In this document: positions 1 to 64,000 of the stretch, in pieces
Numbering within the stretch: the first letter of the stretch is position 1
Layout of the letters: each line of letters begins with the position of its first letter
NCBI RefSeq assembly: GCF_026130175.1
Contig: NZ_JAIGNI010000032.1
Coordinates: forward strand, 1 to 64,000
Reading direction: 5' to 3'
Source: Lyngbya sp. CCAP 1446/10
GTDB taxonomy: Bacteria > Cyanobacteriota > Cyanobacteriia > Cyanobacteriales > Microcoleaceae
Length of the DNA stretch: 64,000 nt
Translations under genes and position numbers: made by a program
Notes under the pieces: generated by a model
What the model was told of the DNA's origin: nothing
Seen by the model: only the letters and a program-made list of their open reading frames with translations
Database searches by the model: none

Positions 1-150
1 TGGATTACCCTGTAGAAGCCAGTCATCCCCCGATTTCTCGGTTTCGACTGAACGAATCGCACTTGATTGCCGCATTTTTATCTCGGTCGTGAACAGCTCC
101 GCAAAATAAGCAAGTCCATTCGCGAACCGAGAGTTCTTTTTTACCGCCAA
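1..150 (-). ncRNA. Putative omega-RNA (reRNA) 3' region of tnpB
   Basis: TnpB guide RNAs normally derive from the 3' end of tnpB and the element's right end. Here the minus strand folds into CAGTC/GACTG enclosing CCGA-GAAA-TCGG (20-50), overlapping the last codons and stop. The guide would lie just outside the element, beyond the window edge. The RNA's 5' boundary is unknown; 150 is a nominal limit. Confidence 0.35.
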
Positions 151-1132
151 TTTGTCCGCAGCAAGAACATCGTTGGCTGGTTGGTTCCCAGCGACTGATT
201 ACTATGAAATCTCTTCTATATATGGACGATTTAGCTTCCAGCATTGTCCGAAAACTTCGCCAACCCAAATCAGAAATAGCACGAGATAATTTGCGGTTTT
301 TCATCATACCGGAGACGTTAAGGTCTTCCAAAACTATCGTTTGGTTTTCACGAATAATTCTGGTACTCAACTTGTGTAGGAAATCTTTTCGGGTGTCGGA
401 GATTTTGGCATGAATCTTTGCCACTCTCCGGCGTGCTAATTCCCTCCGCTTGCTTCCCTTCTTTTTTCTAGATAGCTTGCGCTGTGATGAGCGAAGCTTC
501 CTCAGATGCTTCTTGAGTGGCTTGGGAGATTTTACTTTTTCGCCTGTACTCAAAGTAGCGAAGTCGGTAATACCTAAATCTATACCAACAGATTGTCCGT
601 TGTCGGGCAAGACTGCCGGATTAACTTCAACCACAAAGCTAGCAAAGTATCGATTCGCAGCGTCTTTGATTATTGTGACTGAGCTTGGCGCAGACGGTAG
701 ATACCTTGACCAGACAACCTTGATTCGCTCAATCCTAGCAAGGTAGACTTTCCCGTGTTTGATAGAAAAACCCCCTATCCTGAACCGTGCAGACTGTTTG
801 CCGTTACGCTTCTTGAATTTGGGGCGCTGTACTTTCAGACCTTTTCTTTTGCCTTTAAGTGAATCAAAGTAGTTTTTCCAAGCTACTCCTAAATCAGCAA
901 TCGATTGTTGTAGTGGAATGTTTGACACTTCCGCTAGCCATTCTCGCTGTTCTAGTTTTTTAGCTTGGGTAATGAAGGTTTTTTGTAAATCCCCATTACT
1001 GGGTAGCTTGTCTGATGAGTTACAGAATGCTAGTGAATCGTTCCATACAACCCGACAGCAACCAAACAATTTAGCAAGGCTACGAACTTGCCCAGAAGTT
1101 GGATATATGCGGTATTGATATCGTTGTTTCAT
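23..1132 (-). CDS. tnpB: TnpB RNA-guided nuclease (IS605 OrfB family)
   Basis: This 369-residue protein has the usual TnpB length and order: an N-terminal helix-turn-helix part (MKQRYQYRIYP start), a central arginine/lysine-rich segment, and a split RuvC nuclease. The RuvC acidic residues are all visible: Asp in VGIDLG (about residue 187), Glu in VLEDLNVSG (about 270), and Asp in HDRDKNAA (about 350). A four-cysteine zinc finger (CSCCGQIGG ... CLFCG) sits before the last motif. TnpB is known as an RNA-guided DNA endonuclease that favours retention of its element by cutting empty sites. All key residues are intact, so it could be active. The start is an ATG at 1132. Confidence 0.93.
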   Translation of the reverse strand: MKQRYQYRIYPTSGQVRSLAKLFGCCRVVWNDSLAFCNSSDKLPSNGDLQKTFITQAKKLEQREWLAEVSNIPLQQSIADLGVAWKNYFDSLKGKRKGLKVQRPKFKKRNGKQSARFRIGGFSIKHGKVYLARIERIKVVWSRYLPSAPSSVTIIKDAANRYFASFVVEVNPAVLPDNGQSVGIDLGITDFATLSTGEKVKSPKPLKKHLRKLRSSQRKLSRKKKGSKRRELARRRVAKIHAKISDTRKDFLHKLSTRIIRENQTIVLEDLNVSGMMKNRKLSRAISDLGWRSFRTMLEAKSSIYRRDFIVISRWEPTSQRCSCCGQIGGKKELSVREWTCLFCGAVHDRDKNAAIKCDSFSRNREIGG

Positions 1133-1255
1133 GTAACTATTTTAGCAGTAAAACAACCATTGAAAAATGTACATATGTTAAAATTCCGGCTAACTCAAAA
1201 ATGAAGGCGGTTGAAACCGCTGCCGACTTTTCCCCGTGTCTAAAGCCAGGGGCTT

Positions 1256-1488
1256 GCGTCTCGTTTTCCGGTCATCTGGATGCAATCAACCACATCGGCA
1301 TAGGCGACGATCGCGCCCAGAGGTAAGTCTGTGGGATTGAGATTGAAAACCTCGCAGACTTCCTTATGCAGCTTCATACCAGCATGAATCGCGATCGGGC
1401 CCCGGTGCTTTGTCGGCCACGTCCGAGTCTCAAACCGCTTGACTTTGAGCGCGATTAAGCTGGCATACGGCTGATGCAGAGTTACGGC
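1256..1488 (-). pseudogene. ASCH-domain protein fragment cut by the tnpB element
   Basis: Reading the minus strand from 1488 gives KKAVTLHQPYASLIALKVKR, then FETRTWPTKHRGPIAIHAG, and on to IVAYADVVDCIQMTGKRD. This matches the N-terminal half of ASCH (PUA-like) proteins, a family proposed to bind RNA. The frame then runs into the transposon end and a stop at 1240. No ATG, GTG or TTG lies at the expected start. A GGAGGA ribosome-binding-like site at about 1500 sits just upstream, so initiation is unclear. The frame overlaps the end of the preceding gene fragment. The missing C-terminal half should lie beyond the window edge if the insertion was simple. Confidence 0.75.
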
Positions 1489-1961
1489 TTTTTTGGTAGT
1501 TCCTCCGAGGCTGGCCGTGCGATCGGCTCTGGCATTAATTGAGAGGCGGGGAATTCACTAAAAGCGTTGCCTCGCACTCGCTTATCGAGTTTCACCCGGC
1601 ATATTTGCTCACCATGCTCGTCATCGAAAGTAACTACAATCCCACCAACCGCACCCCTGTATGCTTTGTTATCGGGGGCCTCAACGATAACCCGCCCGCC
1701 TACCTTAAATTCCCTTCTTTTTTTTACGGCGGAGACTGTCGGCGGGGCGATCGATTCCGGCGTAGCTTCAACTGTCGGCGCGATCGACTCTGGCACGGGC
1801 TGCTGTTCAGGTGGCGCGATCGACTCTGGCGACGCGATCGGTTTCAACAACGCTTTAAAAGTAGATCGCTCATCCCCCGAAAGTATGGCCCAGATTTTGT
1901 CTCTACTCGCCACGCCGCTATCACATATCCGTTCTATTAAACTCAACGAGGTTGTCACCAA
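1482..1961 (-). pseudogene. C-terminal fragment of a plasmid-primase-like gene with KOW/SH3-like tail
   Basis: The 159 residues start with a short helical piece (RICDSGVASRDKIWAILSGDE), like the tail of large cyanobacterial plasmid primase/helicase proteins. Three or four ESIAP repeats follow, encoded by HIP1-type GCGATCGA codons. The end is a small beta-rich domain (VGGRVIVEAPDNKAYRG through VKLDKRVRG) resembling KOW/SH3 folds. Its true beginning lies upstream of the group II intron, because the frame is open across the intron 3' junction at about 1936. I infer that it and 6369-7163 once formed one gene; the catalytic middle is absent between them. The domain assignment is by appearance only. 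Confidence 0.5.
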
Positions 1962-2012
1962 CCCCGTTGGTCTTCAAAACCGTGCGTGAGACTTTCACCT
2001 CACACGGCTCCT
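1936..2012 (-). ncRNA. Group II intron domains V and VI
   Basis: The minus strand shows GAGCCGTGTGAGGTGAAAGT followed by CTCACGCACGGTTTTGA, the domain V hairpin with its GTGAAAGTC-type loop. A second stem then pairs ACGGGGTTG with CAACCTCGT around a GTGA loop, as expected for domain VI. The run ends TTTAAT, with an A positioned to act as the branch point. Confidence 0.8.
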
Positions 2013-2042
2013 CAATGCTTTGACCCTTATCATGGGTACTTC

Positions 2043-3779
2043 TTACCACGTGAATGTGCCGTCCGTTTCAAGTCCTGTGAAGGTACTTGATTTGAGACTT
2101 CCATCCTTTGTAGTCTTTACATCGTGGCAGTGTCTGTGTAACAGTTGTAGATTCTTGTATTCATCCTTTCCGCCTAATGACTTGGGAATGATGTGATCTA
2201 CTTCTAGGACATCAGATTCTCTAAAATATAGTTCGCAATGAGTGCATTTACCTTTTTGTGCTTTTAGGAGTGTTAAGACTCTTTTTGGCATTTGGGGGTT
2301 CCTACCCATTCTTGAACTCCAATAAACCAGGTTTTCGTCGTAGGGAGACGATTCGCCTTTAACTTTTACATGACGCACTATAGGAGTGTCAGCATGGATT
2401 AGTAACCGAGAGGCGATTTTGCCCGACTCTTTGGTTGCGAATACCCAGTTTCTATCGTCATCGGTCTGCCAGTATTTACTGGTGATTTCATGACCATTTT
2501 TTCCGGTTGGATGGCGATGTTTTGCCCAAGCTCTTAGTTTTGAGTACAAGAGAGCATCTTGTTCAGAGAATGTCTCTTTACTTACAACCGTTGAGAAGTA
2601 GTTTGACCATCCCCGTATTATGGGATTGAGTCGGCTGATTAGCGCCTCTTGAGGAGCAGCCTTGTGTCTATCTACTATCTCTGAGATTCTATCGTAGTGT
2701 ACTTTTTGACTCTTTTTACTTGGGGTGATGAGTGTTTTAAAGCCTTGTTTTGATTGGTATTTCCCTACTTCATATTGTCGAACGTTGAACCCAAGAAAGT
2801 CGAATCCGGGTTTTTCGCCTTCATATTTGTGTAGTGTGTGCGCCAATCTGGTCTTACTTGGCTTTAATTCCAAACCCATGTCATTCAACCATTCAGAGAT
2901 TATTTCTCTGCATCTTTGAACTACGGTAATGTCTTTGTGGAGAATCACAAAATCGTCAGCGTATCGAATCAAGGACAGGCTATGCCTGTTTGCTCTCTTA
3001 TGACCTTTCCAGGTTTCAGCGTATTGCATGATTCTCTCTTCCATACCGTGGAGGGCAATGTTGGCTAGTAGAGGAGAGATGACCCCTCCCTGTGGCGTAC
3101 CCTCAGATGTTGCAAACAACTCTTCACCATCCATCACTCCCGATTTTAACCAGGCTTTTATTTGTCGCCTCATGGTTGGGAATGTGTTTATTTTTTTGAG
3201 CAGTTGTTCATGGTTGATTTTATCGAAGCATTTGGCGATATCTGTGTCCAATACAAACTTGGGCATCTGATTAATCGCTATATATATTGCCCCGATAGCA
3301 TCATGACATGAGCGTCCTGGTCTGAACCCGTATGAGTTAGGTTCAAATCGAGCTTCCCATTCAGGTTCTAGTGCCTGTTTGGCAAGCGCTTGCAAGGCTC
3401 GGTCGTTCATTGTAGGTATTCCAAGAGGTCGTTTCTCATTGCTTCCAGGTTTTGGTATCCATACTCGCCGGGTTGCTTGACTCTTACCACTCAGTTTTAA
3501 TTGTGATGCTAGTTTAATACGTGCTACTGGGGTTAGCGATTTAACGCCATCCACTCCAGCCGTATTTTTACCAGTGTTATCTTGAGTAACCTTTCTGACC
3601 GATAATGCTCTTGCTGACCAAGACTTCATCAGTGTTTTTTGGAGTTTACGAACTACTTTCAAATCACCACGAAGTGAAGCTCTGTATATTCTCTTTTGAA
3701 GCTTTAGAACCGCTTTCTCTAGCTTGCGCCAGTTTATTTGATTCCATTCCACCGTCAGATTGTTCTGCGTTTTAGACAT
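2043..3779 (-). CDS. ltrA: Group II intron reverse transcriptase/maturase with HNH endonuclease
   Basis: This 578-residue intron-encoded protein supports splicing and retrohoming. The reverse transcriptase domain covers about residues 60-360, with a first-aspartate region VLDTDIAKCFDKI, SEGTPQGGVISPLLANI, and the catalytic LIRYADDFVIL. A maturase (X) domain follows. The C-terminus is an HNH nuclease: CTHCELYF, then DVLEVDHIIPKSLGG, then LLHRHCHDVKT. I start it at the ATG at 3779 (MSKTQNN); the open frame extends 10 codons further only with a TTG start. All catalytic residues are present, so the intron may be mobile. It is fully contained in the intron RNA. Confidence 0.93.
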   Translation of the reverse strand: MSKTQNNLTVEWNQINWRKLEKAVLKLQKRIYRASLRGDLKVVRKLQKTLMKSWSARALSVRKVTQDNTGKNTAGVDGVKSLTPVARIKLASQLKLSGKSQATRRVWIPKPGSNEKRPLGIPTMNDRALQALAKQALEPEWEARFEPNSYGFRPGRSCHDAIGAIYIAINQMPKFVLDTDIAKCFDKINHEQLLKKINTFPTMRRQIKAWLKSGVMDGEELFATSEGTPQGGVISPLLANIALHGMEERIMQYAETWKGHKRANRHSLSLIRYADDFVILHKDITVVQRCREIISEWLNDMGLELKPSKTRLAHTLHKYEGEKPGFDFLGFNVRQYEVGKYQSKQGFKTLITPSKKSQKVHYDRISEIVDRHKAAPQEALISRLNPIIRGWSNYFSTVVSKETFSEQDALLYSKLRAWAKHRHPTGKNGHEITSKYWQTDDDRNWVFATKESGKIASRLLIHADTPIVRHVKVKGESSPYDENLVYWSSRMGRNPQMPKRVLTLLKAQKGKCTHCELYFRESDVLEVDHIIPKSLGGKDEYKNLQLLHRHCHDVKTTKDGSLKSSTFTGLETDGTFTW

Positions 3780-4386
3780 TTTACTTCTACAGGAAACTAC
3801 ACAATTCAAGACATCGTGAATCTGTCAGCATATACGGGTCGTTACAACTCGTCATTCGCTTCTGATTCAATCTCACCGCCTTGTAGCATCTGGTTAGCAC
3901 CTACTCAGATATTCGACCATCTGAGAGCATTACAAGAGGTTACTTCGTTCCGATTAATGATTCTGCGTGTCTTTAGAGTGGTACTATTCACCGGGTTTGT
4001 TGGAAGTGCAATTGGTCAATTTTACTCTTGCCAATTCCTTATCCTTTGCCTTTTGGCTCCAGTGTTCTCAGTTACCTGAGATAGCCTTATTCCACTGGTT
4101 GGGTATTACGATGACTCAGACGTACCTTCACGCTTTTGCATTACTCATGGACACTTTGCTCGATAGATTACCAGCTTAGGCTGCCAGTATTCCTATCTTT
4201 CATTCCCGCTTCACCGATTGATGGCTAATCGCTACAGTGGGGAAAGTGCTTTCAACCCTGCACCTGGGTGGTAAGATTCTCACCTACATCATCAATCAGT
4301 TGTCATAGGTCTCTTTTGACCTAAGCGGCTAATCCTTTGTAACCCTCACGGGTTATGATTTCTAGCCAACGAATCGCACATTAAAC

Positions 4387-5649
4387 TTACCCATAGCTAC
4401 CCAAGTCTAGACTTAACTGGACATGGGTGATTTTGGTATTAACTTCCTGTTTCACAGTAGCGACAGCATGACTGCTATCGGGTTTATCTACTCCGCAGGC
4501 TGGCGCGGTGGAACTCACCGCCAATTCCGAACGCTCTGGTACAAAAATACCTTCAAACCAACGTTCTATGTTTTTAGCTGCATTCAAGTCTCTGTCCTCA
4601 GCGTGTCCGCACTCAGGACAATGATAGACTCGGTTCTTAAGTGGCATTTTGTGTCGATGATTGCAGCAACTTGAGCAGATTTGACTGCTAGGGAAAAATC
4701 TGTCTACAAGCGTCAATTTAGAGTTAAATTTTTGAGTTTTGTATTCAAGCTGACGCTTAAATTCATACATTCCGCAGTCGGCAATCGCACCCGCTAGTTT
4801 GTGATTTTTCAAGAATGCCTTGATATGTAAGTCTTCAATCTTGACCTCGCTGTGGTTTTTGGCGAGATAGGTTGTCAACTTGTGAATGGCGTCTGAGCGG
4901 ATGTTCGACACTTTCAAGTGCAATTTAGCTAGCTTTGAGACTGCCTTCTTTCGGTTACTAGACCCCTTGACTCGCGCACAGACACGCCGTTGTAGGCGTT
5001 TCATTTTGCGACTCATCCGACGATAGGCTTTGGGGTTAGTAAAAACTTGACCGTTAGAACAAACGGCTAATTCTTTGATACCAATATCAACTCCGACGAC
5101 AGGACGGTCAGATGGAGTTACGAGCTTTTCTGTTTCGTACTTAAAAGCAATGAACCATCTGTCGGCTTTGCGACTGATTACACAGTTGTGAAATGCTGTG
5201 ATCGGCAATGACTCATGCAACCTGATCCAACCAATCTTGGGTAACTTAACACGCTTACCATCATTGTTAATCCCTGGTTTTACCTTGGTTCCTTGTTCTA
5301 GGTAGAAAGAGTCACCTGATACACCTTTCTTCTTGAATCTAGGTTGTTTGGAAACCTTTTTAAAACATCTGTCCCAAGCTGTCCTTAGTTCGGTTAAAGC
5401 CTGCTGTGGTGCTGTTTTAGCCGATTCATAATACCAGGGGTATAGGGGCTTAACTTCTGCGACTAATCGCTTATGAAGATCGATCGCAGAAGGAATTTTA
5501 ACGGTTTTGTCGGTTTCCCTGATTGTCAAGATTTCAAGAATAATCGCGTTAGCCCAGTTGTAAGCGTGTCTCGCTACTCCGCAATGTTGACGAAACTTAG
5601 ACACCTGTTTATTATTTGGTTTTAGTTCCGTCTTAAAGCTTAATAGCAT
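4387..5649 (-). CDS. tnpB: TnpB nuclease of IS607-type element
   Basis: This is a 420-residue TnpB. It shows the N-terminal helix-turn-helix region (FRQHCGVARHAYNWAN), a WIRLHESLP wedge segment, and RuvC motifs with Asp in VVGVDIGIKEL, Glu in VKIEDLHIKAF and Asp in AEDRDLNAAKN. The zinc finger is complete (CSSCCNHRHK ... CPECGHAEDRD). Its ATG overlaps the tnpA stop as TAATG, so the two are translationally coupled. Only about 20-25% identity by eye to the other two TnpBs in this window suggests separate arrivals. A short tail after the RuvC end (residues about 375-420) is proline/valine rich and unassigned. Confidence 0.93.
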   Translation of the reverse strand: MLLSFKTELKPNNKQVSKFRQHCGVARHAYNWANAIILEILTIRETDKTVKIPSAIDLHKRLVAEVKPLYPWYYESAKTAPQQALTELRTAWDRCFKKVSKQPRFKKKGVSGDSFYLEQGTKVKPGINNDGKRVKLPKIGWIRLHESLPITAFHNCVISRKADRWFIAFKYETEKLVTPSDRPVVGVDIGIKELAVCSNGQVFTNPKAYRRMSRKMKRLQRRVCARVKGSSNRKKAVSKLAKLHLKVSNIRSDAIHKLTTYLAKNHSEVKIEDLHIKAFLKNHKLAGAIADCGMYEFKRQLEYKTQKFNSKLTLVDRFFPSSQICSSCCNHRHKMPLKNRVYHCPECGHAEDRDLNAAKNIERWFEGIFVPERSELAVSSTAPACGVDKPDSSHAVATVKQEVNTKITHVQLSLDLGSYG

Positions 5650-6290
5650 TATTTTGAAGCCTCTACAGCAAGTGAGATATTTTCAATTAATTTCTTGTTT
5701 TTGTGACTTCTAGCGCCATACATTCGGGCGCTCATCACGGTTACAAGTTCAATCATATCCGTAACCAATTCTTGCTCAAAAGTCAGTTCTTCGGATGATT
5801 TATTGACTATTACAACCTCGGTATCGAATTCTTCACACATTGCGAAAACTAACTCAGCACCAAACCTCAAAAGCCGATCCTTGTGAGTTATTACAAGCCT
5901 TCCAACCTCGCCAGAAAGTATTCGTTTTAAAAGTTTTTTCAATCCTTTTTTTTGGTAATTTAGCCCCGATCCTAAATCTTGAATCGTTTCAAATTGCCAA
6001 CCTTTAGATGCTGAAAATGCTTCTAGGACTTGAGCCTGTCTAATCAAATCGGCTTTTTGATCGTGGCTTGATACTCTGGCGTAATTTATCGTAATTCGAG
6101 CATCTACCTGATCTATGTCTCTAGGAATTATTCGCTTAATATCCGAAAGGTAGAAGCGACGCTGGTTAGTAGGCGATCTCTCAAACTTGATTTTTCCGTC
6201 ATCTGCCCACCGCCTTAAGGTTTTGGTGGAAACTCCTAACTCTTTTGATGCTTCGCTAATTGAAATAGTTGTTTTTGATTTAACCTCCAA
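5649..6290 (-). CDS. tnpA: IS607 serine recombinase TnpA
   Basis: The 213-residue protein starts with a MerR-type helix-turn-helix (ISEASKELGVSTKTLRRWADDGKI, about residues 10-33). It continues into a small serine recombinase domain beginning INYARVSSHDQKADL, with the nucleophilic serine in RVSS. DLGSGLNYQKKGLKKLL and VITHKDRLLRFG are standard resolvase motifs. The N-terminal placement of the DNA-binding domain is typical of IS607 and opposite to ordinary resolvases. It should catalyse excision and insertion of this element. The sequence looks intact. Confidence 0.93.
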   Translation of the reverse strand: MEVKSKTTISISEASKELGVSTKTLRRWADDGKIKFERSPTNQRRFYLSDIKRIIPRDIDQVDARITINYARVSSHDQKADLIRQAQVLEAFSASKGWQFETIQDLGSGLNYQKKGLKKLLKRILSGEVGRLVITHKDRLLRFGAELVFAMCEEFDTEVVIVNKSSEELTFEQELVTDMIELVTVMSARMYGARSHKNKKLIENISLAVEASK

Positions 6291-6368
6291 AGCTGCTTAC
6301 CTCTATAACTACAGCTCAATTGTTACCCATGCCGGAAAGGTTGTCAAGAGGTGTCCAACAAATTTATT

Positions 6369-7163
6369 TCAGTTCAATGCCCTTGATACTTTCGCGAGAC
6401 AAGCCTCTAAAGGGATGCTAGCGGGGACGGGCAAAGTGATGTCCTCATAAGTCTCTGGGATGTCCTCATAAGTCTCTGGGAGGTCGCTTGCTGATGTCTC
6501 GTTTTGACTTTGGGGCTTGGCCTGAAAAAGTGTCGGTTCCAGTTTCACTGGTACAGGGACGATCGCCCGCAAATCTTCATAGCTGTATCGCTTGCCGGAG
6601 TTGCTGATAATTAGGGATTGCTTACCGCTTGAGTGCCATGCACCGGCAAGTCGCATTACTCGGCTGGGATTCTTTAAAGCTTGATCGCCATCCGCAAACT
6701 CTAGCAAGTCGGTTTGGAGCGATCGCCATTTTTCAACCTCAACAAACTCATCAAATACCCAGTACGAGTGGATTGACTTGCCCCCGGTGTCAATTTGCAG
6801 TGTCGGTTCTGGCAATCCCAAGCCTTTCCACAGTTCGAGCTGAGTTGCTTGATCTAAATTATCGTGTTCGTAGAATATGGCTCTCGTTTGCTGGACATCT
6901 TTATCTGTGTGTCCGCCGCCCTTGACTACGAAGTAGGTTCCCCGCCCTTCGGTTTGAAACTGACCGGCAATCTCGACCAATTCGTGAATGTTGGTAGCTT
7001 CTGCTTTCCTGCCCTTATCCTTGGACTTGCGGGGGTCGGAACTGGGGAAAAATGCCCGAAGGTAAACCTTGAAGCCCTCTTGATACCCCAATGCTGCTAG
7101 TTGTTGCTGTACTTGCGATGGGTCAATGGGTTTGGCTGTATTTGAAAATTGCTGTAAGTTCAT
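6369..7163 (-). pseudogene. N-terminal part of plasmid DNA primase-like protein, truncated by IS607
   Basis: The 264 residues show an archaeo-eukaryotic-primase-like N-terminus common on cyanobacterial plasmids: KVYLRAFFPSSDPRKSKDKG, TYFVVKGGGHTDKDVQ, RAIFYEHDNLDQATQ, TLQIDTGGKSIHSYWVFD and NPSRVMRLAGAWHSSGK. The frame stops three codons after SIPLEACLAKVSRAL, exactly where relatives continue into the PriCT/helicase part, and the IS607 element begins there. A likely C-terminal piece sits at 1482-1961. The start ATG at 7163 follows GAGAGG. Residues 225-245 carry a direct repeat (PETYEDIPETYEDI). The gene cannot make a full-length product. Confidence 0.75.
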
Positions 7164-7249
7164 AGATGCCTCTCGCTACTCATAGCGCTGCGTGCTGGTT
7201 TTCTTTACAAAAACCCGCTATATGTAGAAGAGACGGCTCTGCCCGGTAA

Positions 7250-7456
7250 CTACCGTTGAATTACAAAGGTGTAAATTTTGCGGTAATGGCAAATATGAAC
7301 TATGATGAATTTAAACTTTTTGAAATTTGTTTGTCTGCCGTCTCTTCTAAAGACTGCGGACTCTTTTTTTTGTGTGTCTGGTCTGGTCTCGGGCTGCGAG
7401 GCTCTTCGGTAGTTTTGAAGAGCTGCTTCAACTTCATGGTTCGATAGATCCTCCAA
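7250..7456 (-). CDS. Small ORF of unknown function
   Basis: A 68-residue frame with only a TTG start directly follows the preceding open frame. It begins MEDLSNHEVEAALQNYRRAS and becomes basic and unremarkable. A competing frame with an ATG at 7437 (45 residues, MKLKQLFKTTEEPRSPRPDQ, ending at 7300) covers the same DNA. I cannot tell which, if either, is translated. Confidence 0.25.
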   Translation of the reverse strand: MEDLSNHEVEAALQNYRRASQPETRPDTQKKESAVFRRDGRQTNFKKFKFIIVHICHYRKIYTFVIQR

Positions 7457-7458
7457 TT

Positions 7459-7839
7459 CTAAACCTGAACGTATTGCTTAGATTGCTCGCTGGCAAGGAA
7501 TTTCTGATAAGCTTCCCGATCGCCGCCGCATGAATCAACGGAAACCTTGCTGACAATCTCGTAAGTCATTGCCTCAGCTTGCTCTGCTGTCAGAGGCTGG
7601 CGATCGCAGTAAGCAATTTGCACGTCCCGAAATTCTGGTAAGTCATCAACTTCTGACAAATCAGCCTCGTAGCGAAATACCTTAACTACTACCCAATCGG
7701 AGGGCGTGACAAGGTAAGTCTGCCACGGGCTCTCTTTTTTGACGTGGTAGGCGAGTCGCTCGCCAAGTTTTACCTTGCGCTTGAGGAGAGGGCGAGAATC
7801 CTGAGACAGTTCGAGCAGCCGGGATTGAAAGCCTTTATC
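7459..7839 (-). pseudogene. Open frame without a start codon, probable 5'-truncated gene
   Basis: The frame is open for 126 codons and reads like real protein in its lower two thirds (SPWQTYLVTPSDWVVVKVFR, then SEVDDLPEFRDVQIAYCDRQ). The first available start is a TTG at 7659, well inside this coherent stretch. The upper end abuts and slightly overlaps the end of the Uma2 gene. I infer that the 5' part was lost when the neighbouring DNA was rearranged. The family is not recognised; the product is acidic. Confidence 0.4.
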
Positions 7840-8479
7840 TCAGAGCGCTTGGAGGCAACCCAGCTCGAAAAATTACCTCAGCAGTCAAGATCAACTCTGG
7901 AAACGCCAGCGACTCTACCTGGTCATCGCCCCGAAACTGCTTAACCTGGTACTCCCCATCTATTAACTGGCAAACCGAAAGGGTCGGTTGTTTGGGATTG
8001 CCGATAAATTTGCGACCGCCCAAACCGAGATAGTCCACAATCCAGTATTCGGGGATGCCCATCTCTTCATAGTCGGAAGCTTTGAAAAAATAATCATCCC
8101 GCCAGTTGGTGCTGACGACTTCTACAGCCAGCCGCACCGAGGAGCCCATCGTGATGATAGATTCCCTATCCCAGCGCGGTTCGCCCGCTATAGCCGCTTG
8201 GTCTAAGACAATCACATCGGGCTGATAACCAGCCTCATCACGAGTGGGTTTAAGCAGGCAGTCACCGGGGATAAAGCAAGGCAATTTCAGTCGCCTGATT
8301 TCTGCGCTAATTTCGTCGCGGGTAAAACCCGTAACAACGGAATGGCGACCTGTTCCTAAAGGCATTTCGACAATTACTCCGTTGTGTAGTTCGTAGCGTT
8401 TGACCGAGTTCTCTGGATACCAGACTGCGAACTCGTCAAACGTGACTGGTTTGGTTCTGGTTTCGGTTTGGGTTTGCAT
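7835..8479 (-). CDS. Uma2-family (DUF820) restriction-endonuclease-like protein
   Basis: This 214-residue protein has the PD-(D/E)XK fold signature typical of the hugely expanded cyanobacterial Uma2 family: TFDEFAVWYPENSVKRYEL, PDVIVLDQ, LAVEVVSTNWRDDYFFKASDYEEMG, then EYWIVDYLG. The expected acidic and lysine residues (PDV, EV, K) are present. The family is thought to be nucleases, some tied to mobile DNA; the role of individual members is unknown. The ATG at 8479 has an AGGAG site seven bases upstream. The last 10 codons (PPSALR end) overlap another open frame and may be a replaced tail. Confidence 0.85.
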   Translation of the reverse strand: MQTQTETRTKPVTFDEFAVWYPENSVKRYELHNGVIVEMPLGTGRHSVVTGFTRDEISAEIRRLKLPCFIPGDCLLKPTRDEAGYQPDVIVLDQAAIAGEPRWDRESIITMGSSVRLAVEVVSTNWRDDYFFKASDYEEMGIPEYWIVDYLGLGGRKFIGNPKQPTLSVCQLIDGEYQVKQFRGDDQVESLAFPELILTAEVIFRAGLPPSALR

Positions 8480-8521
8480 GATTTCTCCTGTGTTTGGTTG
8501 CCTTGTCCCGGCTTGAGCAAC

Positions 8522-8656
8522 TTACCGCGCCCCTGGAAGTCCCCACTGGTCGCGTTCCATCCTAATCTCATCCTTCACCGAAAACGCCTCGCTAATATCG
8601 CGTTGGCTGAGCAGTTGGTTGCGATCAAGTTCGGTGCGTGATGCCAAAAGCTTCAT
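8522..8656 (-). CDS. Small ORF, 44 residues, unknown
   Basis: The minus strand encodes MKLLASRTELDRNQLLSQRD followed by ISEAFSVKDEIRMERDQWGL and a PGAR end. It lies 43 bases upstream of the Uma2 start. Composition is charged and protein-like, and the frame is open about 15 codons further upstream without another good start. It may be a small gene or the tail of a lost one. Confidence 0.3.
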   Translation of the reverse strand: MKLLASRTELDRNQLLSQRDISEAFSVKDEIRMERDQWGLPGAR

Positions 8657-8704
8657 CAAACCGCCGCTCCAAGGTTTCAGAGCGGGAGATGGCAAGAGTC
8701 TCAG

Positions 8705-8852
8705 CTAGGAGTGTCGATCGCCTTTATCGCGGTAGGAGTCACAAAAATGGTGTAGCGCTATGAGTTTTCGCCCCAAACACTGCTCCATTTTACTAATTGC
8801 TGCTTTGGACTTCCCACTATCGGCGATCGTGGTGCATCGGGAGTGTTAAAAG
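8705..8852 (-). pseudogene. Coding remnant of unknown family
   Basis: A stop-free stretch reads TTIADSGKSKAAISKMEQCL then GRKLIALHHFCDSYRDKGD. This is coherent enough to suggest former coding, with an internal ATG at MEQCLGRK. No family is recognised. It fills most of the gap between the small ORF at 8522 and the gene at 8970. Confidence 0.25.
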
Positions 8853-8936
8853 TGCTGTGTTAGCGGACAACACAGAGTTTTGACGGTAGATTCAATGATA
8901 TCATCGTGTAAATCCAAACGATTATATCTCCCTAGT

Positions 8937-8957
8937 TTACCATAATATATAAGGTAA
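8937..8957. promoter_or_regulatory. Operator-like palindrome TTACC-N11-GGTAA upstream of 8970 gene
   Basis: TTACC (8937-8941) and GGTAA (8953-8957) are separated by 11 A/T-rich bases containing an ATAATATAT stretch that could serve as a -10 element. The start codon follows 13 bases later. The same geometry with ATACC/GGTAT recurs just downstream of the gene at 9304-9324, which suggests one regulator acting on both. Confidence 0.4.
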
Positions 8958-8969
8958 GCGAGGGAGTTT

Positions 8970-9299
8970 ATGTTTGCAGCTAAAAGATGTTATATCGAGA
9001 AATTGGTAAAGCCTGTGAAAGCCCGTGAATTCTGTAGACTTTGGTTCGATGCCGATGCCCAGATGGAGTCTGCGAGGGGCTATAGGGCAGAATGCGTTCG
9101 TTTGTTGAGTCGCATTTTGTCGGTTCAAACGGAAACTATCTCTAGCAAATGGGGAAGCGGCATTGATTTCGAGAAAATGCCAGAACACTACGAGCGGACT
9201 CTCGCTTATGCTAATTCGCTCCGTTCCATCCTCGATGCCGCCGGTAACAATGAAGAGCTTGCCAGCATCGTGACAGAACGCCTCAAACAATCGCGTTAA
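8970..9299 (+). CDS. Conserved-looking hypothetical protein, 109 residues
   Basis: An ATG at 8970 follows a GAGGGAG ribosome-binding site with good spacing. The product is all-helical in appearance (KLVKPVKAREFCRLWFDADA, GYRAECVRLLSRILSV, YERTLAYANSLRSILDAAG). No catalytic motif, membrane segment or known domain is evident. Operator-like palindromes flank it on both sides. I do not recognise the family. Confidence 0.7.
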   Translation: MFAAKRCYIEKLVKPVKAREFCRLWFDADAQMESARGYRAECVRLLSRILSVQTETISSKWGSGIDFEKMPEHYERTLAYANSLRSILDAAGNNEELASIVTERLKQSR

Positions 9300-9303
9300 A
9301 TTA

Positions 9304-9324
9304 ATACCATATACTTTACGGTAT
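9304..9324. promoter_or_regulatory. Operator-like palindrome ATACC-N11-GGTAT with TATAAT box
   Basis: ATACC (9304-9308) and GGTAT (9320-9324) have the same 11-base spacing as the palindrome at 8937. The right arm overlaps TATAAT (9322-9327), a consensus -10 box for the following gene. A repressor bound here would block that promoter. Confidence 0.4.
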
Positions 9325-9404
9325 AATCCTTGACCTGCAACAGTGCAGGTTTTATTGTGGCAATTAAGCCTAGCTGTAATCGCTGGCTGTAAAACCAAAA
9401 CCAA

Positions 9405-9443
9405 ACCCCGCCCCCTATGACTCGCAATCTCAAAGGGCGGGGT
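9405..9443 (+). other. G+C-rich hairpin in leader of 9474 gene
   Basis: ACCCCGCCC (9405-9413) pairs perfectly with GGGCGGGGT (9435-9443). The loop contains the in-frame ATG at 9417, which makes that ATG an unlikely start. There is no following T run, so it is a leader structure rather than an ordinary terminator. Confidence 0.4.
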
Positions 9444-9473
9444 CTGGCACATCAACAAGGATGTTCCCCAATC

Positions 9474-10091
9474 ATGACACAGCCACAGATACCGATACCC
9501 ATAGAAGCGGCTGCAACTTTCTCGATCGCACCTGCACCCGCACCTGCATCAGAACCGGGTACACCAACAACTACCACTTTGTACCGTCAGTTGTTGACAT
9601 CCGTTAACGCGATGCCCAACTCGGAACTAAGCGCCTTGATGGAAGCCGCCGTTTATTCATTCCGTCAAAGCGACACCCTCACCCGCGCTATCAAAGAATG
9701 CGGAACTATCGAATTGTTCGGTGATAAGTGGCCCCTGACTTTCGACTTCTTGCCAAGCACCGCTGAAGCCTTGGGTTTGGTGCGAGCGATCGCCGACCAG
9801 TTCTCATGCCGTCAACTCCATCCCTGTTGGCAACAACTCCTAAGCAGCAGCACCGACACTCAGAAGAAAGCGCTCGTTGAAATTATCGCCTACTCGCAGC
9901 GTTACTCCTGCACTGTGTTGGAGGCTTTGGGAGAGTGCGAAGTTTTAGATTTGTTCCCAACATCTGAACATTTAAATGTTTGGATAACTGAGACTGAAGC
10001 GCTGCACATGATTCACTCGCTCTCCGGTTCTCTGTTAGCCCAAAGTTCAGAAACGTTGCCCAATGCCGGTGATGGGAGGGACGACAGATGA
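9474..10091 (+). CDS. Hypothetical protein, 205 residues
   Basis: I choose the ATG at 9474 (MTQPQIPIPIEAAA), preceded by AAGGA ten bases upstream, over the in-frame ATG at 9417, which lies in a hairpin loop without a ribosome-binding site. Residues 18-35 are an Ala/Pro/Thr-rich linker. The rest is helical with repeated hydrophobic patterns (LMEAAVYSFRQSDTLTRAIK, and later VEIIAYSQRYSCTVLEALGE, which resemble each other). No known domain is recognised. It probably shares regulation with the 8970 gene. Confidence 0.65.
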   Translation: MTQPQIPIPIEAAATFSIAPAPAPASEPGTPTTTTLYRQLLTSVNAMPNSELSALMEAAVYSFRQSDTLTRAIKECGTIELFGDKWPLTFDFLPSTAEALGLVRAIADQFSCRQLHPCWQQLLSSSTDTQKKALVEIIAYSQRYSCTVLEALGECEVLDLFPTSEHLNVWITETEALHMIHSLSGSLLAQSSETLPNAGDGRDDR

Positions 10092-10140
10092 GAACACACT
10101 CGTAACCATCAAATTGAATAGAGCGTCAGCGTAACCCGCA

Positions 10141-10245
10141 AATACAGCACGAACGGCTGCAATGAGGTACGCAAACAGTATCGAAAGTTAGGACAGGAAA
10201 GGGATGAATAAAACTGTGCTTCATCAGAGCCGTTCGTGCTGTATT
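10141..10245. repeat. 18-bp perfect inverted repeat enclosing 69 bp
   Basis: AATACAGCACGAACGGCT (10141-10158) is matched exactly by AGCCGTTCGTGCTGTATT (10228-10245). The pair lies between two genes and encloses DNA without coding capacity. It may be the ends of a miniature element or a long-range stem in the transcript's 3' end. Confidence 0.75.
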
Positions 10246-10281
10246 GGGTCACTTTTACTCTTCACAATTGCAGAGATGGGA

Positions 10282-10746
10282 TTAGGCGATCGATGGAGTT
10301 TCTTCAAATTGCACGATGACCAAAACGGCGGGTTCATTGCCAACCGTTCCTGAAAGATGCCCTTTATGTCCCTGTGCGTCTTCCTTCGTATTCTGATCGG
10401 CGCCAAACGAAATTTCACCCGCACCCATTTCTACCCGTTGCCCATCCATCGTTTCTACAAACCAGCGTCCCGACAAAGGAATAATCCACTGGGGCTTTGG
10501 GTTTTCATGCCAAGTTCCAATCCAGCCGACAGGCATCACGGTAAAGCTGAAAGTGCCACCTTCCTGCTTTACCTGCCCTAACCACTGAGGAGATGCTGGC
10601 GGTGCAATACTTTTGAGTTGAAAATCCTGAATTTGACGACGGGATTGATGGCTGACTCCATCTTGATCCGTCCAAACGTGCCAATAGTCAATAGTAGGCG
10701 ATGACTCATCTTGAGAAGAGTGTTGTTTTGATGTCAGATCGTTCAT
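10282..10746 (-). CDS. Cupin-domain protein
   Basis: The 154 residues form a single cupin-type beta-barrel: YWHVWTDQDGVSHQSRRQI near the start, VMPVGWIGTWHENPKPQWII with the metal-site HxN/H pattern partly present, LSGRWFVETMDGQRVEMGAG, then GEISFGADQNTKEDAQGHKGH. Cupins bind metals and small molecules; the specific substrate cannot be read from sequence. Start ATG is at 10746. It diverges from the exonuclease-like gene at 10840, so the 93-base gap likely holds both promoters. Confidence 0.8.
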   Translation of the reverse strand: MNDLTSKQHSSQDESSPTIDYWHVWTDQDGVSHQSRRQIQDFQLKSIAPPASPQWLGQVKQEGGTFSFTVMPVGWIGTWHENPKPQWIIPLSGRWFVETMDGQRVEMGAGEISFGADQNTKEDAQGHKGHLSGTVGNEPAVLVIVQFEETPSIA

Positions 10747-10839
10747 GATTTAGTTGGCCTTTACGAAGATATTACGGATAATAAAACTTGAAATTCCTGC
10801 TATACAAGAAGCTTTGAGCTAATTTATTGAGCAAAAAAC

Positions 10840-11544
10840 ATGGTAACAAAGTACAGTTGGTGGGGCAACCCCAACGAGCCACCCGAACACCTGAAAACTA
10901 AAAAGCAGTTGGGTGAATTGGGTTTATCGCCTCTGAAACCGATCAGCATTATCGAAACGCGAAAATATGACGTACTGCTTTACGACCCCAACAATCCTGA
11001 ATGCTGCCGACCCAAAAGAAAAAGCACTCCCAAACAATTGGAAACCCTAGCCGCCAACCGTCTCAAAGCTAAGATTAAGCGGGATTACCGAGAATGGTAT
11101 CGCGAAGTTGGATTTATCGAACGAGATAGAATAGATGCGGTTTTGTGGGCTAGAGAACAATTAAGCCTGGATGATTGGGTGCTTCTTGATACCGAAACAA
11201 CGGGGCTGTACGATGCGGAGATTGTAGAAATTGCGATCGTCAATAACAAGGGTGAACCGCTCTTAGATACGCTCATCAAACCCTCAATTCCGATTCCTGC
11301 CGAAGTAACCGAAATACACGGCATCACCGATGAAATGGTGGCTGATGCTCCCCCGTTTCCCGAAGTCTATCCCCGCATCGCCCAAGTGCTTCAGGATAAA
11401 CGAATATTGATTTACAATGCCCAATTTGATATCAAAATATTGAACTATTGCTGCGAACTCCACAAGCTGCCAATTTTAATGCTGAAAAAGCGCTCTGATT
11501 GTTTGATGGAATGGGCGGCACAGTGGGGTGGTCAATGGAGCTAA
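10840..11544 (+). pseudogene. DEDDh 3'-5' exonuclease (DnaQ-like), C-terminally truncated
   Basis: The 234 residues contain exonuclease motif I (VLLDTETTGLYDAEIVEIAI, about residues 114-133), the IHGITDEMV segment and motif II (ILIYNAQFDIKIL, about 185-197). The third motif, HxAxxD with the catalytic histidine and aspartate, is missing: the frame stops after MEWAAQWGGQWS, where relatives usually continue for another 40-50 residues into a GGDH(S/T)A motif. Without it, catalysis is not expected. The N-terminal 110 residues are a basic extension. I label it a pseudogene, although a truncated binding protein is possible. Confidence 0.6.
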
Positions 11545-11613
11545 GCTGTTCCACATTTAAACTGCATTATTTTTGGTCTATACCCCATACTGTAAGGGGT
11601 TCAGGCAAGAAAT

Positions 11614-11862
11614 TTAAATGACTAACAGCTTACTATGGAAATCCAAGCAAGTGTCGGCTGTCGGGCCCGTGGGATGGACGGCACAGATTAAGTGAGGGTT
11701 GTGGGCGTAGAGTTGACAGCGATGGCTCCGCCCCGGCTTACGCCTACGCATTCGGGGATTTTCGGCATGGCGTGGCGGTTGGGGATTTGGTTTGGTTTTA
11801 GTTTTCCCTAGAACTGAAGTGAGCGTATCCTTTTGAATGTGGTAGTCACTGCATATCGCCAT
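11614..11862 (-). CDS. Small Cys-containing protein (DUF6464-like motif)
   Basis: The 82-residue frame ends with CQLYAHNPHLICAVHPTGPT and a further C-LDF, a pattern C-x(n)-CAV-P-GP-C resembling the C-terminus of the cyanobacterial DUF6464 family. The start overlaps the 3' end of the neighbouring gene. A degenerate second copy of the same segment lies at 14015-14160. The shared protein-level pattern (RMRR ... CxxYAxNPH) between copies supports coding rather than chance. Function is unknown. Confidence 0.45.
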   Translation of the reverse strand: MAICSDYHIQKDTLTSVLGKTKTKPNPQPPRHAENPRMRRRKPGRSHRCQLYAHNPHLICAVHPTGPTADTCLDFHSKLLVI

Positions 11863-12658
11863 GCTTTAGCGAGTCTCCATCAGCCATCATTTCTGATGAT
11901 AGAAATGTCAGAGGATTGCTCATATCATCCGCGAAACCAAGGATGGCCCGATCTCGATGCTCGTAGACTAAATCTTTCTGAGCATTAAACAAGAAGGTTG
12001 CGCCTCGTTGAGTGAGATAAGCAGCATTTGGAACATACGTTTTCCAATTACTCAGCACTTCTGTCATATTCCGCAGCCGCAAAGTTGCCAATTCAAATGG
12101 ACGTTGGAAACCCTTGCCACCAGCCCACTGGAATGTGGAGCCTTTGAGGGGTGGAAGAGGAAAAGCCTGGATAATTTCATCATCACCAATTAATTGAGGT
12201 GCTCTTGCGTCGCCTCGATACCCTCTCCATACTTCTGCCAAAGTGCCAGGGCTACCAATTCCCGCGCACATGAACAATAGATTCAGATAAGCATTGGTAG
12301 CAGCCGATAAACCGGGTAGTTTTAAGGATAAACCTGGATATAGGTCAAGTTTTTGGTGCAGTTGACCAATGGGATCTACAAACAAACAGTCACTAGGAAA
12401 TCCAGTATAACCACAGAATCGCTGACCGGATGAGCGTGAGCCAATTCCCACAGCGCGGATTGTTATCCCTTGTGCTTCAAGCCGTTGAGCATCCCGTCGG
12501 AGCCACCAAACATATTCAAGGCTGTCGAAATCTCCCAATTGTGGCAAGAGCAGCACCAATTGTTTCGTAGAGGATTCGCAACCGTTCAAGATGGGTAAAA
12601 CGGCTCCATCACTCACCCGTTGGCGTTCGGTTTGGCTCAAGAGGGTACGAATATTCAT
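11846..12658 (-). CDS. AhpC/TSA-type (PRXL2-like) thioredoxin-fold protein
   Basis: The 270 residues have the layout of the cyanobacterial AhpC/TSA-like family: LVLLLPQLGDFDSLEYVWWL near the N-terminus, GITIRAVGIGSRSSGQRFCG, FPSDCLFVDPIGQLHQKLDL, and a long C-terminal region with RNMTEVLSNWKTYVPNAAYL then QRGATFLFNAQKDLVYEHRD. The thioredoxin fold is recognisable, but no CxxC or standard peroxidatic Cys lies at the usual place after the first strand, so activity is uncertain. ATG start at 12658. Confidence 0.65.
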   Translation of the reverse strand: MNIRTLLSQTERQRVSDGAVLPILNGCESSTKQLVLLLPQLGDFDSLEYVWWLRRDAQRLEAQGITIRAVGIGSRSSGQRFCGYTGFPSDCLFVDPIGQLHQKLDLYPGLSLKLPGLSAATNAYLNLLFMCAGIGSPGTLAEVWRGYRGDARAPQLIGDDEIIQAFPLPPLKGSTFQWAGGKGFQRPFELATLRLRNMTEVLSNWKTYVPNAAYLTQRGATFLFNAQKDLVYEHRDRAILGFADDMSNPLTFLSSEMMADGDSLKHGDMQ

Positions 12659-12661
12659 GGG

Positions 12662-12871
12662 CTAATTATCTATTGAGGAATTGGGAAAGTAGAAAATTAT
12701 CAGTTGTTGGACAGATGCTTTACTCACATCAATTCGGACGGCTACTTTCCGAATTGACATATCACCTAGTTGGGAGGCTTTAACTATTTTTTCACAAAAT
12801 TCGAGCGAATCAGGGCAGCACCAGGTTGAATTTGCCGCATCGGAATCAAGACACCTCCATTGTCTAACCAC
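12662..12871 (-). pseudogene. Remnant of an IS630-type transposase N-terminus
   Basis: Residues LEFCEKIVKASQLGDMSIRK followed by VAVRIDVSKASVQQLI match the helix-turn-helix that begins IS630-family transposases. The frame ends shortly afterwards, and no DDE catalytic domain is found nearby. It sits between two intact genes and is a short relic. Confidence 0.7.
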
Positions 12872-13046
12872 CCGGTGTCACCTGCTTGACAATGCCTAGT
12901 AAAATGTTATGCAGAAACAGAAAGTAATAGATACCGAAAGCAGCCAAGCCCCCTAAAAACATTCCTGGATCTCGCAGAAGCTTGGCTATACCCATGAAAG
13001 CACCAAGGAAAATTGACACAATGATAGCGGTTTGAGGGTCGAACAT
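12864..13046 (-). CDS. Small membrane protein, 60 residues
   Basis: I start it at the ATG at 13046 (MFDPQTAIIVSIFLGAFMGI), which has an AAAGGAG site upstream; the longer open frame lacks a good start. Two hydrophobic segments, residues about 6-20 and 31-55 (MFLGGLAAFGIYYFLFLHNI), suggest two membrane passes. Function unknown. Its last codons run into the IS630 relic. Confidence 0.6.
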   Translation of the reverse strand: MFDPQTAIIVSIFLGAFMGIAKLLRDPGMFLGGLAAFGIYYFLFLHNILLGIVKQVTPGG

Positions 13047-13140
13047 GAGGAAAAAGACTCCTTTCTCTGAATGTGTTGCAATCCAGCATAGGTTGTCTGC
13101 CAAAACGTCAGAGGCAATGCGATCCAGATTTGAAGTTTTG

Positions 13141-13989
13141 TTAAGCTCTGCGGTAAATGCCGCCTGCCTTATCCGTGCAAAGCAATTCCCCATTCTGCCA
13201 TGCCCAACCGGGCAATTTGCGGCTAGCTGTCACTCCTAAACTCAGTGCTTCCTGTAGTGAGTCGTTGTAAGCGAGTAATTTCTTCCTGAGCAATGGGTCA
13301 TTTTTTGCCTCAATTTGGCACGTCCACAGAACCATTCCAATCCAAGAAAAACCAACTTTGTCCCAAACCAAGTTGGTTTTTAATTTCTGCTCTTCTGCCT
13401 TCTTAAGTTGTGGGTAAGTACCATTCTCGGCTTGCTCCAGAAGTTCAGTGTACTGCTTACCTACTTTCCTCCACTTTTTCATCGGAACTGCATAGTAGGG
13501 TTCCAGACAAACAGAGAAAGAACCGTCCGCATCTTCTTTTAAAGTCTCTGCAAATAAATCATAGGCTGATTGAAATGGATATTGTCTCAGGCTAGCTTGG
13601 TGAACAAATTTGTACGAAGAATGGGCGGATGCCCCGGCAAAATGCTCCACAGGAATCGTGTTTTGAAGTTCGGTGTGGAGTCTTTTGACATATTTTTCGG
13701 CAACTTGGCAAAGCTCCCACCGGACTTTGTACTCATTAACGCAGCAGTACATTAACTCAGCTTTTCGTTGAGAAATCTCTTGCCGTTTTACAGCTTCCTC
13801 AACTGGGTAATAGTCCTTAACAAGCCACTTTGATTTCCAGCACTCAGCCAAAAGAATCTGGGTTTGTCTTGCTTTGTGCCCTTCCTCTATCTGAGCTGAT
13901 GTTTTAGCTTGCTGTAGGAGGCGATCGCTGGGCAAATTAGCTATAAATTGGGCAATTTGCTCATCTATGCTAAGCGTTTTTTGGTTCAT
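13141..13989 (-). CDS. Hypothetical protein, 282 residues
   Basis: The protein is helical and charged, with no membrane segment. Features include AQFIANLPSDRLLQQAKTSA near the start, a central ECWKSKWLVKDYYPVEEAVK, and a C-terminal MVLWTCQIEAKNDPLLRKKL then KLPGWAWQNGELLCTDKAGG. I recognise no family. It is followed by the small membrane protein on the same strand, and the two may be cotranscribed. Confidence 0.65.
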   Translation of the reverse strand: MNQKTLSIDEQIAQFIANLPSDRLLQQAKTSAQIEEGHKARQTQILLAECWKSKWLVKDYYPVEEAVKRQEISQRKAELMYCCVNEYKVRWELCQVAEKYVKRLHTELQNTIPVEHFAGASAHSSYKFVHQASLRQYPFQSAYDLFAETLKEDADGSFSVCLEPYYAVPMKKWRKVGKQYTELLEQAENGTYPQLKKAEEQKLKTNLVWDKVGFSWIGMVLWTCQIEAKNDPLLRKKLLAYNDSLQEALSLGVTASRKLPGWAWQNGELLCTDKAGGIYRRA

Positions 13990-14014
13990 TGGTAACTCGG
14001 GTTGAAGTAGAGGA

Positions 14015-14160
14015 ATTCGGACGGCGCAGATTAAGTGGGGTTGCGGGCGTAGAGCAGGCAGCGATCGCTCATATCAGGATAAAGCCTACGCATTCGGAGA
14101 GTTTGGGCATGGCAGGCGGGTTGGGTTGGGGTTGGGTTTGAGTCTCTGCTAGAATTGAGG
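14015..14160 (-). pseudogene. Degenerate second copy of the 11614-11862 gene
   Basis: The reading HAQTLRMRRLYPDMSDRCLL then YARNP parallels HAENPRMRRRKPGRSHRCQL YAHNPH at 11.7 kb. One base fewer after YARNP shifts the frame to an immediate stop where the intact copy continues HLICAVHP. About 110 bp are clearly homologous between the two places. Confidence 0.55.
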
Positions 14161-14183
14161 TGTTAGTGGCGATCGCACTCGCG

Positions 14184-14279
14184 TCAATCCACCGCTGTTT
14201 TACCGCTGTCAAGGATACCTCGCCAAAATTGGGCTAGCTCGGCAAAGTGTTCTGGGTAATTAGATTTCAAACTGCGAAT
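14184..14279 (-). pseudogene. Short coding relic of unknown family
   Basis: The frame reads SLKSNYPEHFAELAQFWRGI then LDSGKTAVD and a stop, which looks like a genuine protein C-terminus but has a stop just upstream. The surrounding 14160-14488 gap otherwise contains one HIP1 site and nothing I recognise. Confidence 0.25.
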
Positions 14280-14488
14280 CTAGCAGTCACACTTCGCTCT
14301 CCCAGCATTGGTCGTACCTGCAATTCTCGTGAAGTTCCAATTAGAATCTCCAACGATTAGCCTTTATTGGATTACAACCGATATCTTATTTCGCATACAT
14401 ACATAGCGATCTAACGTTCGTGGTCAGCGGTTGCCGAGAACTTTGCATCCAACCCAAGTGGCTTCAGTCAATCCGCTGCACCAGAAAG

Positions 14489-15079
14489 TTATATTTCTTT
14501 TGATGCGATCGCCTGAACTACGGCACCAATACCAGTGTGATAAATACCTTCTACTACATCACGCTCAAGCTCAATTAGATGCTTAAACTTTAAGCCAGCC
14601 AACTCAAGGCTTAAAGATTCTTTAGATTGCATCACATCTACTGAATTTCCGCCGCCAGTACCATACTTCAACTGAGTGGGTGTATAAGCCTCAAGCAGAA
14701 AAACACCGTTTCGCTTTAACGCTGCTTCAACTTTTTTATGAAGTTTTTTTCTGATTGAAGAGGGCAATGGACAAAATATAGATACAATTCCATCCCATTG
14801 ATTTTCGCCTAAATCATACTCTGCTAAATCAGTATGAATAAACTCAACAATCACCCCATTCTCTTCGGCTAACTTTCTGGCCTTATTCAAACCAACTAAA
14901 GATGAATCTACAGCGGTTACAGAATAACCCTGTTTCGCAAGGAAAACGGCATTCCGCCCTTCTCCTTCGGCCAAGCTCAGAACTTTACCTTTTGGAATAC
15001 TGCTGACGTTTGCTTCCAAAAAAATGTTTGGGTTTGTACCATATACGTACTCTTCGGCACTGTATCTTTCATCCCACAT
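14489..15079 (-). CDS. Class I SAM-dependent methyltransferase
   Basis: This 196-residue protein has the typical motif order: WDERYSAEEYVYGTNPN at the start, the SAM-binding glycine loop GKVLSLAEGEGRNAVFLAKQ (about residues 31-50), the acidic residue after strand 2 (VTAVDSSLVGL), and DGIVSIFCPLPSS as motif III/IV. It resembles small TehB-like methyltransferases found next to metal-resistance or stress genes in cyanobacteria. The substrate cannot be deduced. ATG at 15079 follows a weak GGTGA site. Confidence 0.85.
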   Translation of the reverse strand: MWDERYSAEEYVYGTNPNIFLEANVSSIPKGKVLSLAEGEGRNAVFLAKQGYSVTAVDSSLVGLNKARKLAEENGVIVEFIHTDLAEYDLGENQWDGIVSIFCPLPSSIRKKLHKKVEAALKRNGVFLLEAYTPTQLKYGTGGGNSVDVMQSKESLSLELAGLKFKHLIELERDVVEGIYHTGIGAVVQAIASKEI

Positions 15080-15256
15080 CTATTTTCACCAATTGTTGCT
15101 GTTGGCACATTTGATGCCAAAAAAATATAACTATGTATTTAACCGCAGATGTGCTGGATAACAGAATACCACCCCCTACATCAGTCTTATCCAGTATTAA
15201 CCTAATATCGTAACCTACCGTTCCTATGCAGCGAGAGTTGTTCGCGGGCGATCTAA

Positions 15257-15909
15257 GTGATCAGGACATAACGAGGGGTTTAACCCCACAATCTGCCCTG
15301 ATCACTAAACTTCTCACGCATTTTTTACGGTTTGAGTCTAGCAATAAAACAATCTGCCGATCATGGTGATCAGGGCATAACGAGGGGTTTAACCCCACAA
15401 TCTGCTGATCATGGTGATCGGGGCATAACGAGGGGTCATACCCCACAATCTGCCCTGATCACTAAATTTTTAACGAAAAATCAAGGGTTTGAGTATGTCG
15501 TTTCAACGATCAGGGTGATCAGGGCATAACGAGGGGTCTGACCATACATTATGCCCTGATCACTTCAAACACAACGAAAAATCAAGGGTTTGAGGGGGGT
15601 GATCAGGGCGATCAGGGCGATCAGGGTACTACTCCCCCAAAAAATGAAGGGGGGGGTGGTTCCTTGGCAATAAACCACCCCCCCTAAAAAAGAGAGGAGT
15701 AGTTAAATCTACCCTGATCGCCCTGATCGCTTTTCTCAAACCTATATAGCGCAAGGAATACAAAAGGTGATCAGGGCATAGTATGGGGTCTAACCCCTCG
15801 TTTTGCCCTGATCACTTAGATCGCTTCTCTCAAACCCATATAGGACAAGGAAAAGAAAAGGTGATCAGGGCATAGTATGGGGTCTAACCCCTCGTTTTGC
15901 CCTGATCAC
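15257..15909. repeat. Array of seven large palindromes arranged about a central hairpin
   Basis: Six 47-49-bp units share arms GTGATCAGGGCA and TGCCCTGATCAC around an inner GGGGT/ACCCC stem: 15257-15305, 15366-15412, 15414-15462, 15515-15563, 15767-15815 and 15861-15909. Between the left four and right two lies a larger hairpin (15600-15730) with triple GATCAGGGC repeats outside and a GGGGGGGTGGTT/AACCACCCCCCC stem inside. The two right-hand units are in inverted orientation to the left four (ACGAGGGGT faces the other way). Spacers also mirror each other (TCAAGGGTTTGAG left, CTCAAACC right). No gene is present from 15080 to 16127. Confidence 0.9.
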
Positions 15910-16019
15910 CTTATAGATTCGGAAAGATTGCATGGATTTGGTGGGACAAGCAGCTCGAAAAATGGCTTAACTCAATCGGATAGGTTTGCGTAGCGAAGCG
16001 GGGCGAAGCCATCGCCCGT

Positions 16020-16074
16020 GCGTAGCAAAGCGGAACAAAGCGTAGCAAAGCGGAACAAAGCGTAGCGAAGCGGG
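16020..16074 (+). repeat. 20-bp tandem repeat (2.5 copies)
   Basis: GCGTAGCAAAGCGGAACAAA is repeated exactly at 16020 and 16040, followed by a partial variant GCGTAGCGAAGCGGGG. The upstream 40 bases hold further GCGTAGCGAAGCGGGGCG variants. This is a common cyanobacterial low-complexity spacer type. Confidence 0.8.
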
Positions 16075-16127
16075 GCGTTCGCCTCGATTTAAAGCTATCC
16101 CCTGGGTTGATTAATTAATTTGCAGCT

Positions 16128-17061
16128 TCATGTTTGGCGCTCGTAATTGAGTACATCAAGCTCAACATCACCGAGCAGTTTTGATTCCATCTCATACAAA
16201 TCATTCAGAATGAGTTTGACATTGGGAAAGCAAAAATACTCGGTCAGCTTGCCAATCCGGTAATTAAAAGGTTGGTATCGGTGTTTAAAATACAGTTCCA
16301 CATTCCCCCGGTGTTCCCACAATCCCAACAAATTAACAACCACATCCGAGAAATGCGCCCTCACATCCCGCTGCACCTCGCCGATGCGCTGCTCAATCGA
16401 GCGAGTAGTAATTCCAATTTTGTAGAAAATGTTGCCCGAAGCTTTTACCTCAAGAAAGTACAGCGAATTAATCAGAATCCGCCGAAGCTGCGATCGATAA
16501 ATTTGCAAGTCAGCCAATCTCTCGCCCGCACAGGAAAGTCCGGCAGCGACCGCCACCGCCGCAGAGTTCTCCAACCTACTCAACTCCGACCGCAGCAAAG
16601 GTTCCTGCACCCGATTGAACAACGCCAACGAAAGCGCACCCACCAGGATTTTTCCGAGATGAGTGAACTGATAAGTGCGTAGGAACGGGGCGTAGCCATC
16701 GCCCTCTGATTCCAACAATCCTTTCAACTGCCACCGAAAACTTACCAAGTCTTTGGGAATCGATCGCTTTTGGGCTCCGTACTCTTTCCACAGCACCTTC
16801 AACTGTTCCAATTCCTCACCCTTGAGTTGCACATGAAAGTTGTCATAGAGCGGCAGTGTCGGGAAATACTTTGGTTTTAATCCGCTGCGAAACAGGTTTG
16901 CAAGTTTCCTGTGTGTGAGAAAAGTGGTGTTCTTTCACCGAACCTTTTTTCGCTGTAAGTCCACCGCCGCAGTAAAGACACGCGAGGTTAGTTTTTCCGC
17001 GCGCAACATCATCGATGCCCGCCAGTTCTCCGCCGGGAGCCACACCAAATTTTAGCCACAT
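16128..17061 (-). pseudogene. CoiA-like zinc-finger / MUG113 (T5orf172) GIY-YIG-like protein, frameshifted (copy 1)
   Basis: The N-terminal part (ATG 17061, MWLKFGVAPGGELAG) has a CoiA-like zinc-binding segment, CLYCGGGLTAKKGSVKEHHF then SHTQETC. The C-terminal part (16128-16832 frame) contains NSLYFLEVKASGNIFYKIGI then TTRSIEQRIGEVQ, the T5orf172/MUG113 variant of the GIY-YIG nuclease fold. The parts are in different frames because of one extra base near 16856 compared with the paralogue at 54817-55732 (GCAGTGTCGGG here, GCAGTGCGGG there). An intact protein would have about 310 residues and might act on competence or incoming DNA. Confidence 0.8.
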
Positions 17062-17253
17062 CGCTCTTATTTTCCTTTTAGCAGGTTTTTGTAGGTGCAC
17101 CCGCGTTGAAGAATTGTAACAACTTGCAGAAGTTGATGTCTCTGCCTTGGGGGGAAACTAAGCTTAAAAGCCAAAAACGAGCGAACCAGAGTCTTTTTTC
17201 GCAGTCAACCGCCTATATCCGGGTACTTTTTGACTACAATGACTCGTCAGATG

Positions 17254-17420
17254 CTTACTTTTCACGGTATCTCTTGCTCCCGTGAAAACTACTGACAGCC
17301 TATATTCCACAAGCCTGATTTCACCGTTGGTTTATCAGCATCAAGTAGAAATTATTGACAAAAACCTTGAAGATGAAACCCTTGCCTGATAAGGCTTTCA
17401 GAGATACCGTGAAAAGTAAG
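17254..17420. repeat. 21-bp perfect inverted repeat enclosing about 125 bp
   Basis: The left arm 17254-17274 begins CTTACTTTTCACGG and the right arm 17400-17420 is its exact reverse complement, ending CCGTGAAAAGTAAG. It lies between the CoiA/MUG113 duplication boundary and the giant subtilase gene. The enclosed DNA has no coding potential and repeats short CCGTGAAAA motifs. It could be a small non-autonomous element or a strong leader structure. Confidence 0.8.
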
Positions 17421-17524
17421 GGCGATCTACCCCACAGTTCTTTGATGCACGACCGCATAAAAACCTCACGGTGTTCCCAATAGATAGTTGAGGGCGTATT
17501 CAACCAACTATTTCCCGGGGTAAC

Positions 17525-20500
17525 ATGACTGAACTTAACATCGGGGCATTGACTGACAGCACAAACTACACAGGTAGTGTTGATACTACAAATATCTTTG
17601 ACCTTTACAAATTTAACATCAACAGTCCGGGCAGTTTCAAATTCGCGATCGACAGTTTGAACGGAAATGCGGACGTATTTCAGTTAAACTCTAGCGGCGC
17701 AACACTTTACAGTTCAACCAACGCGGGAACCAGTGCAGAAATAATTAGCGCTGACAGCTTAGTAGCCGGAGACTCTACACTCAAATTGCAAATCAGCGGC
17801 GACATCAAACACACGCTGAATTTAGCACCAACGAGCACTCAAAAATCATCCGACGCAGACACCCTCATCGGTGCAAAATCAGATTCTCCACTTCCCTCAA
17901 ACAGCGCCGCAACTTCGGAAAAACCGACTGTAAATAAAGATGTAATTACAGGAACTCCAGTTGATGACAAGACTGTGGCCGCAGAAACAACATCACTAAC
18001 TACCGATAAACCAGTCACTACAGACTCAACTCTCATATCTGAACCGGAAAAACCTGTAGCAACGACTGAATCTGCGGTTGAAACAACATCAACAACTACC
18101 GACAAATCAGTCGCTACAGACTCAACTCTCACATCTGAACTGGAAAAACCTATAGCAGCGACTGAATCTGCGATTGAAAAAACATCAGCAACTACCGACA
18201 AATCAGACAAACCAGTTGCTACAGCCTCCGAAACCACTCTCACATCTGAACCGGAAAAACCTGTAGCAACGACTGAATCTGCGATTGAAAAAACATCAGC
18301 AACTACCGACAAATCAGACAAACCAGTTGCTACAGCCTCCGAAACCACTCTCACGTCTGAACCCAAAAAACCTGTAGCAACGACTGAATCTGCGCTTGAA
18401 ATAACATCAGCAACTACTGAAGAATCAGATAAACCAGTTGTTACAGCCTCCGAAACCACTCTCACATCTGAACTGGAAAAACCTATAGCAGCGAGTGAAT
18501 CTGCGGTTGAAACAACATCAGTAACTACCGAGAAATCAGATAAACCAGTTGCTACAGCCTCCGAAACCACTCTCACATCTGAACTGGAAAAACCTGTAGC
18601 AGCGACTGAATTTGCGGTTGAAACAACATCAGCAACTACCGACGAATCAGACAAACCAGTTGCTACAGCCTCCGAAAAAACTCTCACATCTGAACCCGAA
18701 AAACCTGTCGCAGCGAGTGAATCGGCAAATGAAAAACTGCCGAGTGAAGAGACTATATCAGCCGGGGAAATCGCACCCGAAAAACCAACTGATTCGGCAA
18801 CTTCAACCGCAGAAAAATCCAGCGAAACTGTTGCCACAAACAATCCAAATAGCACAGCCGCCGCCAAAACAGATGCAGTTGGAGGCGAAACAGTTGCCAC
18901 TCAAGAACCAAAAATAGGTGAGACTTTAGTTACTACTTCCCCAGATGCCAGCAAGCCAAGGGACGAAACAAATACTGATACCAGCAACGGGGAAGAAACA
19001 AAAAAAGATAATTCAACTACTACCGTAGCAACAACTGAAACCAAAAAAGAACCAGAACCGACTACAGACAAAAAGTTAATTTCTCCCTTTACATCCGGGG
19101 TTTTTACTACGAATGAAACTGGTCGCATTAGTGTAGACTACACATTTGATGGTGGAATGTTCCAAGGCGAGTTAGCAATTTTTAGTTTAGAGGATTTAGA
19201 TAAATTTGAACCCGGTTCGGAAGCATTCATTAAAGAAGTAGCTGCGCGTTCTTTAAGTAACTCTGTGAAAGGTCATGTAGTCATTAATGATGCTACAGAA
19301 GGTGCGCGGTTTTCCGGTGTGTTAGGAGAGAGTAATGCCAACGAAGGAGTCTACTTAGGAGTCAAGAGTTTTGCTGTAACTGCAGGGGGTAAATATGGGG
19401 TGATGTTGGTACCCAACGGTAGTGTAAAGTCTGTGTTTGATAATCCGACTGTTGGGGGCTATCAACGTCCTTTATTTTCTATGGCAATGGCGAATCCTGT
19501 TGAGGGATTTCACTTTGGTCAAATTGCCGATGTCACGGGGGAAGGCAATACCTTTGTGATGGAGGATATGCGGTTAGATGCAGGGAGTGACAGGGATTAC
19601 AACGATATCATTTTCCAAGTGCGCGGTGCGACGGCAACAACTGCTTTGCTCGATACTGTGATTAACCCGGATAAAGAGTGGCGGAAAACTGATTTGGGTC
19701 AGGCACTTATTGCTTATGCAAAACCTTACATTACCCCTGAACCAAAACAAAATGTAGATGCTGAATTATCGAATTTATTTGATGATTTAGAAACGGAAAT
19801 TCTGAACCCATCAACTTCAGATCAAGAGACTCCAAAAACTCCAGCGTCTGCCACTAATACTGACAAAGATACTACTGATGTAACCCAAGTTGAAACAACC
19901 GACAATGTAGATACAAAACCTACTAATCCAGCGGTGACGACTGAGGATGAAGTTAAAAATATTGCGAATAATTCTGGTGATTCGACTCAGGTTGAAACAA
20001 CTGACAATGTAGATACAAAGCCTACTAATCCAGCGGTGACGACTGAGGAAGAAGTCAAAAATATTGCGAATAATTCTGGTGATTCGACTCAGGTTGGAAC
20101 AACTGACAATGTAGATACAAACCCGACCAAAGGTGCGACAACTACACCAACTGCTGACAAGGATGCTGTGGCGGATTCGACTGAAAAATTACCAGTTGAA
20201 AAAACGCCTGTTGCCGCACCGACAACTGAGGTAAAAGACGAAATTACCGAAGCACCAGGAACGGCAACTGTGCCCGCCCAATCTACTACTGAGACGGAAG
20301 TTGCTGCGACGACACCAACGGAGAACGTAGAGACTAAACCGGAAGTTTTGCCAGCGGAAACTCAGACGAAGGTAGAGACTAAACCGGAAGTTTTGCCAGC
20401 GGAAACTCAGACGAAGGTAGAGACTAAACCGGAAGTTTTGCCAGCGGAAAGTAAGGCTAAAGAGGAATCGAAGCCGGCTTTAGTAACTGAGGTAGAAAAA

Positions 20501-23500
20501 ACTGAATCTACTCAAGTTGTTGTAGTCGTAAATCCTGTAGAGTCGGTGAAGGAAAGTCAGCCAACGACGGCGGTTGAGGGTAAAGAAACTCCAGCGGTTG
20601 TGCCACCGCTAGCAGCGCAGACTATGCCAGTTGTAGGTACGAATATTGCTGTAGATTCGCAGAAAAAGGAGATAGTTACTCAGACTGAGACTGGGGATGT
20701 TAATGATGCTGCACCAAAAGAGTCATTGCCAATTTATCCAACAGTTGAAAAACCAACTGAGGATAATTCGACGGTGACGGTGACAAAATCGGCTAAGGAG
20801 GAGTTAGCACAAAAATATCAGGATGTCAATGCTGATTGGATAGCCCGATTGGAAAGCATTAAACAACGTTTGAGTAATTTGGGTAGTGCTGATGTTGTTG
20901 CTGAAACTGCGATCGATCGCACTTTGATTGCTCGTTTGGAAACCATGACTGAGAAGTTGAGGGAGCAAACTCGATCGACTCCTATCTCGGATAACACAGG
21001 GGCGTTGATTGCGCGGCTGGAAGATATGGTGGTGAAAGTCACACCTAAACCAGTGGAACCCCTTCAACCAGTACAGTTTGAGTTTCCTGTAGCAAATCAG
21101 CCGTTAGTGGGTGTAATTGATACGGGTTTCAGCGGCAATAATCCTGATATTGACTATTCACGGATTATTTTAGGGCGCGATCGCGTTTCTAATGATGCTA
21201 ACCCTTTACTGGCGACAGGTGAAGGCAGCGAACACGGTACGCACATTTTAGGGATTATTGGCGCAACTCAAAACAATGGTGTGGGCATTGATGGGGTGAA
21301 CGATCGAGCGCCTTTGTGGGTGGGGCGGGCGATCGGTTCTGGACAGTGGGCGGAATCTTTGGTTGAATTTGTCAATGCTGCGATCGAGTCGAATCAACCG
21401 AATGCTGTTGTCAACCTGAGTTTAGATTTAACTCAAGTCAATCCTGACGGTAGCGTTACTACTCGCTACGAATTTACGCCGGAGGAAAGAAGTGCGATCG
21501 AATATGCGCGTCAGCATAACGTATTGCTGGTAGTTGCGGCTGGTAATGATGGCGGTGTGATGTCAGTTTTGGGTCAAGCTTCGCAGGAATTTGACAACAT
21601 TATTACTGTGGGTGCGGCCCAACGAGTTAATGATGAAATTGCGCTTTCTAAGGCTTACGATCGATCGGACTATTCCAGCTACGGTGCGGGTTTGGATATT
21701 CTCGCCGACGGGGGGACAGTGAAAAATCCAGTGTTGTCCACTACTGGCGATGGCGTTGGTGAGATGGCGGGGACTTCGGTAGCGACTGCGAAAGTCACGG
21801 GTGCAGTATCTCAAGTTTGGGCGGCGAATCCTAGTTTGAGTTATCGCCAAGTAATTCAGATTATCAAGGATACTGCGACTGATTTGAAGACTCCCAATTG
21901 GGATGATGAAACGGGTGGTGGATTGCTGAATTTGGAATCTGCTGTGGCTTTGGCTCTAGCTACGGTACCGCAAGAGTATGATGTGGCAGCTACCATGATT
22001 CCTGATACTTGGAGTGGCGAAGGGAAGGTAACGCCCACAGAGCGTGCCAGCCAGACAAGTGAAAGCTTCCAGTTGCGTGTTTGGCCGGATGATGGCGTGA
22101 ATCTGCGGAACAGTCCAAACTTTGATGATCGCGGCCCAGTTTCTCTTCCCAAAAACACTTGGCTTAACTTTGACGCTTGGACGTGGGGTAATGTAAATAT
22201 CGATCCAGTCACTGGAGGACAGGATGCACTGTATTACCGGACTTGGTACAACGGTCAAGCTTACTGGGTTCCTAGTATTTGGATTGATGGTTATCCGCCT
22301 AGTCGTCCATCTTTACTTCCACCTACACCAACTCCTACACCCACACCCACGCCCACGCCCACTCCTACACCAACTCCTACACCTACACCCATCCCTCAAG
22401 TTCCGATTAACTCCAACTCACCGAATTATCGGAGTGGCCCAGTCAATCCCTTTGCTTACCAATGGCAGGGGCAATGCACCTGGTATGCTTACGGACGGAT
22501 GCTGGAAACTGGCTTGCTACCTGCCGCTATCAAGAATAATGCTTTGTTTCGGGGTCATGCTGGGACGTGGAAGAATGATGCTTTGAAGGTAGGTTTGCCG
22601 GTTACTTCTACACCAACTGCTGGGGCGCGGGGACTCGTAGTTTGGCCGCCTAATACTAAAGGGGCTGGAAGTGTGGGTCACGTTGCCTTTTTGGAAGAAG
22701 TTTATCCTGATGGTCGCGTCCGCATTACTGAGTCGAACTGGCCGACTGGTAACGGGATTAAGGAACGAATTTTGACTCCAGCGCAATATGCTGGATTGTC
22801 CTTTGTCCAACTGGAAAATGCTCAGACGAATTCCTATAATGCGCCTCCGGCAACACCAGGACAGCAGCGGCAGTACATTGTGCGTTCTGGTGATACTTTG
22901 TCAGGCATTGCACAACGCGAACTGGGTAATGCTAATCGTTGGCGTGAAATCCAGAAACCAGGCGGCGGGACTTTTACGGATGCGGAAGCCCGTAATTTGC
23001 AGGTAGGACAGTCAGTTTATTTGCCTGTGAGTTATCAGAGTGGTTCTGGTGTTCCCGTTACTCAGCAACCATCCTCTACGCCGGGAGTGAATGGCAATAT
23101 TCAGTGGGTCAATTTCAGCGGTACGGTAGGGCCGTCGATTGGGGTAAATTTGCGGAATAGCACTCGGTTTAGCGATCGCAGTTCTCGCAATGAACCAAAT
23201 GGCAAACGTTTGGAGTTTGATGCTTGGACTTACGGCGAAGTTGGTACCGATATGTGGAATGGAAACCAGGATGCTCGCTGGTTTAAGGTTAAGGGGACAA
23301 ATTTGTGGGTTCCTAGTGCTTACATTAATGGTAATCCGCCAAATTCGACACCGATGCCGAGTGGTTCCAAGTTAACTCTAATTCGGACTGGTGGTGGTAC
23401 TCCTTTAGATCAGATCAAACAGAAAATTCAGGATCTTCAGAAGGAAATCAACGAGATTCAGAATAAAATTACAGCTAAAGAAACAGAAGCAAAGAAAAAA

Positions 23501-24088
23501 GAAGATGACGCAAAGAGCAAAGAATGGTGGACTTTTCTTCCTTGGATTAAAGCTGAATACGATACCTTAACAAAGGACGCTACTAAAATACGAGGCGAAA
23601 TATCTACACTTGAAACGGATAAAAAAAGTAAGCAAAAAGAGCTTGACCAAGCCCGTTCTGATCTACAACAGATTGAAAAACAAACTGAACAAGATGTTGA
23701 TGCTCTAGCACGAACGATGTGGGGAGAAGCGCGGAGCGAAAGTTATTCAGGTAAGACGGCTGTAGCATGGGTCATACAAAATCGAGCTTCTCGTTCACCA
23801 AGCTATAACTGGCCTTCTAAAATTAGCGATGTGTGCAAACAACCGTTGCAATTTAGCTGCTGGAATCAAAACGATCCAAATTATCAAAAGCTTCTAACAA
23901 TCAATGATCAAGATGCAGCATTTCGTGAATGTCTTGAAATTTCAAGGAAAGTTCTTAATGGAGAATTACAAGACCCTAGCAATGGAGCAGACCACTATTA
24001 CGCAAACTACATCACTGCACCCAATTGGGCCGTAGGGAAAATTCCTGTAGCAACGATTGGCACACACCGGTTCTATAGATTAGTCTAG
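17525..24088 (+). CDS. Giant DUF4114-subtilase-CHAP-LysM-SleB surface protein (2187 aa)
   Basis: Domain order by residue: a PPC-like beta domain (1-95); about 35-residue Thr/Lys/Pro-rich repeats (100-510); DUF4114 (about 515-705) with its DSDRDYNDIIFQ calcium-type motif; a second low-complexity linker (745-1090); an S8 subtilase with Asp1199 (VGVIDTG), His1237 (EHGTH) and Ser1418 (GTSVATAK); an SH3-like module; a PT linker (1600-1622); a CHAP amidase with Cys1651 (GQCTWYAYGR) and His1719 (VGHVAF); LysM (about 1781-1835); a second SH3-like module; a coiled coil (1960-2055); and a SleB/Hydrolase_2 cell-wall hydrolase (about 2057-2187, MWGEARSE). There is no classical signal peptide, so type I or another export route is inferred. 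It should both cut protein and remodel peptidoglycan. Confidence 0.9.
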   Translation: MTELNIGALTDSTNYTGSVDTTNIFDLYKFNINSPGSFKFAIDSLNGNADVFQLNSSGATLYSSTNAGTSAEIISADSLVAGDSTLKLQISGDIKHTLNLAPTSTQKSSDADTLIGAKSDSPLPSNSAATSEKPTVNKDVITGTPVDDKTVAAETTSLTTDKPVTTDSTLISEPEKPVATTESAVETTSTTTDKSVATDSTLTSELEKPIAATESAIEKTSATTDKSDKPVATASETTLTSEPEKPVATTESAIEKTSATTDKSDKPVATASETTLTSEPKKPVATTESALEITSATTEESDKPVVTASETTLTSELEKPIAASESAVETTSVTTEKSDKPVATASETTLTSELEKPVAATEFAVETTSATTDESDKPVATASEKTLTSEPEKPVAASESANEKLPSEETISAGEIAPEKPTDSATSTAEKSSETVATNNPNSTAAAKTDAVGGETVATQEPKIGETLVTTSPDASKPRDETNTDTSNGEETKKDNSTTTVATTETKKEPEPTTDKKLISPFTSGVFTTNETGRISVDYTFDGGMFQGELAIFSLEDLDKFEPGSEAFIKEVAARSLSNSVKGHVVINDATEGARFSGVLGESNANEGVYLGVKSFAVTAGGKYGVMLVPNGSVKSVFDNPTVGGYQRPLFSMAMANPVEGFHFGQIADVTGEGNTFVMEDMRLDAGSDRDYNDIIFQVRGATATTALLDTVINPDKEWRKTDLGQALIAYAKPYITPEPKQNVDAELSNLFDDLETEILNPSTSDQETPKTPASATNTDKDTTDVTQVETTDNVDTKPTNPAVTTEDEVKNIANNSGDSTQVETTDNVDTKPTNPAVTTEEEVKNIANNSGDSTQVGTTDNVDTNPTKGATTTPTADKDAVADSTEKLPVEKTPVAAPTTEVKDEITEAPGTATVPAQSTTETEVAATTPTENVETKPEVLPAETQTKVETKPEVLPAETQTKVETKPEVLPAESKAKEESKPALVTEVEKTESTQVVVVVNPVESVKESQPTTAVEGKETPAVVPPLAAQTMPVVGTNIAVDSQKKEIVTQTETGDVNDAAPKESLPIYPTVEKPTEDNSTVTVTKSAKEELAQKYQDVNADWIARLESIKQRLSNLGSADVVAETAIDRTLIARLETMTEKLREQTRSTPISDNTGALIARLEDMVVKVTPKPVEPLQPVQFEFPVANQPLVGVIDTGFSGNNPDIDYSRIILGRDRVSNDANPLLATGEGSEHGTHILGIIGATQNNGVGIDGVNDRAPLWVGRAIGSGQWAESLVEFVNAAIESNQPNAVVNLSLDLTQVNPDGSVTTRYEFTPEERSAIEYARQHNVLLVVAAGNDGGVMSVLGQASQEFDNIITVGAAQRVNDEIALSKAYDRSDYSSYGAGLDILADGGTVKNPVLSTTGDGVGEMAGTSVATAKVTGAVSQVWAANPSLSYRQVIQIIKDTATDLKTPNWDDETGGGLLNLESAVALALATVPQEYDVAATMIPDTWSGEGKVTPTERASQTSESFQLRVWPDDGVNLRNSPNFDDRGPVSLPKNTWLNFDAWTWGNVNIDPVTGGQDALYYRTWYNGQAYWVPSIWIDGYPPSRPSLLPPTPTPTPTPTPTPTPTPTPTPTPIPQVPINSNSPNYRSGPVNPFAYQWQGQCTWYAYGRMLETGLLPAAIKNNALFRGHAGTWKNDALKVGLPVTSTPTAGARGLVVWPPNTKGAGSVGHVAFLEEVYPDGRVRITESNWPTGNGIKERILTPAQYAGLSFVQLENAQTNSYNAPPATPGQQRQYIVRSGDTLSGIAQRELGNANRWREIQKPGGGTFTDAEARNLQVGQSVYLPVSYQSGSGVPVTQQPSSTPGVNGNIQWVNFSGTVGPSIGVNLRNSTRFSDRSSRNEPNGKRLEFDAWTYGEVGTDMWNGNQDARWFKVKGTNLWVPSAYINGNPPNSTPMPSGSKLTLIRTGGGTPLDQIKQKIQDLQKEINEIQNKITAKETEAKKKEDDAKSKEWWTFLPWIKAEYDTLTKDATKIRGEISTLETDKKSKQKELDQARSDLQQIEKQTEQDVDALARTMWGEARSESYSGKTAVAWVIQNRASRSPSYNWPSKISDVCKQPLQFSCWNQNDPNYQKLLTINDQDAAFRECLEISRKVLNGELQDPSNGADHYYANYITAPNWAVGKIPVATIGTHRFYRLV

Positions 24089-24105
24089 TTAGACATCTCT
24101 GAAAT

Positions 24106-24142
24106 GGCGATCGCTCTTTCCCTGACAAAAAGAGCGATCGCC
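24106..24142 (+). terminator. HIP1-based terminator-like hairpin after the giant gene
   Basis: GGCGATCGCTCTTT (24106-24119) pairs perfectly over 14 bp with AAAGAGCGATCGCC (24129-24142), 18 bases after the stop codon. There is no long T tract, but the T residues within the stem and the position suggest a transcription end or mRNA 3' protection. Confidence 0.5.
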
Positions 24143-24157
24143 CTCTCCCCAAACAAA

Positions 24158-24223
24158 AGAAACCGGGTTTTTCAGATAACTTTTGCCTCTTAACCGAATA
24201 TCTTGTACAAAAACCCGGTTTCT
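24158..24223. repeat. Dispersed palindrome AGAAACCGGGTTTTT, copy 1
   Basis: AGAAACCGGGTTTTT (24158-24172) is matched by AAAAACCCGGTTTCT (24209-24223) around a 36-base loop. The same structure recurs at 24965-25030 and 29358-29424, with shorter relatives near 37632 and 37681. Confidence 0.85.
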
Positions 24224-24346
24224 AAACTTCAGGCGATCGCTTTTTCTGCCACAGATGCGATCGCCTTTCTTTTTTTCACCAAAGGGCGATGGGTTTTTGT
24301 GGCACAAATGTCATACTTGAGTAAAAACCTATTGTGAGGTGTACCC

Positions 24347-24604
24347 ATGCAGATTGTCTTAAAGCCAGAAGAAGCAACCTTTGTGCAAGCCCAACTAGCA
24401 AATGGCAAATATCAAACCGCTGAGGAGGTAATGAGTCAAGCCTTAGCATTGCTTCAACGGCAACAAGATTACGAACAGTGGCTCATTGAGACACGCCAAA
24501 AAGTGGAAGCCGGAGTTGCTGCTTTAGAACGCGGGGAAGCGGTTGATGGTGATGTCGCGATCGCCCAATTGCGCGATCGTCTCCACAACAGAGCCTCGCA
24601 CTAG
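24347..24604 (+). CDS. parD: ParD-type antitoxin
   Basis: The 85 residues show the ribbon-helix-helix start (MQIVLKPEEATFVQAQLANG, YQTAEEVMSQALALLQRQ) and an acidic C-terminus that would wrap the toxin (VEAGVAALERGEAVDGDVAI). ParD proteins bind their own promoter and neutralise ParE. The toxin gene begins three bases after the stop, so the pair is an operon. ATG at 24347 follows GTGAGGTG. Confidence 0.88.
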   Translation: MQIVLKPEEATFVQAQLANGKYQTAEEVMSQALALLQRQQDYEQWLIETRQKVEAGVAALERGEAVDGDVAIAQLRDRLHNRASH

Positions 24605-24607
24605 CTT

Positions 24608-24916
24608 ATGAGACGTTACATTATTTCAGCACCAGCCCTTCAAGACCTGCAAGATATCATTGATTATTTTGCGGTGACAAATGTTGAAACAGGAGATCGG
24701 TTTCTATCTAAATTTAATGCCAGGTGTCAAAAATTACGTTCATTTCCCGCGATCGGTAAACGCTATGATGGTTTATCCCTTGGCTTAAGGGGTGTATTGA
24801 TTGACGAATACATTATGTTTTACAAAGCAACTGACGATCTAGTTGAAATTGTCAGAATCGTGCATGGCAAACGCGATTTATTCGCTTTATTTCAGCCAAA
24901 TAATTTAGAATCGTAG
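24608..24916 (+). CDS. parE: ParE-type toxin
   Basis: The 102 residues match the RelE/ParE fold: YIISAPALQDLQDIIDYFAV, then FPAIGKRYDGLSLGLRGVLI and DEYIMFYKATDDLVEIVRIV, ending with HGKRDLFALF. ParE toxins usually poison DNA gyrase. Length and motif order are complete, so it is probably functional together with the upstream antitoxin. Confidence 0.88.
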   Translation: MRRYIISAPALQDLQDIIDYFAVTNVETGDRFLSKFNARCQKLRSFPAIGKRYDGLSLGLRGVLIDEYIMFYKATDDLVEIVRIVHGKRDLFALFQPNNLES

Positions 24917-24964
24917 CAATGGTGTTCTCCTGGTCAAGCAGCGATCGCCCTCTCCCCAAACCAA

Positions 24965-25030
24965 AGAAACCGGGTTTTTCAGATAACCTTTGCCTATACA
25001 CCGATATATGAGCGCAAAAACCCGGTTTCT
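24965..25030. repeat. Dispersed palindrome AGAAACCGGGTTTTT, copy 2
   Basis: The left arm is at 24965-24979 and the right arm at 25016-25030. The sequence CAGATAAC(C/T)TTTGCCT in the loop is also shared with copy 1, so the whole unit, not just the arms, is repeated. It separates two convergent ParDE modules and may terminate both. Confidence 0.85.
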
Positions 25031-25075
25031 GAACCCCCAAGAGATCGCCTTTGTAGGATACAAAGAGCAATCGCT

Positions 25076-25381
25076 TTAACTTTCCCCATTTTCTGAAAAA
25101 ATATCCTCAAAGTCCCTATAACCACTCAACACTCGTTCAATTTGGATACCATTTTTAATCAGGCGGTAAAAAATTACATACTTATCCACAGGTAAACTGC
25201 GTAGCAACGGTGCCAATTCCTCACGACTTCGCCCTATTTCTGGAAAATCTGCTAATAAACGGCTTTTTTCCTCAAAAATATCCAGAAAATTGTTAGCTGC
25301 ACTGACACTCAACTTTAACAAATAGTTAGTTAAATCCTTTAAATCTTTCTTAGCGAGGGCACTCAAAACGTATCGACTCAT
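25076..25381 (-). CDS. parE: ParE-type toxin (second module)
   Basis: The 101 residues begin MSRYVLSALAKKDLKDLTNY and contain FPEIGRSREELAPLLRSLPV, DKYVIFYRLIKNGIQIERVL, SGYRDFEDIF. It is a ParE/RelE-fold protein clearly different from the one at 24608. It lies three bases downstream of its antitoxin gene, in the standard antitoxin-toxin order on the minus strand. Confidence 0.88.
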   Translation of the reverse strand: MSRYVLSALAKKDLKDLTNYLLKLSVSAANNFLDIFEEKSRLLADFPEIGRSREELAPLLRSLPVDKYVIFYRLIKNGIQIERVLSGYRDFEDIFSENGES

Positions 25382-25384
25382 TCT

Positions 25385-25645
25385 TTACTCCCCCTCTGCT
25401 TGCTGAATTTCCTCACGCAGTTCTCTTAACACTTCTTCACCATCAAAAACCTCTCCGCGATCGGAAGCTTCAATTCCCATCATTATTTCCTTGCGGAGTT
25501 CCTCTAAACGCACCAAGCGTTCCATTTCCCGTTCTTCTAGCAATCGTAACGCAGCCCTGACAACTTCAGAAGCAGAGGAGTATCTACCGCTTTTGACTGT
25601 TGAGTGAACAAACTGCTCTAATTCAGATGTCAATGATATGTTCAT
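25385..25645 (-). CDS. parD: ParD-type antitoxin (second module)
   Basis: The 86 residues start MNISLTSELEQFVHSTVKSG with RYSSASEVVRAALRLLEERE, the classical ParD ribbon-helix-helix. An acidic C-terminal arm follows (GIEASDRGEVFDGEEVLREL). It is predicted to repress its own promoter upstream of 25645. Confidence 0.9.
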   Translation of the reverse strand: MNISLTSELEQFVHSTVKSGRYSSASEVVRAALRLLEEREMERLVRLEELRKEIMMGIEASDRGEVFDGEEVLRELREEIQQAEGE

Positions 25646-25873
25646 TACGTTGAGTCACTTGTTTGAACCAACACTATTACTATACTCCCCAATAACAAAG
25701 ATTGTCAATTTTTGTTATCCAACTTCCTTGGTGATGGGTAACGGGGCGATCGCTTTTTCGGGGATGGGCGACGATCTCACTTCTTTCCCTTCCCGAAATA
25801 ACGTGCGATCGCCTTCGAGTATAGTTCTCAAGAGCGATCGCTTTTTGGGGTGAGAAGGGCGATCGCCTTTTAT

Positions 25874-26092
25874 TTAAGCTGCAACGGTCATCAGACTTGG
25901 AGGCACTAAACCTTCTTCTTCGCAATAGTCAAGGTAGCTGGCGATCGCTTCTTGAGCATTGGCGATCGCTTCTTCATAAGTTTTCCCATAAGTGCAAGGC
26001 TGCATCGCCAGTTTAGCAAACTCTGGTAGTGTTACCAAATACAGTTGATCCTCTTGTGACCATTGAATTAATAAACTATAGCGGTAGTTCAT
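25874..26092 (-). CDS. hicB: HicB-type antitoxin
   Basis: The 72 residues have the HicB partial RNase-H-like fold: YRYSLLIQWSQEDQLYLVTL, PEFAKLAMQPCTYGKTYEEA, IANAQEAIASYLDYCEEEGL. No C-terminal DNA-binding helix-turn-helix is present, as in short HicBs. It overlaps the upstream toxin gene by four bases, the usual hicA-hicB coupling. Confidence 0.88.
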   Translation of the reverse strand: MNYRYSLLIQWSQEDQLYLVTLPEFAKLAMQPCTYGKTYEEAIANAQEAIASYLDYCEEEGLVPPSLMTVAA

Positions 26093-26310
26093 TCTTCTGA
26101 TTCCTCTGCTGCAATTGTTTTTAACTCTTGAATCGCTTGTTTTAACAATTTCTCCAAATATAACGGTGTATCTTCACCGTCTTTGAAGGCAATAGTAATT
26201 AACAGTTGTAGTTGCGAATGCTTCCAGTTCTGATGACTCCCCTTCCCACGCCGCTGCACAAACCCTAATCTAATCAATGCAGCCTTATAGTCCCGAATTT
26301 TCCTTGGCAT
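26089..26310 (-). CDS. hicA: HicA-type mRNA interferase toxin
   Basis: The 73 residues have the double-stranded-RNA-binding-like fold with the catalytic histidine in RRGKGSHQNWKH (His about 25). The beginning, MPRKIRDYKAALIRLGFVQR, is typical. The C-terminus is extended by an acidic tail (IAAEESEE). HicA toxins cleave mRNA until bound by HicB, encoded immediately downstream. Confidence 0.88.
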   Translation of the reverse strand: MPRKIRDYKAALIRLGFVQRRGKGSHQNWKHSQLQLLITIAFKDGEDTPLYLEKLLKQAIQELKTIAAEESEE

Positions 26311-26384
26311 ATAGGCCCTTACTTCATTTACATAACTCTCAATTGAGTTCCCCGACTTCCTAGTTTAGCATTAATATCGCTTTT

Positions 26385-26570
26385 CTGGGATGGGAGGGCG
26401 ATCGCTTTTTTGGGATGGGAGGGCGATCGCCCTTTACTGCTTTTTCATCGGCGACGGGCGATCGCTCTTTTTGGCATCGAAAGGGCGATCGCCCTTTACT
26501 GCTTTTTCACTCTTAGACGGGCGATCGCTCTTTTGGGTATCGAAATGTCGATCGCTTGTTATTTATGTTT
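26385..26570. repeat. HIP1-bearing spacer repeat, cluster A
   Basis: Three to four imperfect units follow the pattern GCGATCGCTCTTTTTGGNAT then CGATCGCCCTTTACTGCTTTTTCACTC, about 60 bp each. Related units fill the gaps at 27325-27430, 28140-28435 and 29085-29165, all between toxin-antitoxin genes. Alternating GCGATCGC sites give many nested inverted repeats. Confidence 0.75.
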
Positions 26571-26593
26571 CTCAAAAAAGAGCGATCTTTTGT

Positions 26594-26905
26594 TCAAATA
26601 AACTCTATATGATTCTGCATATCCGACGGTTCCAGTACCTCCCAAATCAAAATCAATCCTCGCACAATTTCACCGATTGACCGACTGTTTTGGTGACAGT
26701 AAACAAGACCATAGTGTTCTACACCACGCTGATGAAATGCTAAAAAATCGTCATCACGAGTAAATATTACTCGCTGTTGAGAAATTGCGAAAGCTAATTG
26801 TTCTTCATCAACTGCACCTAAAAGTCCTGCTTCTGGTGTAGTAGTGAGATTAATACCACGCCTTCTCAAAGCTTCCGCGATCGCCCGATCGACTTGCTCA
26901 TCCAT
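26594..26905 (-). CDS. DUF5615 PIN-like toxin
   Basis: The 103 residues carry PIN-like motifs: MDEQVDRAIAEALRRRGINL, AVDEEQLAFAISQQRVIFTR, DDDFLAFHQRGVEHYGLVYC, and GEIVRGLILIWEVLEP. DUF5615 proteins are predicted RNases paired with DUF433. Compared with most relatives, a few residues are missing before the first conserved Asp (MDEQV instead of a short strand plus LDEHV). The ATG overlaps the DUF433 stop by eight bases. Confidence 0.85.
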   Translation of the reverse strand: MDEQVDRAIAEALRRRGINLTTTPEAGLLGAVDEEQLAFAISQQRVIFTRDDDFLAFHQRGVEHYGLVYCHQNSRSIGEIVRGLILIWEVLEPSDMQNHIEFI

Positions 26906-27233
26906 GTGAAATCAGATTTCTTCCAAGATTCTGTCCTCTTAATTTTTGTTGCACCTTGGAAGGAATTTTTGCTTGCAATTCTTGTACAAAAGCGTCACTT
27001 TCGCGCATTTGTTGACGAATTTCTTCAAGATGGTCGTGGTAATAAGTCAAAGCTGCGTACACATCCGCTAAAGTTATCGTAGGATACCGCGACACAATTT
27101 CATCAGGAGACATTCCCATTTGTTCGTGCCAAACGACCACATCTTGAACTCGGATGCGATGTCCGGCTATGCGCGGTTTCCCCCCGCACACTCCGGGAGT
27201 AATTTCAATATGTTCGGAAATAACTGCGGTCAT
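26898..27233 (-). CDS. DUF433 antitoxin-like protein
   Basis: The 111 residues include EITPGVCGGKPRIAGHRIRV, WHEQMGMSPDEIVSRYPTIT and LADVYAALTYYHDHLEEIRQ, the conserved DUF433 helix-turn-helix core. A C-terminal basic tail after DAFVQELQAKIPS is longer than usual. It is encoded directly upstream of and overlapping the DUF5615 gene, the standard arrangement for this type II-like module. Confidence 0.87.
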   Translation of the reverse strand: MTAVISEHIEITPGVCGGKPRIAGHRIRVQDVVVWHEQMGMSPDEIVSRYPTITLADVYAALTYYHDHLEEIRQQMRESDAFVQELQAKIPSKVQQKLRGQNLGRNLISHG

Positions 27234-27324
27234 AAAACTTCCTGAAAATTCAAATTAACACCTATATTTAGTTTATCCCAAATTATCTCTATTCGACAAT
27301 TACCGCAAGTGCTTTAGTAAATGT

Positions 27325-27430
27325 AGGGAAGTGCGATCACACTTTTTGGTATCGTGCCGGTCGATCGCCCTTTACGACTTTTTCACGGGCGAATGGCGAT
27401 CGCTCTTTTTGTATTGAAAGGTCGCTCGCT
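27325..27430. repeat. HIP1-bearing spacer repeat, cluster B
   Basis: One and a half units of the family: CACTTTTTGGTATCGTGCCG, GTCGATCGCCCTTTACGACT, then GGCGATCGCTCTTTTTGTAT. It fills the gap between the DUF433 and MazF-like modules. Confidence 0.7.
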
Positions 27431-27441
27431 AGCAACTCAAT

Positions 27442-27792
27442 CTATTCTTCTCCAGGCTCATCCATGTGTAATGTGTACTGCAATGCCACCTTTAATTTTG
27501 ATAAATAATCTGCTGAAATATTGCCCAATTTTTTGATTAATCGCTGCCTATCCAGGGCTACCACTTGATAGCAAAGCACCACAGAATCTTGTGTTAAACC
27601 GCCTTCACCCGCAGGTAAAATCATTGTCCCCGGTATCTTGGCACGCCGCAGATTACTGGTTACGGGAACTACCACTACTGTTGTAGTAAAGCGGTCTAAC
27701 GTATCTCGCTGTACGGTAATGACTGGTCTAATTCCTGCTTGTTCCGAACCTCTAGTTGGATTAAGATCTGCTAAATAAACTTCTCCCAACAT
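27442..27792 (-). CDS. mazF: MazF/PemK-type mRNA interferase
   Basis: The 116 residues match the CcdB/PemK fold: GEVYLADLNPTRGSEQAGIR, PVITVQRDTLDRFTTTVVVV, PVTSNLRRAKIPGTMILPAG, DSVVLCYQVVALDRQRLIKK. The conserved RGSEQ and substrate-site residues are intact. The ATG at 27792 overlaps the stop of the upstream partner gene (TGATG), so the two are translationally coupled. Confidence 0.9.
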   Translation of the reverse strand: MLGEVYLADLNPTRGSEQAGIRPVITVQRDTLDRFTTTVVVVPVTSNLRRAKIPGTMILPAGEGGLTQDSVVLCYQVVALDRQRLIKKLGNISADYLSKLKVALQYTLHMDEPGEE

Positions 27793-28085
27793 CAAATTTT
27801 ATCCTGTTGCTGAAGTTGAGGAAGATAATCTGTTAAAGCTGTTTCCGCAAAAGCTAAATCTTCAGCGGTAAACTCAGCTTTCAATGCCGCTGCTTCTTCA
27901 TCAGAAATGGCATCCCACTGTCTAAATAATTGTTGCTGATTAGGATTTTTGGGGAATTTACCCTGTTGACTGATTAGCTGTTTGTCAGCAAGATATTTTT
28001 GGATAGCGCGATCGAGTTCTTGTAATTCTAAACAATCTAGCATTTCAAGCCGATCGAAAATTTGGTTGAGGATTGCCTGTGACAT
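27792..28085 (-). CDS. Probable antitoxin partner of the MazF-like toxin
   Basis: The 97 residues are helical and acidic toward the end (DEEAAALKAEFTAEDLAFAE). The N-terminus reads MSQAILNQIFDRLEMLDCLE. No ribbon-helix-helix or AbrB-type motif is recognisable, so it is assigned as antitoxin by position, coupling and charge only. Confidence 0.6.
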   Translation of the reverse strand: MSQAILNQIFDRLEMLDCLELQELDRAIQKYLADKQLISQQGKFPKNPNQQQLFRQWDAISDEEAAALKAEFTAEDLAFAETALTDYLPQLQQQDKI

Positions 28086-28139
28086 AGGTTTTTACTTTCT
28101 GTTAAGGCTGGTTTGTCTATTATACAATCAAATGTCAGG

Positions 28140-28435
28140 ATTTTCGAGGGTTTATACGATCGCCCTTTTAGCATCTTGCAATAGTCGATCGCCCTTAACT
28201 ACTTTTTCACTCTTAGGCGGGCGATCCTCTTCTGCAAGCTTCGCTAACGCACTTTTTGGTATCGTGCCGATCGATCACCCTTTACGACTTTTTCTCAGGT
28301 TCGGGCGATCGCTCTTTTAGTATCCAAAGGTCGATCGCCCTTTACGACTTTTTCTCAGGTTCGGGCGATCCTCTTCGAGGGCTTCGCTAACGCTCTTTTA
28401 GTATCCAAAGGTCGATCGCCCAGCAGTATCAGGCA
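28140..28435. repeat. HIP1-bearing spacer repeat, cluster C
   Basis: About four units of the family are packed here. Two units carry an extra 20-25 bases (CTTCGCTAACGC-containing) placed inside GGGCGATC|GCTCTTTT. The 28320-28430 unit nearly repeats the one at 28265-28325 (CCCTTTACGACTTTTTCTCA, GGTTCGGGCGATC). No gene lies in this stretch. Confidence 0.75.
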
Positions 28436-28442
28436 TTGTTTC

Positions 28443-28739
28443 TCAGTGAGCAACATGATGTATAGATCCAATGTATCGCTCAATTTCCTCATCCGTCAAA
28501 CTGATTCCATTCTGCCAAAGTTCATACTCACTAATATCGATATCCTCATTCCAAACCAGTCCATAACCACCCGGTTCAACTTTAAAACTCCTGAAAACCC
28601 CAGGATTGCGTAAGGCCGCAAACATCGGATTGTCTAATAATTTTGAAATGTCGTATTTTTTAATTTCAAGATTGGTAAACTTAACCATCAAGGTTTTATC
28701 ATCAATAGCGTTAGCTGAAACAATGCGCTCAGGTTTCAT
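28443..28739 (-). CDS. DUF2442 protein (antitoxin-like)
   Basis: The 98 residues contain KPERIVSANAIDDKTLMVKF, NLEIKKYDISKLLDNPMFAA, GVFRSFKVEPGGYGLVWNED and ISEYELWQNGI, all typical of DUF2442. These proteins commonly accompany DUF4160 as a presumed toxin-antitoxin-like pair. The gene starts 13 bases after the DUF4160 stop. Confidence 0.87.
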   Translation of the reverse strand: MKPERIVSANAIDDKTLMVKFTNLEIKKYDISKLLDNPMFAALRNPGVFRSFKVEPGGYGLVWNEDIDISEYELWQNGISLTDEEIERYIGSIHHVAH

Positions 28740-28752
28740 AAAAAAATCACAT

Positions 28753-29001
28753 TTATTTTAACGGTGGAAGTTTACTAAATTCTTGGCTATTCCACATATC
28801 CAGCAGTTCTTTCTGGTACAACGCAGCCCATTCTAATACCAGCTTTTGGGCCCGATTCGGTAAATCTCCTTCGATAATCTCTAAAGATTCAATCCCGATC
28901 AAAGCATTGTACTCACCGTAAACTGCGTGAAAATGAGGAGGTGGGTGATCCCCAAAGAAAATTTTGATGATAATTCCGTAAAATCGTGTAACTTCTGGCA
29001 T
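28753..29001 (-). CDS. DUF4160 protein (toxin-like)
   Basis: The 82 residues carry the family signature MPEVTRFYGIIIKIFFGDHP, then PPHFHAVYGEYNALIGIESL. The HPPPHFH motif is invariant in DUF4160. Biochemical function is not established; its regular pairing with DUF2442 suggests a regulatory or toxin-antitoxin module. Confidence 0.87.
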   Translation of the reverse strand: MPEVTRFYGIIIKIFFGDHPPPHFHAVYGEYNALIGIESLEIIEGDLPNRAQKLVLEWAALYQKELLDMWNSQEFSKLPPLK

Positions 29002-29084
29002 AAAGCTTCTCTAGACGACGATATGAGGATTATTGTAGCCGAGCTAAAGGCACAATGACATTTTAGAGCGGATTTCCAGCGATC

Positions 29085-29165
29085 GCTCTTTTTGCATCGT
29101 GCCGGTGGATCGCCCTTTACTGCTTTTTCACTCTTAGACGGGCGATCACGCTCTTTCGATCGCTC
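29085..29165. repeat. HIP1-bearing spacer repeat, cluster D
   Basis: A single unit reads GCGATCGCTCTTTTTGCATC, GTGCCGGTGGATCGCCCTTT, ACTGCTTTTTCACTCTTAGA. It marks the end of the toxin-antitoxin island. Confidence 0.7.
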
Positions 29166-29357
29166 CCTCCCAAGACTACCTACATCATTTTGTAAAGTTT
29201 TATTAAGATCAAGCCGCGTTTTGCATAAAACTAGCGCTTCCCTCCAGATAGATAAGTGACGGTTAGTTTCAGAAGTGCGATCGGCTGCGAAGGTAACGCT
29301 TACGGGCGATCGACATTTAAAACTCGCCAACTGTAGTCCTGGGCGCATAAATACCAA

Positions 29358-29424
29358 AGAAACCGGGTTTTTTCCCCAGTTCAATTGCTGTAACCCAGTA
29401 TTTTCGCAAAAAAACCCGGTTTCT
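29358..29424. repeat. Dispersed palindrome AGAAACCGGGTTTTT, copy 3
   Basis: The left arm is at 29358-29372 and the right arm at 29410-29424. The loop (including GCTGTAACCCAGTA) differs from copies 1 and 2. Confidence 0.85.
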
Positions 29425-29479
29425 GACCACCCGTGCGTCCAGGAATGTCAACTTTTAATCCTTCACAAAAATTATTCTC

Positions 29480-29810
29480 ATGTCTGCATCTACCTTTGCC
29501 AACAAATTCTACCCGTTCAGCTTGGGTTTAAGTCTGTTAAGTGCGATCGTCCTTTCTCTACCCCAATCCGTTCAGGCCAGCCCTCAAGACGGAATTTATC
29601 TCGATCGCCGCACAATCCCAACATCTGAATTGCCAGCAGAAGTTGCCAACAGCGTTTTGGAAAATGCCTCAACAACTTCTGGTTTACCAGTTTCCAGCAA
29701 ATTGCCAGCGTTCGCCAAGTCACATGGACAGATGGTTGCATGGGACGGAGAGAACCAAAGAGAATGTGTATCCCCTTTGCCCAACGTTAGTTATATTCCA
29801 ATACGGTTTA
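29480..29810 (+). pseudogene. Small secreted protein, frameshifted
   Basis: A signal peptide (FYPFSLGLSLLSAIVLSLPQ, cleavage near VQASPQ) precedes YLDRRTIPTSELPAEVANSV and LENASTTSGLPVSS. After this the shown frame loses sense, while another frame reads IASVRQVTWTDGCMGRREPK RMCIPFAQ, the expected continuation with its conserved WTDGC motif. A small deletion near 29695 explains the shift. The product would be a short periplasmic or exported protein; function unknown. Confidence 0.6.
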
Positions 29811-29954
29811 CTTAAGATAGTACAGTGGGAAAAATTATGTAAACCGTATTGAGTTATAATCAGTAGGATTTACCCAAAAAAACAACACAAACTAGAGCGG
29901 TTTATCAAATCTTTATAAAGTCTTTATCGAGTCTTTATAAAGTCTTTATCAAAA
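29800..29954. repeat. 12-bp hairpin followed by four 11-bp tandem repeats
   Basis: AATACGGTTTAC (29800-29811) pairs perfectly with GTAAACCGTATT (29839-29850) around 27 bases. Four head-to-tail 11-mers follow at 29911-29954: CTTTATAAAGT, CTTTATCGAGT, CTTTATAAAGT, CTTTATCAAAA. They lie about 290 bp upstream of the giant gene, in a 430-bp stretch without genes, and could be regulator-binding repeats. Confidence 0.7.
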
Positions 29955-30241
29955 TATTGATTTACATTAGCGATGAAATGCGTAATAATGGGATGTATCA
30001 AAAATAATCACTATTTATTTCCTACTAAACAGTCAAATCGCTGCTAAATACTCAATATTAATGGGGATTTGTAAAGTTTTCTTGGAAAACAGACTATTGG
30101 CGTAAAAAGTAAGGCTTCGCTTAGGCAGACAGATTGTAGGTCAAAATCGCAGATGATCGATAGACCAGGTAGCTAAGCGATACCTACGCCCATTCCTGCT
30201 ACTTGCTTTTTGTAAATCTAAGTTTATTTATCGGGGTGCAA

Positions 30242-33200
30242 ATGTCTAATATTCAAATCGGTAGCCTCAAAGATAACTATTTCTATATTGGTTCCACGGG
30301 TCAAAGCGATCCCACAGATACCTATTTTTTTAGTCTTCCCGCTATGGGTAGTACCCGAATCTCTGCGGTCGGTTTTAGCGGTGATATCAATATGGAACTG
30401 CGGGACAAAGAAGGGAAGGTAATCAAAAGTATTTCAACTAGCGGCACAAATGCTGGAACTATCAGCATCGATAATTTAGGGGCGGCGGACTATATTTTAA
30501 ATGTTTCTCCGGTTTCCGGAAACACAAATTATCAAGTCAGTCTAACTCCAGATGGTAAAGTCGATCCGTTAACCGGCCTGGGAGTTGATGCGGGATTTTT
30601 CACCACAGATCAAAAAGGTGAAGTCGGCTTTGATTTCCTCAACGATGGGGGCAAATATCAAGGTGAAGTAGCTATTTTCAGCTTAGATGGTATGGAGGAA
30701 CTCACTTCAGGTTCTACGGAGTTTATTAAGGAAGCTGCCAAGCGATCGTTGAGTAATTCTGTATTGGGTCATATCGTAATTTCTGAATCCATAGAAGGTG
30801 CAAATCCCTTATTTAGGGGCAGTTTGGGAGAAGAAAATTATAATAATGAGCCATATAAGGGCGTGAAAACATTTGCCACAACTCCCGGAAAGGCTTATGC
30901 TGTAATGTTGGTGCCCAACGGTCAAGTCCAAGAGGTTTTTGACAATCCCGATATTGGTGGAGATAAGCGTCCGCTGTTTTCATTATCTAGCCTCAACCCA
31001 GATGATGCTTGGCTGTACGGTCAAATAGCCGATGTTAATGGTGCTGGCATGGTATTTTCCATAGAGGATCAGCGGGTTGATACGGGTTCGGATGGGGACT
31101 ATCAGGATGTCATTTTCAAGTTGACGGGTGCAACCGGTAAAGCGGTATTGTTGAAAGAAGTAATTAATCCAGCTAAGGATTGGACTACTTCAGAAGGCGG
31201 GAAAAAATTCATCGATTTTATTAAATCAACCCCACCAACAAATACAGCACCAAAAGACTTACAATTTGATGTTTTACCGGCTTATACAGTAGGAGAAGAA
31301 ATCAGCTTTACAGGCGGTAAAGTTTACGATGCAGACGGTGTTAATAACCTCACAAAAGTTGAATTTTCCAAAAAAACTGAAGGCGGAGAATGGGTGAAGG
31401 TTAGTAATGCCGAAACTTTCACGGCTGATAGTCAAGAGTGGGCAAGTTTTAGCTACTCTCTGTCAGAGTTGAGCGCAGGGAATTATGAGGTAAAGGCGAT
31501 CGCCTACGACAAAGACGGCGCTACCAGCAATACGGTACTCAAAAGCTTTACTGTCAAAGAAGCTACGGTTACACCGACTCCAACGCCAACTCCAACACCA
31601 ACACCAACACCAACTCCAACACCGACTCCAACTCCACCGCCAGTAGTAAATACAGCACCAAAAGAATTGCAGTTTGATGTTTTACCGGCTTATACAGCGG
31701 GAGAAAAAATCAGCTTTACGGGTGGTAAAGTTTACGATGCAGACGGTGTTAATAACCTCACAAAAGTTGAATTTTCCAAAAAAACTGAAGGCGGAGAATG
31801 GGTGAAGGTTAGTAATGCCGAAACTTTCACGGCTGATAGTCAAGAGTGGGCAAGTTTTAGCTACTCTCTGTCAGAGTTGAGCGCAGGGAATTATGAGGTA
31901 AAGGCGATCGCCTACGACAAAGACGGCGCTACCAGCAATACGGTACTCAAAAGCTTTACTGTCAACAAAGAAGCTACGGTTACACCAACACCGACTCCAA
32001 CTCCACCGCTGACACCAACGCCAACACCGACACCAACGCTGACACCAACACCAACACCAACTCCACCGCTGACACCAACGCCAACACCGACACCAACACC
32101 GACACCAACGCTGACACCAACACCAACACCGACTCCGACACCAACGCTGACACCAACGCCAACGCCAACACCGACACCAACGCTGACACCAACGCCAACA
32201 CCGACTCCGACACCAACGCTGACACCAACGCCAACACCGACTCCGATTAACCAATCGCCAGAAAATTTGCGATTTAGCCTACAGACTACTTATAAACCCA
32301 ACGAAGCAATTGAGTTAACAAATACCAAAATTTTTGATGCAAATGGAGCTAATAATTTAGCTAAAGTAGATTTCAGGTTGCAGAAAGAGGGGGGAGAATG
32401 GACAGATATTAGTGATGCTACCACTTTTACTCCCGACAATTTAGACAATCGTTGGGCAACATTCAATTATACTGTGAATGGGTTGGCTGCGGGTAAATAC
32501 AATTTGAAGGCGATCGCCTACGACAAATCGGATGCAGCAAGCAATGAAGTCATGTTGAACTTCTCGATTAACACTGCACCCAGCGACTTACAATTTAGAA
32601 CTTTGCCCATCTACACAACCGGTGAAAAAGTCAGTTTTAATGGTGCAAAAGTTTTTGATGCTGAAGGAGTTAGCGACATTGCTAAAGTCGATTTCTGGTT
32701 GCAAAAAGCAGGTAGCAATAACAAGATTGAGATCGCAAATGATGTCACCCAGTTTACCAGCGACAGCGATGGAGTCGGTCGATTTAACTTTAACTATGAT
32801 TTGAGTAGCTTAGCACCTGGTCGTTACCAATTGTCAGCGATCGCCTATGACAAAGCAAACAGTGCTAGCCCGGTAACGACGGAAAACTTTGCCCTCATTA
32901 CCAATCCGGGAGAAAACGGTTTGTCTGATGATGTTAGGTTGGCGATCGCCGGTGCAGCCAACCTAGACAGCTACCCGCCAGAAGCTTTAGCAGAAACAAA
33001 GGAGTGGGTTGTGTGGGTGACACCCGGACAATCTTCGCAGCAGTTAGCAGCTAGTCTTGGCGCTACGGATCAGGGCGAGACTGGCCAGATTCCCAACACC
33101 TTTATCTGGAATTTTCCAGAGGGAATGGCCGCAACAGAGGTGGCGGCTCAGTTAGCTCAAGTATCAGGTATAGAGTTTGCGTACCCGCAGGTTCCTGTCA

Positions 33201-36200
33201 AGTTACATTTGTTGTACGAACCGAAGGAAATTTTATACAAAGATCAGTGGAATTTGCAAAATGCAAATGTCCCCGCAGCTTGGGATGTTATTAGTCCTGC
33301 AACTTCTCAAACAGTGCGGGGAAGGGGTGTAACTATTGGTATTGTCGATGACGGTTTGGAATACAAGCACCCAGATTTACAGAGTCGGTATAACCCGAAT
33401 TCAAGTTGGGATTTTACCGATAAAGATAGCGATCCGTCGCCAACATCCACAACTAGCTTTGTCGCGAATCTTTCACAACCAAAAGTCAATGGCTGGAGTA
33501 GTATATCCTTTTCTATGCCGGTGAATTTGACAGGAATGGTGAAGGCTGTTCAGGCTGACTTTGATTTCAGTCAATCTCTGCCAGCTAATTTACCCAAAGT
33601 TGAAGAGTTGCAACAAGTATCTCTGTACAGTCCTGACGCATCTGCGTTCAGCGTTGTCTATCGGCGTGCTTCTTCTGGCGCAGGAGTATGGTGGCCAGGT
33701 AGGGATGATTTGAAATTCACGCAAAAAGTAGACCTGAATTTTACTGGAAATAGCTCCCAAAGTTTCATTCTGAATCAATTCAATGGAAGTTATGCAGGTG
33801 GGAATTGGCAATTAGAAATTAAGAATCCCAATCCCGATGAGTATGATGAGCAGGAAATGCGCCAGCTTAGTGAAGAACTTCTGAAACGCTGGACATTACA
33901 AATTAACACTGCTAACCCTCACGGAACCGCAGTTGCAGGAATTGCAGCAGCCAGTGAAAACGGTAAAGGGATTATGGGTGTGGCCCCTGAAGCAAAATTA
34001 GCAGGGCTACGGCTATTTGGTAATACCGATCCACTCGATTACAAGGTTGACCCTTTGGGTAAGCAGGTTGCTGATGCTTTGTTTGACCCTCAGATCAAGG
34101 TAGGACAAGCAAACCGAAATCAGTCGATCGATATTTTTAATAACAGTTGGGGCCCGGAATATATGAGGCGGCAACCCTTGGCTTTGCAAGCTTTGGATAG
34201 TGGAGTTACCAAGGGGCGAAATGGGCTGGGGAATACTTATATATTTGCTGGTGGTAATGAGGGGAATGTGTACGGGAATGTCAATTACAACAGCTTTGCC
34301 AATTCTCGTAATACGATCGCCGTTGGTGCCATTGATCGATCGGGCAATTACGCCACTTACAGCACGCCCGGAGCCGCAATTTTAGTGTCAGCATCCTCCG
34401 ACAATGGCGATCCCCATAACCCACAAGGGATTACAACGACAGCTCTGGTTCAAAATGCGTTGTATGCTAACGATTTTGGTGGCACTTCTGCCGCAGCCCC
34501 TGTGGTTTCCGGTGCAATTGCTTTGATGTTGGAGGCTAATCCTAAACTCACCATGCGCGACGAGCAGCAGATTTTGGTGAAAACGGCTCAAAAAAATGAC
34601 CCCAATGGTACAGATTCCACAGGGAAATCAAGGTGGACTCAGAATGGAGCAGGGCTGTCGGTAAGTTATGAATATGGCTTTGGGGCGATCGATGTTGGTG
34701 CTGCGGTGAAAGCTGCTACTAATTGGACACCAGTAGGGAAAGAAATTAAGGTTAGCTCGGATCTGGAAAACGTAATGAAGGCCATACCTGACGGTAGTGC
34801 GACGGGATTGGAAGCAAAAACCACTATCTCTAACGACATTACTATTGAAAAAGTGGAAATTATCTTCGATGCTAAGCATCCAGACTGGGGTGATTTCACC
34901 TTGAAACTAATTTCCCCCAGTGGTACGGAATCGGTATTAGCAAATACCATCCCAGATATCCCTAATTCCAATAATATTGACAAGATACTTCCAGATTCTA
35001 ACCAGTGGACTTTTACCTCTGTTCGACATTTGGGTGAGTCCTCTAAGGGCGAGTGGAAGTTGCAGGTATTTGATAAAAACAACAACCTGTTAAAAGGGGA
35101 TTGGGATACTTGGAAGCTGAATATTTACGGATTTGAACCCACATTAAATGTGGTCACAAATACTAAAGATAGTGGGCCGGGGAGTTTACGCAATGTGATC
35201 ACTTTTGCGAATCAAAATATCGGCAAGGATAGGATTTTATTCAATATTCCCCTGAGCGATTCTGGCTACAATGCCAGCACAAATTCCTTGACAATTCGAC
35301 CGCTATCACCACTGCCACAGATTACCGATTCAGTGATTATTGACGGGGCAAGTCAGCCTGGATATTCAGATAGACCAATGATTGAATTAGATGGCAGCAA
35401 TGTATCAGTGGATGGTTTATATATCTCTGCTGGTAACAGTACAGTAAGGGGATTAACCATCAACCGTTTTGGTGTTGACGGTATCCGATTGAGTGATAAT
35501 GGTGGCAACATCATTGAAGGAAATTTCCTTGGTACAGATGTAACTGGTACTCAGGATTTAGGCAACCGCTATAGTGGCATATCAGTTGAGTCACCTAATA
35601 ATACTATTGGCGGTAAAACCGTTAAAGCACGAAATATCATATCTGGCAATGATAATGTTGGCATTTACATTACCGAGTCAAATGCTAATAACAACCTGAT
35701 TGAAGGCAACTATATCGGTAGCGATGTTACTGGCACGAAAGATTTGGGCAATACAAATAATGGTGTTGCTATTTTGAACGCAAGTAATAATACGGTAGGT
35801 GGGACAAGTATTGAGGCGGGTAACTGGATATTCGGCAATGGTAAAAATGGTGTCTTCGTTAACGGTGATAGTTCAACTGGTAATGCTATTTTATCTAATT
35901 CTATCTCCGGCAACGATCTTTTGGGAATCGGCTTGGGCAATAATGGATTGACAGTAAATGATATGGGAGATAGCGACACGGGCCCTAACAATTTCCAGAA
36001 TTTCCCAGAGTTAACTGCCGCGATTTCTAGCGGTGGAAATACAACGCTCAAAGGCAATATCAACAGCACTCCAAATTCTACATTGAGAGTGGAGTTTTTC
36101 TCTAACACCGTTGTAGATGACTCTAGCTATGGCAGTGGCGGTTTTGGCAGTGGCGGTTTTGGCAGTGATGGCGGTTATGGAGAAGGTGAGAAATTCCTTG

Positions 36201-37543
36201 GTTTCCAGAATGTGACGACTGATAGCAGCGGTAATGCTAATTTCACGGTTAATTTACCCCAGGCTGTTCCCCTTGGTCGATTTATTAGTGCAACTGCCAC
36301 AGATCAGAATAATAACACTTCGGAGTTTTCCCAGAACCTTGAAGTCAAAGCAAATTCCGATCCGAAACTTCAGTGGGTACGTGAATCAGGTACTTCACTT
36401 CAGGATATCGGTAGGGATATTGCTACCGATAGTGCAGGAAATGTTTATATTGTAGGTGCTACAGGGGATGGCGATCCGACGACAGGTAACTGGGATAGTT
36501 TTATGACTAAGTATGACAGTAATGGCAACAAACTTTGGCAGAAATCTTTAGGTGACAGTTCAACTGATGGCAGTTACGGAGTAAAGATTGACGCAGCCAA
36601 TAATATTTATGTGGTTGGATATAATGGCTACGATGCTTATATAACTAAGTCTGACAGCAATGGCAACGAAATCTGGAAGCAAGTATTCAGCAGTATAAAT
36701 ACAGACTTCCAATTGGGAGATTACGCTACGGGAGTAGGGATTGACAGTACAGGCAACATTTATGTTGCTGGCAATACCTGGGGTTCCTTCGATCCGGCAA
36801 AAGCATGGTCAAAATCAATAATCCCAAATCAGAATGCTTTCATCACCAAGTATGACAGCAATGGCAATCAAGTGTGGATTAAGGATTTTGGTACATCGCA
36901 AGATGAAAATGTTCGGGCAGTCAGTGTTGATAATGCTGGCAATAGCTATATTGTGGGAAATACTGCCGGAAGTTTGGGAGTCAGTGCGGGTGGAATAGAT
37001 GCTTTCATCGCTAAATATGACTTAAATGGCAATCAAGTTTGGCTGCGTCAGTTTGGTACAGTAGCCTCCGATGCCGCCTATGGAGTAGCTCTTGACAGTG
37101 CTGGTGATGTTTATGTGACTGGAAGTACAAGGGGCTCTCTAAATGCTAGTAATAATAGTGGTGGCGCAGATACTTTTGTGGTCAAGTATGATAGCAATGG
37201 CAATCAGATTTGGCAGAACCAATTTGGTACTGCTGCCAATGAAAATGCGACCGGAATAGGCGTAGATAAAAATGGTGATGTATATGTTGCAGGTCTAACT
37301 CAAGGTTCTTTAGATGGCAGCACTAATGCAGGAAGTTATGATATGTTTCTGACCCGATTAAATAGCAGTGGAGTGCGTTCTTGGAGCGAACAATTAGGCA
37401 CAGTTACTGACGATCTCATATACAAGCTCTTGATTGATAGTGCTGACAATATTTATCTGACTGGCAGTGCTAACGATTCTTTACAAGGTCAACCCTATGC
37501 AGGTTCTAGTGATGCTGTTCTAGTTAAATACAAAATTAGTTAG
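30242..37543 (+). CDS. Giant DUF4114-subtilase surface protein with P-domain, beta-helix and propeller (about 2433 aa)
   Basis: I start at the ATG at 30242 ([12 protein letters not shown]) after a GGGG-type site; an upstream TTG is unlikely. Order by residue: PPC-like domain (1-105); DUF4114 (about 113-303); Ig-like modules (about 326-440, 467-575, 668-775, 776-887) joined by PT linkers; a fervidolysin-type propeptide (920-990); an S8 subtilase with Asp1036 (IVDDG), His1227 (PHGTAVAG) and Ser1416 (GGTSAAAP); a proprotein-convertase P domain (about 1500-1632); a NosD-like beta-helix ([17 protein letters not shown], to about 1930); and SBBP-type propeller repeats ([10 protein letters not shown], to the end). 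The Asp-His gap is 191 residues because of an inserted beta domain. No signal peptide is visible. Confidence 0.9.
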
Positions 37544-37606
37544 GTTCTATTTACCCCACGATACACACCCTACTAATTGCTACAAACTCGTGACCTGAGA
37601 AAGTCG

Positions 37607-37715
37607 GTTTATTGCAGTGGACGTGGGGCTGAGAAACCCGGTTTCTTGCTAAATTTATCGTTACCAAACGCAAAACTCGTAGAAACCGGGTTTCTTGCAG
37701 TGGGCGTGGGGCCAT
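37607..37715. repeat. Two copies of an AGAAACC-type short repeat with a flanking direct repeat
   Basis: AGAAACCCGGTTTCTTGC at 37632 and AGAAACCGGGTTTCTTGC at 37681 are each palindromic. TTGCAGTGG(A/G)CGTGGGGC also occurs twice, near 37612 and 37695. This fills the 258-bp gap between the second giant gene and the TpsA operon. Confidence 0.8.
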
Positions 37716-37802
37716 GAAACTGTCAGAATTATTGAAGACCATTCTCGTGTAATATGACCTCAGCAGTTTTTCTGACCAAATTGTTTAACCTCCTCCTTTA
37801 TC

Positions 37803-40766
37803 GTGACCGTTAAAACCAAAGTCAAAATATTCTGTATCCTATTTTACATTCTGGGATTTCCGGCTGTGGCCACAGCCCAAATTGTCCCCGATCGCACTTT
37901 ACCGCTCAATTCCACGGTCATTCGTGACGGCAACACCTTAACCATTGAAGGTGGCACAGAAGCCGATCGCAATTTATTCCATAGTTTTCGCGAATTTTCC
38001 GTCCCCACAGGCGGCACAGCATTTTTTAACAACGCCAATACAATTCAAAATATCTTCACTCGCGTCACAGGCGGGTCAATTTCTAACATTGATGGCTTAA
38101 TCAAAGCCAACAACGGCACCGTTAACTTATTTTTAATCAACCCCAACGGGATTATTTTTGGCCCCAACGCTAGCCTGAATATCGGCGGCTCATTTTTAGG
38201 GACAACAGCCAATAGCATCAACTTCGCTGATGGCACTTCCTTCAGTGCTGCGGCTCCCCAAGCCTCACCCCTACTCACCATCAGCATTCCCACTAGCTTA
38301 CAATTTGGCCCAAATCCCGGTCAAATTGTCAATCAATCTGTCGCCACTTCTGCTGCCACTTCTGCTGTTGAAGACAGTGGCCAAGGAAATCAAAACCCCG
38401 TGGGTTTAGAAGTGCCAGCCGGTCAAACTTTAGCCCTAGTGGGCGGCGATGTATCGATTCCAGGCGGCATTTTGACAGCAACCGGAGGAAGGATTGAACT
38501 CGGCAGTGTCGGCGGCAATAGTTCAGTCAGCCTCACTGTACTTGACCAAGGTTTCACCCTCGGATATGCAGGCGTCCAGAACTTCCAAGACATTCAACTG
38601 TCAGAAGCCGCTACTGTCGATGCTGGTGGCGAAGGTGGCGGCACGATCCAAGTACAGGGAGGACGGGTGGTGCTGACGGAGGATTCAGGAATTATCTCCC
38701 AGACTTTTGGCAGCCAAGACGGAGGTACAGTCTCCATCCAAGCGGTACAGTTCGTCGCTGAAGGTGGCGGTTATGTGGATACAACGACCTACGGTGCTGG
38801 TCGGGGGGGCAATTTATCCGTCACAGCTAGAGAGTCCATAGAACTAAGCGGGACTAATCCCGATGGCGCTTTGCCCAGCGGTTTCTTTGCTCAGGTTGAC
38901 GTACAAGAAGGGCAAACCGCACCAACCACAGGAAATGCAGGAAATTTGACGATCGCCACTGGTCGATTAATTTTACGGGATGGCGCACAGATAGCATCAA
39001 ATACTTTTTCTGAAGGTTCAGGAGGAACATTAACTGTCACCGCTACCGAGAGTGTAGAAGTGACTGGGCGATCGACTGACGGTGAAAATCCTAGTGGCTT
39101 GTTAACTCAAGCTGAAACTAATTCTTCGGGAAATGCTCAAAATTTAACCATTTCCACCAGGCAGTTGACCATCCGAGATGGAGGTGAAATTTCATCTTCA
39201 ACTAATGGCACGGGAAATGCGGGCAATGTACTCATTCAAGCATCAGAATCAGTGCAATTAGCGGGAGGGGGATTGCTGCAATCCACAGGGGAAAGTCAAC
39301 CTCAAAACAGTGAGGCTCAAACGGATAATTTTAGACCTAGTAGAATTATTGCTAGAACAACTACTCAGGGAGCCGCAGGCAACTTAACTATAGAAACCCC
39401 ACAGTTGACTATTCAGGAGGGGGCAGAAGTATCGGCTCTGACGGCGGGTAATGGGCGCGGTGGCAATATCAGTATTGAAACAGGACGCTTAATTGCTCAA
39501 AATGGCGGTCAGGTATTAGCAACAACTCAAGGCACCGGGCAAGCAGGAACTTTAACTGTAAATGCTAGAGAATCTGTCGAACTCACTGGAACGGGTATGG
39601 ATGGGTTTCCCAGCGGCTTGTTCACGCAGTCCACAGGGTTAGCAACGGACTCTAATGCTGGCAATGCAGATAACTTGACAGTGACAACTAGGCAGTTAAT
39701 TGTTCGGGATGGAGCCGCGATATCAGCAGATACTTTTGCAGGTGGGAGGGGAGGTTCTCTTACAGTCAATGCTTCAGAGTCGATCGAACTTACAGGCATT
39801 TCCAGCATAGTCCCAAAAAATAATCCTCCCCTAGTTAGACCCGATGGGCGCTTGCCAAGCCGCTTGACAGCAGTAACCACAGACAGCGGAGCCGCAGGGA
39901 ATGTAGCGATTAACACGGGACTGCTGACGGTGCGGGATGGGGCAACTGTTGCGGTAGATGGCAGTAAAGGTACGGGATCTGCCGGCAACCTGGAGGTAAC
40001 AGCCAGTGACATCCGACTAGACAGAGGAACCATTACCGCAGAAACTAGATCCGGTGACTTCGGCAACATCAACCTCCAAGCCTCAAACTTTTTACAAATG
40101 CGCGACAACAGTAAGATTACCGTCAATGCAACGGACGATGCCAGGGGCGGCAATATCAAGATTGATACCAGAGCCTTAATTGCTGGTATCAATAGCGACA
40201 TCACCGCCAATGCAGTCAACCGCGAAGCTGGCCGCGTTGAAATTACAGCCCCGGAAGGGATTTTTGGAGCCCGATCGCGCCGTGCAACAGATCCCACATC
40301 TAACCTCACCAGCGACATCACCGCCACCTCCCTGCAAGGCCCGCAACTCGACGGCGAAGTGCTCCTCAATACTCCAGACGTTGATCCTACCCAGGGCGTA
40401 GTTCAGTTACCAGAGACGATCGCCAATCCCGACGCGATCGCCCAAATTTGTCCCAATCAGCGACAGCCGGCGGTTGACAACACCTTCACTAGAACAGGAC
40501 GCGGTTTACCAGCAAATCCTGGAGAAACCCTCAGCAATGGCTCAGCCGCCGTCGGTTTAGCCGACGCTGTAGCCCCCGTCGAGCAAAGAGCGAGAACTGC
40601 GGCACCCTCCCAGGCGGTTCGCCCCGCGCCTCGCCCCATCCTATCGGCTCAAGGTTGGGCGTTTAACAGCAAAGGAGAGGTCATTTTTACCGCCTATCCT
40701 GCTTATCCTGCTGGTGTGACGCTTCAGGGCCCCTTAACTCCTATCCCCGGCTGCTATGCGCGATAA
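37803..40766 (+). CDS. TpsA-type filamentous haemagglutinin (two-partner secretion)
   Basis: The 987-residue product starts with GTG and a signal peptide (KIFCILFYILGFPAVATAQ). A TPS secretion domain follows (about 26-150) with the hallmark SISNIDGLIKANNGTVNLFL, INPNGIIFGPNASLNIGGSF. The rest is a right-handed beta-helix of about 50-60-residue repeats (GNAGNLTIATGRLILRDGAQ type, about seven). The C-terminus, after an alanine/proline-rich stretch, ends PLTPIPGCYAR. It is exported through the TpsB protein whose gene overlaps its stop codon by 11 bases. Role: adhesin or surface contact protein. Confidence 0.9.
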   Translation: MTVKTKVKIFCILFYILGFPAVATAQIVPDRTLPLNSTVIRDGNTLTIEGGTEADRNLFHSFREFSVPTGGTAFFNNANTIQNIFTRVTGGSISNIDGLIKANNGTVNLFLINPNGIIFGPNASLNIGGSFLGTTANSINFADGTSFSAAAPQASPLLTISIPTSLQFGPNPGQIVNQSVATSAATSAVEDSGQGNQNPVGLEVPAGQTLALVGGDVSIPGGILTATGGRIELGSVGGNSSVSLTVLDQGFTLGYAGVQNFQDIQLSEAATVDAGGEGGGTIQVQGGRVVLTEDSGIISQTFGSQDGGTVSIQAVQFVAEGGGYVDTTTYGAGRGGNLSVTARESIELSGTNPDGALPSGFFAQVDVQEGQTAPTTGNAGNLTIATGRLILRDGAQIASNTFSEGSGGTLTVTATESVEVTGRSTDGENPSGLLTQAETNSSGNAQNLTISTRQLTIRDGGEISSSTNGTGNAGNVLIQASESVQLAGGGLLQSTGESQPQNSEAQTDNFRPSRIIARTTTQGAAGNLTIETPQLTIQEGAEVSALTAGNGRGGNISIETGRLIAQNGGQVLATTQGTGQAGTLTVNARESVELTGTGMDGFPSGLFTQSTGLATDSNAGNADNLTVTTRQLIVRDGAAISADTFAGGRGGSLTVNASESIELTGISSIVPKNNPPLVRPDGRLPSRLTAVTTDSGAAGNVAINTGLLTVRDGATVAVDGSKGTGSAGNLEVTASDIRLDRGTITAETRSGDFGNINLQASNFLQMRDNSKITVNATDDARGGNIKIDTRALIAGINSDITANAVNREAGRVEITAPEGIFGARSRRATDPTSNLTSDITATSLQGPQLDGEVLLNTPDVDPTQGVVQLPETIANPDAIAQICPNQRQPAVDNTFTRTGRGLPANPGETLSNGSAAVGLADAVAPVEQRARTAAPSQAVRPAPRPILSAQGWAFNSKGEVIFTAYPAYPAGVTLQGPLTPIPGCYAR

Positions 40767-42723
40767 AGGAAATCAGCCAGGAAATCAGCATAGTGGCGAT
40801 CGCTGGCTACTTTTGACTGTAGGAGTTTTCGCCTGTAGTTTAACGCCTTGGCCACTGAAAGCAGAAACGGTTTCGCTGTCGGTACCAGCAGAATTTAATG
40901 GGGGATCGCAACCGGAATTAACAGCAGAGACACTTCCCACAACTCCAACTCCTAACATCTCAGAACCTTTAGCACCGCAAACATTCCCTTCCCCCCAGAA
41001 CCAGCAAAATCTGCCACAGCCGAACCCATCTCCTAGCTTAAAAGAAAGAACGGATGCGCCTTCATCTGATACCGCTGAAGTTTATGAATGTCCGCTGGGA
41101 GTGCGATCGAGCGAACAGGATTCTCCGGCGACTCAAACTGCCGAAGATATCAAAGGCGATGAAGTAATTGAGGCGATCGAAGTAACTGGTTTTCGGTTCG
41201 TTGGCAATACAGTTTTCAACCAAAAAACTCTCGAATCAAAAATTACGAATCGCTTTTTAACATCAGAAAATAATAACCAATCTCCATCACATAAAATAAC
41301 TTTTGCCCAATTGCAGCAAATTATTTCCGAAGTCACCAAATTCTACAATCAACAGGGATATATTAATTCTTTTGCCTACATTCCCACTACCAGCGAAGAA
41401 CCCAATCAAAAGTTACAAAACAAAGGCGCTGGTGGGGAAGTTATTATCAAAATTGTTGAAGGTGGATTAGAGTCAATTCGAGTCAGAAGGCGGACGGGGC
41501 GACAGCGGCTCAACCTTAATTATGTATGCAGCCGTTTGGCGATCGTAGCACAACCTTTGCAAGTTGAGCGTCTGTTGGATGTTTTGCGATCGCTCGAACT
41601 CGATCCATTAATGAAAAATATTTCCGCTGAATTGATTCCCGGTTCGCAGTTGCACAGAAGCGGGCTAGAAGTTAAATTTGAGGAGGAAAAAACCTTGAGC
41701 GCTGCACTGCTATTAGATAATCGTCGCGCTCCCAGTGTTGGCAGTTTCCGCCGCCAAGTCCAACTAACCGAAGCAAATTTATCAGGAAACGGTGATAATT
41801 TAAGCCTTGCTTATACTAATACAGACGGCAGTAATGCCTTTGATTTTAGCTATACACTGCCCTTAAATCCTCAAAATGGTACAATCTATGTAGCAGCGGG
41901 AACTACTGCCAATCGCGTAGTAGAGCCACCTTTTCAAGATGTTGATCTCAGGGCGACGGCGCGATATTTGGATCTAACTTTACGCCAACCTTTGTTAAGG
42001 AATCCCAGAGAAGAAATTGCTCTCGGTTTGACAGCAACTCATCGGGAAAGTGGCACTTCAATTTTAGGCGAAGATTTCCCTCTTTCGGCGGGAGCAGATG
42101 AAAAAGGGCGATCGCGCATATCGGCACTGCGGTTTTTTCAAGATTATACTGTGCGTAGCAACGATCAATTATTTGCTTTTCGCTCTCAATTTAGTTTGGG
42201 ATTGGGAGCCTTTAATGCTACTGTCAATAGAGAAGCTCCTGACAGCAGATTTTTGGCATGGCGGGGGCAAGCACAGTGGGTTCGCCGCTTAAAAAAAGAT
42301 ACTTTGCTGTTAGCCAACACTGACGTACAATTGGCAAATAGGGCGCTTTTACCTTTAGAACAATTTGGGATTGGGGGTTTGAATAGCGTTAGAGGTTATC
42401 GGCAGGATATTCGTTTGGGCGACAATGGGATTTCTGCATCGGCTGAACTCCGATTTCCGATTATTGGCCGCTCGGATCGAGGCTTAGGAGTTTTACAAAT
42501 TACTCCTTTTGTTGATGTGGGAACCGTTTGGAATAGTTCTGGTACTGAAAACTTTGACTCTCAAATGTTGATGTCTTTGGGTACTGGTTTGCGGTGGGAA
42601 TTGAATGATAGTCTTTCAGCCAGTTTTTACTGGGGTATTCCGTTAGTTGATGTAAAATCTAGGGAGAGAACATGGCAAGAAAAAGGTTTACATTTTTCCG
42701 TGCTTTCCAGGTTCTCTTTCTGA
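40756..42723 (+). CDS. TpsB/ShlB-type outer-membrane transporter
   Basis: The 655 residues show a signal peptide (LLTVGVFACSLTPWPLKAET), a Pro-rich linker, a POTRA domain (about 139-240, beginning IEAIEVTGFRFVGNTVFNQK), and a 16-strand-type beta-barrel (about 312-655) ending in the phenylalanine FSVLSRFSF. The barrel contains FGIGGLNSVRGYRQDIRLGD, the conserved VRGY motif. It should secrete the TpsA encoded upstream. The following CHAT gene starts 14 bases after the stop, so all three are one transcription unit. Confidence 0.92.
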   Translation: MRDKGNQPGNQHSGDRWLLLTVGVFACSLTPWPLKAETVSLSVPAEFNGGSQPELTAETLPTTPTPNISEPLAPQTFPSPQNQQNLPQPNPSPSLKERTDAPSSDTAEVYECPLGVRSSEQDSPATQTAEDIKGDEVIEAIEVTGFRFVGNTVFNQKTLESKITNRFLTSENNNQSPSHKITFAQLQQIISEVTKFYNQQGYINSFAYIPTTSEEPNQKLQNKGAGGEVIIKIVEGGLESIRVRRRTGRQRLNLNYVCSRLAIVAQPLQVERLLDVLRSLELDPLMKNISAELIPGSQLHRSGLEVKFEEEKTLSAALLLDNRRAPSVGSFRRQVQLTEANLSGNGDNLSLAYTNTDGSNAFDFSYTLPLNPQNGTIYVAAGTTANRVVEPPFQDVDLRATARYLDLTLRQPLLRNPREEIALGLTATHRESGTSILGEDFPLSAGADEKGRSRISALRFFQDYTVRSNDQLFAFRSQFSLGLGAFNATVNREAPDSRFLAWRGQAQWVRRLKKDTLLLANTDVQLANRALLPLEQFGIGGLNSVRGYRQDIRLGDNGISASAELRFPIIGRSDRGLGVLQITPFVDVGTVWNSSGTENFDSQMLMSLGTGLRWELNDSLSASFYWGIPLVDVKSRERTWQEKGLHFSVLSRFSF

Positions 42724-42737
42724 AACCAGCACGCGGG

Positions 42738-45686
42738 ATGAAAAGACGCAGTTTGCGGCTGTCGGTTCTCATATTTTTGGCAGTATTGCTATCATTTTTT
42801 GCCGTCAATGTCCAGGCTCAATCTTCATCAATTTTGGCAAAGATTGGGGGAGAAAATTCTCTAGTTGGCATTGAAAAAGTCGAAAAAGTTGCCGTGAGTG
42901 GCGGAAATTTAGCGATTAGCAATCAGCCGCGAGATGGGAAGGCATTGGAGGTGCTAGCTAGACAACGTTATGCCGCCGGAGAGTTTGCAGAAGCTGCGAA
43001 GTATTGGCAGCAAGCTGTTTCGGCTTTTGAGGTTAAGGGAGATTGGTTGAATCAGGCGATCGCCCTCAGCAATCTTTCCTTGACTTATCAGCAGTTTGGG
43101 CGCTGGGAAGAGGCTAATAGTGCGATCGCCCTTAGTCGCAGTTTGTTACCGGAGGAGTCGAAGGTAAAGTCATTAGTGGAATTAAAGGCGATCGGGCAAA
43201 TTCTCGATATTCAATCCAATGGGCAATGGGAACAGGGCCAAGTCAATCTTGCATTAAAAACAGCGCAGCAAGCAACGAAAATTTATGTTAAACTCAAGGA
43301 TAATTTAGGCTGGAAACGCAGTCTAATTGCTCAAGTCAAAACCCTGCAAGCATTAGGTTTATATCAGCAAGCTTGCCAAGCAATTATCCCAGTTATAGAA
43401 TCAAACAATCCCGAAAAATTCGCCATTCCCAGTCAGGATTGTCAGCAATTCATGACTAAGAAATTAGCAGAAATCAAAGGAAGTGTCAAAACGCCATCAA
43501 ATCCGACTTTAAAAAATATTAAAATTACCGGGGCGCGTCTCCTTGGGGATGTGTGGAGACAGCTTGGTTATTTGAATGAGTCTCAACAATTGCTGGAAGA
43601 AGTAGATCGAGTTGTTACTCAACCAGAATATCCTCAAGAGAAGGCTTTGGTGTTACTAAGTTTAGGTGATACTTATCAAGCCTTGGGAAATAGAAACAAA
43701 TTTTTGTCTGAATCGAACTATAAAGAATACTACCAAAATGCTATAAATTCCTATAAAAAATCTATAAATGTGGCTACGAATAATTCTTTTGTCAAGGTTC
43801 AAGCACAACTAAATTTATTAAGCCTTTTAGTTGACGATCGAATCGGATCGGCTGTAGATTTAAAAGTAAGTCAAAAATTACGGACAGATATTTTATCACA
43901 ATTGAATAAGTTGCCACAAAACCACGGCAAGATTTATGCAGAAGTTAGTTTGATGAATAGTTTGGTTCGCCTCAAGCAGGAAGAAATAAAAATTGCTAGT
44001 AATGTTTCAAATTCGTCTAGTGTAAACTCAGAACAATTATCAAATTATTGTTTGCAAAATTCTTCGATTGTGGCTGAAAGTTTATCTGGCAATAAGTCAT
44101 CTGTATCTGAGAGAGAAATTGTCGAATTGGGAGCAAAGGCGATCGAGTTGGCTAGGGATTTGGGTGATTTGAGGGCAACAGCCTATGCTTTGGGCAATTT
44201 GGGTACCGTGTATGAAAAGCATCAGCATTGGCTGGAGGCTCAAAAGTGTACGGAACAAGCTTTGTTGTTGTCGCAGAATGTTAGTCTAAATGCGCCGGAT
44301 CTGGCTTATTTGTGGCAGTGGCAATTGGGACGGATTCGTTGGCGTGGGGAGGCGAAGGATGTTCAAGGTGCGATCGCTGCTTATACGGCCGCCTTTAATA
44401 CGTTACAATCGGTACGGAATGATTTAGTGCCGATTAGTCGAGAGGGCCAGTTTGATTTTCGCGATAAAATAGAACCTGTTTATCGGGAGTTGGTGGACTT
44501 GTTGTTGAAGGGAGAGAACCCTAGTCAAGAGAATTTGAAACAAGCTCGAAATGTAATTGAAGCCCTTCAGGTTGCTGAATTGGATAACTTTTTTCGCGAT
44601 GCTTGCGTCGTAGTGAATAAGTCAGAAGAGATAGATAAAATTGCTGACAAATACGATCCAACGGCGGCAGTTATCCATGCAATTATTTTAGAAGATCGTT
44701 TAGCAATTATCCTGAAGTTACCAGGCAAAATATCCTTAGAATATCGGCAAACCTACCAGCCGAACACACTCGTTAAAGAGACAATCAAAAATCTACAAAA
44801 CAATTTAATTGAAAAAGGTAACACTTCGGAAGCCTTACCAGAATCAGAAAAACTGTACCAATGGTTGATAGAACCAGTAGAATCATTGGTTGAAAGTGCC
44901 AAAAATGTAGAAACATTAGTATTTATCTTAGACAGGCCCCTGCAGGTGATCCCAATGGGAGCTCTTCACGATAAGCGCTCAAATAAGTATCTAATGCAAA
45001 AAGATTATGCTCTTGCTCTAGTTCCAGGTTTACAGCTTCTCGAACCTAAACCTTGGAATCAAGTAAAATCAAGCAAGTTAAAAGTGCTGCTAGGAGGTGT
45101 AGATAAACCCCAGACACTAGAAGGTCAAGATTTTACAAAAATCGAAAAATTAGTAGAAGAATTGGATGGAATCGGAAAATTTGTAGAAACCACCAAAAGA
45201 TTTTTGAATGAAGACTTTACTCTAACCAACCTTCAACAAGAGTTGGCTTTGGCTAATATCCCCATTCTGCATATCAAAACACACGGTCAGTTTAGCTCTG
45301 ACCCCGAAAAAACTTTTATTGTTGCTTTTGGAAGCTTGCTCAAAAGTCAAGATTTGGATAAATTGATTAAGAAGGGTAATAAAAAGGATGTTCGAGCGAT
45401 CGAGTTACTGGTACTCAGTGCTTGCAAAACAGCAAAGGGGGATGATAGAGCAGTCTTAGGACTATCAGGGGTAGCTATACGGGCAGGGGCTCGCAGTACC
45501 GTTTCAAGTTTGTGGGTAGCAGAAGATGCAGCCAACACAGAAATTATAGTGCGATTTTATAAAGAGTTGCGTCAACCGGGAATGACAAGGGCAAAAGCGC
45601 TTCATATTGCTCAACAAGCATACTTTAAAACAGGGTCAGAACCCTATTTTTGGGCACCTTATATTATCGTTGGCAATTGGCTTTAA
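42738..45686 (+). CDS. Exported TPR-CHAT caspase-like protease
   Basis: I use the ATG at 42738, which begins a clear signal peptide (MKRRSLRLSVLIFLAVLLSF, cleavage after VNVQAQ) and lies just after tpsB; the earlier in-frame ATG at 42672 lies inside tpsB. Residues about 75-600 are TPR-like helical repeats (AAGEFAEAAKYWQQAVSAFE; ATAYALGNLGTVYEKHQHWL). The CHAT protease domain spans about 680-982, with His849 (HIKTHGQF) and Cys896 (VLSACKTAKGDD) as the caspase-type dyad, then GLSGVAIRAGARSTVSSLWV and the terminal PYFWAPYIIVGNW. Linkage to tpsAB suggests it processes or regulates surface proteins, possibly TpsA. Confidence 0.92.
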   Translation: MKRRSLRLSVLIFLAVLLSFFAVNVQAQSSSILAKIGGENSLVGIEKVEKVAVSGGNLAISNQPRDGKALEVLARQRYAAGEFAEAAKYWQQAVSAFEVKGDWLNQAIALSNLSLTYQQFGRWEEANSAIALSRSLLPEESKVKSLVELKAIGQILDIQSNGQWEQGQVNLALKTAQQATKIYVKLKDNLGWKRSLIAQVKTLQALGLYQQACQAIIPVIESNNPEKFAIPSQDCQQFMTKKLAEIKGSVKTPSNPTLKNIKITGARLLGDVWRQLGYLNESQQLLEEVDRVVTQPEYPQEKALVLLSLGDTYQALGNRNKFLSESNYKEYYQNAINSYKKSINVATNNSFVKVQAQLNLLSLLVDDRIGSAVDLKVSQKLRTDILSQLNKLPQNHGKIYAEVSLMNSLVRLKQEEIKIASNVSNSSSVNSEQLSNYCLQNSSIVAESLSGNKSSVSEREIVELGAKAIELARDLGDLRATAYALGNLGTVYEKHQHWLEAQKCTEQALLLSQNVSLNAPDLAYLWQWQLGRIRWRGEAKDVQGAIAAYTAAFNTLQSVRNDLVPISREGQFDFRDKIEPVYRELVDLLLKGENPSQENLKQARNVIEALQVAELDNFFRDACVVVNKSEEIDKIADKYDPTAAVIHAIILEDRLAIILKLPGKISLEYRQTYQPNTLVKETIKNLQNNLIEKGNTSEALPESEKLYQWLIEPVESLVESAKNVETLVFILDRPLQVIPMGALHDKRSNKYLMQKDYALALVPGLQLLEPKPWNQVKSSKLKVLLGGVDKPQTLEGQDFTKIEKLVEELDGIGKFVETTKRFLNEDFTLTNLQQELALANIPILHIKTHGQFSSDPEKTFIVAFGSLLKSQDLDKLIKKGNKKDVRAIELLVLSACKTAKGDDRAVLGLSGVAIRAGARSTVSSLWVAEDAANTEIIVRFYKELRQPGMTRAKALHIAQQAYFKTGSEPYFWAPYIIVGNWL

Positions 45687-45776
45687 TCCAAGACGCTTGG
45701 GATCGGAAAAACCCTGTGATATCGTGTTCGGTCGATTAACCATACTAAAAAAATAAAACAGCCCTGTCCTATTGAG
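45687..45776. terminator. Convergent intergenic region with weak bidirectional hairpin
   Basis: The TPR-CHAT and DUF928 genes converge here. CCAAG-ACG-CTTGG at 45688-45700 forms a small stem directly after the TPR-CHAT stop codon. An A run (AAAAAAATAAAA, about 45748-45759) gives a T tract on the minus strand. Termination of both operons here is plausible but the hairpin is short. Confidence 0.3.
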
Positions 45777-46523
45777 TTATTTTTCCGAGAGTTGCACACC
45801 ACCAACTAAAGGTTCTTCAGCCAGATCTCTATATCCAGAAGATTCTAATAGCTTAATCCATTGAATTTTCAATTTTTCATCTTTAGGATTTGCAAGCAAA
45901 CGCTGAGCTAAACTGGCGACGGAATCATACCAAATATCAGGTGTTGCTGTATTGATTTGCTGTTGGCGTTCAGAGGTAAGTGGTACTCGCGCGACAAACC
46001 CATTCACAGACAAGTCAGTTGTAGAGCGCGTATAAGGTTCACAATTTAATTTTAAGTACCAAAGGTAATACTTATTGAGTTCAAGAGCGTAGTTTGGAGA
46101 TTTTGGCAGGCTAACACTAATAATTCCTGGTGTTTTTGCCAAAGTGACCGCAGCTTTATAAATTCTCTTTTTCCCATCTTCAGTTTGCAGAGAAAACTCG
46201 ACTGAGTTTATATCTTCAGGATTGTAGGGAATATAAAACAAAAAAGTTGGATATTCAGAAGTCGTGTATACCGGGTTCTTAATAGGTACAATAGCGGTAA
46301 TTGACTTACTTGTTTTTTTGCAGTTTGGATTAGTAGGGTCAAGTCCGGTTCCGGTTCTTATTATATTATCCCGTGGCGGTGGCGGTGGCGGTGTTTGAGG
46401 AGGTTTTGGGGGGGATTTGCTCAAAAAAATTGCACTGTAGGTTTGTACAGAGATAGGAGAAATCGTGATAATCGCCAGCGCAATAATGATAGCAAAAGCT
46501 AGTTGGAAATATAGCCGAGGCAT
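45777..46523 (-). CDS. DUF928 exported protein
   Basis: The 248 residues have an N-terminal hydrophobic signal segment (LAFAIIIALAIITISPISVQ), a proline-rich stretch (PPKPPQTPPPPPPR), then the DUF928 body: ITAIVPIKNPVYTTSEYPTF, LFYIPYNPEDINSVEFSLQT, and YYLWYLKLNCEP followed by VNGFVARVPL and WYDSVASLAQRLLANP. DUF928 is, to my knowledge, mostly cyanobacterial and found with CHAT/CHASE2 genes. Its location should be periplasmic. It starts 34 bases after the CHAT-CHASE2 stop, so it is the last gene of a four-gene operon. Confidence 0.88.
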   Translation of the reverse strand: MPRLYFQLAFAIIIALAIITISPISVQTYSAIFLSKSPPKPPQTPPPPPPRDNIIRTGTGLDPTNPNCKKTSKSITAIVPIKNPVYTTSEYPTFLFYIPYNPEDINSVEFSLQTEDGKKRIYKAAVTLAKTPGIISVSLPKSPNYALELNKYYLWYLKLNCEPYTRSTTDLSVNGFVARVPLTSERQQQINTATPDIWYDSVASLAQRLLANPKDEKLKIQWIKLLESSGYRDLAEEPLVGGVQLSEK

Positions 46524-46557
46524 TGGGATTTAGTTGTTGTGTTTTTGTCTAGGATGC

Positions 46558-48921
46558 TTATTCCGGCTGTCGATTTTGAGATATTTTATGGAGGACTAAT
46601 CCACTGCCGGTCGCTACTAAAGCTAAGGCTGAGGGAACTAAAGGCATCCATCTGCCCTGGTTAAGCATCTCAAGACAAATGTGATATAAGAGCACGCTAG
46701 CAACACAAGCGGCAATTGTCAAGTGCAGTCGGGGACGAACATATATCACCAATACTCCGCCAGTAAACGCCCATAGCCAAACAAATACTGCATCGCCCCA
46801 TTGCAAATTACCCCACTGTGGTAGGAACGATAACAAAGGTCGTTTTGGGTTATCCATCACGGCGCTAAGAATTTGACTTGTCATGTGGGTATGAATCCAT
46901 ACTCCTGGCATTTGGCCATAGGGAGTATCAAAATCATCTCTAGCTATTTCGGCAGTATAGCCGACGATGACTACCCGATCTTTGATTGCATTTTCGCTGA
47001 CTTTTCCCTCTAAAATATCTGTCAGTGAAACTATTTTTGCTGGTCTAGGATTGGCGCGGTAGTTGAGGAGAATTTGGCTACTCTTGCCATCGAGGCTTTG
47101 ATAACCTCCTGTGTGTGAGGCTAAGCGATTAAAAATTACTCCGCCCAATTCCCAATTTTTTGTGGTTTGATTAACTTGTAATGGTTCAATTTTCTGGGCT
47201 GATAAGAATGAAAATGCTAATAAAAAACTGAAGCTGTAGGGTGTAATACATTTAGAAGATTTAGGCAAATAATTGGGTTCATAGGATAATAATTGGCGAC
47301 GGACTGTCTGATGTTTATTGTCTTGAATGTTATTATCAAAAATATCTACAAATCCTACTTGTTCGGTTAATTGTTTTGGGGAAAATTCAGGAAGCGGAGC
47401 ATAATCTGCCGCCGACGATTGATAGGAACAAACGGTATAAAAGTTTTTATTTCTTTTAAAGATTTCGATCCAATCTTTACGGGCTGTGATATCCAGATTA
47501 TCCTTGATTCTAGGTTGATTGCGAGATATATCGAGGCCAAAGGCGGCTGGTTTATATTTTTCTACTTTCTTGACGATTTCTGCTAAAGCGGATTCTTTGA
47601 TCGGATAGCCACCATACTTATCAACTTCTTGTTGATTGATTTCAACTACTGTGATGCGGGGATCGATCGCCTCAGCTTGGCGCTGTCGCATTAAATAATC
47701 GTAAGCAGGTAATTCCAGAGGTTCGAGGAATTGTAGCGATCGCACTCCCATGACTGCACCGGTGGCGATCGCACTTGCCATCAACACAGTTTGAAAATTA
47801 CGCCAAATAGAAAAGCGTTTACGCTCTTCCTCATTTCCCCTCAACAACTCAATCCAAGTGAGAGCCTCAACACCCGGAGACTCATAAATCATCGGCAACC
47901 AGCTAGCACCAGGATAGTTAAGCTCAAATCCATGCAGCCTTTCCCGCGCTTTCCCAACTGATTTATCCAAAGACTTATTTTCTATAGCAAATGCGTCCAA
48001 CAAATACTCCAAAAACTTTTGAGCTACTTCATCAGGGACTCGCTCTCGCATGGCGATAACTGCTGGAATTTGTAGAGAAGCGAGTTCCTGCACTAATCCC
48101 ATGCCGTCACAAGAATTGAAAATCGCTAATTTTAAACCATGCTGAATAGCATTTTCTAAACCATACTTTAAGTCGTCAATTGCTATGCTTTCTGTTTCAC
48201 TGAGGGCGAGTTTACCCTGGCTGTAATCATCATTGCTCGAACTATGACCAGCAAAGAATAAAATATCCCAATGCTGTCGCCATAACTCATCATTTAGCTT
48301 GCTGTTGGAAGTAGCTATCAGAGGTTCAATGTAGGCAGATTTTCGGGAAAGCTTTTCGGTCAAAAGCTTCAAATCTGCCTGAATATTGATACCTGTATCT
48401 TCTCCCATAACAACCAGAATTCTGACCTGGGTTTGATTTTTTTTGCCTTGGTATTTATGGGGATTTTTCTGGTTAACTTTGCTAATAATTGGCTCGATTT
48501 TAGCATGATGTAAAACATCCCACAAATGCCAAGGCAATGCCCAAAGAGCGATATCATCTGTTTGAACAATAAATCTGACATTTTCTCCTTCAGAACTCAA
48601 GACTTGTAAGAGCTTATCCCGGACAGGCTGAAAGCTTTTATCTCCTGAATTCAACCAAGTATTCATACTTGTTTCCACAGACTTAGCTGAATCTTTAACG
48701 GAAATTTTGGTAATTTGCGCCTTTTTGGTGTGCTCTAATTTGCGGTAAGAACCACAACCTGCTTTTTCGCGAGCTAAGCGTAAATTTTCAGAGGCTTTCA
48801 GCACTTCTGTAGCTGGCGGCAACCACCCAGAAATAGAATAGGATATACTATCAACTTTAAGACTGACAGAATAAGGCTGTTTGATTTCCGTTTTGATATC
48901 TAAGATGATTAACTTGCTCAT
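46558..48921 (-). CDS. CHAT-CHASE2 membrane protein
   Basis: The 787 residues combine an N-terminal cytosolic CHAT protease domain (about 100-350; His226 in LFFAGHSSSN and Cys271 in LAIFNSCDGMGL, the caspase dyad) with one membrane helix (about 375-392), an extracytoplasmic CHASE2 sensor (about 395-690; RITVVEINQQEVDKYGGYPI, FGLDISRNQP, DRVVIVGYTAE) and three C-terminal membrane helices (to 780; AVFVWLWAFTGGVLVIYV and following). CHASE2 usually feeds kinases or cyclases; here it would report an outside signal to a caspase-like protease on the inner face. The gene lies between DUF1822 and DUF928. Confidence 0.92.
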   Translation of the reverse strand: MSKLIILDIKTEIKQPYSVSLKVDSISYSISGWLPPATEVLKASENLRLAREKAGCGSYRKLEHTKKAQITKISVKDSAKSVETSMNTWLNSGDKSFQPVRDKLLQVLSSEGENVRFIVQTDDIALWALPWHLWDVLHHAKIEPIISKVNQKNPHKYQGKKNQTQVRILVVMGEDTGINIQADLKLLTEKLSRKSAYIEPLIATSNSKLNDELWRQHWDILFFAGHSSSNDDYSQGKLALSETESIAIDDLKYGLENAIQHGLKLAIFNSCDGMGLVQELASLQIPAVIAMRERVPDEVAQKFLEYLLDAFAIENKSLDKSVGKARERLHGFELNYPGASWLPMIYESPGVEALTWIELLRGNEEERKRFSIWRNFQTVLMASAIATGAVMGVRSLQFLEPLELPAYDYLMRQRQAEAIDPRITVVEINQQEVDKYGGYPIKESALAEIVKKVEKYKPAAFGLDISRNQPRIKDNLDITARKDWIEIFKRNKNFYTVCSYQSSAADYAPLPEFSPKQLTEQVGFVDIFDNNIQDNKHQTVRRQLLSYEPNYLPKSSKCITPYSFSFLLAFSFLSAQKIEPLQVNQTTKNWELGGVIFNRLASHTGGYQSLDGKSSQILLNYRANPRPAKIVSLTDILEGKVSENAIKDRVVIVGYTAEIARDDFDTPYGQMPGVWIHTHMTSQILSAVMDNPKRPLLSFLPQWGNLQWGDAVFVWLWAFTGGVLVIYVRPRLHLTIAACVASVLLYHICLEMLNQGRWMPLVPSALALVATGSGLVLHKISQNRQPE

Positions 48922-48952
48922 AGGTTTTGGTCTGCTGGTAATGATGGTTAAT

Positions 48953-50398
48953 TTAAACAGTAAAAGGTTCTTTGATGCTCACTCCGTTAACTGCTATTTT
49001 AACCTGAAAATAATCGCCGATCGCCGCCGTAAATGTCCATTCAATTAGATTGTCAGCAGCATCCGTTTGTTCTTCAAAGAAAACTTTGTCATCTTCATCT
49101 AGGATACTAAGTTGCAGATTTGGTGGCAGAATTGGCGATCGCTCAGAACGTAATAGCAGATGAACGTTGATTTTATCAGTTTCTTCAGGGGTAAGAGTCA
49201 GCACAAGTTGGAGTCGATCGCTATCAAAGCGCATCCCTAAATTAATAGTCTTACCAATGCCTACACCCGCACTCTCATTAGTCGGATCAATTTTCCCCAA
49301 ACTCACGGATGCTTCGCGGCGCAAGGCCTCATTTTCATTTGTTTCCAGCAGATGAGTCAGGATGGCGATCGCTTCCAAATTTCCTAATTCAAGACCACCT
49401 AATACTTTAATCCCCTGCAATTGATTCTGGGGATTGCGGTTATTATTGACAATTTCAGTCAGTGTGGGAATGGTATTGTGACTCTTAGAGTTACCGTCTC
49501 GATAGGACAAAGCTCCATTAACTAAACTCTGGTCTAAATTACCAAAATTTTCTTTCATTTGCTCAAGCATCTTCCAGCCAGCTTGCGAATAATTATTCAT
49601 CCGCTGAAGTAAAGTTGCTAGAGTTGGAGTCGCGACAACTGGCACAAAATTTGCTACACGATTGTGATACAATTGTTGCCGATATTTGTCATTTGCCAAG
49701 AAAGCTGCCCACTGTTCAAAGGATACTTTCAGTCGGGGAGAATATAGCGAGGAATCGCCCAAAATCTGTAATAATTTTGCCGCATCCATCTCGGACAAAT
49801 TAAGGACTGGAGCAACTTCTGCTTGCAAGTTTAATCCTAGAGTAATTTGCATGACAGTCAGAGATGCCGTCAACTCATCTATGGCTAAGGAATAAGTGCG
49901 ATCGCCCGCGTTGTATCTGCCTTGATGCTTCAGTTGCTGATGAGTCGCAAACCCGCAGACTTCCAGCCAACAGCGATCGTCATCATCCCCATCCAAATTC
50001 ACCTGCACAGCCACATAATAATCACCAGCCCAACTAGGAATATCAACCCATTCCTGCGGCACACAAATTTCTTCTAAATCTGACTCGTCATTGGGAATAA
50101 ACACCAGTCTGCTATCACCAATCTGAATAGCTGTGCCGTTGACTACTTCCCAAATACTAGCAAGATCCTGACCGTGCCAGACTAAAGGTTGAGGGTTCTC
50201 TGGTTCCAGCCAATCAGAAAGCCAGTTAAATAAAGCATTTAAACAAGCGCCATTGAGATAACCATTGTAGCGAGCAATAGGATGAGAGTGGTGTTGACTT
50301 TGTTGCCAAGTAGTTTCTAGGTCTACTTGGTCAATTGTCAAGCGCAGCCGTTCAGAAATCTGAGACTCTAAGGGTGAATATTTTGTGAATTCAAACAT
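48953..50398 (-). CDS. DUF1822 protein
   Basis: I start at the ATG at 50398 (MFEFTKYSPLE), which has AAGGAGA at ideal spacing inside the end of the sigma-like gene; the longer frame needs a TTG. The 481 residues contain the DUF1822 features: YNGYLNGACLNALFNWLSDW, NGTAIQIGDSRLVFIPNDES, EEICVPQEWVDIPSWAGDYY and WLEVCGFATHQQL. A short HEAT-like region (about 330-375, ALRREASVSLGKIDP) and a beta-rich end follow. Function is unknown. In this operon it could be an adaptor, or the substrate of the CHAT protease that controls the sigma-like protein; that is inference. Confidence 0.85.
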   Translation of the reverse strand: MFEFTKYSPLESQISERLRLTIDQVDLETTWQQSQHHSHPIARYNGYLNGACLNALFNWLSDWLEPENPQPLVWHGQDLASIWEVVNGTAIQIGDSRLVFIPNDESDLEEICVPQEWVDIPSWAGDYYVAVQVNLDGDDDDRCWLEVCGFATHQQLKHQGRYNAGDRTYSLAIDELTASLTVMQITLGLNLQAEVAPVLNLSEMDAAKLLQILGDSSLYSPRLKVSFEQWAAFLANDKYRQQLYHNRVANFVPVVATPTLATLLQRMNNYSQAGWKMLEQMKENFGNLDQSLVNGALSYRDGNSKSHNTIPTLTEIVNNNRNPQNQLQGIKVLGGLELGNLEAIAILTHLLETNENEALRREASVSLGKIDPTNESAGVGIGKTINLGMRFDSDRLQLVLTLTPEETDKINVHLLLRSERSPILPPNLQLSILDEDDKVFFEEQTDAADNLIEWTFTAAIGDYFQVKIAVNGVSIKEPFTV

Positions 50399-50402
50399 TT
50401 TT

Positions 50403-52055
50403 TTATTCTCCTTTGTTAACACTAATTAGAATTTGCAAGCATTCGTCAACGATAACATCAACTGTTTGGAAGGCATCTTCAGCCTGAAGAGAGAGATTCC
50501 GACTACGACAGACAGCCAGAACTTGAGATTGATAAAAGTCCAGTAACCACTTTTCTACATACTTATTCACCCAAGTATTCAATACCTTAAAAAAAGTGGA
50601 TTGTAAGTTCTGCTGAGCTTGAAAAAGTATGGCATTCACCTCTAAGATATTCATGTTCAGCATAGTCCCAATCCTTTCTACGTTTAACTGCTGACCATAG
50701 TGAAGATGGAAAACAGTTTCCTCTTGAGATTCAAGTTTTTTCACAGCTTCAACTAAAGCTGCGTGAATTAAATCTGAATGCAGGGGAGCGCGGAAGTTTT
50801 TATGCAGCCATTGCAATACATATTTTTCGGGCCATGCTTCCGGCTGTGACATTTCAGCCATAGTTTTGATGAGTTTTGTTTTAATAGTATTCAGGCGACG
50901 AGAAATAGCAGATTGACTGATTCCTAATTTAATTTGTAGTTGTGCTTGCTTGATGCCACAACCATAATAAAGCAGGAGAGCTTTGTGTTGATCTGGTTTA
51001 AATTCTTCTATCTGTTTGCGAAAAACAGAGTGAATTTGCTGGCTTTTTCTGCCATTTTCCTCAGTATTTTCATCTGCTTCTATATCAAAAAATTCTTCGG
51101 TATCTGACTGAGATAAGTTTTCATCGCCTTTTTCCTGATGTGATTCCCAGGAGATTTTATTGTTAATGGGATTTTGGTAATTTTGTAATGCTTTAATACA
51201 AAATTCCATCCAAGCTTGCATTTGCTCTTGATTGATATTTGAGCCAGCGGAGACTTCGTGAGGTGCATTCGAGAGGGCTTTTTCTGAATTGTAATATTCA
51301 GTGGCTTGCCAAAAGTCTTCAGTATCAGCATTGTGCCATTTCTCCCCTCTTTGCCTGACCGCAGGATTATAAACTTTGTTCAAGCGATAAACTTTTTTAA
51401 AATATTTGCTTGCAAAGATATATTTTGTAATTGTCGATTCTTGAATCGCAGAATTTTCCAGCGCGTTCCGAAGCTCTTTCTCAGATTTTTCAACTAGCAG
51501 TCGCCACGGCGAAAACTTACCTACAGACATTTGATCTCGGATATATTGGCTCAAGGCAGCTTGAATGTAGGTATTTAGAGAAGCCTGACGATCGCAATCA
51601 TAGGATTGTAACAAGCGGCACAGATTTTCAGGATTGTAGATAAAAATGCGAGCAGAGGAGAGATACTCGTCCCAAGGCTGCTCCTGGAAGTTTTTTGAGA
51701 CTTCTTTAGCTGCATAATAGCAGTTTCTTTCAAGGTAACAAAGCAAGTGTTCTAAAGCTAGCTTTTGGCGTTTTTTTGGCTCCCATTGTTGAGGGATTGA
51801 TGTCGCATTAATTGCTATTTTTCTCCAATATATTGCTAAATCTTTGCTGTGATTTTTCTGGGAACATAACTGTGCAAATTCCGGGTTTCGTTGTTGATAC
51901 AAATTAAAATTGGTTCTGAGATGATTCTGGTTTTGCCACTCAAAAATCTGGGCATTTTTGCTGGTATTCAGCCTGAGATAGGTGCAAAATTCGTCGGTGT
52001 AATTTTGACGTTCTGGCAGTCGGGGAATGTTTCCCTGATAAGAAGGGTTGGTCAT
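50403..52055 (-). CDS. Sigma-70-family-like protein with two region-4-type HTH segments
   Basis: The 550 residues lack the strongly conserved region 2 signature but contain two helix-turn-helix segments of sigma-region-4 type: YGCGIKQAQLQIKLGISQSA ISRRLNTIKTKL (about 369-401) and LHYGQQLNVERIGTMLNMNI LEVNAILFQAQQNL (about 461-494). The N-terminal half is helical, with LEHLLCYLERNCYYAAKEVS and a possible remnant of region 2. It is first in the operon and its stop is four bases before the DUF1822 ATG. Relatives are annotated as sigma-70-like in cyanobacteria. It may bind RNA polymerase or DNA in response to CHAT-CHASE2 signalling. Confidence 0.75.
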   Translation of the reverse strand: MTNPSYQGNIPRLPERQNYTDEFCTYLRLNTSKNAQIFEWQNQNHLRTNFNLYQQRNPEFAQLCSQKNHSKDLAIYWRKIAINATSIPQQWEPKKRQKLALEHLLCYLERNCYYAAKEVSKNFQEQPWDEYLSSARIFIYNPENLCRLLQSYDCDRQASLNTYIQAALSQYIRDQMSVGKFSPWRLLVEKSEKELRNALENSAIQESTITKYIFASKYFKKVYRLNKVYNPAVRQRGEKWHNADTEDFWQATEYYNSEKALSNAPHEVSAGSNINQEQMQAWMEFCIKALQNYQNPINNKISWESHQEKGDENLSQSDTEEFFDIEADENTEENGRKSQQIHSVFRKQIEEFKPDQHKALLLYYGCGIKQAQLQIKLGISQSAISRRLNTIKTKLIKTMAEMSQPEAWPEKYVLQWLHKNFRAPLHSDLIHAALVEAVKKLESQEETVFHLHYGQQLNVERIGTMLNMNILEVNAILFQAQQNLQSTFFKVLNTWVNKYVEKWLLDFYQSQVLAVCRSRNLSLQAEDAFQTVDVIVDECLQILISVNKGE

Positions 52056-52587
52056 CTTAGTTTGTTATCCAAGAACAATAAAGGAGGAATTGAGCCAGAA
52101 GTTTTGAGTTTACAGCAGCCTCGCTGGGGAGGAAGCTGTTGGCCAGTACAGAGGCTCAGAGGTTTTTGAGTTGCAGTCATGGGGGAAATTGGGCGACTGA
52201 AGCATAGCGGCTGGGAGAGCGTCCTATAAAGTGTGCTACTAACTTATTGGTGTCGTCAGCCGACATTTATGCGGGTGGCTCTGAGTTGGGGATGCAGCAT
52301 TGTCTCTGAGAGGCAGTAGCAGTGCATCTGTTGCTTGCCCCTGGGCTAAGGCTGAAAGTGCAGTTGGTATCTAACTCTTGAGACATAACTGCTTGAGTTG
52401 AGTTACAGCAAGCTTCTGGGCACATTCCTCTAAAAGTGGGGTGCTAGGTCTCACAGGCAATCCCAGAATATCTGGCTGGTTGACTCTGCTATTGCATTGT
52501 CCCACAATCGACTGCGATCGCTCTTCGGTTCTGGAGGGCGATCGCCTCTTACTAAACCGCACTCCAATATCACCGAGACAACTTTGA
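52056..52587. other. Upstream region of the sigma-like operon, no gene supported
   Basis: The operon promoter should lie here, on the minus strand. A 78-codon minus frame (52371-52607) ends NQPDILGLPVRPSTPLLEEC and may be a relic, but I recognise no family. Two HIP1 sites with an inverted arrangement occur at 52515-52546. Confidence 0.3.
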
Positions 52588-52743
52588 ATACACCTTGAGC
52601 TAGCCAAGGCTTTAGTAGAAAAAGAGCCGAAATGGGATGAGGCGATAACCTCTTACCAACGTGCGATCAAACTAAATCCAGATTATTCGCGATCACACCA
52701 ACACTTAGGGGATGCTTTGGCGGAAGTGGGTAAAATCGACTAA
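52588..52743 (+). pseudogene. TPR protein fragment
   Basis: The frame reads ELAKALVEKEPKWDEAITSY QRAIKLNPDYSRSHQHLGDA LAEVGKID and a stop: one and a half tetratricopeptide repeats of the kind found in large cyanobacterial TPR-glycosyltransferase or sulfotransferase proteins. There is no start and no further repeat, so it is a relic. Confidence 0.7.
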
Positions 52744-53391
52744 GCAAGTACCTGTTAGCGTCGCGCCTTACAACATCAACCGAGAATTGTATGAATCAAC
52801 AAGGATTAAGAAGGAAGGTTACCTAATGGTACTAGAAAATCAAACAAAAAATGGTGGTACTAAATATGTAATGATTTCTTGCAGCATACTCCAGGTTCAT
52901 GAAGTACATTACCAACTATTCGTAAACCAGCTAAAGTAGAGCCGTATGATTATCTGTACCACATATACATGGAATATGCTGTTGTAAGAGCTTCTTCATT
53001 AAATGTTTAATTGTTAATTAAAATTTAATGAATTTAGAGATTTATTTTTTATGGTTATTATCAACAAACTGTCGAGTAGAATTTTTACATTGATGATTTT
53101 GTTTTCCATTATGAATATGACAATTTTTGCGGATGTTATGATATCCACATCTGGGACAGGCTGGCTGACAGTCTTCAATATCAATATATTCCTTAGTTTT
53201 TGAGGATAAATCAATTCTTTTATTTCCGAATTTATATAAATTTTGTGAGAATAGTTTAACATTTTAGCTCCGATTAAGTTAGTATTTTTTTTAATAAGTC
53301 TGATGATAAGTAGGGCTGATGAAGCCTGGGCTATTTTCAGTAGATATTTGTAGAAAACTGCTGAATTTTTATCATTAAATTCTAAGCATCA
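52744..53391. other. A+T-rich stretch with no supported gene
   Basis: Open frames here are short and mutually inconsistent. An ATG at 52826 begins a 38-codon frame (MVLENQTKNGGTKYVMISCS), with AGGAAGG upstream, that could be a small gene, but nothing supports it beyond that site. Confidence 0.3.
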
Positions 53392-53658
53392 TTACATATT
53401 TAGGACGACAGAAAAATAATCCTTATTTGATTTATTGGCTTCGAGCCGTCGAACAGCTTCGCTGGCAACAGGTTGTTCTCGCTCCCTATCTTCTTGATTA
53501 AGTACGAATGCTATGGCATCTGAATGCAGCAGGTAATTTTCATATATCCGCCTTTTGATGAATTCAATCGGATGTGGCTTTCTTCTCTTTAGATGTTCAA
53601 TATCCGACTGCGACAAACACTCTTTATCGAATACAAAACCTACAGCACGATGGTACAA
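53392..53658 (-). pseudogene. Fragment of an AAA/OLD-like ATPase or DUF4435-type protein
   Basis: The 88 residues read FVFDKECLSQSDIEHLKRRK then HPIEFIKRRIYENYLLHSDA IAFVLNQED. The phrase (R)RxxENYLLxxxAIAxxLN is characteristic of the TOPRIM-adjacent region of OLD-family and AAA_15/DUF4435 proteins. Neither the ATPase N-terminus nor a complete end is present. It is a relic of a probable defence or repair gene. Confidence 0.5.
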
Positions 53659-53985
53659 AGTAAGTTCGCAGACTCAATCAAACTTGTGCCAACAATCGTG
53701 ATTTTTCTTGCAGAATAACTGAAATTAGTGCGGGTTCACGGCACTTGTAGGTAGCTTTTATAAGGCTTTTATAAATAGAGAATACTGAGAGCAATTGTAG
53801 ATCCCGGTATCAGCTTTTTCAATCCCGTTGCCCGGCCAGTAAATCCAATCAAGCTCAATTTGTAAAAATTTGCCTCACTCAATTAAGCACAGCCTTTCTG
53901 CGTACTGAGTTCACCACTAAACACGCTTACCTCATCGTTATTTGTTAGCCTGTAAAGGAGCGGGAGTCGCTGGAGTTCCAGCAAT

Positions 53986-54245
53986 TTAGGCTAAATTAAT
54001 CTTGACGACTTTATTGCGGGCTTCAGTCACTTTGGGTAGCGTTAGCGTTAGAATGCCATCTTTGTATTCAGCTTGCACAGAGTCGTTTTGAATGTGTGCG
54101 AACAAGGGAAGCACCCGGTGGAATTTGCCATAGCGGAATTCTGATATGAGTTATCTCTCGTTGCTGCCCGTTGGTCAAAAACTTTATCGAGTTGCTGGCG
54201 GATCGTTTCAATTTCCGTGAAGGGTTGCCAATAGCGCATCAACAT
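53986..54245 (-). pseudogene. Hsp20/alpha-crystallin gene with internal deletion
   Basis: The N-terminus is clear (MLMRYWQPFTEIETIRQQLD KVFDQ, ATG 54245), and the C-terminus is equally clear in another frame: SEFRYGKFHRVLPLFAHIQN, DSVQAEYKDGILTLTLPKVT, EARNKVVKINLA. The roughly 50-60 residues that normally separate these parts of the crystallin domain are missing, and the frames differ. The gene is inactive. Confidence 0.8.
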
Positions 54246-54816
54246 AATCTGTCACCTCAAAGATGGTAAAGCTTTATAAGAAAAATTTGGGTTTAAGCTC
54301 GTTGCTTACAGTTATTATAATGCCGATTTTTAAGTGGTAATAATAATCAGAAAAACCCTACTGGGTTGGTCGTATTTGCCAAAAATAGTGCGAAACAATC
54401 GGGATACTTCGCATTGAAAAAAACCTTACAAAGCTATTCCTAGAAACCGAAAAGGCTGTGGTAACGCCATGATGACCTTGCCTCAGAACTCTGCACGGCG
54501 CGAGCGTCGAGGGAAGTATCGTCGGGGTTGCAAACCGTACCAAAAATGCGGTGCGGATGATGTGTAGCACCGTAAGGACGTGATTTGTCGGCTATCGCTG
54601 CTTTTTCATAGCCATCGCTCTATGAGGGCGATCGCATAATCCCACTCTTAAGAACCCGATCGCCTAAGAGGTTATGTGTCGCTAGTTCAATAATGTAGTA
54701 AGAGCTCAAAGCGCTTCTCTAAACGGTGTAAGAGTCAATGGTTGTACTTGGGAGCGGTGGCGGCGCCTCCTGGGCACTTATCTAATCCGTTGACATCTCC
54801 TCGATTTTGACTCACA
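54246..54816. other. Spacer with no supported gene
   Basis: A plus-strand phrase at 54430-54565 (RRERRGKYRRGCKPYQK-like) is basic but has no recognisable family. HIP1 sites cluster at 54590-54660. I see no promoter or RNA gene worth listing. Confidence 0.3.
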
Positions 54817-55732
54817 TCATCTTCTATCCCGATCACCGATCGCATCCACCTCAACAGCCGACAGCACCTTAGCTTCCATCCCGTACAAATCCCGCAGCAC
54901 AACCTTGACATTGGGAAACACAAAATACTCGGTCAGTTTCCCAATCCGGTAATTAAAAGGTTGATATCGGTGCTTAAAATACAGTTCCACATTCCCCCGG
55001 TGTTCCCACAATCCCAGCAAATTAACAACCGCATCCGAGTAATGCACCCTCATATCCCGCTGCACCTCGGCTATGCGTTGGTCGATCGATCGAGTAGTAA
55101 CACCGATTTTGTAGAAAATGTTGCCCGAAGCTTTGACCTCAAGGAAATAGAGCGAATTAATCAGAATCCGCCGAAGCTGCGATCGATAAATCTGTAAGTC
55201 AGCCCGTCGCTCGTCCGCACAGGAAAGTCCGGCAGCGACCGCCACCGCCGCAGAGTTCTCCAACGAGAGCCAACTCCGACCGCAGTAAAGGTTCCTGAAC
55301 GCGATTGAACAACGCCAGGGGAAGCGCACCAACCGGGATTTTACCGAGATGAGTGAACCGGTACGATCGATCGCCCTCCGACTCCACCAACCCTTTGAGT
55401 TCCCAGCGAAAGTTGATTAAGTCTTTTGGAATAGCGTAATCCTGTGCACCATATTCTTTCCACAACACCTTCAACTGTTCGAGTTCCTCACCCTTGAGTT
55501 GGATGGTGAAATTGTCATAGAGCGGCAGTGCGGGAAATGCTTTGGTTTTAATCCGCTGCGAAACAGGTTTGCAAGTTTCCTGTGTGTGAGAAAAGTGGTG
55601 TTCTTTCACCGAACCTTTTTTCGCTGTAAGTCCACCGCCGCAGTAAAGACACGCGAGGTTAGTTTTTCCGCGCCCAACATCATCTATGCCCGCCAGTTCT
55701 CCGTCGGGAGCCACACCAAATTTTAGCCACAT
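54817..55732 (-). pseudogene. CoiA-like / MUG113 (T5orf172) protein, frameshifted (copy 2)
   Basis: This is the paralogue of 16128-17061. From ATG 55732 (MWLKFGVAPDGELAG) the frame runs through CLYCGGGLTAKKGSVKEHHF and past the point where copy 1 breaks, then shifts near 55264: one extra base in CCAACGAGAGCCAACTCC compared with CCAACCTACTCAACTCC in copy 1. The C-terminal frame resumes LENSAAVAVAAGLSCADERR and NSLYFLEVKASGNIFYKIGV TTRSIDQRI. So both copies are broken, at different points. Homology extends about 190 bp upstream of the ATG. Confidence 0.82.
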
Positions 55733-56019
55733 CGCTCTTATTTTCCTTTTAGCAGGTTTTTGTAGGTGCACCCGCGTTGAAGGATTGTAACAACTTGCAG
55801 AAGTAGATAGTCTCTGCCTTGGGAAGAAACTGAGCTTAACCCAAAAACGAGCGAACCATAGTGTTGTTCTCGCAATCAATCAGCTATTATCCGGGTACTT
55901 TGACTGCATTGATTCGTCAGATGGGGTGTGTGACAGTTGCGATGGGACTAGCGGCACGAACGGCACGGCAGGCAATTCATCCCGTGCAGGGAAATTGAAC
56001 TTTCCCGGTGTAAGAAAGC

Positions 56020-56146
56020 ATGGAAAGCGAAGCGATCGCCCCGCACTTGCTCCGGCTCTATCAGCCAAGCTGTGGGTGGAGGCTCCCTCGATGGTGACGC
56101 GATCGAACGCTTCTCTCAAAATCCGATCCGCCGAGTCTGATTGCAA
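56020..56146 (-). pseudogene. Tyrosine integrase fragment
   Basis: The minus frame reads SADRILREAFDRVTIEGAST HSLADRAG. The phrase LREAFDRVxIEGASTHSxRR is the segment leading to the catalytic His-x-x-Arg of phage-type tyrosine recombinases. The HSLADRAG end is already degenerate, and no tyrosine nucleophile region is found. It abuts the upstream end of the CoiA/MUG113 duplication. Confidence 0.6.
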
Positions 56147-56398
56147 AGGCCTCCAATGCCTCCAATGGTGGCGGCTTCGGTCGTAGTCCGGGCGATCGCT
56201 ACAGATTAGTTGAATCGCTAAGCGTAAAAATGCGTCTGTGATGAGCTTGAACGCTCGCTATGAATGGCTAGCAGCCATCGTAACGTTAGCGGTAAAGCGT
56301 GTCAGCCATAATAACTGTTAGCTCAATCAACAAAAAGGTAGAGGGAATGTTGGGCTTATTGGCATACAGTAAAAAGCGTTAGCCAAGTATTTAAAGTA

Positions 56399-56530
56399 AT
56401 GACAAGTACAGCATTCGATCGAATATTCCGGGATAGCAACGGCGAAATTGTGAGAGCTGCGACCACCAAACCTACCGTTGATTGTCACGATTGCAGCGAG
56501 TTTGCTGAAACTTGTTTTAACAACAGGTGA
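56399..56530 (+). CDS. Small protein with Cys pairs (43 residues)
   Basis: An ATG at 56399 gives MTSTAFDRIFRDSNGEIVRA ATTKPTVDCHDCSEFAETCF NNR. The CHDC ... C pattern and the coherent acidic sequence suggest a real microprotein, possibly metal-binding. It is surrounded by about 250 bp and 175 bp of otherwise empty DNA. No ribosome-binding site stands out. Confidence 0.4.
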   Translation: MTSTAFDRIFRDSNGEIVRAATTKPTVDCHDCSEFAETCFNNR

Positions 56531-56704
56531 AATCTATACAGCGTTAGACTTGCTAGCTTTTGGCTCTTTGTTTACTTGTGGGAGGAATTATTTCAAGGTG
56601 TTAATTATTTTCGGAGAGCGCTAGGTTTCTGTGTACTGATTGGTGCGATCGCATTCAAAGTCCTCAAGTTATAGTGACATACTCCTACATCAAGCTGAGT
56701 ACAG

Positions 56705-58087
56705 CTATGATGTAGGCTTCTTTGCAGCCCGATGAAGGGTATGCAAAATTTCCTTCGCGGTACTTTTATCCAGAGTTCCTACTATAGAAAGCTTCCCACT
56801 ACGGCGTTTTATACTGGGGAAAATGTCCAACCCCAGTCTTTTTAGGTTAATCGCGGCATTAATGTCACGGTCAACCATCAAAGATTCTTGCTCATCCCAA
56901 TAGTCTCTGATACTACAATCGGTGAAAATTATTTCATCCCGATAACACAGAACCATTGAGGTATAAGCAGGATTTTTAGCGATGACAACTGCTCCAGCTT
57001 TTGAGGCTATGTAGTCCAGTGTCGTAAAAAAGTTGCCAAATGCAGCGTCAGACCAAGACTTGTTTAATCCGGATTTGGCTGATTGACCATTCGGAAGAAA
57101 AGTTCCATTTTCAGCCTGTTTAGACTTATTGCGTTTCGTCAAACCTTTCAGGTTCAAGTCCTCATGAAAGAAGACTTTTTTTCCAGTTCTCACTAGCTTA
57201 TGAGCGGTTTTGTAATGAAAATCTTTTCTTGACCTAGCAATGCGTTGATGTTGCCTAGCTTCACGTTTTGCTAGTTTGCGACGAGACTTAGAGCCACGTT
57301 TCCGTTTATTCCGCTTAGTTGAAATCCGGTCTAGAGAGGCTTGATTCTTACGAAGCGGCTTGAAGGATGACAGTTTCTCGCCATCTGATGTTGCGAGATA
57401 AACATCTTTATGTAAAACAGCATCTAATCCCAACGAATTGTCCCAAGCTGGAACAATTATATCCTGACATTGGATTGGTACCTTCACATCTTCTAGGACA
57501 AATTGAATGAACCAACCATCAGCCTTTTTGGTGACACTGACTTGTTTGACAATAAATCCGTCTGGGATAGGACGGTGCATTCTGACCTTAACAACTCCCA
57601 ATTTGGGAAGTCGCAAATATAGCCAGTTCTTGCGAGTTAGTTTAATCCAGCTATTATTGGCAGTAGCAAAAGTCATAGTTCTGAAGCTAGCTTCAGACTT
57701 AAATCGTGGTTTACCAGACTTACAACCATTGCTGTCGCCCATAACAAATCGCTCAAATGCCTTGTCAACACGCTTTGATACGTCTTGTAGAATTGTCGAG
57801 TCAACCCCTAAAAAGTCCAACAATTCACCACGATGGAATACTTTTACCAAGTCTTTTTTAATAATTGGTAGTTGTTTCTTTTGGGTATAATAGTTGGGCT
57901 TTTCTCGGACAGGGGCAATGCTACTAACTAGCGGACAAGCATTTATGCTTGATCTGTTCATCGACCACCAGTCAAATCTGTCTCCCAACTGGCGATTATA
58001 CCAATAACGGCAAATCCTTAGCCACTCATTTAACGAGAGCCTCTGCTTAGTGTCGGGATACATTTTGTACTGGTACGTCGTTTGCAC
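56705..58087 (-). CDS. tnpB: TnpB-like protein with degenerate zinc finger
   Basis: This 460-residue TnpB keeps the RuvC acidic positions (Asp in SLGLDAVLHKD, Glu in VFFHEDLNLKGL, Asp in MVDRDINAAINL) but the normal four-cysteine zinc finger is replaced by TSMVLCYRDEIIFTDCSIRD YWDEQESLMVDRD, with no CxxC pair. The first motif is also loosened (LGLDAVLHKD instead of GIDLG). It is longer than the other TnpBs here, with extra loops around 335-355. It may be an altered or repurposed nuclease rather than a standard one. Its 5' end diverges from tnpA. Confidence 0.85.
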   Translation of the reverse strand: MQTTYQYKMYPDTKQRLSLNEWLRICRYWYNRQLGDRFDWWSMNRSSINACPLVSSIAPVREKPNYYTQKKQLPIIKKDLVKVFHRGELLDFLGVDSTILQDVSKRVDKAFERFVMGDSNGCKSGKPRFKSEASFRTMTFATANNSWIKLTRKNWLYLRLPKLGVVKVRMHRPIPDGFIVKQVSVTKKADGWFIQFVLEDVKVPIQCQDIIVPAWDNSLGLDAVLHKDVYLATSDGEKLSSFKPLRKNQASLDRISTKRNKRKRGSKSRRKLAKREARQHQRIARSRKDFHYKTAHKLVRTGKKVFFHEDLNLKGLTKRNKSKQAENGTFLPNGQSAKSGLNKSWSDAAFGNFFTTLDYIASKAGAVVIAKNPAYTSMVLCYRDEIIFTDCSIRDYWDEQESLMVDRDINAAINLKRLGLDIFPSIKRRSGKLSIVGTLDKSTAKEILHTLHRAAKKPTS

Positions 58088-58154
58088 TATCGTTTTGGGA
58101 TATTAGCCTAACTTGGTGTTAGCATATCATCAATGCCTATTCAGTGTCAATGTC

Positions 58155-58568
58155 GTGAACAAAGATTTTATCCGCAAGGCAAGGGGAGTCTCAGCACTCA
58201 AATGCCATTTGGTGTTAACTACAAAGTATCGAAGGAAAGTCCTGACAGACTTAATGCTGACAAGGCTTGAGTCGATATTTAGGGATTTAATGGAAAAATG
58301 GGAAGGAAGGTTGATAGAATTTAACGGAGAGAGCGACCACGTTCATTTGCTGTTGCAGTACAACCCGCAGACAGAACCAAGTAAATTGATCAACAACTTA
58401 AAAACTGTTTCTAGTCGGTACTTGAGAAAAGAGTTCGCTACTGAAATTAACCAAGTTTATTGGAAAGAAGTGTTTTGGACAAATGGCTATTTTATCGCTT
58501 CTTGTGGTGGCGTGACTGTTGAACAATTGAAAAAATACATCAATGAGCAAGATCGACCCACAGAATAA
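58155..58568 (+). CDS. tnpA: IS200/IS605 Y1 transposase TnpA
   Basis: From the GTG at 58155 (MNKDFIRKARGVSALKCHLV) the product has 137 residues, normal for Y1 transposases. The HUH motif is ESDHVHLLL, and the catalytic tyrosine lies in NGYFIASCGGVTVEQLKKYI. KCHLVLTTKYRRKVL is the usual start of the fold. A longer frame back to 58113 needs a TTG start. It excises and inserts single-stranded element DNA; all catalytic residues are intact. Confidence 0.92.
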   Translation: MNKDFIRKARGVSALKCHLVLTTKYRRKVLTDLMLTRLESIFRDLMEKWEGRLIEFNGESDHVHLLLQYNPQTEPSKLINNLKTVSSRYLRKEFATEINQVYWKEVFWTNGYFIASCGGVTVEQLKKYINEQDRPTE

Positions 58569-58589
58569 AGAGTTCGCTCGTCTCGTCAT

Positions 58590-58640
58590 CCACCCGCTCA
58601 CTGCTCAACGCTTACACCGTGTGAGATTGTGAGCGGGTGG
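58590..58640. repeat. 12-bp perfect hairpin within the IS605 end
   Basis: CCACCCGCTCAC (58590-58601) pairs exactly with GTGAGCGGGTGG (58629-58640). It may be the terminator of tnpA or part of the transposon end recognised by TnpA. Confidence 0.75.
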
Positions 58641-58765
58641 AATCAGGAGTCTCACCGCGCCTTCCATCCCACACTAATCGAAGCGATATAGTGTGGGGAT
58701 TCCCATCTGTTTAGCTAATAACCGTTGAAAGCGCACGGTAGCAGAAGCGTGGGAATATTTGGGTA

Positions 58766-59386
58766 TTAGGCATCATCTTTCTGCCACTGCTCGTAGGTGA
58801 TGCGTGGAAGCTCGAAGCGCTCTGTTGTACGGCAATAGTAAGACGGAGAGCCAAGCCGACCGATGGGAGCAAAGCCGTTAATATGTAGGCGATCGCCAAG
58901 AAGACGATCGTCAATATGGAACATCACCACCTGCCCAATGAAAAGCGTGTAAATTCCTAGCGGTTGTTGGCTGTGGAGTACGCATTCCAAACTGGCTTGA
59001 GCTTCAGCTATGCGAGGAACCTTAACCCGCTTTGATGCCGCTGAATGTAAAAGGGCCGCCGTGAGTTCGCTTTCTTCTGTCGGGAAGTTGGCAGAAGAAA
59101 TATTCATGGCAGTCAACAAATCTTCTGTCACCAAATTCACCACAAACTCACTACTCAAAGTGATATTTTTCCCCGTATCTTTTATGCTGCCATCTTCTTT
59201 ATTGCCAATACTGATGATTAGGTATAAAGGGTCAGCACCCACTGCGTTAAAGAAGCTGAAGGGTGCGAGATTGATTACACCCTCCGTATTTTGTGAAGTT
59301 ACCCAAGCAATCGGACGGGGAACGACAAGATTTGTCAATAACTTATAGTTATCTTGAGGAGTGTTGGAGTTAGGATCGACGTGCAT
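58766..59386 (-). CDS. Flavin reductase-like protein (FMN-binding split barrel)
   Basis: The 206 residues include the family motifs YKLLTNLVVPRPIAWVTSQN, INLAPFSFFNAVGADPLYLI and SIGNKEDGSIKDTGKNITLS SEFVVNL. These proteins bind FMN and reduce flavins or act as oxygenase partners. All usual sections are present, ending RLGSPSYYCRTTERFELPRI. ATG at 59386. It is a stand-alone gene on the minus strand with no obvious partner. Confidence 0.88.
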   Translation of the reverse strand: MHVDPNSNTPQDNYKLLTNLVVPRPIAWVTSQNTEGVINLAPFSFFNAVGADPLYLIISIGNKEDGSIKDTGKNITLSSEFVVNLVTEDLLTAMNISSANFPTEESELTAALLHSAASKRVKVPRIAEAQASLECVLHSQQPLGIYTLFIGQVVMFHIDDRLLGDRLHINGFAPIGRLGSPSYYCRTTERFELPRITYEQWQKDDA

Positions 59387-60184
59387 GGTGAATATTCAGT
59401 TTTGTTCAAGTATAAAAATTATAGCTTGCCCAACGTGTCGGCTAAATGCAGAGGTTCGGGAGAGTCCCTCAACATTTTCTTAGCGATCGATCGCACTACA
59501 GGAAAAGCAAAAACGTAGTGCATCGCGCTTTTCTCTGGATGGTATGCTGGGAAAATTGAGAGTGTTGCACGCTCACTGCATTGCTGCACCGGTTTGAGGG
59601 ATTTCTTAACGTGGCAGTGGCGGGCGAGCAACGGAAAAGGTGGGAGGTTTTTTTAAGGACGATCGCTCCCAGATACCACTTTCCAGCAATCAGAGTTCTT
59701 TGGTTGTAATTCTGTTGGGGGGTATTTCGACGATCGCTCCCAGATACCACTCTCCTGAGTCAGAGATAAGTGAAAAACACAGAAATTTACAAGTTTAAAA
59801 GCGTTACAAAGACGAGTTCACAGCAACGCGAAACACATTAATCAAGCTTCTAAAATTTATTGTCTAAGTGAGAATTTCCCTTAGTTTAAACGTAAAAATT
59901 AATGTTTAGGTACTGATTTATCCGGTTAAAATTGCATACTTCTGCCCTATGAAAGCATTTTACGTTTGTTCCTGTCTAACTCAAAAATTGGGTGTATTTG
60001 AGATATTGTGGAACCTACCCAAAGCTTGTGAGGCTTGTGAGCGAGCAGAATGCCGTCCCACACTTGTTTAGAGCGATCGCCCGTCTCATAAAAAAATGTC
60101 TCGATTGCGGAACAGGCCTCTTCCAGTTCCGAGATACATTAGGGTGATAATACAAACAACCACTAATCACATTCTGTACAAATT
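59387..60184. other. Gene-free stretch with a 23-bp direct repeat and the CARF promoter region
   Basis: CGATCGCTCCCAGATACCAC occurs exactly twice, inside 23-bp repeats at 59658-59680 and 59729-59751, 71 bp apart. Near the downstream gene, GGAAC/GTTCC (60109-60113, 60126-60130) with matching outer arms AATGTCTC / GAGATACATT makes an imperfect palindrome at 60095-60140. TGATAATAC at about 60145 could be its -10 box. No gene is supported. Confidence 0.5.
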
Positions 60185-61063
60185 ATGAGCTTAATCCCTC
60201 CTTCCAAGCAAAAGTTAGAAATTGAAAATATTATCGCCCCTCGAACTGCTCTTGAGTTTACAGCATTTGTGGGACTAACAGTGTTAATTAGTTTGCTGAC
60301 TGCGGGCAATTTATTCGGAGTTGGTGGTGTAGCGGCTGTTGGTTTTATCTGGTGGCGAGTCGATCGCCAGCGTGAAAAAAAACGTATTCAAACCTTATAT
60401 ACCCAAAATTTAGGTATTATCGTGGGAAAAGAACCCCCCACCGGGGTTAGAGGTTTAATCTTGTTACTCAGTCCCTATTCGCCGCGCAAACAAGAACTAA
60501 AAAATGAAGGTACGATCGCCCCGCTGATTGAATTGGTCATCAACACTGAGATAGAGAAACTCACTCAAGATGATTTCGATAGACTTGACTTGTTTAATTC
60601 TAATCTTTCCCCCCAAATCAAAGCTGTAGAATTTCATGCAAGCCAAGGAAACTTGCGAGATATTTGGATGATTAGTACAAAAAGTTACGAGACAAAGGAA
60701 GGTAAAAAAGTTAAAGGTTCCGAAGATTCAGCCCAAATTCTCAGTCAATACCTACGGTTTCAATACGGACAAAGCTTTGACATTAACTGGCAAGGCTTAT
60801 CAGTCCTAGATTACGATTATCAAGGATTGTGGAGGTTAGCAGAGCAAATCTTCCGCGAGTCCGCTTATAAAGATGACGTGATAGTTGCCGATATTACTGG
60901 CGGGACAAAAATGATGAGCGTGGCTTTGTCTATGGCTTGCATTCCCCCAAAACGCCGAATGCAATATATGGATTCGCAGCGGGATTGGCAAGGAAATCCC
61001 TTGTCCGTTGGGGATATGCAGCCGATCGTAATTGATGTCGATCAGATTCTTTATTCTAGTTAA
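60185..61063 (+). CDS. Membrane-anchored CARF-like CRISPR accessory protein (Cam1-like layout)
   Basis: The 292 residues begin with a short cytosolic piece and two close hydrophobic stretches (about 22-58, FVGLTVLISLLTAGNLFGVG GVAAVGFIWW). A basic connector (RVDRQREKKR) follows, then a Rossmann-like domain with RGLILLLSPYSPRK and VIVADITGGTKMMSVALSMA (about 230-249). The D-x-TGGTK-M/MS motif is the hallmark of CARF domains that bind cyclic oligoadenylate made by type III CRISPR complexes. A CARF domain with N-terminal membrane helices resembles Cam1, a membrane-depolarising effector. RT-cas1-cas2 lie downstream. No nuclease domain is visible. Confidence 0.75.
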   Translation: MSLIPPSKQKLEIENIIAPRTALEFTAFVGLTVLISLLTAGNLFGVGGVAAVGFIWWRVDRQREKKRIQTLYTQNLGIIVGKEPPTGVRGLILLLSPYSPRKQELKNEGTIAPLIELVINTEIEKLTQDDFDRLDLFNSNLSPQIKAVEFHASQGNLRDIWMISTKSYETKEGKKVKGSEDSAQILSQYLRFQYGQSFDINWQGLSVLDYDYQGLWRLAEQIFRESAYKDDVIVADITGGTKMMSVALSMACIPPKRRMQYMDSQRDWQGNPLSVGDMQPIVIDVDQILYSS

Positions 61064-61088
61064 CAGCCAGCCCAGCCGGGTAAGAACA

Positions 61089-61664
61089 ATGACTGAAAAA
61101 CCAAAACTTTCAACTCGCTTTCAAACAGCTTTAGTCTATGCCGCCCAACTCCACGCAAACCAAGTCAGAAAAGGTGGCGACATTCCTTACATCAGTCACC
61201 TTTTAAGCGTCGCAGCATTAGTATTAGAAGATGGTGGCGATGAAGATGAAGCCATCGCAGGACTTTTACACGATGCTATAGAAGACCAGGGAAGTACCGA
61301 AACTCGCGAAGCTATTCTGGTACAATTTGGAGAACGAGTTGCTAGTATCGTTGATGCCTGCACCGAATCTTGTACGATACCAAAACCACCTTGGCGCGAT
61401 CGCAAGTTACGATACATTGAGCAAATGCGTCAAGCTTCCCCATCTGTGCTGCGGGTGTCAATGGCGGACAAACTGCACAACGCTCGTTCAATTTTAGCAG
61501 ATCGCGATCGAGAAGGTGACGCAGTTTGGGATAAATTCAAGGGCGGAAAAGCAGGCACTTTGTGGTTTTACCGCAGTTTGCTGGAAATTTATCGGCACGG
61601 AGGTTCTAACTTCTTGTTCTCCGAAATCGAGCGCATCGTTGCTCAATTAGAAAAATCGCAATGA
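61089..61664 (+). CDS. HD-domain hydrolase (MESH1/SpoT-like)
   Basis: From the ATG at 61089 the protein has 191 residues, the size of stand-alone ppGpp hydrolases. Metal-binding residues are visible: His22 (AQLHANQVRKGGDIPYISH), His37, His61-Asp62 (LLHDAIEDQG), and Asp of MADKLHNARSIL (about 128). The ALVYAAQLHANQVRKG start matches RelA/SpoT-type HD domains. It lies 25 bases after the CARF gene, so co-expression is likely. Whether it degrades ppGpp or another nucleotide signal is unknown. Confidence 0.85.
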   Translation: MTEKPKLSTRFQTALVYAAQLHANQVRKGGDIPYISHLLSVAALVLEDGGDEDEAIAGLLHDAIEDQGSTETREAILVQFGERVASIVDACTESCTIPKPPWRDRKLRYIEQMRQASPSVLRVSMADKLHNARSILADRDREGDAVWDKFKGGKAGTLWFYRSLLEIYRHGGSNFLFSEIERIVAQLEKSQ

Positions 61665-61723
61665 CATCAATACGTTATTGATGGGAAGTTTCATAGAGGA
61701 AAGCTCCTTTTCCACAAAGCAGT

Positions 61724-61796
61724 CATAATTGCGCTTAGTCTCTCTGAGTTGATGATCAGTGAGAGGTTATTAAGTCAAGGAAATAGCGCAATTATG
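61724..61796 (+). promoter_or_regulatory. Hairpin covering the RT start codon
   Basis: CATAATTGCGC (61724-61734) pairs perfectly with GCGCAATTATG (61786-61796), which contains the ATG at 61794. Inside, CTCTCTGA can pair with TCAGTGAGAG. Such a stem would hide the start codon and its neighbourhood and could lower or regulate RT production. Confidence 0.5.
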
Positions 61797-62792
61797 TCCA
61801 TGCAATATGCTGCTGATTTTGACCAGAACCGAGAAGTTTTAGCAACATCCCTCGTTGAGGAATTTCTCAGGGTAGAAAACTTTCAGAGAGCTTGGGAAAA
61901 GGTAGCAGCTAATCAAGGCGCTGCTGGCATTGATGCAGAAACCATTGATGATTTTCGTCAAAATTTACAAACAAATCTCTTCCAGTTGAGAAAATCGGTT
62001 GCTAATAGCAGCTATCAAGCGCATCCCTGTAAACAAGTTTTAATCCCTAAAAATCAAGGCAGTTGGCGAGAATTAAAAATCCCAGCAGTCAGAGATAGAA
62101 TTGTTCAGCAAGCTTTATTGAATGTTCTCGCCCCAATTTGGGAAACTAAGTTTTCTTGCTGTAGTTTTGCCTATCGCCCCAACCTGTCTTACTTGGATGC
62201 TGTGGAAGCAGTGGCTCGCTGGCGGGACTTGGGTTATAGTTGGGTACTAGATGCAGATATCGCTCAGTATTTTGATAATATTGACCACCAGCGGTTGTTA
62301 AGAGAGGTTAGGAAGCAAATCGACAATCCAGGCATTCTCTGCTTGATTAAATCTTGGATTGCGGTGGGGTTATTAACCCAAGACGGGGTTATTAGAACTG
62401 AGAAAGGGATTCCTCAAGGCTCTGTTATTTCGCCGATGCTTGCTAACATTTACCTGGATGATTTCGACAAATTTTTCTCGAATTCTGGTCTTCAGTTAGT
62501 CCGCTACGCCGATGATTTTGTGGTACTAGCTCGTACTAAAGAGCAAATTATTGGCGCTTACTCTCAGGTGGAACGATTGCTCAATTCTATGGGGTTGGCG
62601 CTGCATCCTGATAAAACTAGAATTACTAATTTTGACCGAGGATTTCGATTTTTAGGTCACGGTTTTTTGGAAAGTGCTATCTTTCCTCTGGAATCGCCTC
62701 AGAATCTGGTGCAGTTAGGAGCCAAACAGAGTAAAGCTAGTAAAAAAAAAGGCTCGCGCTCCCCATACAAGTCAAAGAGAAAGCAGAGGTAA
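61794..62792 (+). CDS. CRISPR-associated reverse transcriptase
   Basis: From ATG 61794 the product has 332 residues; an ATG at 61752 would add 14. Reverse transcriptase motifs are complete: IPKNQGSWRELKIPAVRDRI, SWVLDADIAQYFDNIDHQRL with the first catalytic Asp, RTEKGIPQGSVISPMLANIY, and LVRYADDFVVLARTK with the YADD pair. It resembles group II intron-derived RTs tied to type III CRISPR adaptation, which acquire spacers from RNA. It ends shortly after the thumb region; 14 codons before the stop lies a run of nine A's at which the downstream Cas1 frame opens (see finding). Confidence 0.9.
   Translation: MSMQYAADFDQNREVLATSLVEEFLRVENFQRAWEKVAANQGAAGIDAETIDDFRQNLQTNLFQLRKSVANSSYQAHPCKQVLIPKNQGSWRELKIPAVRDRIVQQALLNVLAPIWETKFSCCSFAYRPNLSYLDAVEAVARWRDLGYSWVLDADIAQYFDNIDHQRLLREVRKQIDNPGILCLIKSWIAVGLLTQDGVIRTEKGIPQGSVISPMLANIYLDDFDKFFSNSGLQLVRYADDFVVLARTKEQIIGAYSQVERLLNSMGLALHPDKTRITNFDRGFRFLGHGFLESAIFPLESPQNLVQLGAKQSKASKKKGSRSPYKSKRKQR
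62741..62752 (+). promoter_or_regulatory. A9 slippery run at the RT / Cas1 frame transition
   Basis: Nine A's occupy 62742-62750, read AAA AAA AAA GGC in the RT frame. A -1 shift, or one extra A in the transcript, reads on as AGG CTC GCG ... without a stop all the way through Cas1. The Cas1 frame is closed immediately upstream by TAA at 62741-62743. Confidence 0.6.
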
Positions 62793-62884
62793 TCCCAATA
62801 TCCTCTTTGAACCCTCCAGTTTGTGTAGAAAATATTGAATCTGAAAGCGAGCAAGCTCCTTCGAGAAATACTTGGAACAAAGAC

Positions 62885-63889
62885 ATGGCAACTATTTATT
62901 TGATTGAGCAAGGAACAGCGGTATATAAGGAAAATTTACGGTTTGTGATTTGGGTGGACGATGAGCCGAGAAAGGAAATTCCGATTCGCGAGGTTGAGCG
63001 AATTTTGGTATTTGGAAATATCCAAGTTTCGACTCAGGCTATTCATGCTTGCCTGCAAGAGCAAATTTTGATATTGTTTTTGAATTTATCCGGTTACTAT
63101 AAGGGTCATCTATGGAATTGGGAATCCAGCCATCAGGCTAATGAATTGATGCAAATTGAGAAGCGCCAAGATGCCGCGTTTCAGTTACAAATCTCTCAAG
63201 CTATTGTGCGTGGAAAGTTGCTGAATTCTAAGCAGTTATTATTAAGGCTAAATCGGAAGCGAAAAGTAGCGGAAGTTGCCAGAGCGATCGCAGGTATTAA
63301 TTCTGATATTGAGGCTCTGGCTACCGTTGATAATGTGGATAGTTTGCGCGGTTATGAAGGCATTGGTGCAGCGCGATATTTCCCCGCGTTAGGCAAGTTG
63401 ATTGCGAATCCGAGCTTTAGCTTTTCTCTGCGACATCGCCAACCTCCTACCGATCCGGTCAATTCTTTATTAAGTTTTGGCTACACTCTGTTATTTAATA
63501 ATGTTCTAAGCCTGATAGTGGCTGAGGGGCTATCTCCTTATTTTGCTAACTTCCACTATGGAGAAGACAAAAAGCCTTATCTGGCCTTTGACCTGATGGA
63601 GGAATTTCGCTCACCTATTGTTGATAGTTTTGTGTTGAAATTAATCAATAATTCGATTTTCAAGCCTACTGATTTTGAAAGGATTGTCAGTACGGGAGGA
63701 GTTTATTTAAGTTATGGGGCGCGGCGTGAGTTTATCGAGCAGTTTGAAAGGCGGATGAACGAACAGCTTTCTCATCCTGATTTACAATCTCAGGTTTCTT
63801 ATCGAGAGGCAATTCAGTTGCAGGTTCGGCGCTATAAGCGTAGTTTGGTGCATGGCATTATATATGAGCCTTTTTTGAGAACAACGTAA
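62885..63889 (+). CDS. cas1: CRISPR integrase Cas1
   Basis: From the ATG at 62885 (MATIYLIEQGTAVYKENLRF) Cas1 has 334 residues. The catalytic set is visible: Glu in LIVAEGLSPYF, His in NFHYGEDKKPYLAFD and Asp in EFRSPIVDSFV. The ribosome-binding site is weak. The same frame is open upstream for 45 more codons back to the A9 run, encoding LNPPVCVENIESESEQAPSR, which suggests a linker from a former or programmed RT-Cas1 fusion. It integrates new spacers with Cas2. Confidence 0.93.
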   Translation: MATIYLIEQGTAVYKENLRFVIWVDDEPRKEIPIREVERILVFGNIQVSTQAIHACLQEQILILFLNLSGYYKGHLWNWESSHQANELMQIEKRQDAAFQLQISQAIVRGKLLNSKQLLLRLNRKRKVAEVARAIAGINSDIEALATVDNVDSLRGYEGIGAARYFPALGKLIANPSFSFSLRHRQPPTDPVNSLLSFGYTLLFNNVLSLIVAEGLSPYFANFHYGEDKKPYLAFDLMEEFRSPIVDSFVLKLINNSIFKPTDFERIVSTGGVYLSYGARREFIEQFERRMNEQLSHPDLQSQVSYREAIQLQVRRYKRSLVHGIIYEPFLRTT

Positions 63890-63905
63890 AGCTGAGGCTT
63901 ACTTC

Positions 63906-64000
63906 GTGGTTGTTGTAATGTATGACATTCCTGATGACAAAAGGCGTACCAAACTTTCTAATTTTCTGGAGGGCTACGGGCGCAGAATTCAGTGGTCAGT
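63906..64000 (+). CDS. cas2: Cas2 (5' end, runs off the window)
   Basis: The last 95 bases encode VVVVMYDIPDDKRRTKLSNF then LEGYGRRIQWSV, the conserved Cas2 N-terminus with the YDIPDD strand. I use the GTG at 63906; an ATG four codons later would remove the first beta strand. It follows cas1 by 16 bases and partners Cas1 in spacer acquisition. Confidence 0.92.
   Translation, partial: MVVVMYDIPDDKRRTKLSNFLEGYGRRIQWS

Follow-up and report, generated by a model that had tools for sequence, protein, structure and literature searches.

A conserved A9/A10 run at the RT-Cas1 junction of cyanobacterial CRISPR loci as a probable site of transcriptional slippage

The closest described systems are the type III RT-Cas1 fusions (Silas 2017; Toro 2017, clades 3 and 5). 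The locus of Lyngbya sp. CCAP 1446/10 described here resembles them in having RT upstream of Cas1, followed by a probable cas2, a CRISPR array, and type III-B-like (Cmr) genes, and differs from them in that RT and Cas1 occupy separate frames that meet at a conserved A9/A10 run. In the part of Toro 2017 covered, two cyanobacterial clades are distinguished, one all fused (15/15) and the other mixed, with three RT and five RT-Cas1 among eight. Since clade 3 of the cyanobacteria contains fusions only and clade 5 is mixed, the locus probably belongs to RT-CRISPR clade 5. Its RT and Cas1 parts also both match, by sequence, the chain of Cas6-RT-Cas1 (PDB 7kft), which is, however, a constitutive single-frame fusion with Cas6. 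According to the covered part of PMC8102632, the Cas6-RT-Cas1-Cas2 complex contains four RT-Cas1 chains and carries the Cas6-RT lobe on a flexible linker, two of the four lobes being visible.

Expression through slippage is known from other genes, for which we draw on the covered part of PMC1088944. In Thermus thermophilus dnaX, an A9 run causes transcriptional slippage of about 50%, and the two products have a common N-terminus as they would here, but slippage shortens the dnaX product whereas at the present locus it would lengthen RT into a fusion, as in Shigella mxiE. In mxiE, one inserted nucleotide likewise joins two overlapping ORFs, although the run consists of U and the product is a transcription activator, an unrelated protein. 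IS elements contain a conserved 9-A pattern in overlapping ORFs that leads to a longer product (Baranov 2005, PMC1088944), but these are genes of mobile elements and not of CRISPR adaptation. The words “frameshift” and “slippage” are absent from the main texts of Silas 2017 and Toro 2017, as is “CRISPR” from the main text of GeneTack 2013 and from the first 300,000 of the 475,107 characters of the Atkins 2016 review. The frameshifts mentioned in the covered part of PMC6753606 are mutations in E. rectale and Drancourtella. In the part of the literature covered, we found no published description of a slip-joined RT/Cas1.

The window, i.e., the whole stretch of 64,000 nucleotides analyzed, contains an RT ORF at 61794..62792 (+, taken as the 0 frame), recognized by ORF reading and a domain match (Pfam RVT_1, E 5.4e-39). 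It is group II intron RT-like and contains YADD, which we take to be the catalytic motif; the mechanical ORF list offers TTG 61749 as an alternative start. Near its end lies an A9 run (62742..62750, +) with T on the 5′ and G on the 3′ side, read in the RT frame as AGT AAA AAA AAA GGC, and 13 sense codons later the RT is closed by TAA at 62790-62792. The resulting C-terminal tail is basic (GSRSPYKSKRKQR-stop; 62751..62792, +) and overlaps the linker frame. Cas1 starts from a conserved ATG (MATIYL...; 62886..63889, +) and was identified from its ORF and domain matches (Cas_Cas1, E 6.9e-87; TIGR00287 also above its cut-off). It is in the −1 register of RT, so that the two do not share a continuous frame in the window. 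The Cas1 frame is closed by a TAA at the 5′ edge of the run (62741..62743, +) and is open from the run through a linker of about 45 codons (62744..62885, +), past ATG 62886, to 63889. The initial annotation had described the run, the TAA overlapping its start, and the open stretch before the Cas1 ATG, and all three stand on direct reading.

The forward strand of this genome contains 85 A9 windows in 6.75 Mb, which gives a chance expectation of about 0.003 per 250 nt. In the 42 loci interpreted below as slip loci, no A9+ run occurs elsewhere in 77,984 nt of RT and cas1 coding sequence.

Judging from the arrangement of the frames and their conservation described below, the RT/Cas1 locus is probably a programmed frameshift gene in which RNA polymerase would slip on A9, leaving one extra A in part of the mRNA. 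The unslipped mRNA (A9) would encode free RT with a short basic tail, and the slipped mRNA (A10) a single RT-linker-Cas1 protein comparable to the fusions that type III systems encode in one frame. Slippage would thereby set the ratio of RT to RT-Cas1, or the dose of Cas1, with Cas1 tethered to RT, and the basic tail of free RT could bind nucleic acid.

A probable cas2 starts at 63906..64000 (+), reading VVVVMYDIPDDKRR, and continues beyond the window; cas2 is annotated at the equivalent place in four relatives (L096-L099). On the contig beyond the window, the probable cas2 is followed by a CRISPR array of about 26 repeats. Among eight downstream proteins scanned, two had no match; Cmr4 (E 1.8e-18) and Cmr3 (E 7.5e-4) were matched below their curated cut-offs, and TIGR02221 and TIGR03985 above theirs. 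Because the array and these genes follow, the locus appears to be the adaptation module of a type III-B system. Two genes upstream of RT, an ORF at 60185-61063 weakly matches the Card1 CARF domain (E 4e-4, short of the Pfam cut-off), and an HD-domain ORF (HD_4) lies between it and RT.

Relatives were collected with a Cas1-plus-linker search of the family (61 genomes, 48 with any Cas1 match at E 1e-20), the order (388 genomes, 73 matching at 1e-62), the phylum (386 genomes, 10 matching at 1e-80), and four further family sets at 1e-90 (26/217, 4/20, 2/14, and 2/10), these genome sets overlapping. A single scan of genome contigs with RT gave six loci, and the best 4 of 39 records from a plasmid search were read. 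RT, Cas1, and the run could be placed in 66 rows, which represent 65 distinct loci after L096 (identical to L110) was dropped. L033, L034, and L035 duplicate L004, L011, and L059, and L010, L074/L078, and L075, without an RT match, fall outside this set.

Cas1 is in the −1 register of RT in 44 of the 65 distinct loci, and 42 of these 44 have A9 (34 loci) or A10 (8 loci) at the junction together with an open linker. As the 42 were chosen for A9 or more, the fair denominator is the 44 distinct −1-register loci. The other two are L037, which is incomplete and has no run, and L123 (G790:C4), which lies at a contig edge and reads T-T-A8 at the run position, with a TAA in the RT frame there. Run length differs between species. 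The slip loci cover ten coded cyanobacterial families (f1, f4, f7, f9, f14, f15, f19, f25, f32, and f33), of which f33 is presumably Nostocaceae since the cas1 of L110 is identical to that of Nostoc sp. N6. They are also found on plasmids of Microcystis NIES-2481 and Gloeothece PCC 7424, which are without a family code and may belong to some of the same ten families. The loci share ancestry, and counts across them are thus not independent.

The search for the same run in relatives, as the initial annotation had suggested, also bears on its concern that the homopolymer was miscalled. Homopolymers are error-prone, and the A8 runs of L040 and L119 may be examples, but the run recurs across assemblies made independently, among them plasmids deposited as complete, and a sequencing or assembly error is an extremely improbable account of it. 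L040 and L119 belong to the four loci in the +1 register (L006, L011, L040, and L119), three of which have an open linker (L040 and L119 with A8, L011 with A9); these three either require a different slip or reflect indels or errors. The genomes of L040 and L119 are assembled in nine contigs and one contig, respectively, and their A8 runs are real indels or homopolymer errors. L011 is from a MAG that carries further frameshifts. In the fourth, L006, the linker frame is no longer open and the run, preceded by G, is A8; this locus looks like a true fission.

RT and Cas1 share one frame in 17 of the 65 distinct rows. Nine of these fusions have no run of 8 or more, and eight do (three A10, four A9, and one A8); as eight run-bearing loci are already fused in frame, slippage is not indispensable. 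The fused relatives that the initial annotation proposed to look for were found next to a split locus: the A10 fusions L007 and L065 are close relatives of L008, which is A9 and split, and a single A thus separates the two states. Such neighbors could also arise if replication slippage in the run toggled between split and fused genotypes. This phase variation would fit the adjoining positions of L007, L065, and L008 on the Cas1 tree, the seven changes needed there for fused loci with a run, and the A8 of L040 and L119. Free switching would, however, spread the registers, and 42 of the 53 run-bearing rows share one (binomial 9e-12, with relatedness ignored), while the run stays at 9 or 10 in −1-register rows. 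We regard phase variation as improbable.

In the Cas1 tree (65 rows, 62 from this group and 3 outgroup, with L037, L123, and L011 left out), the 53 run-bearing rows (A8 to A10) form a single clade with support 100/98, with the nine in-frame fusions that have no run placed outside it. Run-bearing in-frame fusions are scattered over the tree and require seven changes. Most simply, this topology means that the run and the −1 register were acquired a single time, in an ancestral RT-Cas1 fusion, and the run-bearing in-frame fusions are best explained by later reversion. A recent fission, which the initial annotation had offered as an alternative, is opposed by this nesting of the run-bearing clade in run-less fusions. 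As a general account it was rejected on the nested position and on linkers that are open and selected.

The linker has the properties of a translated protein. Between the RT stop and the Cas1 ATG, the Cas1 frame of the 42 loci contains no stop in 2,265 codons, and the other two frames of the same stretch contain 103 and 163; in 20 representatives (805 linker codons) the counts are 0, 33, and 62. The open linkers extend 28-126 codons upstream of the Cas1 ATG. ATG is absent from 33 of the 42 and ATG, GTG, and TTG are all absent from 16, so that, unless a rare start codon is used, translation could reach these 16 linkers only through the run. In the window, the linker may be entered through slippage or, for part of its length, from an internal TTG at 62807.

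Protein-level selection on the linker, for which the initial annotation had called, is present in the Cas1 frame. Eight close pairs (16 of the 42 loci, 490 aligned codons) gave a pN/pS of 0.47 in this frame and of 0.79 and 1.63 in the others. When the same substitutions were placed randomly, the mean pN/pS was 0.75, only 1 of 400 placements was as low as observed, and stops numbered 9.1 on average with none of the 400 stop-free. The constraint is real but loose, and weaker than that on Cas1, since dN/dS is 0.42 in the linker and 0.11 in Cas1 and substitutions favor third codon positions only slightly in the linker (74/53/85 at positions one to three, compared with 149/65/506 in Cas1). In all 42 linkers a Trp lies four residues ahead of the Cas1 Met, and 26 have an IAxLHQPFLAE-type motif (at least LH[QK]P). 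The motif, as IAxLHQP(F/Y)LAE, is kept in otherwise variable linkers, e.g., L041-L044 and L100-L106. In L102, L103, L113, and L116 the linker includes short peptides repeated in tandem (SPRSHALHD-like, SPEKCHSERSEE), which keep the Cas1 frame open.

The tail that unslipped RT would carry also differs from chance. After the run, the RT frame of the 42 loci encodes 183 K/R and 8 D/E in 533 residues; the same stretch encodes 108 K/R and 32 D/E in 492 residues in the +1 frame and 67 K/R and 100 D/E in 495 residues in the linker frame. The null model fixed the linker protein and redrew synonymous codons, treated as independent, in 500 simulations. K+R made up 0.343 of the RT tail against 0.252 simulated, with 0/500 simulations as high, and mean tail length was 12.7 codons against 21.1 simulated, the shortest simulated mean being 14.1. 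In sets of 25 and 20 representatives, no simulation of 500 in either set was as basic, and 0 and 3 of 500 were as short. As the linker code alone would leave the RT tail longer and less basic, both products, the unslipped RT with its tail and the fusion with its linker, seem to be under selection.

These properties bear on a simple fission, in which RT and Cas1 are two proteins, Cas1 begins at the conserved ATG or inside the linker, and the run is incidental. The Cas1 ATG is conserved in 42/42 loci, three named split records annotate RT and cas1 separately, some start codon is present in 26 of the 42 linkers (in the window, the TTG at 62807), and secondary fission is invoked for some splits in the covered part of Silas 2017. 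A fission would, however, leave unexplained why linkers of 28-126 codons stay open upstream of the ATG and selected in the Cas1 frame, also where no ATG, GTG, or TTG is available, and the sole apparent true fission, L006, has lost its open linker. Just 2 of the 42 slip loci, compared with 8 of the 17 fused loci, have an SD core of at least 4 ahead of the Cas1 ATG. An independent Cas1 start with a good SD is not supported by these upstream sequences but is conceivable, as the first ATG of RT itself is without an SD core in 35 of 41. Simple fission is a poor candidate; some additional free Cas1 may be made from the conserved ATG beside a slip-made fusion.

The same fusion could be made from unslipped mRNA by programmed −1 ribosomal frameshifting on A_AAA_AAA(G). 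In the RT frame, the A9/A10 runs include a −1 heptamer, A_AAA_AAA in the window and A_AAA_AAG in three A10 loci (L047, L050, and L052), and the covered part of PMC8254509 infers that slippage on the 11-A run of plastid atpB occurs at the ribosome and not at the polymerase. Downstream RNA structure was not detected, with a mean z of −0.10 and 0/42 windows below −2 (nested structures only), and an SD-like motif was found upstream of the run in only 3 of the 42 loci. A ribosomal slippery heptamer requires just 7 A, yet among the 44 distinct −1-register loci no intact one has fewer than 9. The codon phase of the run varies among A10 loci, with one, three, and four loci in the three phases.

The base 5′ of A9 is T in all 34 A9 slip loci (18/18 and 13/13 in representatives), compared with a T frequency of 41% at comparable third positions, and has no obvious role in a heptamer slip. 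The base 5′ of A10 is C (four loci), G (two), or T (two). With T before A9, or with A10 itself, all 42 sites have at least ten consecutive weak A/T pairs, close to the 9-10 bp of the RNA-DNA hybrid (PMC5009743, part covered), and our preferred reading is that the conserved T marks the edge of a weak hybrid. The −1-frame TAA was rejected as the cause of the conserved T, as upstream ribosomes should not be in that frame and seven of the eight A10 loci have no such TAA.

Sampled A9+ runs were inside ORFs of at least 120 aa at 8 of 40 sites, compared with 559 of 712 control positions from the same stretches of the genome that the window comes from, a comparison that is not matched for AT-rich intergenic DNA. 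The 40 sites are the first ones away from contig ends among the first hundred of 180 windows (overlaps counted separately). Avoidance of A9 in coding regions is expected where A9 slips (PMC1088944, part covered). Given the missing stimulatory structure, the at least ten weak pairs at 42/42 sites, and the rarity of A9 in sampled ORFs, the evidence favors transcriptional over ribosomal slippage; from these sequence features we hold transcriptional slippage on the run to be reasonably likely and ribosomal frameshifting to be rather unlikely, if the most serious of the alternatives.

The run and its register, the conservation of both, and signs that either tail is selected can be read from the sequences; we infer that slippage takes place in cells, that it does so at the level of transcription, and that it sets the ratio of RT to RT-Cas1 or the dose of Cas1. 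Taken together, there is a somewhat better than even case for a CRISPR adaptation enzyme made by programmed transcriptional slippage, which would set the ratio of free RT to RT-Cas1. Its site would have arisen once in an ancestral fusion and been held at ten weak pairs (TA9 or A10) in at least ten families of cyanobacteria, and some of the RT/cas1 pairs that databases list as “split” would be one gene. If so, slippage doses spacer acquisition by RT-linked systems, RT works by itself as well as attached to the integrase, and RT and cas1 that are annotated as two genes, or explained as fissions, have to be re-read as single recoded genes. Transcriptional slippage predicts that a synonymous change in the run abolishes the fusion and keeps free RT, and that a fixed extra A does the reverse.

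A run is not a general feature of classical RT-Cas1 fusions, an idea that was rejected since among 13 distinct distant same-frame loci, some with a partial or interrupted RT, only L092 has one. L092 (G062:C29, reverse strand, ~3069) is a distant in-frame RT-Cas1 fusion with A10 at the junction, where slippage would end the protein shortly after RT, by analogy with Thermus dnaX.

L065 is the second RT-Cas1 copy of its genome (G041), and its RT is broken just after the YADD codons by an insert of 2,380 nt (about 6886-9265, −). A group II intron domain is matched at the end of the insert (Rfam RF00029, 51.3 bits), and the insert encodes its own RT, i.e., a group II intron lies within a CRISPR RT gene.
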